A stretch of DNA of 20,461 nucleotides from a virus. Shown one piece after another: positions 1-20,461 of this stretch. The notes beneath the pieces are model-generated. The model was not told the origin of the DNA. It worked only from the letters and a program-made list of their open reading frames with translations, and did no database searches. The position numbers were made by a program, and so were the translations under genes. The stretch is from the IMG/VR virus record IMGVR_UViG_3300023174_002652, positions 1 through 20,461 of that record; one strand, given 5' to 3'. The number at the start of each line of letters is the position of its first letter. Within the stretch, counting starts at the first letter, position 1.

Positions 1-465
1 CCAGTAAGTACCATACTTTGGTCGAATGCCAAATGTCTTTTCCATGCCAACAGCATACAGTGCCAACTGCAAGTCTGATGATGGTGTGTACTTGCCAGTC
101 TTTAAGTCTACAATAACTAACTCACCATCTGGTGTCACCATCACACGGTCAATACCCATTTGGACTGGGACATCACCCATGTGTGGGGTCATTGAGATTT
201 CAATGGCAGGCTTACCGTCAGGAGTAGTCCAGATACTCCAGCCTAATTGACCAGTCCGGAACTGTACCCATGAGTCCAGCATACTGCGACCCTCTGAGAA
301 CCACCATGTTTCGTCTTCACCGTCTGGGTTAGCCTTGGTAGTACGGCCAGCCCTCCTCCACAATGCCTCTTCCTGCCCCGTAGAAGCCTTGTGAGCGGTT
401 TTTACCCTGTCCCACGTATCTTTCCACAGAACATCTAATACTTCTGGTGATGTTGGGTTGCTCAT
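1..465 (-). CDS. RecB/Cas4-like PD-(D/E)XK nuclease, C-terminal part (partial at window edge)
   Basis: The 155 visible residues run off the left edge, so the C-terminus is missing. The core of the PD-(D/E)XK exonuclease fold is visible: GIDRV around residue 104-108, then IVDLKTGK at 118-125 with D120 and K122 as the catalytic D-x-K, and QLALYA at 133-138, the Q-x-x-x-Y motif of RecB/AddB/Cas4-type nucleases. Such enzymes resect DNA ends in recombination and repair. The family's N-terminal elements are absent here and are instead encoded by the gene just upstream, whose stop overlaps this ATG (ATGA). A GAGG lies 4 nt before the ATG, so independent initiation is plausible. Either the enzyme is made as two coupled polypeptides or one gene has been broken by a one-base change. 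The family call is firm; whether this is a free-standing gene is open. Confidence 0.8.
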   Translation of the reverse strand, partial: MSNPTSPEVLDVLWKDTWDRVKTAHKASTGQEEALWRRAGRTTKANPDGEDETWWFSEGRSMLDSWVQFRTGQLGWSIWTTPDGKPAIEISMTPHMGDVPVQMGIDRVMVTPDGELVIVDLKTGKYTPSSDLQLALYAVGMEKTFGIRPKYGTYW

Positions 466-668
466 CTGCCCTCAATCTCGTACATAGCCTTGTCAAAGGC
501 TTCAGTAGCCTCATGAACTGATGAACCTCCTACTAACCACCAAGAACCATCCTCTTTTAACTGGACAATGCGAGATAGGTAGTACTTCCAACCACAATCT
601 AACCATGTGGTTAGTTGTGAGTATGAGATATGACTTGGTAAATCATATCCATTTATTTTCACAGACAT
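462..668 (-). CDS. RecB/Cas4-like nuclease, N-terminal part
   Basis: This 68-residue protein has the opening of the RecB/Cas4 nuclease fold: SYSQLTTWLDCGWKYYLSRI (residues 15-34) corresponds to the usual S-x-S-x-L...C-x-x-x-Y start, and GGSSVHEATEAF (47-58) carries the conserved histidine H52 of motif I. It then stops exactly where the next frame begins. The start is well supported: AAAGGA lies 6 nt before the ATG. Alone it lacks the acidic and lysine residues that cut DNA, so it would need the downstream polypeptide to make an active site. The overlap is an ATGA, typical of termination-reinitiation coupling. No slippery heptamer is visible at the junction, so programmed frameshifting is less likely than coupling or a recent frameshift. 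Confidence 0.8.
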   Translation of the reverse strand: MSVKINGYDLPSHISYSQLTTWLDCGWKYYLSRIVQLKEDGSWWLVGGSSVHEATEAFDKAMYEIEGR

Positions 669-696
669 CTAGTGTCCTTTCTGTTGTTACTTGCGT

Positions 697-770
697 GGCA
701 GCAACAGGGATTGCACCCGAACAATCAGATGATGCTTCCCCTCATCATCTGTTGACCACTTGGTGCTGCC
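697..770 (-). ncRNA. tRNA-like structured RNA (noncanonical anticodon arm)
   Basis: The 74-nt element is closed by a perfect 7-bp stem (GGCAGCA with TGCTGCC) followed by an A, like an acceptor stem and discriminator base. A T-arm-like hairpin sits in the correct place, with loop TGCAATC (T54, C56, A57, A58 kept, position 55 changed) but an imperfect stem. The 5' part has AGTGGTCAA, like a D-loop with its GG, but no D-stem. The middle arm is unusual: a 9-bp stem (CAGATGATG with CATCATCTG, extendable by 3 bp past a bulged A) with an 8-nt loop AGGGGAAG instead of a 5-bp stem with 7-nt loop, and there is no U33. It is therefore not an ordinary decoding tRNA. It could be a decayed phage tRNA, a tRNA mimic or an unrelated structured RNA. 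It lies in a gene-free gap (669-895) in the orientation of the flanking genes. Confidence 0.4.
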
Positions 771-774
771 TTGT

Positions 775-809
775 GGTGGTGAGCATGCACTAGGAACATA
801 CCCACCACC
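775..809. repeat. Inverted repeat next to the tRNA-like element
   Basis: GGTGGTG at 775-781 pairs with CACCACC at 803-809 (7 bp, 21-nt loop). It lies immediately upstream of the tRNA-like element on the minus strand and may be part of the same structured transcript. Confidence 0.4.
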
Positions 810-842
810 CATCACTAGGAGAGTAATGAACAACTATAACTA

Positions 843-865
843 GAAACCCTTAAGGGGTTTCTTTT
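843..865 (+). terminator. Hairpin followed by T-run, terminator-like
   Basis: GAAACCC (843-849), loop TTAAG, GGGTTTC (855-861), then TTTT. As a rho-independent terminator it reads on the plus strand, opposite to all nearby genes; on the minus strand the sequence after the stem is not T-rich. It could stop antisense transcription or simply be an RNA hairpin after the 896-1228 gene. A 12-bp palindrome TATAGTACTATA follows at 865-876. Confidence 0.45.
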
Positions 866-895
866 ATAGTACTATATATGATATTAATGATTTTG

Positions 896-1228
896 TTATC
901 GAGTGTCAAATAAATCACCTTGTATCGGCGTGTCGTTGAAGATTTTTGTGGGTACAAGTACCTTGAATACCCTTGCTACATCACCAGGTTTGAGTGCTTG
1001 TATGTTACCACGACCATCAAAATCTTTGGTAGCCATAGCCTCTGACTCGTATGGTCCAAATAGAAATTGTCCTACGCCTTGATAGTTAACACCAACTGCG
1101 TATAAATCACGGTCACGGCGCATGTCATCTATCATCTTCCAGATAATTTCTGCTAGGTATACTACATCATGGTGTTCTTGTTCAAGAACATCAGCAATAG
1201 CCTCGAGTTCTTTCTTTCTTGTTCTCAT
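896..1228 (-). CDS. Hypothetical phage protein, 110 aa
   Basis: I do not recognise the family. The N-terminus (MRTRKKELEAIADVLEQEH, residues 1-19) is charged and helical. A middle part reading YAVGVNYQGVGQFLFGPYES (43-62) looks like a small beta-rich domain that carries an FGPY segment and leads into an alpha/beta tail. There is no signal peptide or membrane segment, so it is probably cytoplasmic. The ATG overlaps the stop of the upstream 39-residue membrane protein gene (ATGA), and a weak AGG lies 7 nt before the ATG, so translation is probably coupled. It is the last protein gene before the tRNA-like element. Gene reality is likely from the overlap and codon structure; function is unknown. 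Confidence 0.7.
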   Translation of the reverse strand: MRTRKKELEAIADVLEQEHHDVVYLAEIIWKMIDDMRRDRDLYAVGVNYQGVGQFLFGPYESEAMATKDFDGRGNIQALKPGDVARVFKVLVPTKIFNDTPIQGDLFDTR

Positions 1229-1344
1229 TTGATACCTAGCCTATCCATAACTTTTCTATAACGATTTATAGTTGTCTTAGCATTTGATACAGCAACTAAC
1301 AGTATGAAATTGAGTATGTATGAAAGAATACTAATCCATCTCAC
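1225..1344 (-). CDS. Small single-pass membrane protein, 39 aa, GTG start
   Basis: This short gene begins with GTG at 1344. A strong ribosome binding site, AAGGAGG (1351-1357 on the plus strand as CCTCCTT), lies exactly 6 nt before it, and its TGA overlaps the ATG of the next gene. The product starts RWISILSYILNFILLVAVSN: about 17 hydrophobic residues (4-20) form one predicted transmembrane helix, followed by a positively charged tail (TTINRYRKVMDRLGIK). By the positive-inside rule the C-terminus should be cytoplasmic. Small phage membrane proteins of this type can be holin-like, superinfection-exclusion or inhibitor proteins, but nothing in the sequence selects one. The ribosome binding site and overlaps on both sides make it a convincing gene despite its size. 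Confidence 0.7.
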   Translation of the reverse strand: MRWISILSYILNFILLVAVSNAKTTINRYRKVMDRLGIK

Positions 1345-1543
1345 CTGATACCTCCTTAAGGTACTCGTCTGCATGCTCTACGTCATGTGCTATGTGTTCG
1401 TAGTATGCAGCAGATACAACCAACATCTTCAGAGCAGGATGTGCTCGTGTATTCCACCACACACCTGCCTCTTCCCTGAACTCATCCTTCATGTCAAGCA
1501 GGAACAATGGACTGTTATCTTCCATAATCTTGCTCATTGTCAT
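1331..1543 (-). CDS. Hypothetical phage protein, about 70 aa
   Basis: I do not recognise this family. From the ATG at 1543 the product is 70 residues, acidic and rich in aromatic residues, with a helical C-terminal half (VVSAAYYEHIAHDVEHADEY). No membrane segment or cysteine cluster is visible. The start is uncertain: ATG codons at 1543 and 1537 lie inside the end of the upstream zinc-ribbon gene, only a weak GGA precedes them, and a TTG at 1561 would add six residues. Its end overlaps the start of the 39-residue membrane protein by 14 nt, continuing the chain of overlapping leftward genes. It is likely real from its position and the absence of any other frame covering the stretch. Confidence 0.6.
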   Translation of the reverse strand: MTMSKIMEDNSPLFLLDMKDEFREEAGVWWNTRAHPALKMLVVSAAYYEHIAHDVEHADEYLKEVSGEMD

Positions 1544-1742
1544 AGTCAGTATTCCACTCAAGACGTTGCTCGTCTGTGATAATCATCTCATAGTTACAGT
1601 CAGGACAATAACTAATAGTAGTGCCGTCATCATCTGCCGGTACGTCTATGTCAATGACCTCGACACCACACTCAGGGCAATCCCAATCATCACTTCTATC
1701 ACTGGTCAGCCAGCCTGACCCATGCAAACTACCTTGATTCAT
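1515..1742 (-). CDS. Small zinc-ribbon protein, 75 aa
   Basis: Two C-P-x-C knuckles are visible, CPECG and, about 24 residues later, CPDC, the spacing of a zinc ribbon that binds one zinc ion. Between them is an acidic stretch (VIDIDVPADDDG). Such small zinc ribbons in phages usually contact nucleic acid or proteins; no enzyme domain is present. The ATG at 1742 is preferred because AGGAG lies 9 nt upstream of it, whereas the ATG at 1751 directly abuts that ribosome binding site. It overlaps the end of the WhiB gene by 14 nt, so the two regulators are probably co-translated. The zinc-ribbon call is firm, the role unknown. Confidence 0.75.
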   Translation of the reverse strand: MNQGSLHGSGWLTSDRSDDWDCPECGVEVIDIDVPADDDGTTISYCPDCNYEMIITDEQRLEWNTDYDNEQDYGR

Positions 1743-2259
1743 ATATACCATCTCCTGTTTCTCTTTGTTCTATTCTTCCTATGTGTACTTGATAGTCTAT
1801 CTCATTAACTCTGATGCCACGCATGATACGTTCTGACTCACGTTCAGTGGCAGTCATACCACCCCAGAACCCGTACTTCTCACGGGTTATGCCCCATTCC
1901 CTGCATTTCTGCACGATTGGACATGACAGACACATGCGCCTGAGGTATGCATGCTGTACTGGCTTACTTGACCACCAGATTGTATCGTCCTGGTCTATTG
2001 CAGCCTCAACCTCTAAGCCATCATCATAGAAAGCCTTGTGTCCAACGCCCTTGCATGATGCATTCTCGAAGTCAGGTAACTCAAGTACCAAGTCACTCAT
2101 CTTCTCACGCGCACGTCTTCCGGGCATGGACTTAACGCTACTGCCATCTCTAGATACCAATTCCCTAGTGTCTAGTCTAACTTGAGACCTTGCTAGTGCA
2201 GGTGTTTCTAGTACGTAGATTACTTCCTTGTCACTCAAATGTCCGTGTGTCATGGTCAT
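1729..2259 (-). CDS. whiB: WhiB-family iron-sulfur transcription regulator
   Basis: WhiB-like proteins bind a [4Fe-4S] cluster and, in studied cases, regulate transcription through the primary sigma factor; several actinophages encode them. All four cluster cysteines are present: C69, then C110-x2-C113-x5-C119, followed by the diagnostic turn YGFWGG (129-134) and a basic tail. At 176 residues it is longer than typical WhiB proteins (about 80-140) because of an N-terminal extension of about 60 residues with no recognised domain. An internal ATG at 2100 (MSDLVLELPDF) would give a classic short WhiB, but it has no clear ribosome binding site. The chosen start has GAGAGAAG just before it and overlaps the upstream gene by 29 nt. 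It could redirect host RNA polymerase during infection or, as described for mycobacteriophage TM4 WhiB, affect septation or superinfection. Confidence 0.9.
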   Translation of the reverse strand: MTMTHGHLSDKEVIYVLETPALARSQVRLDTRELVSRDGSSVKSMPGRRAREKMSDLVLELPDFENASCKGVGHKAFYDDGLEVEAAIDQDDTIWWSSKPVQHAYLRRMCLSCPIVQKCREWGITREKYGFWGGMTATERESERIMRGIRVNEIDYQVHIGRIEQRETGDGIYESR

Positions 2260-2533
2260 CTTCTCTCTGTGCTAGTGTGTTGTACCCTGGAAATTGGTAG
2301 AGAAGTTCTCCTCTATCATCTTCCACTGTAAGTACACCTGCTTGGTCGAGGGCTGATGGAATCATAGGGATACCACCGCTCATGGTAATGAACCTGTCTA
2401 GTGCATTGTATACAATAGCCTCGTCAGTTACAGGATGTTGTCCCAACCCATACTCACCACTGTCCAGCATGTCCTTGAGTATCTCATGGTAGAAGTACTC
2501 AACTTCATATGTAATCTTAATTGTTTCTGTCAT
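2231..2533 (-). CDS. Hypothetical phage protein, 100 aa
   Basis: I do not recognise the family. The protein is acidic and soluble. It opens with a short beta-strand (TIKITYEVEYFYHEIL), followed by helices and a GIPMIPSALDQ turn; no motif stands out. Its ATG lies one base after the TAA of the amidotransferase gene, with only a weak GG before it, so translation is probably coupled to that gene. One copy of the 16-bp palindrome lies about 60 nt upstream of this start, inside the end of the amidotransferase gene. The gene sits between the amidotransferase and the WhiB gene and could belong functionally to either; nothing in the sequence decides. Confidence 0.7.
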   Translation of the reverse strand: MTETIKITYEVEYFYHEILKDMLDSGEYGLGQHPVTDEAIVYNALDRFITMSGGIPMIPSALDQAGVLTVEDDRGELLYQFPGYNTLAQREDDHDTRTFE

Positions 2534-2534
2534 G

Positions 2535-3431
2535 TTACCAGTCCATCTTCTCTAGTTGTTTCTTTTCTTCTTCCCACCAGTAGTCATTATTCCTGACAGT
2601 ACCGTCAGGTTTGTAGCATAGACAGTGAACCATATGTTCATTGCAATCTATGCATGTGTTACATGCTGTGCATGCACCTTCATCATAGTCATCTTCTTGC
2701 AGTTGTGAGTAGCAATGATAGCACACATCATAGATACTTCTAACATTACCGTTAGCATCTATCAACTCATCAGATGATAATAATATATTCTTGTCATTCT
2801 CAAACAAGTCATAGTCAGCAGATGATGCATAGCCACCAGTGTATTTACTACTGCTACCTGTGTACCAGTAACTGCGTGACTTGTATGAAGTGTTGGACCA
2901 CCATACACCGTCAACCCAGTGACCATCTTTCTCATTGAGAATGTACACATCATCTTTGAGGTCAGGTGATGTACTAAGGATAGCAATCTTGCTACCTCTA
3001 GCCCAGTCCTCTAGTTGCTTGAAGTACATAGGGTCATCAAGCACATCGACACCCATATTAGGTAGCAATTCTTCAGCAAACACACGGGTATCTGAGCGTT
3101 TGTCACCAGGTTTGAGCATGACCGGAAGCATACCATTGTGACCTAACACAATGTCCTTGCGACCATCAACCCTGAATGGGTGATTGTTCTCAACGTGTGT
3201 CGTACCGTGTGTGGTAAGACGTGCGTGGAACATACCGATAGCATCAGGATTCTTATCTAACTCAGCAAAGAACCTGTCAATGGTCACGTCTACTAGCATA
3301 CCTCGACCAGCCACAATGTGGTCGCCGTGATGTACCGCATAGCCGAAGCCATCGCTGTTGTTGTAGCAAGCAATCTCTAACTGCTCGCGCGTTGGTCGTG
3401 ACCCTGGAAGGGATACACATAACATACACAT
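2535..3431 (-). CDS. Class II glutamine amidotransferase-like protein with C-terminal zinc-binding cysteines
   Basis: The N-terminal 100 residues are those of a class II (Ntn-type) glutamine amidotransferase: C2 would become the N-terminal nucleophile after removal of Met1, followed by NSDGFGY (25-31), FHARLTTHG (68-76), ENNHPF (81-86) and GHNG (97-100). These enzymes release ammonia from glutamine and pass it to a partner. The C-terminus carries eight cysteines (237, 240, 254, 257, 260, 263, 270, 272), probably binding two zinc ions. The start is supported by GGAG 7 nt before the ATG, and it places Cys directly after Met as the mechanism requires. The gene begins 2 nt after the amidoligase gene, so the two are co-translated, and the amidoligase is the obvious ammonia or amine acceptor partner. 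A copy of the 16-bp palindrome lies in the 3' end of this gene. Confidence 0.88.
   Translation of the reverse strand: MCMLCVSLPGSRPTREQLEIACYNNSDGFGYAVHHGDHIVAGRGMLVDVTIDRFFAELDKNPDAIGMFHARLTTHGTTHVENNHPFRVDGRKDIVLGHNGMLPVMLKPGDKRSDTRVFAEELLPNMGVDVLDDPMYFKQLEDWARGSKIAILSTSPDLKDDVYILNEKDGHWVDGVWWSNTSYKSRSYWYTGSSSKYTGGYASSADYDLFENDKNILLSSDELIDANGNVRSIYDVCYHCYSQLQEDDYDEGACTACNTCIDCNEHMVHCLCYKPDGTVRNNDYWWEEEKKQLEKMDW
2592..2609. promoter_or_regulatory. 16-bp palindrome, copy 1
   Basis: CTGACAGTACCGTCAG at 2593-2608, with one further complementary pair outside it (C/G). It lies inside the 3' end of the amidotransferase gene, about 60 nt upstream of the start at 2533. Probable DNA-binding site; protein unknown. 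Confidence 0.55.
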
Positions 3432-3433
3432 AA

Positions 3434-4633
3434 TTACTCTCCATCATTCTGAGAAGTATAGGACTTCTCACTAAAGCCGAACTCGACCGACTTGTTTATG
3501 TAACTTAATAGGTTTGGATACAAAGCCCTGTTGCCTCGTAACCATTGGATAAATGCAGGTGCTGTTAGGTATTCCTCAGCACCGACACCTGACCTAGCAC
3601 CGCGTGAATACTCAACGGCACTATGCACATACTCAAGTGCAGCGAGTATGCGTTCTTTCTTTAGTGAACCCCTGAACATGCGCACCTCAAGGGTAGATGT
3701 TGGTAGTACATTGACGGCAGAATACCGTTGCGCATAATTGTTTTGACCCTTTAGATGCTTGGGTATTTCCAAGCGATTACTCCTGTCAAAGGATGCGTAT
3801 GAGTTACCTTGTCTACCTGCAATCAGGTATGACAAAGCCTTGTTGCGCATGAGTAGCAGGGTGAATGAGTACTGATGCAACCTACCATTGAAGCCACGTC
3901 TATCAACGTGAACATGTAAGCCACAAGTACTCCTGTCCCATGAGCGATAGCCCTTATCCAGTAGACCTTGAGTCCACTCCCAGTTCATGCTGTGTGCATA
4001 AGCAAGGGTCATTGGGTGTGTGACTATCTCAAAGCCGTCATTAAGTGAGCCGTCCTCCTTGAAGTAAGCAAGGTCTCCTAAGTATGACTCCACTAATTCC
4101 GGACCATCATAGTCATCACCATTAGACTCAACCTCTAACTCAAAGCCCATGAATACATGGCGGTCAGCATCAGGGTCATTATCTACCCAATGAAACTGAG
4201 GGTAAGGCTTGTAACCATAGTCGTGTACATCATGGCTACCACCACAGCACCTGCCCTGTCTAGGGTCATAACTATAATCGCAACGAGTGCAATGCTCAGA
4301 GTAATCCTCGTAACAACTGTGACACCAGTCATCACTGCTAATGTTGTACATGTCATTCTCGTGTTCAGTCCTACCACATCTGTCACATGTAGACATTCTG
4401 TTGCCACATGGGTGACAGTAGCCAGCATGATTGTCATGCACCTCGGTATCTGGGAATGTGCAATCACACCAGTTACACACAAAGATGTGAGCCTCGCAGT
4501 ACGCATCCTCGCTACTATCAAGTGCGTATGTGTCATTGTCCATGTCTATGGTATTAGTACATGTACCATAACAACACACCACCTGTCGTTCATCTACCTC
4601 AACATCGAGGTATGTTGTATCTATCTCACTCAT
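3434..4633 (-). CDS. Amidoligase_2-family COOH-NH2 ligase with N-terminal cysteine-rich zinc domains
   Basis: The C-terminal part matches the putative amidoligase family (Amidoligase_2, glutamine-synthetase/gamma-glutamylcysteine-synthetase fold), which is predicted to join a carboxylate to an amine using ATP. Motifs are GFELEVE (163-169), EDGS (193-196), FEIVTHP (201-207), CGLHVHVD (237-244), RYSAVNV (303-309) and TLEVRMFRGSL (314-324). Residues 20-130 contain a run of C-x2-C pairs (about 20 Cys plus His), resembling several tandem LIM or treble-clef fingers, perhaps to hold a substrate protein. I chose the ATG at 4633 (399 aa): AGGAGG lies 7 nt upstream, and a longer reading from 4687 would translate through the 16-bp palindrome. 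Immediately downstream is a class II amidotransferase, a neighbour previously noted for this family in comparative genomics. The substrate is unknown. Confidence 0.87.
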   Translation of the reverse strand: MSEIDTTYLDVEVDERQVVCCYGTCTNTIDMDNDTYALDSSEDAYCEAHIFVCNWCDCTFPDTEVHDNHAGYCHPCGNRMSTCDRCGRTEHENDMYNISSDDWCHSCYEDYSEHCTRCDYSYDPRQGRCCGGSHDVHDYGYKPYPQFHWVDNDPDADRHVFMGFELEVESNGDDYDGPELVESYLGDLAYFKEDGSLNDGFEIVTHPMTLAYAHSMNWEWTQGLLDKGYRSWDRSTCGLHVHVDRRGFNGRLHQYSFTLLLMRNKALSYLIAGRQGNSYASFDRSNRLEIPKHLKGQNNYAQRYSAVNVLPTSTLEVRMFRGSLKKERILAALEYVHSAVEYSRGARSGVGAEEYLTAPAFIQWLRGNRALYPNLLSYINKSVEFGFSEKSYTSQNDGE

Positions 4634-4818
4634 CAGAGTGCCTCCTGTTCTGACGGTACCGTCAGGTTGTTGGTTGGTTCTAGCCATTCGATACTGTCCA
4701 TACTGGCAAGCCTGTCTTTCAATATCTTGTGTGCTTCACCACTAGCATAACCGAGCCTGATTAGATTATCAAGTTCAGTCTGATACCAATAAAGCGCAGT
4801 CATGTGTGCCTTAGCCAT
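4633..4818 (-). CDS. Hypothetical small protein, 61 aa
   Basis: This short, mostly helical protein begins MAKAHMTALYWYQTELDNL; no known domain is visible. GAGGAG lies 10 nt before the ATG, which sits inside the end of the preceding gene; its TGA overlaps the ATG of the amidoligase gene (TGATG). The pattern W-Y-x3-L followed by G-Y and a helix resembles that of the upstream 4811-4972 product, so the two may be diverged duplicates. Its last codons contain the 16-bp palindrome, so a regulatory site and coding sequence overlap here. It could be an accessory factor for the amidoligase, but position is the only evidence. Confidence 0.6.
   Translation of the reverse strand: MAKAHMTALYWYQTELDNLIRLGYASGEAHKILKDRLASMDSIEWLEPTNNLTVPSEQEAL
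4650..4665. promoter_or_regulatory. 16-bp palindrome, copy 2
   Basis: CTGACGGTACCGTCAG, a perfect palindrome, 16 nt upstream of the amidoligase start and just before its ribosome binding site. It also encodes the last residues of the 61-residue upstream protein. Confidence 0.6.
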
Positions 4819-4972
4819 TGTCTTTCATCTCCTCGAGGTGTACTTGCACAGTTTCGCATAGCAGATTGAGCAACTCGTTCCACTCATCTTCATTCTTAAT
4901 GTAGCCCATCTCATGTAGGTCACTAGCGTACCAAGAGATAGCCTCATCTTTCCATGTTGGTTCTTCACTCAT
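4811..4972 (-). CDS. Hypothetical small protein, about 53 aa
   Basis: From the ATG at 4972 the product is an acidic helical protein (MSEEPTWKDEAISWYASDL at its start) without recognised motifs. AAAGG lies 9 nt before this ATG; an ATG at 4978 is an alternative that adds two residues. The ATG overlaps the stop region of the upstream gene (ATGAGTGA), as is usual in this operon. The WYASDL...GY segment resembles WYQTEL...GY in the next gene downstream, suggesting a tandem duplication. Function is unknown. Confidence 0.6.
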   Translation of the reverse strand: MSEEPTWKDEAISWYASDLHEMGYIKNEDEWNELLNLLCETVQVHLEEMKDNG

Positions 4973-5159
4973 TGTCATACACCTTTCCTGGGTATGCCCA
5001 GCCATAATGCTTGGCCATCTCTAGCAACTCATCATAGATAGGGGTATCACTGTCAGTACCTGACCAGCCCAACTCTGCATGGCTTGCAGGTGTGAGTCCG
5101 TTTAGGTAGTCACGCCAATCCGTAAGGAAGGCAACCATTTCTTTCCATGTAGTTCTCAT
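4965..5159 (-). CDS. Hypothetical small protein, 64 aa
   Basis: This soluble protein is rich in aromatic residues and begins MRTTWKEMVAFLTDWRDYL; it has no cysteines, membrane segment or recognised domain. The start is well supported: AGGA lies 7 nt upstream, and the ATG overlaps the stop of the preceding gene as ATGA. It is one of a run of four genes of 50-65 codons between the amidoligase and the palindrome-rich control region. Function is unknown. Confidence 0.62.
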   Translation of the reverse strand: MRTTWKEMVAFLTDWRDYLNGLTPASHAELGWSGTDSDTPIYDELLEMAKHYGWAYPGKVYDNE

Positions 5160-5350
5160 AATTTATCCTTGTGTTCTTGCGTTATTAGATGCCTAGCAAT
5201 CTGCTCGACAATCCTAGATAAGAAGCGACTGCCCTCAGCATGAGAGTAGTCACATCTATGACAGTCGTAGGTGAACATCTGACTTAGTAATGCACCTGAC
5301 CCGTCAATAGTTTCGTAGTAAGCCAGCACTTCAATGTCATTAGTAATCAT
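5156..5350 (-). CDS. Small putative zinc-finger protein, 64 aa
   Basis: The middle of the protein reads YDCHRCDYSHAEG, a C-x2-C pair followed by a histidine, with a further histidine (ARH) about 17 residues later. This could bind one zinc ion in a C2H2-like knuckle, although the spacing is not that of a classical finger. I chose the ATG at 5350 because TTAGGA precedes it by 7 nt; the upstream ATG at 5377 lacks a ribosome binding site and would overlap the previous gene. One palindrome copy (5381-5395) lies 30 nt upstream of this start. Fold and function remain unproven. Confidence 0.62.
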   Translation of the reverse strand: MITNDIEVLAYYETIDGSGALLSQMFTYDCHRCDYSHAEGSRFLSRIVEQIARHLITQEHKDKL

Positions 5351-5351
5351 C

Positions 5352-5576
5352 TTAGTTCCTAACGGTTCTATTATCAAGTCCTGACGGTACTGTCATGATT
5401 GCTAACGCCCGTTCGATAGCATCACGGGTGTACGTCACCCGTATTGGGGTTGCAGTTGTCTTGCGTTGTGGGTGTCGAGGCTTGCCTCGTACCTGTACAT
5501 AGGAGGCACTGCGTATCACTCTATGAGTGGGTACGTTATGCCCACGAATACCCCTGATTCCATTGCCTTTAGCCAT
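5352..5576 (-). CDS. Hypothetical basic protein, 74 aa
   Basis: This strongly basic protein starts MAKGNGIRGIRGHNVPTHRV and continues with an Arg/Lys-rich central stretch, suggesting nucleic acid binding, then a short helix TRDAIERALAIM. No known domain is visible. GGAG 7 nt before the ATG at 5576 decides the start; a longer reading from 5684 would overlap the whole of the next upstream gene. The C-terminal codons (TVPSG) contain the palindrome at 5381-5395. The start overlaps the end of the 59-residue gene by 8 nt. Confidence 0.6.
   Translation of the reverse strand: MAKGNGIRGIRGHNVPTHRVIRSASYVQVRGKPRHPQRKTTATPIRVTYTRDAIERALAIMTVPSGLDNRTVRN
5381..5395. promoter_or_regulatory. 16-bp palindrome, copy 3 (last base altered)
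   Basis: CTGACGGTACTGTCA followed by T instead of G. It lies 30 nt upstream of the start at 5350 and inside the 3' end of the 74-residue gene. Confidence 0.5.
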
Positions 5577-5748
5577 TGAGCAACTCCAGAAACTCGGGGT
5601 TACTTGCGATAGATGGGTGACGCGGTGAATAGTTACGGTGCAGTAACTTATTCTTGACCGACAACTCGCGTTGCTCGCGGTCAATGCGACCTTGATTTAC
5701 TTGCAGGTTGCGAACCTTGCGGTTGCGCTTGCGTTGGGCTTTAGACAT
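5569..5748 (-). CDS. Hypothetical small basic protein, 59 aa
   Basis: The product begins MSKAQRKRNRKVRNLQVNQG, a highly basic, probably helical and RNA- or DNA-binding N-terminus, and ends in NPEFLELLNG. AAAGGA lies 9 nt before the ATG, and the palindrome at 5771-5786 lies 22 nt upstream, just before that ribosome binding site. It is the first convincing gene of the leftward operon after the 5.75-6.0 kb control region, and its stop overlaps the next start. Its ribosome binding site and overlap make it likely despite the short length. Function is unknown; a small regulatory or antitermination role is only a guess. Confidence 0.6.
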   Translation of the reverse strand: MSKAQRKRNRKVRNLQVNQGRIDREQRELSVKNKLLHRNYSPRHPSIASNPEFLELLNG

Positions 5749-5769
5749 CTGCCTAATTCCTTTCGTAAT

Positions 5770-5787
5770 CCTGACGGTACTGTCAGG
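5770..5787. promoter_or_regulatory. 16-bp palindrome, copy 4
   Basis: CTGACGGTACTGTCAG at 5771-5786 with an extra flanking C/G pair. It lies 22 nt upstream of the 59-residue gene start, immediately before its ribosome binding site. Confidence 0.6.
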
Positions 5788-5804
5788 GTCTTAGTGATTA
5801 TCAC

Positions 5805-5819
5805 CTTGACTACGTCAAG
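5805..5819. repeat. 15-bp inverted repeat
   Basis: CTTGAC TAC GTCAAG, two perfect 6-bp arms with a 3-bp centre, between the leftward operon's first gene and the tandem repeat. It could be a separate protein binding site. Confidence 0.45.
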
Positions 5820-5850
5820 CCTACCACCTATCCACTCTATTCTCAAGTCA

Positions 5851-5910
5851 AGTACCAAACCAGTAGTGCAGTACCAAATCAGCAGTATCCAAGCACCACA
5901 CCAGTAGTAC
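5851..5910. repeat. Three imperfect tandem repeats of about 20 bp
   Basis: The copies are 5851-5869, 5870-5889 and 5891-5910, each close to the pattern AGTACCAAACCAGTAGTGC. The 20-21 bp period is two helical turns, so bound proteins would sit on one DNA face, as with iterons or operator arrays. The stretch 5749-5958 holds no convincing gene: a TTG-started reading on the minus strand (5697-5918) lacks a ribosome binding site and overlaps a better gene. What it does hold is this repeat, palindrome copies 4 and 5 and a 15-bp inverted repeat, so I read it as a control or origin region. Confidence 0.5.
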
Positions 5911-5926
5911 ACAAGCAAAATCTATT

Positions 5927-5942
5927 CTGACGGTACTGTCAG
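5927..5942. promoter_or_regulatory. 16-bp palindrome, copy 5
   Basis: CTGACGGTACTGTCAG, lying between the terminator of the helix-turn-helix gene and the tandem repeat at 5851-5910. This is where a promoter for the leftward operon would be expected. Confidence 0.6.
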
Positions 5943-5958
5943 TTTGGTTCTACTGGGC

Positions 5959-5990
5959 AAAAAAAATACCCCCCGATTTCTCGAGGGGTA
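5959..5990 (-). terminator. Rho-independent terminator of the helix-turn-helix gene
   Basis: A 10-bp stem with one mismatch (TACCCCCCGA with TCGAGGGGTA, 5967-5990, loop TTTC) is followed on the minus strand by eight T (complement of 5959-5966). It lies 16 nt after the stop of the 6006-6596 gene. The plus-strand side has only CTTTTC, so it may also act weakly rightward. Confidence 0.85.
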
Positions 5991-6005
5991 CTTTTCTGTA
6001 TCTGC

Positions 6006-6596
6006 CTAGATTGTTGCCAGTTCCTTCTCCATAACCTTTTCGGTTAGGTATTCGGCGACAGTCATTAACTCAACCTTGCCCGACATAATCATGTCGGCTA
6101 ATTGGTCGGCTAATGATTCCCAACCCTGAACCTTCATAGGCTTTTCGGTTGGTTCGGATTCCTCGGTTGGTTCGGTTGCCTTAGCCTTAGCCTTGCCCGC
6201 TTTATGGGTTGCCTTGTAAGCCTTTAGCAATTCGCGCCAATCCGTTACTGACTTAACCTTTTCGACCTCGGTTGTTTTCATGTTGTAGTTACCAATGGCC
6301 GAATTAACCTCAACTGCCGTTACCTTGCCATCAGTTACCAAAGCAACGTGACCACTAGCCAACCAGCGACCTATTGTCTTTTCACTTACGCCACTAGCCC
6401 GACTTAGTTCCGCTTTCGACCCATGCTTACGGTTCACACTCATGAACCAGGCGTAGGATTCGGCGCAAGCCACCTCAACCGCGCTAACGGTATCGGTTGC
6501 GACCTTTTCAAGTCGGTTGGTTAGTTCGGTTAGTTCGTTCGTTAGTGAGTTCGCAATCTTGCATGACTCAACCGCGTTTACGAATAGATTTTGCAT
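6006..6596 (-). CDS. Helix-turn-helix DNA-binding protein, 196 aa
   Basis: Residues 59-82 (GSKAELSRASGVSEKTIGRWLASG) form a classic helix-turn-helix with the recognition helix SEKTIGRWL. Ahead of it is a helical region (1-55) that may dimerise; after it come a basic linker with KAGKAKAKA (132-140), an acidic TEPTEESEPTEK stretch and a C-terminal helical domain (157-196). AGGAG 5 nt before the ATG fixes the start. It is a monocistronic unit, with its own promoter candidate at 6725-6753 and a strong terminator right behind it. This arrangement, beside the divergent control region, suits a phage repressor or early regulator, or a replication initiator or partition protein binding repeated DNA sites. 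It is one candidate to bind the 16-bp palindromes. No enzyme domain is visible. Confidence 0.78.
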   Translation of the reverse strand: MQNLFVNAVESCKIANSLTNELTELTNRLEKVATDTVSAVEVACAESYAWFMSVNRKHGSKAELSRASGVSEKTIGRWLASGHVALVTDGKVTAVEVNSAIGNYNMKTTEVEKVKSVTDWRELLKAYKATHKAGKAKAKATEPTEESEPTEKPMKVQGWESLADQLADMIMSGKVELMTVAEYLTEKVMEKELATI

Positions 6597-6724
6597 TATT
6601 TCTCCTAGTGCTAACTAGACGCGCCAATCTGGCACGCCTAGAAAACACTAGGCAGATACTCACTCTTCAATTTTCAGGTAACAGTTGCGCCAAATTCAGT
6701 AGATGCAATTTGAGCAATACAAGA

Positions 6725-6753
6725 ATCATCTCGCGATTCGGTTCTATTGTCAA
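6725..6753 (-). promoter_or_regulatory. Putative leftward promoter of the helix-turn-helix gene
   Basis: On the minus strand a perfect -35 box TTGACA (6748-6753) is followed after 17 nt by GATGAT (6725-6730), 4 of 6 to the -10 consensus. The leader to the ATG would be about 120 nt. Confidence 0.45.
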
Positions 6754-6764
6754 TCCCAGACAAT
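6746..6764. promoter_or_regulatory. Inverted repeat over the -35 box (operator-like)
   Basis: ATTGTC and GACAAT, 6-bp perfect arms separated by 7 nt. One arm contains most of the putative -35 element, so a protein bound here would block the leftward promoter. Confidence 0.4.
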
Positions 6765-6786
6765 AACCCTATGAATACTAAGGATT

Positions 6787-6802
6787 CTGACAGTACTGTC
6801 AG
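6787..6802. promoter_or_regulatory. 16-bp palindrome, copy 6
   Basis: CTGACAGTACTGTCAG, a perfect palindrome in the divergent region, about 35 bp upstream of the putative -35 box of the helix-turn-helix gene. Confidence 0.6.
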
Positions 6803-6851
6803 GGTTCAAAGGTTCATGCCAACTGCCACCACTGCCACCGATTCAGGTACG

Positions 6852-6943
6852 GGCAGATAGTCACCATTAAATAAATCTGCCTTTATTTAATACCTACCTG
6901 CCCCGTCTCAACGGGGTACGGGGTACACGTTGCCAAAGGCAAC
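6852..6943. repeat. Cluster of hairpins in the divergent region
   Basis: The stretch contains ATTAAATAA/TTATTTAAT (6866-6891, 8-nt loop); GGCAGAT (6852-6858) complementary to ATCTGCC (6875-6881), which would compete with it; CCCCGT-CTCA-ACGGGG (6901-6916); a tandem GGGGTAC repeat (6913-6926); and GTTGCC-AAA-GGCAAC (6929-6943). No T-run follows any stem, so these are not standard terminators. There is no convincing gene in 6597-7271. An AT-rich stem among GC-rich hairpins would fit an origin, a packaging site or RNA regulatory structures. Confidence 0.5.
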
Positions 6944-7057
6944 CAATGGACAGGGACAGACACCAACCGACAACATGACCTAGAGTGATTAAACCGAGTC
7001 CCACACACCCACCCATGACTCACTCATATTTTTTCGTGCTGTTTTTGGTATGGGAAG

Positions 7058-7072
7058 CCTTATGTTATAAGG
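7058..7072. repeat. 15-bp inverted repeat CCTTAT-GTT-ATAAGG
   Basis: Two perfect 6-bp arms with a 3-bp centre. The right arm contains TATAAG (7066-7071), which could be a weak rightward -10 box with TTTGGT as a poor -35, so this may be an operator over a promoter. Confidence 0.35.
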
Positions 7073-7082
7073 GTTTTATTCT

Positions 7083-7098
7083 TGTGACGTAAGTCACA
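7083..7098. promoter_or_regulatory. CRP/GlxR-type binding site
   Basis: TGTGACGTAAGTCACA is a perfect match to the CRP-family pattern TGTGA-N6-TCACA and to the actinobacterial GlxR form TGTGANNTANNTCACA. Its centre is about 58 bp before a start site predicted from the -10-like CATAAT at 7136-7141, near the class I activator position. Confidence 0.6.
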
Positions 7099-7135
7099 TA
7101 AAAATAATTAGATACCTATGCGTTACGGGGTATAC

Positions 7136-7141
7136 CATAAT
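7136..7141 (+). promoter_or_regulatory. Candidate late promoter -10 box
   Basis: CATAAT matches TATAAT at five of six bases, with no good -35 box 17 bp upstream (TACCTA). That would suit an activator-dependent promoter served by the CRP/GlxR-type site. Alternative AT-rich boxes lie at 7166-7173. Confidence 0.3.
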
Positions 7142-7175
7142 GGGGTTAGTATAAGTGTATGGTTTTATATTATTA

Positions 7176-7229
7176 GTGTCCCCTGGCGGGACACAGAATG
7201 TAGTTAAAACGCATCGCCTGGCGCGATGC
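7176..7229 (+). ncRNA. Twin leader hairpins with identical CTGGC loops
   Basis: Hairpin A is GTGTCCC-CTGGC-GGGACAC (7176-7194); hairpin B is GCATCGC-CTGGC-GCGATGC (7211-7229). Both have a 7-bp stem and a 5-nt loop. The loops are identical, while base pairs 2, 3 and 6 of the stems differ with both strands changed together. They lie in the probable 5' leader of the terminase gene, ending 42 nt before its ATG. A T-rich stretch follows the second hairpin, so partial termination is possible, but the loop conservation points to recognition by a protein or RNA. Confidence 0.6.
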
Positions 7230-7271
7230 TTTATATGTGTTTTTTATTGTCTAGTTTTTACGAGGTTTATT

Positions 7272-9158
7272 ATGTCTGCCAAGAGTGGAGAGAATCATCA
7301 CTTCACAGTACGGCGCGAACAGGACCAGGCTGCGTTCCTAGCCTCTGTAGCCTCCGGTATTGATGAACATACCGCCCTAGGATTAACAGGCCGTAAACTG
7401 CCTGCGTTAAAGACATGGCTTCGAGATAATAAGTTTGCCTCGCGCCTAGAAGCCGCGCGCACCGAGTCCAATAAACTATTCGGCGAAACCCTAGCCTCTG
7501 GCAAGAATATCGACTATGCCACCTTCTCTAAAGAGTTCCTGAACTCTGAGGTATTCCCACACCATCAGTCCTGGATTGATGTTCTAGAGGGCAATGACCC
7601 ATCTTGGATTCATGAGTCTATGACCTATGAACCAGGCAACCGTCGCCGTCTTCTAATTAACGTACCACCAGAACATGCTAAGTCCACAGTTCTAACTGTA
7701 GGCTACGCGACTTACCGCATAGCCATGGACCCAAATATCCGTATTGTTGTAGTTTCCCAGACTCAGGCTCGCGCCAAAGAATTTCTCTTCTCCATTAAAC
7801 AAAGGCTTACCGAGCCAGCGTGGGCTAAGATGCAATCCGTATACGGACCTGCTGGAGGCTACCAAGCCACCGCAGACCAGTGGACTCAGGATAGAATCTA
7901 TCTAGAGCGCGACTCTGGCGAGAAAGACCCTACCGTACAGGCTATTGGTATGGGTCAACAGATTTACGGTACTCGTGCCGACCTCATCATTCTAGATGAT
8001 GTTATCACCACTACAAACGCCCATGAATGGGAAAAGCAACTTAACTGGCTACAGAAGATGGTTATCACCCGTGTTGGTGCTACCGGTACCCTAGTTATTG
8101 CTGGTACCCGTGTATCCTCTATTGACCTATACAAAGAGATACGCAACCCAGATAACTGGTCTGGCGATAAGTCCCCATTCACCTACCTGGCTATGCCAGC
8201 GGTTTTGGAGTATGCAGACAAACCCGAGAACTGGGTAACTCTCTGGCCCCACTCGGACCGTGTATGGGATGGGGCAGACCCACAATATGACGCAGAACTT
8301 TTAGTACAGGATAAAGATGGATACTACCCAAAGTGGGATGGCAAGCGACTTTTCCACCGCCGCAGTGAAGTTAACCCTTCTACTTGGGCTCTTGTATACC
8401 AGCAGCAAGATGTGGAAGAAGACGCAATCTTTCCGCTCATCTCTGTTAACGCGAGCGTCAACCGCATGCGTAAGCCTGGTACTATCAAGTTCGGTACTCC
8501 AGGACATCCACGAGATGGACAATGGGTAACCATCCTAGGATTTGACCCAGCCATGGTAGGTAATTCTGCTATGGTAGCCTATGCCGTAGAACGGCAAACA
8601 GGGCAACGCATGGTTCTAGATGTGTTTAACATGACAGAACCAACCCCGTCAAAGATTCGTAACCTCATCGAAGAATGGGTTACTAAGTATAACCCGATGG
8701 AAATTCGCATTGAAATTAATGCGTTCCAAAAAGCATTCGCGCTGGATGAAGACCTCCGCATGTGGCTTGCCAATCGGGGTGTCCGATTCAGTGAGCAATT
8801 CACTGGCAAGAACAAGTGGGACACAAACTTTGGCGTTGCTGGTATGTCTGGATTGTTTGGCTCGGTGCGAGAAGGAAAGCACCAAGGCGATAATCTTATA
8901 GAACTACCAGATAATACTAACGAACACATCAAGGCTCTGGTTAACCAGTTAATTACCTGGAAGCCAGATACCAAGAATAAGACCGACTGCGTTATGGCTT
9001 TATGGTTTTGTGAATTGCGAGCAAAAGAACTTGTTCAGCAATCAGGAAGCCGAATTTACCATACCTACAACAGATACGCTACACGTCGCAACGAAGAGCA
9101 ACGCATAGTCTTTGACTTAGACGAACTTGCTGCAGAACAATCATTAATCTACATTTAG
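7272..9158 (+). CDS. terL: Large terminase subunit with N-terminal small-terminase-like domain
   Basis: This ATP-driven motor and nuclease packages phage DNA into the prohead. The ATPase shows NVPPEHAKST (130-139, Walker A type) and ADLIILDD (236-243, Walker B); the RNase H-like nuclease shows GFDPA (D425), IRIEI (E481) and KTDCVMAL (D572). I start at 7272 (628 aa): GAGG lies 6 nt upstream, and a longer reading from 7155 would pass through the twin hairpins. Residues 10-65 contain a helical repeat-like segment (FLASVASGIDEHTALGLTGR, then LPALKTWLRDNKFASRLEAAR) that resembles the DNA-binding helix-turn-helix of small terminase subunits. No separate small terminase gene is visible nearby, so the functions may be fused. 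It is the first gene of the rightward late operon and is followed after 7 nt by the portal. Confidence 0.95.
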   Translation: MSAKSGENHHFTVRREQDQAAFLASVASGIDEHTALGLTGRKLPALKTWLRDNKFASRLEAARTESNKLFGETLASGKNIDYATFSKEFLNSEVFPHHQSWIDVLEGNDPSWIHESMTYEPGNRRRLLINVPPEHAKSTVLTVGYATYRIAMDPNIRIVVVSQTQARAKEFLFSIKQRLTEPAWAKMQSVYGPAGGYQATADQWTQDRIYLERDSGEKDPTVQAIGMGQQIYGTRADLIILDDVITTTNAHEWEKQLNWLQKMVITRVGATGTLVIAGTRVSSIDLYKEIRNPDNWSGDKSPFTYLAMPAVLEYADKPENWVTLWPHSDRVWDGADPQYDAELLVQDKDGYYPKWDGKRLFHRRSEVNPSTWALVYQQQDVEEDAIFPLISVNASVNRMRKPGTIKFGTPGHPRDGQWVTILGFDPAMVGNSAMVAYAVERQTGQRMVLDVFNMTEPTPSKIRNLIEEWVTKYNPMEIRIEINAFQKAFALDEDLRMWLANRGVRFSEQFTGKNKWDTNFGVAGMSGLFGSVREGKHQGDNLIELPDNTNEHIKALVNQLITWKPDTKNKTDCVMALWFCELRAKELVQQSGSRIYHTYNRYATRRNEEQRIVFDLDELAAEQSLIYI

Positions 9159-9165
9159 GGTTACA

Positions 9166-10953
9166 ATGCTAACTATCGAACAAATCACTAACAAGGTAAC
9201 GTCTTTACAAGACCGTTACTCTGCACGTGACCAGCGCATGCGCGATATCACAATGGTTCGTCGTGGCAATATGGAAGCAGTCTACCCAGACATGTTCCCT
9301 GAGGGTATCTCTAAGCCAATGATTGCAAACTTCTGTGACGTAGTAGCACGTGACTTGGCAGAAGTATTAGCACCACTACCATCAGTAAACTGTTCAACAG
9401 TTAACAGCACAAGCGATTCATCTCGCAAGGCTTCTGAAAGACGAAGCATGATTGCTAATAACTACGTTCAATCTTCTGGGTTACAAACTCAGATGTACAC
9501 TGGTGCAGACTGGGCGTTCACATACGCCTACATGCCCATTGTTGTAGAGCCTGACTTTGAGGCTCGTATGCCACGCATCCGTATAGAAAACCCTATGGGT
9601 GCTTACCCAGAGTATAATCGCTATGGAAAGTGCGTATCATACACAAAGCGTTACTTGAAAACTATTCGGGAACTAATCGTAGATTTTCCTGAGTACGAAT
9701 CACTTATCGTAGGTAAACTTGGTCACCAAAACCAAGACCTAAACACCGAACTAGATGTCATGCACTATCAGGATAAAGACCAAATCGTCATGTTCCTGCC
9801 ACAGCGTGACTCGTTGGTGCTGCGTAAAGCAAAGAATCCTTTAGGCAAACTAGCAGTTGTCGTACCTCGTAGACCAGGTATTGACATTGATGACCCACGT
9901 GGTCAATTTGATGACGTGCTATGGGTGCAAATTGCACGAGCACGCTTTTCCCTTCTGGCAATGGAAGCAGCAGAAAAATCTGTACAGGCTCCACTTGTCG
10001 TTCCCCAAGATTTGCAAGAATTTGCATTTGGTCCAGATGCTATTCTTCGCACCAATAATCCTGCAGGTGTACGCCGTGTAGGTCTAGAACTACCTACCGG
10101 TGCATTCACCGAACAGCAGATTCTAGAAACAGAAATGCGTATGGGTTCACGTTACCCTGAAGGTCGCTCAGGAAATATTGATGCAAGCATCGTAACAGGT
10201 TCTGGTGTTCAGGCTTTGATGGGTGGCTTTGATTCACAAATCAAGGCTATGCAGACAATCCTTGGAGATGCACTAGAAGAAGTTATTGCTCTTTGCTTTG
10301 AGATGGATGAAAAACTATTTCCTGGCAAGAAGAAGCAACGTGGTACATTCAATGGTGCTCCATATGAATTTGAATATGATTCAGAAAAAGACATCAATGG
10401 CGACTACACCGTTCAGGTTCGCTATGGTCTTATGGCTGGACTTGACCCATCACGTGCATTAATCTTCTCACTACAGGCTTTACAAGCCAACCTAGTATCC
10501 CGTGATTTTATCATGCGAGAGTTACCATGGAGCATGAATGTTTCAGGTGAACAAGAACGCATTGATATAGAGCGCATGCGTGATTCACTATCAGCATCGC
10601 TAGCGTCTTTGTCTGATGCCATCCCACAGATGGCTATGCAAGGACAAGACCCATCTGAGATTGTTGGACAGATTGCTAAAGTAATTGAACTACGCAAAAA
10701 AGGTGTAGTAATTGAAGAGGCTGTAACTAAGGTATTTGAAAAACCAAAACCAGAAGTTCCAGCACCACCAGCAACTCCAGAACCACAGCAACAGTCAGTT
10801 GACCAAATGGTTGCTCAGTCTATGGGTCAGGCTGCTCCCCCAGCAGAACAACCAACAGGACCAACCGAACCTACTCAGGCTCCACCTGCTGCGCCTGCTG
10901 GGGGACAACCACCAGTTGACTTAGCAGGAATTCTGTCTCAACTTGGCGGATAG
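9166..10953 (+). CDS. Portal protein
   Basis: The portal is the dodecameric ring at one head vertex through which DNA enters and leaves and on which the terminase docks. The call rests on position directly after the terminase, length (595 aa) and a portal-like plan: an N-terminal helical segment, an alpha/beta wing (TGADWAFTYAYMPIVVEPD and ENPMGAYPEYN around 110-150), then a long helical stem region. The last 60 residues are low-complexity Pro/Gln/Ala (PAPPATPEPQQQ and similar), probably a disordered tail inside or outside the head. It starts 7 nt after the terminase stop with a weak GGG before the ATG. Confidence is high from context, moderate from sequence alone. Confidence 0.85.
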   Translation: MLTIEQITNKVTSLQDRYSARDQRMRDITMVRRGNMEAVYPDMFPEGISKPMIANFCDVVARDLAEVLAPLPSVNCSTVNSTSDSSRKASERRSMIANNYVQSSGLQTQMYTGADWAFTYAYMPIVVEPDFEARMPRIRIENPMGAYPEYNRYGKCVSYTKRYLKTIRELIVDFPEYESLIVGKLGHQNQDLNTELDVMHYQDKDQIVMFLPQRDSLVLRKAKNPLGKLAVVVPRRPGIDIDDPRGQFDDVLWVQIARARFSLLAMEAAEKSVQAPLVVPQDLQEFAFGPDAILRTNNPAGVRRVGLELPTGAFTEQQILETEMRMGSRYPEGRSGNIDASIVTGSGVQALMGGFDSQIKAMQTILGDALEEVIALCFEMDEKLFPGKKKQRGTFNGAPYEFEYDSEKDINGDYTVQVRYGLMAGLDPSRALIFSLQALQANLVSRDFIMRELPWSMNVSGEQERIDIERMRDSLSASLASLSDAIPQMAMQGQDPSEIVGQIAKVIELRKKGVVIEEAVTKVFEKPKPEVPAPPATPEPQQQSVDQMVAQSMGQAAPPAEQPTGPTEPTQAPPAAPAGGQPPVDLAGILSQLGG

Positions 10954-10955
10954 CC

Positions 10956-11477
10956 ATGACAACAATTTTAGCAGTGCAATACCAAAATGGTTTTGTATTT
11001 GCAGCAGATAGTCAAATCACTGAAAACGAACGCCCCTACATGCACAGTGATGTTAGAAAAATCACCGAAGATGGTGACTATGTAATTGCTGGGGCAGGAA
11101 ATGCAAGGTTCTGTGATGTTGTCCAGTATGGATGGAAGTTACCTAGATACGATGGAACTGACGGATACCGCTTTATGGTTAGCAAGGTTATCCCGGAGTT
11201 AAAGAAAGCACATGACTCTACTGGAACAACTTTAGAAAAAGATGACGGATTTTCATTCCTAATTGGTTTAGATAATAAGATTTACTATGTTGCTGAAGAT
11301 TACTCGGTACTACGTACCGATACAGGAATCTATGCAATGGGTACTGGTGGAGAACTTGCATTAGGTGCATACTACTCTGGTGCTACAATAAGACAGGCGA
11401 TGCGCACTGCTATTAAGTTTGATGTTAATAGTGGTGGCAAAATACAGATTGTGAAACGAGGAAAGCAAAATGGCTAA
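10956..11477 (+). CDS. Proteasome/HslV-like Ntn hydrolase (N-terminal threonine)
   Basis: The 173 residues read like a proteasome beta/HslV subunit without propeptide. Met1 is followed by TTILAVQ, so T2 would be exposed as the catalytic Thr1 after Met removal. FAADSQIT puts an aspartate (D18) at the position of Asp17, RKI (K35) matches the Lys33 region with one extra residue, and MGTGGELALGA (131-141) corresponds to the GSGG loop with the Ser129 region of the family. The C-terminus (VNSGGKIQIVKRG) is the usual last strand. The gene follows the portal by 2 nt and overlaps the next gene, so it is part of the virion module. A head-maturation protease is the natural guess from position, but known phage maturation proteases are HK97/assemblin-type or ClpP-like. 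Alternatively it may target host proteins. Confidence 0.85.
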   Translation: MTTILAVQYQNGFVFAADSQITENERPYMHSDVRKITEDGDYVIAGAGNARFCDVVQYGWKLPRYDGTDGYRFMVSKVIPELKKAHDSTGTTLEKDDGFSFLIGLDNKIYYVAEDYSVLRTDTGIYAMGTGGELALGAYYSGATIRQAMRTAIKFDVNSGGKIQIVKRGKQNG

Positions 11478-11913
11478 ACAAGGTGGATACCGTAGACCAG
11501 CCAACCCAGCACCAGTTTCAGGACCTGGAAAGTTATCACGTCGTACGGATGGTGGACCAACACAGGGCGCAAAGTACATGGCTGGAAGCGGCAAGTACGG
11601 TGAAGGTAAGGCACTAATGGAAGCACAGCAGAGTGCTCCAATGTCTGGTGGTACACCAGCACCTGCACCAATATCTATACCTAAACCACAATCTCCACTA
11701 GAAAGTTTATTTGCTCCAACACAACGACCAGATGAACCAGTTACTGCTGGAGTTCCAATTGGTCCTGGCGAAAGTCCTATACCAACTCCTGCTGGTAACT
11801 ATGACATGATTAACAAGTATATGCCAGCACTTGAAACAATGGCAGCCCAGCCAGATGCACCAGAAACATTTAAAGCATTTGTCAACTACGTAAAGGTAGA
11901 GTCACAAAAATAA
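11470..11913 (+). CDS. Hypothetical Pro/Gly-rich virion-module protein, 147 aa
   Basis: The protein is of low complexity: a basic, Gly/Pro-rich N-terminus (MAKQGGYRRPANPAPVSGPG), a motif GPTQGAKYMAGSGKYGEGKA at about 33-52, a Pro-rich centre, and a helical C-terminal 35 residues (NYDMINKYMPALETM onwards). Most of it is probably disordered. AGGAAAG before the ATG and an 8-nt overlap with the hydrolase gene support the start. Such proteins beside portal genes can be head-tail or decoration accessories or protease substrates, but I do not recognise a family. Co-translation with the Ntn hydrolase suggests a functional tie. Confidence 0.7.
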   Translation: MAKQGGYRRPANPAPVSGPGKLSRRTDGGPTQGAKYMAGSGKYGEGKALMEAQQSAPMSGGTPAPAPISIPKPQSPLESLFAPTQRPDEPVTAGVPIGPGESPIPTPAGNYDMINKYMPALETMAAQPDAPETFKAFVNYVKVESQK

Positions 11914-12086
11914 TGAGTTTCCAAGAAGATGTTACAGCGTTTGTAAATATCTTTGGTGTGGAAAACTCTGACATAGCATTCCCTTTTGCAATTACTCAGT
12001 GGGAGTCGTCAGATGACCGCAACAAGTTTATTGCACAACTAATACAAATTAACAATGGTCAAAAGATTGGTACCGACAATGGCTAA
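11913..12086 (+). CDS. Hypothetical small protein, 57 aa
   Basis: The ATG overlaps the preceding stop by one base (TAATG), indicating coupled translation. The product (MSFQEDVTAFVNIFGVENSD at the start, AITQWESSDDRNKFIAQLIQ later) is a small, acidic, helical protein with no membrane segment. It fills the only gap between the Pro/Gly-rich gene and the giant gene and overlaps the latter's start. Its size and position resemble small head or tail accessory proteins, but the function is unknown. Confidence 0.6.
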   Translation: MSFQEDVTAFVNIFGVENSDIAFPFAITQWESSDDRNKFIAQLIQINNGQKIGTDNG

Positions 12087-15000
12087 CATTATGAGTGGTG
12101 TTGGTGATTGGTTGGAAAAAACTGCAGATACAACTATTGAAAACGTTAAAGAAGTTCCTGGTGTATTCCAGGAGTATGGTGTTGTTGGTGGAGTCAAGCG
12201 CGGTGCAACTAACGCTTTAGTAAATGACTTTGTTGCTGGTCCTGCCGAAAAACTTGCAATGCCTTACAGCAAACTTGTTTCGCGCCCGTTATCTGCTGGC
12301 TTACAAGCCATCAAAGATGCAAAGAATCCCGCTGACCTTCGCAATGCATGGAACAAAGGTTGGGAACGTTCTTCATACATCTCTCCTGGTCAAGCACTTG
12401 TAGGTGCTATTACTCGTGTAAAGCCAGGACAGCAAGAAGCAGACAAGATTAACTGGGCAGATTCAATGCAGGTTAATGGATACTTCTCTAAAGAGGGAAG
12501 CCTTCAGAAGAAAATTTCTGGTGGTTCTGACTTCTTGTTTAACGTATTCCTTGACCCATTAATGTTTGCTGGTAAGACACTTAAGGTAGCAAAACTTGCC
12601 GCTACTGGAACTCGTCGTACTGTAATCAATCTTCCATTTGGTGCTAAGATAAATCAAATTGGTAAACTTTCAAATGAACTTGAATTGGCAAGAGATGCAA
12701 ATGTAAAAAGTGGTGCATCTGTAACTGTTGACTCAATCTTAAAATTTGCGAATGACCCAGCAACAATGCAGTTGCTTCCAATTGTTGCTCGTTCACAAGA
12801 TTCTTTAACGCTTTCTCGTGTACTTTCCAATGCCGCTAAGTTTGGTGGTCGTAACTCAGTTATTGACGTGTTACAGGTTGGTATTGGTGATATCAATAAA
12901 TATGATGAGATTGCTGCAAAAGTTCCAGAACTTGCTAATCAAATTGATTTACTTCGTGCAAGTAAGCAATCAATCAAAGAAGATATTGCTAAAGTTAATA
13001 AAAAACTTGAGCGTTATGATACTCCTAAATTAACTCCTGCACAAATTCGTGCAAAGGAAAAAGCAAATGCCGACCTTTTAAAAAGTCAAGAAGAATTAAA
13101 AGCGGTAAGAAAAGAACTTAAAACAACACGTTCTGAATTATCTGTAATTCAAGATGTTGCTGGAGAATCAATTGTTCCACAAATACAGGAACAAGCATTT
13201 AGTCGTTTTGCTTTTTATGAACATCTACGTCGTGTTGGTGCTGAAGTTAGTGCACGAGGCATGTACGTTGACATCAATCCAATTGATGATGCTCTAGAAG
13301 CAAAAGCACTATCAAAACTTTATGGTTATGGTTCTCGTGCAATACGTACTGTTGGATATTTAACTCCGACTTTCAAGCCACGTGAAATTCCTGCTGGTTC
13401 CGTTACTATTGCTGGTAAGTCAGTTCGTGAATCTGGTGATGAATTCAGAGCACGCCTACTACAGGCAGCACCTGCTGCTAGACTCACTGTTCAAGAACAA
13501 AAGAATTACTACAATGACTACATTAAACTATCAACTGACTCTCAAAGATTTCAATTTTTAGATAACTTTGAATCAGAAATACTTCAAAGAATGATTCTTA
13601 AGAAGTTTGTTCGTGACCCAGGTGACAAAAAAGTTATTGCAGAAGTGCAAAAGATGCGCGATGCCGGAAAAAAAGAAGATGAAATTCAGCGTTATCTAAA
13701 TGGCAACATGAATGCTGAACAGTTTAAGACAATATCTGCAGCAATTCAAAAAATGGCTGATGATATGCGTGTTAACAAAATAAATCATCTTAAGAGAATT
13801 ATCAATGAACAAAACTATGTTCATGTTGATGATGCAACTGGCGATACAATAATCCTAAAAGAACTTCAAGATAAAGTTGAAGATTTAGCAAAGAAGATTG
13901 CTGCCGATAACAAGTCTGATTACACAAGTAATCCAGATAAATTTAAAAAACAAGCAATTGACTTGTTAACTAATACACCATTGTACCGTACTCAAGTTCC
14001 TAACGTACACTTTGGTGTAGATTTTTCACTTCTTGACAAGATTATGACAGATGACAAAACTCTTGTTAGTTCTCTTGTATCCCATGTTAGAAATAATCCT
14101 AACGCAACATCTACAAGTGTAGTTAAACTACTTGATGATGCTAAAAAAATTGCTCCTGGCTTTGCACAAGGCATTAAAGAAGCAGGAAGAAAGTCTTGGG
14201 ATTACCAAATAACCCAGATGTACAATGATTTCCAGAATTATGTATGGAAACCATCTGTTCTTCTATCTTTACGCTACTCAAGTCGTAACGTATTTGAAGG
14301 ATGGGGTCGAGTTCTTTCTAGCATCTCAGATATGACTTCACATTATGGTTATAGTGCAACTGCTCTTGCGAAAGGTTTCTTTAGTCCATCTGCAATAACG
14401 GAACCAATCCGTAGTGCTACAAATCGCATCACTTCACGCATAGAACGTGAGGGTCTTATTGGTACTGGTGGAACAAAGAGCAAGTTTGATGCAGTAAAAG
14501 CAAGCAAGTTTGAAAATGAACTTGAAATCGGCAGAACATTTGGTATAACAAATGATGACGGTTTAATGATTGTAGAAAAAATTGCTCAGCGTTACCGCGA
14601 AGAGGGAGATTATTTCCTTGAGCAGGCAAAAGATGTCCTTGCTGCATCATTTGAAGCAACGATGCGTACTACTGGATTCTTTAAGACTTACCGTGGATAT
14701 GGTCAAAACAAAGTAATTGCAGATAAAATATCAAAACTGTCTGATGGTATATTTAATGTAACTAAAAAAGGTGAACTATCTGAACCATTGCTTAATGCAT
14801 TGCGTTCTGGAGATTACCAGTTAGCATACAATATTTCAATTCAATCTGACCCACAATTAGTTTACAAAACACTTAGCATGATTTCAACACGTGCCAAAAG
14901 TGCTCGTAAGCAAATTGCTAAGATGTCTTCTGGAATTAATGCAAAGAAAACTCCAATCTTTGCAGATAACTTAAGAAAAGCAGACGAAATGTTTGAACTG

Positions 15001-17763
15001 CTTTCTGACAATGCACAGGCAACACTTGGTGCATTTGATACTCGTGTAAAAATTATGGGTGACTGGAAGAATGCACTAAGCAAAACAACAGTTGCTCCAC
15101 AGAAGTCATTTGCTTACTCACGTAAACCAATTAAAATTGCACGTGGTGTTACAATAGATGCTCCATATTTAAACAATGTTGAACGCTCTAGTGTAAGTTC
15201 TGCTAATAGTACAAGCCGAGCAGTACTTGGTTCACGTCGCAGTACGTTTGGTAACTTCTTTAATACTGGAAATAGGCAGTCACTTATTACTACTTCTGAT
15301 GCTGCAGAGTGGACTGGTGCGCATGCAGAGTATGTTAATAACATAATCTATGGTGATGATGCTGCTAAGATTGTAGTAGATTTATCAATAAGTCCTCGCA
15401 ATAAGTCAGATAAAGTTATTGCTAAAGTTGTTGAAGATATGAAGAAGGCTGGAAAGAGCCAAAAGGAAATCAAAGATTACCTTAATGGAAACTATAGCAA
15501 TCAGGAAATAAAGCAACATCTACTTAACTGGATTAATAGTCCAGCATCTGATGCATGGCGAGCAGAAAAGCGTATTGATTTAAACGACTACCGTGAGACA
15601 TTTAAGAGTGCTCAGTGGAATGACATAACTGAAACTATCTTTGCTGACGTAGAAAAGTACCTTCCAATGAAGGGACCAAACAATGAGGACCTTTCGTTTC
15701 TACGAACAGCACTAAATGAAGGTAAGTTTACAGAAATTCAATCAGGTTTGATACCTAATGAATTCCGTTCTTCTGTATATGGAAACGTACAACAAACTGG
15801 AACCGGTATTGGAATTTTCTACAGAAATCTTATTGGTAATCTATTCCATGCTCTTGCTACAATGCCAGAAGACACTCTAGTTCGTCATCCATTCTATAAT
15901 GCTGTATATCGTGCTGAAGGCAATCGCATGGCTAATAGTATTGCTAAACAGGGTAAAAAGCCTGGAGACTACACTAAACAAATTCAAGAGTCTGCTGCTC
16001 GTGCAGCACATAAGGCTGTAATTGACCGTTTGTACACAGTAGAACGTCATACTAATATTGGTGGTATTCTTAAGTTTATGTCGCCATTCTACATGGCTCA
16101 ACAGAACTCAGCAAAGTACTGGTTAAATACTGCTATACGCAATCCTGATGTTGCAGTCAGAATCGTTGAGGCATATACCACACCGTATCGTATCGGAACT
16201 GTGAAGAACCGTGACGAGTACTATGCAAACACGAACCAGATTGCTACTCCTTGGAATATCAAGGGACATGTAATGCTTATGGATTATCCTCAGTGGATGA
16301 CAGATAAGTTCTTTGCTGGTGACTCTAGCATGAAGGCTGAAATTCCACTTAGTGGATTTGATGTAATGTTCCAGGGACAACCTATTGGTGTTCCACAACT
16401 TGGTAGTCCAATTGCTTCACTTGCATTAGGTACAGTATCTCGTTTTATTGCTGGCAAAGAATATGGCACAACTAAGTTCATGGATGCATTTGGTATCAAA
16501 CTTGAAGATGCTATTGGTTATGTGCAACCATTCTATGATGCTACAAAAGGTGAAGGTGTAACTGGAAGTGTAACATCTGCCTTTGGTGGTGGCTCTGTTG
16601 CACTTCAAGCAGCGATGACCGCAATTGGTGGTATGGCTGGTTCGTTTGATAGTACATCAACTGGAACAAAGTTCGCTAACCGTGTCAATGCTATTCAGAC
16701 TGATAAGTTAACTAAACTTGCAGAATCTAATACACCAATCACTGGTGCAGTAATTGAAGATGTTCGCAATAAGTCTATTGCTTTGGCGATTAACTCATTC
16801 TGGCTTGAGGCTATTGCCAATGGTATGCCTACTATTGCATCCTCACGTTTCCGTACATCAACTGACTTGACACTAAAGCCAGAGTTACAACGTAGTATTC
16901 AACAATATGATTATGACCTTGGTACTGCAATGTTTACTGAAAAGTTAAACATTACTCAGGGTGAATATGTTGTTAAGTTATTAACTGACAGCCAAACAGA
17001 TAATCGCTTTGCCTTTAATTCAACAGATAAGACTCTTGCTGGAATCTATCCAAATCAGAATCTAATTGAACAAGCAGATAAGATGACTTCAGATAAGTCC
17101 CTTATTGGTGTGTTCTTTAATCAGGGTGACTGGAATGCTGACTACTCACCTGTTGTAGCAGACACTATGTACAACATTACAATCAATGGTAAGCCAATCA
17201 AGTACAGCGCACAGGATAGAATGACTGCTGCTGAAGACTTGCAGGTTCGTTCCGGTAATCGTGAATACTATGCTGGTGTTGAGAAGATTGAAAATGCTGC
17301 TCGTGCTGCTGGTATTCAAAAGGGAACTGCTGAGTACGATAAAACATATGGTGAAGTTAAGAAGCAACTAGAGTTTAAGGTTGCACAAACATACCCACTA
17401 TGGGGTGCTCGTGATATTACTTCACGTCAGAATCGTGTAGACAAAAACGTAGCACTAGTTCAGATGATGTTAAGTGATAGCAAGTATATGAACACCGTTG
17501 GAAAGAATATTCCTACTGTTACTGCTATGAAAGAATACATCAGGGCTCGTGGCAAGTTAATGGCTGAACTAGAATCTGCTAGAGAAGCCAGTGGAAAGAA
17601 AACTATTGATGCACGTGCCAATGCCTATGTTGGTGAAGTTCTTGACTTAGTAGTTTCAGAATTAGATAGAATGTACCCTGGATTCAGGCGCGTTCATGAC
17701 ATTTACTTTAATGGAGATAAACTTGGTGACGTATCAGTTTACACTTCAGGATATGGATACTAG
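12055..17763 (+). CDS. Giant virion-module protein, 1,902 aa, LPD38-like region
   Basis: This is the largest gene of the window. Only scattered features are recognisable: an amphipathic N-terminus (about 1-110), a coiled coil at about 298-366 rich in Lys/Glu, and a region near residues 1260-1380 (HALATMPEDTLVRHPFYN, then GGILKFMSPFYMAQQNSAKY) that resembles the LPD38 domain of phage polyvalent proteins, a tentative call. Two copies of a 29-residue helical motif, each ending in YLNGN, occur at 523-551 and 1118-1146. There is no signal peptide or long hydrophobic helix. Between portal and scaffold it probably acts as an internal or ejected virion protein, comparable in size to podovirus gp16-type ejection proteins. 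No tape-measure features are clear. The start is uncertain: ATG codons at 12055, 12079 and 12091 all lack a clear ribosome binding site; 12079 gives the shorter overlap with the previous gene. Confidence 0.75.
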   Translation: MVKRLVPTMANIMSGVGDWLEKTADTTIENVKEVPGVFQEYGVVGGVKRGATNALVNDFVAGPAEKLAMPYSKLVSRPLSAGLQAIKDAKNPADLRNAWNKGWERSSYISPGQALVGAITRVKPGQQEADKINWADSMQVNGYFSKEGSLQKKISGGSDFLFNVFLDPLMFAGKTLKVAKLAATGTRRTVINLPFGAKINQIGKLSNELELARDANVKSGASVTVDSILKFANDPATMQLLPIVARSQDSLTLSRVLSNAAKFGGRNSVIDVLQVGIGDINKYDEIAAKVPELANQIDLLRASKQSIKEDIAKVNKKLERYDTPKLTPAQIRAKEKANADLLKSQEELKAVRKELKTTRSELSVIQDVAGESIVPQIQEQAFSRFAFYEHLRRVGAEVSARGMYVDINPIDDALEAKALSKLYGYGSRAIRTVGYLTPTFKPREIPAGSVTIAGKSVRESGDEFRARLLQAAPAARLTVQEQKNYYNDYIKLSTDSQRFQFLDNFESEILQRMILKKFVRDPGDKKVIAEVQKMRDAGKKEDEIQRYLNGNMNAEQFKTISAAIQKMADDMRVNKINHLKRIINEQNYVHVDDATGDTIILKELQDKVEDLAKKIAADNKSDYTSNPDKFKKQAIDLLTNTPLYRTQVPNVHFGVDFSLLDKIMTDDKTLVSSLVSHVRNNPNATSTSVVKLLDDAKKIAPGFAQGIKEAGRKSWDYQITQMYNDFQNYVWKPSVLLSLRYSSRNVFEGWGRVLSSISDMTSHYGYSATALAKGFFSPSAITEPIRSATNRITSRIEREGLIGTGGTKSKFDAVKASKFENELEIGRTFGITNDDGLMIVEKIAQRYREEGDYFLEQAKDVLAASFEATMRTTGFFKTYRGYGQNKVIADKISKLSDGIFNVTKKGELSEPLLNALRSGDYQLAYNISIQSDPQLVYKTLSMISTRAKSARKQIAKMSSGINAKKTPIFADNLRKADEMFELLSDNAQATLGAFDTRVKIMGDWKNALSKTTVAPQKSFAYSRKPIKIARGVTIDAPYLNNVERSSVSSANSTSRAVLGSRRSTFGNFFNTGNRQSLITTSDAAEWTGAHAEYVNNIIYGDDAAKIVVDLSISPRNKSDKVIAKVVEDMKKAGKSQKEIKDYLNGNYSNQEIKQHLLNWINSPASDAWRAEKRIDLNDYRETFKSAQWNDITETIFADVEKYLPMKGPNNEDLSFLRTALNEGKFTEIQSGLIPNEFRSSVYGNVQQTGTGIGIFYRNLIGNLFHALATMPEDTLVRHPFYNAVYRAEGNRMANSIAKQGKKPGDYTKQIQESAARAAHKAVIDRLYTVERHTNIGGILKFMSPFYMAQQNSAKYWLNTAIRNPDVAVRIVEAYTTPYRIGTVKNRDEYYANTNQIATPWNIKGHVMLMDYPQWMTDKFFAGDSSMKAEIPLSGFDVMFQGQPIGVPQLGSPIASLALGTVSRFIAGKEYGTTKFMDAFGIKLEDAIGYVQPFYDATKGEGVTGSVTSAFGGGSVALQAAMTAIGGMAGSFDSTSTGTKFANRVNAIQTDKLTKLAESNTPITGAVIEDVRNKSIALAINSFWLEAIANGMPTIASSRFRTSTDLTLKPELQRSIQQYDYDLGTAMFTEKLNITQGEYVVKLLTDSQTDNRFAFNSTDKTLAGIYPNQNLIEQADKMTSDKSLIGVFFNQGDWNADYSPVVADTMYNITINGKPIKYSAQDRMTAAEDLQVRSGNREYYAGVEKIENAARAAGIQKGTAEYDKTYGEVKKQLEFKVAQTYPLWGARDITSRQNRVDKNVALVQMMLSDSKYMNTVGKNIPTVTAMKEYIRARGKLMAELESAREASGKKTIDARANAYVGEVLDLVVSELDRMYPGFRRVHDIYFNGDKLGDVSVYTSGYGY

Positions 17764-17771
17764 GAGTTATT

Positions 17772-18695
17772 ATGGCTGATAGCAGTAATCGTAAAGACAG
17801 AGAAAGTCCTACAAAAAATCCTTTAACTCCAGAAGAACTTGCTATTCTTAGTGCATCTATCCAGGATGCCACATCACGTGGTGAAAAGATTGATGTTGAT
17901 TCATTAATTGCTTCTATGAAAACTTCAAAAGAAGATAAGACTACTGGTGGCACATCATACACTCTTCCAAGTACTTTAAATAAAGCAGCGTCAGATGCTT
18001 TGATTAAAGAAGCAATGTTAACCACTCTTGGTATTGAGCCAGATAAAAAAATTCTTGATGATTTTTACAAACGTGCAAATGCTTTCTTAAAAAAGTATGG
18101 CAGTAGTTCGACAACTCGTTCTGCTGGCGGTACAAGTAAAAGCCAATCAATCCAAGGTGTAGATGCAAGTACATTTGTTCAAGAATATGTTGGAGCCTAT
18201 ACAGCAAAACTTGCCACAGTTAATCCTAAATTTAAATTTGGTGGAGAAGTTGGAAAAGCACAACAAACATTATCTGATTATTCAAATGAAATGGGATTGT
18301 TTAAGTCATCAAGAGAAATTGCATTAACTGCCACTAAGATTGCAAACAAAAAACTAAATGCTGATGATGTTATTGCTAGATATCGTACTGATGCTCAAGT
18401 ACTTTATAAAAACTTTGCCGATAGATTAAAGCAAGATTCTAAATTAACTGTTCGTGACCTAGTTAATCCATACATTCAAATGATGGCAGACACTTGGGAA
18501 ACAGCAGCAGATAATATTAAATTAACTGACAATACAATTCAGAAAGCGGTCAATGGTGATAATCTAATGTCATTAGGTGATTTTAGAACATTACTTCGTA
18601 AGGACCCAAAATTTGAAAATACTTACGGTGCAAAAGTTGAGGCTATACAACTTGGGGAATCAATGCTTCGTGCATTTTCAGGTAGAGGTGCATAA
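17772..18695 (+). CDS. Probable virion protein, 307 aa
   Basis: I do not recognise the family. AGGAG 5 nt before the ATG gives a secure start. The first 110 residues are polar and Ser/Thr-rich with low-complexity spots (SSSTTRSAGGTSKSQS around 113-128), followed by a helical C-terminal domain (LTVRDLVNPYIQMMADTW at about 225-242, MSLGDFRTLLRKDPKF at about 265-280). No cysteines or membrane segments are visible. It lies 8 nt after the giant gene and overlaps the next start by one base, so the three are one translational unit. A structural or internal head protein is the likely role, by context only. Confidence 0.7.
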   Translation: MADSSNRKDRESPTKNPLTPEELAILSASIQDATSRGEKIDVDSLIASMKTSKEDKTTGGTSYTLPSTLNKAASDALIKEAMLTTLGIEPDKKILDDFYKRANAFLKKYGSSSTTRSAGGTSKSQSIQGVDASTFVQEYVGAYTAKLATVNPKFKFGGEVGKAQQTLSDYSNEMGLFKSSREIALTATKIANKKLNADDVIARYRTDAQVLYKNFADRLKQDSKLTVRDLVNPYIQMMADTWETAADNIKLTDNTIQKAVNGDNLMSLGDFRTLLRKDPKFENTYGAKVEAIQLGESMLRAFSGRGA

Positions 18696-19762
18696 TGACT
18701 GAGGCCGAAAAGAGAGCAAAGGCTGCAAAAGCCAAGGCGGCTGCTGCCGCTAAGGCTAAAGCGGCTGCTGCCGCTAAGGCAAAGGCTGCTGCTGCAAAAA
18801 AATTAGCAGATGAAAAAAGTGCTGAGCAAGCAGCAATTACTGCTGCTGAAAAAGCAGCGGAAACAGTTCGCGCTCAAGATAGGGCTGACCGTTGGAATAC
18901 CTCTCGTGAAGCACTGCAAGGTGTTCTAGGTACAATGTTTAACATTAATGACCCAGAAGAAAAAGCATGGATTAATGAGTTTTATGATTTAGCAAAACCT
19001 TTATCTGATGTTGGTTTATCACCAGACTCAATTCCTGAACAGATTCTTTACTCAGGTAAAGCACCTAAAAAGTTTGCTGAAAGATTTTCTGGAGCACTTG
19101 AATTGCAAAGAAAAAAACTTGCTGGTGAGAATGTTTATGTTCCAAGTATTGCAGAGTATGTTGCTGGAGAAGAAGAATACATGGGTCTTGTTAAATCATT
19201 TGGTATGAATGATTTAGCCAGTAAGCAAACATATGGAAAAATTACTGGAAATGCTGTATCTGTAAATGAAACTCGTAAAAGAATTCAAGATGCAGTTTCT
19301 CGAGTAGACTCTCTTGACCAAAATGTTAAAGACCAATTGAAGAGTGAATTTCCAACTCTAAAAGAATCAGATATGGCTCAAGCCATACTTACTGGTCCCG
19401 ATGGTATTCAGAATCTTAAGACTAAGATTCAACGTGCTGGTGTTAAGGCTGGTGCCGCTGCAGCAGGACTAACTATGCAAACAAGTCTTGACCAATTAGG
19501 TAACCTCAGTTACGAACAGGCTACTGCTGGATTTCAACAAGTTGCCAATACACTTAAGACATCAACTGCTGGTATTCAACAAGCAGGTAGGATGTTCGGA
19601 GACGAAATTAGTGCCACTGATTATCAAACTGAACTTGAAAAAGAAACACTACTTGGTCAGACTTCACAACGTACTAAGCGTCTACAGTCTCAGGCTCGTT
19701 CGCAATTTGCTGGACAGTCCGGAATTGTAACTGGTTCATTAAGTCGCAAGAAACAAATATAA
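18695..19762 (+). CDS. Probable virion protein with Ala/Lys-repeat N-terminus, 355 aa
   Basis: The N-terminus (residues about 3-40) is an alternating Lys/Ala helix (KAKAAAAAKAKA and repeats) encoded by 24-bp tandem repeats, like the DNA-compacting tails of histone-H1-like and TolA-like proteins. The remainder is helical and polar (NINDPEEKAWINEFYDLAKP near 88-107; coiled segments to the end) with a basic C-terminus SLSRKKQI. The ATG overlaps the preceding TAA (TAATG). It lies just before a structured intergenic region and the scaffold gene. A basic Ala/Lys tail would suit a protein contacting packaged DNA, perhaps ejected with it; that role is inferred. Confidence 0.7.
   Translation: MTEAEKRAKAAKAKAAAAAKAKAAAAAKAKAAAAKKLADEKSAEQAAITAAEKAAETVRAQDRADRWNTSREALQGVLGTMFNINDPEEKAWINEFYDLAKPLSDVGLSPDSIPEQILYSGKAPKKFAERFSGALELQRKKLAGENVYVPSIAEYVAGEEEYMGLVKSFGMNDLASKQTYGKITGNAVSVNETRKRIQDAVSRVDSLDQNVKDQLKSEFPTLKESDMAQAILTGPDGIQNLKTKIQRAGVKAGAAAAGLTMQTSLDQLGNLSYEQATAGFQQVANTLKTSTAGIQQAGRMFGDEISATDYQTELEKETLLGQTSQRTKRLQSQARSQFAGQSGIVTGSLSRKKQI
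18734..18781 (+). repeat. 24-bp tandem repeat within the Ala/Lys tail
   Basis: Two near-identical 24-bp units (18734-18757 and 18758-18781), differing at two bases, encode K-A-A-A-A-A-K-A; a degenerate third begins at 18782. Copy number is likely to vary between relatives by slippage. Confidence 0.75.
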
Positions 19763-19768
19763 AAAACT

Positions 19769-19839
19769 CTCGTTGGATTGACCGCCCCCAACGAGTATTA
19801 GAGCGGTAGTATGCACCAACCCATATACCCCTGTATGGG
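19769..19839 (+). ncRNA. Pseudoknot plus hairpin before the scaffold gene
   Basis: CTCGTTGG (19769-19776) pairs with CCAACGAG (19788-19795), 8 bp. The 11-nt loop contains ACCGC (19781-19785), complementary to GCGGT (19803-19807), so an H-type pseudoknot is possible. A second hairpin CCCATATA-CCCC-TGTATGGG (19820-19839) has 8 bp including one G-U. Neither is followed by a T-run. The 122-nt gap (19763-19884) between tightly packed late genes therefore looks like a leader RNA, perhaps controlling scaffold and capsid expression or marking RNA processing. Confidence 0.5.
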
Positions 19840-19884
19840 AGTGAGAGTATACGTTCCACAACAATGTAAGGGAGAATGGTTGCG

Positions 19885-20379
19885 ATGAGCAACAATAATC
19901 AAGACTGGTATGAAGATGATGAGTTTGATTTTGACATCGAAGAGGAAACTACTTCACGTGGTTCCGATGATGTTCTTAAAAAAGTCCGTCGTGCAGAACG
20001 CGCTAAGGATAAGCAACTCAAAGAAGCACTCGCTGAATTGGAAAGTTTGCGCAAGTTCCAACGTGAGTCTACTATCAGCCAAGTCTTAAATGAGAAAGGT
20101 GTCAACCCTAAGGTTGCCAAATTCATTCCGTCAGATATTGAATTATCTGCTGATTCCATCAATGCATGGTTAAATGACAATGGAGACCTATTTGGTTTTG
20201 CGACACCAGCCAAAGAAAGTCCTGTGTCTTCTGAAGACCTAGGTGCTCTTCGACAAATGGATATGGTCGCATCAGGCGCACTAACTCCAGACGATGTGAA
20301 CGACGCGTTCAGCATGGTCAACAACGCACAGAGTGCAGAGGAATTGTTAAATTACCTCTACTCTCAAGGTGCGGAATAA
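19885..20379 (+). CDS. Capsid scaffold-like protein, 164 aa
   Basis: The profile fits phage scaffolding proteins: a very acidic N-terminus (WYEDDEFDFDIEEE), a charged helical coiled coil with VLKKVRRAERAKDKQLKEAL and ESLRKFQRE (about 28-65), then STISQVLNEKGVNPKVAKFI (about 66-85), a segment typical of scaffolds next to capsid genes. Scaffolds guide capsid assembly and leave or are degraded. I choose the ATG at 19885 because AAGGGAG lies 10 nt upstream; the ATG at 19876 directly abuts that site. The gene precedes the probable capsid gene by 32 nt, the usual order. No protease domain is fused, so removal might depend on a separate protease, for which the Ntn hydrolase is a candidate. Confidence 0.8.
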   Translation: MSNNNQDWYEDDEFDFDIEEETTSRGSDDVLKKVRRAERAKDKQLKEALAELESLRKFQRESTISQVLNEKGVNPKVAKFIPSDIELSADSINAWLNDNGDLFGFATPAKESPVSSEDLGALRQMDMVASGALTPDDVNDAFSMVNNAQSAEELLNYLYSQGAE

Positions 20380-20411
20380 TCGCAAATCAAACTAACCCCT
20401 AAGGAATAATC

Positions 20412-20461
20412 ATGGCTGTAACAGGCTTATCCGGTGGTAGTGCAGCAACTAACGGTGGTCT
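20412..20461 (+). CDS. Probable major capsid protein, N-terminus only (partial)
   Basis: Only 16 codons are inside the window (MAVTGLSGGSAATNGG). AAGGA lies 6 nt before the ATG. The call rests on position directly after the scaffold-like gene, where the major capsid gene is usually found; the visible residues alone do not identify it. Confidence 0.5.
   Translation, partial: MAVTGLSGGSAATNGG

Follow-up and report, generated by a model that had tools for sequence, protein, structure and literature searches.

A conserved amidoligase and class II amidotransferase gene pair with cysteine-rich modules in phages, actinobacterial genomes and plasmids

What reaction is served by a phage amidoligase encoded directly beside a glutamine amidotransferase, and do the two proteins act as one enzyme? 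The window (the whole stretch of DNA analysed here, 20,461 bases) is a viral record that is itself a fragment. It comes probably from an actinobacteriophage, an actinobacterial host being suggested by a WhiB-like gene close by and by relatives in Mycobacterium. We found no published account that names the substrate of a phage amidoligase. The features of the pair are the following.

3434-4633, minus strand: Amidoligase_2-type ligase gene, 399 aa (PF12224 score over the cut-off; 45 diverse homologues aligned; AlphaFold mean pLDDT 84, glutamine-synthetase (GS)-fold core)
4229-4588, minus strand: N-terminal cysteine-rich module of the ligase, aa 16-135, predicted zinc fingers (near-invariant in viral and actinobacterial rows)
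3470-4177, minus strand: predicted GS-fold catalytic domain of the ligase, aa 153-388, with GFELEVE, CGLHVHVD and TLEVRMFRGSL (residue conservation; YbdK Z 12.5)
2535-3431, minus strand: class II glutamine amidotransferase-fold gene (GAT), 298 aa (model mean pLDDT 82, core >90; GlmS Z 14.2, EgtC Z 13.4)
2892-3431, minus strand: GAT-II/Ntn domain, aa 1-180, with Cys2, R71, N99-G100 and D114 (identical in 113/113 viral and 101-102/102 bacterial rows)
2616-2723, minus strand: C-terminal 8-cysteine module of the GAT, aa 237-272, predicted two zinc sites (row conservation)

The initial annotation had described two adjacent, co-translated genes, which agrees with their layout on the minus strand. 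The ligase stop codon (3436-3434) is followed 2 nt further on by the GAT ATG at 3431, and GGAGAG lies 5 nt 5' of that ATG; this spacing and this site make translational coupling likely. The ligase starts at the ATG at 4633, which has AGGAGG 7 nt 5' of it, unlike the alternative upstream ATG at 4687. The PHROG families best matched by the two proteins, 25883 and 16683/22302, have no assigned function.

Folds, active sites and cysteine-rich modules

In a Pfam profile search the ligase matched PF12224 with 22.9 bits (cut-off 22), and eight of eight diverse relatives matched as well (best 3e-9), bearing out the Amidoligase_2 identity first assigned from the sequence. The three motifs cited for it were all found, and the catalytic residues are intact in the structural model and in the alignments: E165, E167, D194, E202, H240, H242, R274 and R318 are identical in 113/113 viral rows and 107-108 of 109 bacterial rows. 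Searching PDB sequences with the ligase profile gave no meaningful match. In the AlphaFold2 model, built from the 45 homologues and with well modelled cores, the predicted ligase core (aa 153-388) superimposes on YbdK with Z 12.5 (rmsd 4.0 over 220 residues), on glutamine synthetase with Z 11.8 (rmsd 3.3 over 183 residues) and on glutamate-cysteine ligase with Z 11.8. PafA and Dop are also in the Foldseek list, PafA (E 2.7e-4) behind YbdK. The products of YbdK and glutamate-cysteine ligase are gamma-glutamyl amides. As modelled, the ligase has a glutamine-synthetase-like fold with GS-type active-site residues and is a predicted ATP-dependent carboxylate-amine ligase.

The window GAT alone scores under the Pfam cut-offs (GATase_6, 22.7 against 27; GATase_4, 18.9 against 23), so that its assignment to the class II superfamily is made by fold and motif. 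All eight diverse GAT relatives match GATase_4, the GAT profile retrieves GlmS and PurF in PDB (5.6e-7) and not EgtC, and the AlphaFold2 model (46 diverse homologues) has a GAT-II fold, all in keeping with the class II identity proposed initially. The predicted core (aa 2-186) aligns with the GlmS glutaminase at Z 14.0-14.2 (rmsd 3.6-3.8 over 172-173 residues), with EgtC tied at Z 13.4; the linker that follows (about aa 187-232) is of low model confidence. The protein carries Cys2, Arg, HNG and SDT motifs, and C2, R71, H98, N99, G100 and D114 are essentially invariant in the 113 viral pairs, three annotated phages and ~102 bacterial copies. The 100% conservation of Cys2 is partly by construction, since GAT starts were chosen by the presence of Met-Cys; zero viral loci were dropped for want of Cys2. 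Of the motifs in the initial annotation, Cys2 and HNG are intact as described, whereas "NSDG" is in fact NNSDGFGY and aligns with NNPDG in relatives. We regard the GAT, on its model, as having a class II glutamine amidotransferase/Ntn fold and as a predicted glutaminase.

Both proteins also carry a cysteine cluster of their own, N-terminal in the ligase and C-terminal in the GAT, as had been noticed from the sequence; both are near-invariant in relatives. The ligase module has eleven cysteines (C53, C56, C73, C76, C83, C86, C104, C107, C115, C118 and C130). The eight of the GAT (C237, C240, C254, C257, C260, C263, C270 and C272) are kept in 110-113 of the 113 viral rows and in 99-100 of the 102 bacterial ones. 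Annotated distant phages apart, the modules are nearly as conserved as the active sites in phage and actinobacterial rows. They lie outside the regions aligned by Foldseek and VIA-align, which covered the catalytic cores only, and their cysteines point to zinc binding in both. Both are strongly acidic (ligase aa 1-150, pI 4.36 and net charge -22; GAT aa 225-298, pI about 4.4 and net charge -10), which argues against direct nucleic-acid binding and favours protein contacts instead. The GAT module is absent from the most distant pairs, those of MEP402 and ctgrD200, and thus seems dispensable for the core reaction.

Occurrence in phages, bacterial chromosomes and plasmids

In a first set of viral contigs, the ligase is followed by the GAT on the same strand in 158/158 testable loci, those that no contig end truncates; one locus of the survey (L001) is the pair of the window itself in minus-strand reading. 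Where a viral locus in this set has a single gene, a contig end truncates it. Remote GAT alignments were used in two more scans, which yielded 158 loci; the two genes are adjacent in 153 of them, a contig end truncates the other 5, and there are 0 exceptions. The contig sets overlap between scans, so that 158/158 and 153/153 are not independent, and the loci were counted among the best 80 matches per scan, with very remote relatives under-sampled. The gap between the genes is typically about 0-35 nt. The adjacency is thus conserved, and the outcomes that the initial annotation had named as speaking against its reading (no profile match, no catalytic residues, no conserved adjacency) were looked for and did not occur. 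Across hundreds of phage contigs, most of them environmental, the two genes are strictly kept as a unit, and from this strict co-occurrence, order and spacing we infer that the two proteins form one enzyme. Pair-specific coevolution is not indicated, as the distance correlation between ligase and GAT (0.62) does not exceed the values that the two proteins give with the terminase control (0.68 and 0.74).

The arrangement varies among the very remote relatives. In Rhizobium and Stenotrophomonas phages the ligase and the GAT belong to larger clusters that also contain ATP-grasp or ligase-like genes, in an Acinetobacter phage they form a simple pair, and a Clostridioides phage has a ligase with no recognised GAT within 4 kb. 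One apparent one-frame fusion of ligase and GAT (L162:2443-4026) was rejected as a natural fusion, since the join lost the GAT N-terminus with Cys2 and the end of the ligase; it is probably a deletion, a defective copy or an assembly error.

The initial annotation had mentioned a link between this ligase family and amidotransferases. It is indeed published, phages included, and the pairing itself is therefore not new: the pair has been described in mycobacteriophage Marvin and in OM43 phages, and the roles proposed there are cell-wall change, secondary metabolites and phage-host interaction (PMC10580990, which refers to Iyer et al. 2009 and to Mageeney et al. 2012). Marvin gp105/gp106 resemble the window pair in having a homologous ligase (~32% identity over 66%) and GAT (~31% over 97%), adjacent and in the same order, with cysteine clusters in both proteins. 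They differ in that both are annotated merely as glutamine amidotransferase domain proteins, the ligase is extended at its C-terminus and has fewer cysteines at its N-terminus, and the genes are spaced by ~80 nt rather than 2 nt. Marvin-type relatives comprise 19 Mycobacterium phage records. As Marvin infects a laboratory host, Mycobacterium smegmatis, its homologous pair makes the substrate question directly testable. The OM43 phages MEP401 and MEP402 likewise have adjacent PF12224 and GAT-II genes in the same order (PMC10580990), but in this type the GAT has no C-terminal cysteine module and the N-terminus of the ligase is long, different and cysteine-poor. A midpoint-rooted GAT tree places MEP402 and ctgrD200 apart from a group that holds the window, Marvin and the bacterial copies.

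More distant homologues of both proteins lie side by side in LUZ24 (gp18/gp19; profile E 4.9e-5 and 1.8e-6). According to the published accounts, LUZ24/phiEco32-type clusters also hold a COOH-NH2 ligase, a RimK-like ATP-grasp and a gamma-glutamyl-removing enzyme, GGCT (PMC3890496; Iyer et al. 2009 via PMC10580990). Among 32 records with a window-type pair, none had COOH-NH2_lig (PF14395), which was found in the positive controls LUZ24 and phiEco32, and none had GGCT (PF06094), for which the control was positive in 9 of 14 genomes. Of these 32 records, 29 are viral contigs of 35-42 kb; many of the records are contigs whose completeness is unproven, and the window record is itself a fragment. 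Inspection of the conserved neighbours revealed no recognised ATP-grasp partner. Given the absence of PF14395 and PF06094, the window pair appears as a Marvin-type, stripped-down form of the phage amidoligase clusters. New here are its breadth, the strict two-gene unit, the conserved modules of predicted zinc type on both enzymes, the tandem form on mobile elements and the absence of the GGCT and the COOH-NH2 ligase that accompany the pair in LUZ24-type clusters.

When 84,980 species genomes were scanned, 61 loci emerged, nearly all in Actinobacteria and most in Nocardia, with the ligase before the GAT in nearly all of them. Most Nocardia loci have two or three ligase-GAT pairs in tandem (e.g., L171:4740-8750), and the tandem copies keep both active sites. 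In the GAT tree, the first and second Nocardia copies form two separate clades (support 100/98 and 100/100), which places the duplication before the divergence of these Nocardia species, with both pairs retained. At E 1e-25 the gene is present in 35 of 98 Nocardia genomes and, in a phylum-wide sample, in 1 of 296 genomes, that one being the Nocardia centre itself; so patchy a distribution is as expected for mobile DNA. Neighbours of the bacterial pairs include a TrwC relaxase (L208), a weak ParB match, SSB, Prim-Pol, DUF4192, DUF2637 and a DprA-like protein, and judging from such genes, the chromosomal loci are probably conjugative or integrative elements. A GAT homologue is also found on four mycobacterial plasmids; in the two that were inspected it adjoins a ligase, which again comes first. 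In one plasmid locus (L232:2002-8756) the pair lies behind a 1,580-aa methyltransferase-SNF2-like helicase, and such a protein is also encoded upstream of the L226 pair. Proteins of the methyltransferase-helicase type can counter restriction.

The presence of the pair on plasmids and conjugative-type elements, in tandem and as diverged copies, suggests a role common to phages and other mobile DNA and makes phage-only roles such as lysis or virion assembly less likely.

Proposed reaction and alternatives

We consider it probable that the pair is a two-subunit glutamine-dependent amide synthetase, both in its chemistry and in its subunit arrangement. The GAT subunit, with Cys2 as nucleophile, would convert glutamine to glutamate and ammonia; the ammonia would pass to the GS-fold ligase, which would use ATP to activate a carboxylate as acyl-phosphate and then form the amide. 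Complex formation and ammonia transfer are suggested by the gene arrangement and the predicted folds. The zinc-type modules would most likely hold the subunits together, bring a macromolecular (probably protein) substrate, or both. Their acidity leads us to favour a protein substrate with modest confidence, and our guess is that the enzyme would act in early host take-over or counter-defence, of use to phages and conjugative elements alike.

A glutaminase subunit beside an ATP-dependent ligase subunit is also the arrangement of MurT-GatD, a precedent for two-subunit glutamine-dependent amidation of the cell wall (PMC3267633). The window pair differs from it in combining a class II/Ntn GAT with a GS-fold ligase. 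GatD belongs to the class I (triad) GATs, and MurT has a Mur-ligase fold. With this precedent, the same chemistry could have another target, the amidation of a peptidoglycan precursor or a small molecule leading to superinfection exclusion or to a metabolite, and we hold this to be possible, though clearly less probable than the amide synthetase chemistry itself. Such targets have been suggested in print, and a role in superinfection exclusion has been put forward for phiEco32 (Iyer et al. 2009, cited in PMC10580990). The hosts of most relatives are probably Gram-positive Actinobacteria, as a wall target would lead one to expect, but the pair is also present in phages of Gram-negative OM43 bacteria and on plasmids, no cell-wall synthesis gene is among the conserved neighbours, and wall remodelling is slow relative to a lytic cycle. 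Cysteine-rich adaptors, for their part, would be unusual for an enzyme acting on small molecules.

The main mechanistic rival to an amide synthetase is a pair of opposing enzymes, in which the ligase makes a gamma-glutamyl (or similar) amide and the GAT-fold protein is a hydrolase that removes the gamma-glutamyl group, as EgtC does in ergothioneine synthesis. In EgtA and EgtC, one pathway indeed has both a gamma-glutamyl ligase and a hydrolase of GAT-II fold, and EgtC, which hydrolyses a gamma-glutamyl amide and does not supply ammonia, ranks among the top structural matches of the GAT model (Z 13.4 against 14.2 for GlmS). The enzymes making gamma-glutamyl amides among the ligase matches (YbdK, the best, and glutamate-cysteine ligase), the lack of a synthetase domain in the GAT itself and the GGCT of LUZ24-type clusters all point the same way. 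We nevertheless think this rather unlikely, because strict 1:1 co-translation fits a subunit better than an opposing enzyme and the GAT sequence profile finds GlmS and PurF, not EgtC; no other ergothioneine genes were seen near the window pair. It is more improbable still that proteins are tagged without ammonia, the ligase attaching a peptide or an amino acid to them like the GS-fold Pup ligase PafA and the GAT merely feeding or editing it: PafA and Dop are among the GS-fold matches, the hosts are probably actinobacterial and the window has an HslV/proteasome-like gene, but YbdK and GS are better matches than PafA, no small protein resembling Pup was recognised among the conserved neighbours, and the HslV-like gene sits in the structural-gene arm by the portal gene.

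Returning to the two-subunit amide synthetase, its widest form would be a mobilome-wide system of zinc-module-guided, glutamine-dependent protein amidation. Here a two-subunit writer common to actinobacteriophages, conjugative elements and plasmids would amidate one particular protein of the host and so overcome its defence or take over the cell; the two anciently diverged tandem writers of Nocardia elements would serve two targets. We put this forward as a speculation that is unlikely to hold in full.

Palindromes and neighbouring genes

A 16-nt palindrome (CTGACRGTACYGTCAG, or a close variant of it) occurs six times in the leftward gene arm of the window, with 0 expected by chance.

4650-4665, strand not assigned: palindrome CTGACGGTACCGTCAG, directly upstream of the ligase Shine-Dalgarno; one of the six operator-like window copies
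2593-2608, 4650-4665, 5381-5396, 5771-5786, 5927-5942 and 6787-6802: palindrome copies, leftward arm

A perfect 16-nt palindrome is repeated 4-12 times in 21 of 112 related loci and in none of the block-shuffled controls. The repeated palindromes of these 21 loci are 15 distinct words, roughly ten of them clearly different sequences, and they look like phage-specific operators comparable to those of different immunity types. In 21/21 loci one copy is found between -51 and +22 nt relative to the called ligase start, mostly at -31 to -40, and this places the ligase first in a regulated unit. An HTH-like protein (6006-6596, minus strand) with weak matches to repressor families is a candidate reader of the palindromes.

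A gene naming the substrate was sought among the conserved neighbours of the viral and bacterial pairs and none was seen, and PADLOC defence models gave zero matches for the ligase or the GAT at E 0.001. The WhiB-like protein of the window (1729-2259, minus strand) has counterparts in 82 of the 112 related loci, where the GAT usually precedes it by two or three genes; other frequent neighbours in these loci are terminase and, by eye, sigma-factor-like and metallophosphoesterase-like genes. The HslV/proteasome-beta-like gene (10956-11477, plus strand; Pfam Proteasome 25.8 bits, phrog_1040) follows just after the probable portal gene in the structural-gene arm, and its product is perhaps a head-maturation protease. 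At the left end of the window, a PD-(D/E)XK nuclease (1-668, minus strand) is encoded as two ORFs overlapping by 4 nt, of which 462-668 matches profile positions 1-50 and 1-465 matches positions 68-172. A programmed frameshift and a two-chain nuclease are candidate readings of this split; the first piece (68 aa) is a separate ORF also in 18 related loci.

Follow-up and report, generated by a model that had tools for sequence, protein, structure and literature searches.

Structured RNAs near the 5' end of a transcript are described from both bacterial messages and phage operons. Stem-loops that stabilize a message from its 5' end have precedents in ompA, papA, and aprE, together with a polypurine stabilizer (PMC3997798). 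In phage HK022, putL is an RNA of about 70 nt that contains two stem-loops and lies just downstream of its promoter (PMC9378689). We found no described leader in front of a terminase gene in the literature.

Here we analyze such a leader in an IMG/VR virus record of 20,461 bases, which was examined over its whole length and is referred to below as the window. An Rfam search, which a preliminary description of this DNA had proposed as a check, gave no match for the hairpins or for the leaders of relatives: at the gathering score, neither the window nor any of 18 related loci matched a family of Rfam 15, and a permissive search of positions 6597 to 7400 returned only eukaryotic snoRNA and sroD noise. 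We conclude that the leader is an undescribed sequence family of a known sort, a structured 5' leader, which in many freshwater and some soil actinophages probably protects or steers the long late message.

Results

The window carries two hairpins on the plus strand in front of the terminase gene. Hairpin 1 (positions 7176 to 7194; GTGTCCC-CTGGC-GGGACAC) and hairpin 2 (positions 7211 to 7229; GCATCGC-CTGGC-GCGATGC) each consist of a wobble-free 7-bp Watson-Crick stem and the loop CTGGC, which is exactly the geometry of a 7-bp stem and a 5-nt loop that had been given for them in the preliminary description. Three of the seven base pairs differ between the two hairpins, with both strands changed, as was also reported there. 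The window contains 3 perfect stems of at least 7 bp that include 5 or more G-C pairs and enclose a 5-nt loop, compared with 0.11 expected per dinucleotide-shuffled window, and in 200 shuffles two such hairpins were never found 60 nt or less apart. The folding energy of the 66-nt core is -24.0 kcal/mol, compared with a shuffle mean of -15.0 (SD, 2.7), and only 1 of 300 shuffles folds as low. Because the wider 161-nt fold is unremarkable (z, -0.10), the signal lies in the two hairpins and not in global stability. A pattern search of the window's own IMG/VR record recovered the known hairpin 1 alone. In the folds of some AT-rich relatives, a long-range helix closes around both hairpins; it is inconsistent, and we do not claim it.

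The rest of the leader (positions 7230 to 7271, plus strand) is AT-rich and contains GAGG at 7262 to 7265, the probable ribosome-binding site of terL. From the end of hairpin 2 to the terL start codon there are 42 nt, and the ribosome-binding site is not covered by the hairpins. The terL gene itself (positions 7272 to 9158, plus strand; PHROG 38 terminase large subunit, E = 8.5e-64) opens a rightward operon of packaging and structural genes and is followed by genes for the portal, an HslV-family peptidase, and a 1902-aa virion protein candidate. The peptidase (positions 10956 to 11477; Proteasome/HslV family, Pfam PF00227, PHROG 1040) adjoins the portal and is, by position, a candidate capsid maturation protease. 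The 1902-aa protein (positions 12055 to 17763) belongs to PHROG 10618, of unknown function, has no Pfam domain, and is by its size a candidate internal virion protein of podovirus-related phages. A scan of GTDB genomes with TerL found no relative and so gave no sequence-based host. In the leftward operon, on the minus strand at positions 660 to 900, we also observed a tRNA-like element with the layout GGCAGCA...CAGATGATG-AGGGGAAG-CATCATCTG...GATTG-TTCGGGTG-CAATC...TGCTGCCA, which is preceded by the hairpin AGAAACCCCTTAAGGGTTTCT (positions 842 to 862). This element has no match with ARAGORN or in Rfam; the same layout is present in a second locus (L424, positions 250 to 430), with compensatory changes in both hairpins.

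Although the differences between the two stems had been taken as internal covariation, two unlike perfect hairpins side by side are not covariation by themselves, and it is the relatives that supply it. A TerL search of IMG/VR gave 414 relatives, of which 80 were kept, and more were added by searching with divergent members. In almost every window-type leader, the two hairpins are in their usual place, with stems that differ in sequence. In an alignment of 17 window-type leaders with 14 stem pairs, both-sided changes occur at 10 of the 14 pairs and 99.6% of cells are paired, a result that was equaled in 0 of 500 shuffles and by no slid control. Hairpin 1 accounts for double changes at 6 of its 7 pairs with 100% of cells paired, and hairpin 2 for double changes at 4 of 7 pairs with 99.2% of cells paired. 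A FastTree phylogeny of terL requires no fewer than 17 stem changes, 16 of them double Watson-Crick swaps and 1 a single mismatch. Spacer lengths vary by 1 to 2 bases among phages whose TerL proteins are 96 to 99% identical, which indicates that the leader is not under coding constraint; an in-frame GTG open reading frame start at 7155 was rejected as coding on the basis of these 1- to 2-nt differences in leader length among near relatives. These comparisons show that the hairpin structure is under selection in the sequenced relatives, and a conserved structured late leader very probably exists. Selection on RNA structure had been proposed from the window alone, with an alignment of the regions upstream of terL as the suggested check, and the covariation seen here agrees with that proposal. 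A lack of hairpins or of covariation among relatives had been named as evidence to the contrary; some relatives do have a single hairpin and one locus has none (L316; see below), but covariation is present.

The hairpins also have a constant position relative to an upstream motif. Leaders with 1 to 4 hairpins lie directly downstream of the promoter-like motif GGGTTAGTATAWRTGTA, which is present once per genome. In the window, this conserved motif reads GGGTTAGTATAAGTGTA (positions 7143 to 7159, plus strand; consensus, GGGTTAGTATATATGTA), and with up to 3 mismatches allowed, 15 of the 16 records tested contain it once per genome. We infer that transcription starts near 7159, at the end of the motif. 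A scan of IMG/VR with the motif pattern alone, with no protein query, yielded 79 loci for inspection. Two of these (L355 and L359) are too short to test, and 76 of the 77 testable loci run into terL; in the locus L316, no TerL was seen and no hairpin was found. The hairpins at motif loci number one (e.g., L313 and L376), two, or four (e.g., L310 and L312) per leader. This arrangement, downstream of a conserved promoter-like motif that nearly always leads into terL, is consistent with the late-leader position first suggested for the hairpins.

The same loci speak against autoregulation of terL, which had been put forward at the same time, in that terL begins 344 to 852 nt after the motif in about a dozen relatives, mostly with small open reading frames between. 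In the loci that we inspected (L314, L323, L331, L332, L351, L357, and L317), one or more small, mostly Lys/Ala-rich open reading frames separate the leader from terL, indicating that the leader is linked to the promoter and not to terL. Small Lys/Ala-rich open reading frames that vary from locus to locus are found at this place in these loci and in L315, L320, L345, L346, and L349, which may be a hot spot of gene gain.

Two further elements lie upstream of the motif. A degenerate dyad, GTTAC-N10-ATAAT (positions 7122 to 7141), precedes it directly and has counterparts in relatives of the form CGTTAC..GTAACG or CGTTCG..TGAACG, with arms that are nearly perfect in many relatives and vary from group to group. 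The exchange of one form for the other at the same place looks as if the specificity of an activator or repressor had changed. Farther upstream of the late promoter region, at positions 7083 to 7098, is the palindrome TGTGACGTAAGTCACA, a putative CRP-type site by its consensus. Near relatives keep this palindrome with an altered center (ATGTGACACAAGTCACAT and others), and TGTGACCTCCGTCACA is at the corresponding place in Streptomyces Beephvirinae. Its retention suggests that these phages may use a Crp-like activator of the host.

We next compared the loops. Near relatives with the loop CTGGC in hairpin 2 can carry CTGAC, CTGTT, CTGCC, or CTGTC as the loop of hairpin 1, and more distant relatives have loops such as TTGTT, TTGGT, and CTTGT. 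Of 124 distinct leader hairpins, 113 are closed by a C-G pair and 4 by G-C. Of the 69 pentaloops in this set, all 69 have a pyrimidine at position 1, a rule that is in part a product of extending stems to their full length, and 65 have U at position 2. Positions 4 and 5 are free to vary between near-identical phages. The constrained features are only Y-U at positions 1 and 2 and the C-G closing pair, and what is present is a loop class, not one fixed loop. The identical loop of the first report is thus correct for the two hairpins of the window but does not extend to a general rule, since CTGGC is limited to some members, and the fixed recognized loop proposed with it shrinks to these constrained features. 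An excess of cUUCGg tetraloops was sought among the parsed 4-nt loops; none was counted, and tetraloops were not used as proof of RNA.

A strong preference for CYU on the 5' side of the loop and for the closing C-G pair could mark a site at which an RNA-binding protein of the phage regulates how terL, or the first late gene, is translated, and one to four copies of the hairpin could form an array. However, the hairpins stop 42 nt short of the start codon with the ribosome-binding site uncovered, the first gene varies among relatives while the leader is constant, and loop positions 4 and 5 are free even between near-identical phages. We consider a site of this kind unlikely.

A longer RNA follows the same promoter motif in a group of cousins that we call E-type, whose TerL proteins are about 58 to 60% identical to that of the window. 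It consists of a first stem that is interrupted by GARC/GYGA and starts at, or a few nucleotides from, the predicted transcription start, a hairpin of the window type (GGCTGGC-TTAAT-GCCAGCC, for instance), and a third stem with GYGA/GARC on its flanks; a purine-rich stretch comes before terL. Double changes occur at 14 of 20 pairs, and 98.2% of cells are paired. The R-Y pair within GARC/GYGA covaries, G-C with A-U, in both places, and the modules are otherwise nearly invariant. A covariance model of the E-type leader (R1) has exactly one match per genome, at the late leader, in 9 E-type genomes. The sequence context 5'-YGAR is associated with tandem sheared G-A pairs, and the sequence of the GARC/GYGA modules suggests that they form such pairs.

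More distant relatives include the isolated Planktophila phages E7 and F5 (PMC10202952). Their genomes (OX376640 and OX376641) encode TerL proteins that are 53% identical and contain the related block GAACGGGTTATCTTATATGTAAAG; inspection by eye suggests two stem-loops after it. In the Streptomyces Beephvirinae (Manuel, Immanuel3, FlowerPower, and Abafar), TerL is 45 to 48% identical. Like the window, these phages have a promoter-like stretch (TATATATA), CRP-type palindromes, and at least two stem-loops before terL; in contrast to the window, their leader is about 220 to 240 nt long and has CUNAA-type loops and extra conserved sequence, and homology of their hairpins to those of the window is not established. 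The terminal repeat of two Streptomyces relatives, determined as an exact match (275 nt in Immanuel3 and 254 nt in Dennebes), ends about 380 to 400 nt upstream of terL, before the hairpins. This position in the relatives argues against a packaging terminus as the packaging-related signal that was among the first suggestions for the hairpins.

RNA stems normally tolerate G-U pairs. In the leader stems of the freshwater relatives, however, G-U is no more frequent than A-C: the 854 pairs include 1 G-T and 3 A-C, and the 17-member window-type alignment has 0 G-U pairs. Near absence of G-U reflects either very strong selection on stability or maintenance of perfect palindromes at the DNA level. A single G-U in 854 pairs would fit selection or correction on both strands, as expected if the hairpins were a DNA-level element, either a cruciform or single-strand hairpin with a role in packaging, in replication, or as a hairpin promoter, or a pair of palindromes corrected by template switching that imitate covariation. 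Against this, the hairpins are always close downstream of the promoter-like motif, the loop rule is strand asymmetric (C-G closes 113 hairpins and G-C closes 4), the GARC/GYGA modules are compatible with tandem sheared G-A pairs only on the plus strand, and in the Streptomyces relatives the terminal repeat stops well short of the hairpins, on their upstream side. An N4-type hairpin promoter was rejected because a Pfam comparison of the 1902-aa protein revealed no RNA polymerase domain. The position downstream of a promoter-like motif, a loop rule that holds for one strand only, and the GA modules of the cousins together point to an RNA made from the plus strand, and we regard a DNA-level element as improbable.

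A loose terminator scan picks up hairpin 2 on both strands, as would be expected of an intrinsic terminator or an attenuator before terL. However, hairpin 1 is followed by AGAATGTA, which is not a U-tract, and in 60 leaders there are at most 5 T's in the 8 nt after any leader hairpin; 33 of the 60 have 0 or 1 T after the last hairpin. A real terminator-like hairpin elsewhere in a relative, by comparison, has a 9-bp stem and a T run. In the folds examined, there was also no alternative pairing common to hairpins 1 and 2. With no U-tract after the hairpins, the attenuation device of the first report is unlikely in its classical form, and termination or attenuation of either sort is very improbable here.

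Discussion

Based on these comparisons, we consider a protective, cis-acting 5' leader of the late transcript to be the most likely mechanism, a tentative choice. A late transcript that started near 7159, where the conserved motif ends, would form two stable stem-loops ~17 nt on, followed by an open ribosome-binding region and terL, and the leader would act in cis on the whole of this transcript. Compact 5' hairpins, one to four in number, would slow decay that depends on the 5' end of the long polycistronic late mRNA, and they would also shield the first ribosome-binding site from what lies upstream. Free stem sequence, a hairpin number of 1 to 4, nearly no wobble, and C-G closure would all follow if the leader had to provide compact, stable stems above all. 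The free stems, the variable number, the compactness, and the placement at or near the predicted 5' end thus favor a leader that protects and insulates. Three observations count against it. In the window, the ~17 nt between the predicted start and hairpin 1 are unpaired, which does not suit a strict 5'-end protector; the Y-U constraint in the loop and the near-invariant GARC/GYGA modules of E-type leaders exceed what plain stability requires; and the scarcity of G-U, which is unusual for RNA, would also fit selection at the DNA level or template-switch correction.

A constrained 5' side of the loop and conserved GA modules in cousins suggest recognition, and the leader directly follows a once-per-genome late promoter motif and is linked to the operon, not to terL. 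It is therefore possible, with a lesser degree of confidence, that the nascent hairpins bind the elongating RNA polymerase, as HK022 put does, or recruit a phage or host factor, as nut/boxB does, and thereby allow read-through of the long late operon. The layout of putL, about 70 nt with two stem-loops close after its promoter, resembles that of the leader (PMC9378689). This resemblance to known antiterminators is one of layout, and the leader is found at the late promoter only (in the 9 E-type genomes, R1 matches once per genome), with 1 to 4 hairpins and free stem sequence. Moreover, the rightward genes of the window contain no convincing terminator; from 7100 to 20461 there are 15 terminator-like sites on both strands, compared with 10.1 expected. 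In a still bolder form, which we find doubtful, the tandem hairpins and the E-type leaders would be two forms of a phage leader RNA not described so far, which would act at a single late promoter to reprogram the transcription machinery of the host. Such an RNA would be the counterpart of put for actinobacteria, carried by widespread freshwater actinophages, with a related form in cultured Planktophila phages.

The covariation is strong enough to define an RNA family, and a structured leader at a single late promoter gives a handle on late-gene control in widespread freshwater actinophages, to which the cultured Planktophila phages E7 and F5 and Streptomyces phages are related. Should its target be RNA polymerase, the leader would extend put-like RNAs beyond the phages of proteobacteria. 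If it protects mRNA, the natural series of one to four hairpins could be used to test what a 5' leader requires.

Compared by eye with lambda nut/boxB, the leader likewise places a short stem and a pentaloop in a phage leader; its loop is YUNNN closed by C-G, whereas that of boxB is a purine pentaloop, and no N-like protein was identified in this comparison. No consistent boxA-like stretch is visible by eye in the leaders; one is seen in a few relatives and is not claimed. The likeness to the put RNAs of HK022 (putL and putR) is that of a nascent RNA after a phage promoter, with two stem-loops and a position at the level of the operon (PMC9378689). Two stem-loops after a phage promoter describe the window, where the promoter is predicted, and relatives have 1 to 4. 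Put RNAs, however, serve the early operons of a proteobacterial phage, occur twice per genome, and adopt one specific fold that contacts RNA polymerase, with pausing and termination suppressed by way of its beta' zinc-binding domain, while the leader is present in one copy at a late promoter, with free stem sequence and 1 to 4 hairpins. Copies at several operons were not found, since R1 and the motif each occur once per genome, a count that a simple hairpin elsewhere could escape. Like the 5'-untranslated-region stabilizers of ompA, papA, and aprE and the polypurine stabilizer of Bacillus, the leader would place compact stem-loops at the start of an mRNA or close to it. Those stabilizers rest on half-life measurements, whereas the leader is known here from sequence and has loops and GA modules that are more conserved than stability needs. 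The E-type cousins resemble them in having a stem where the 5' terminus is predicted and a stretch rich in purines ahead of terL.
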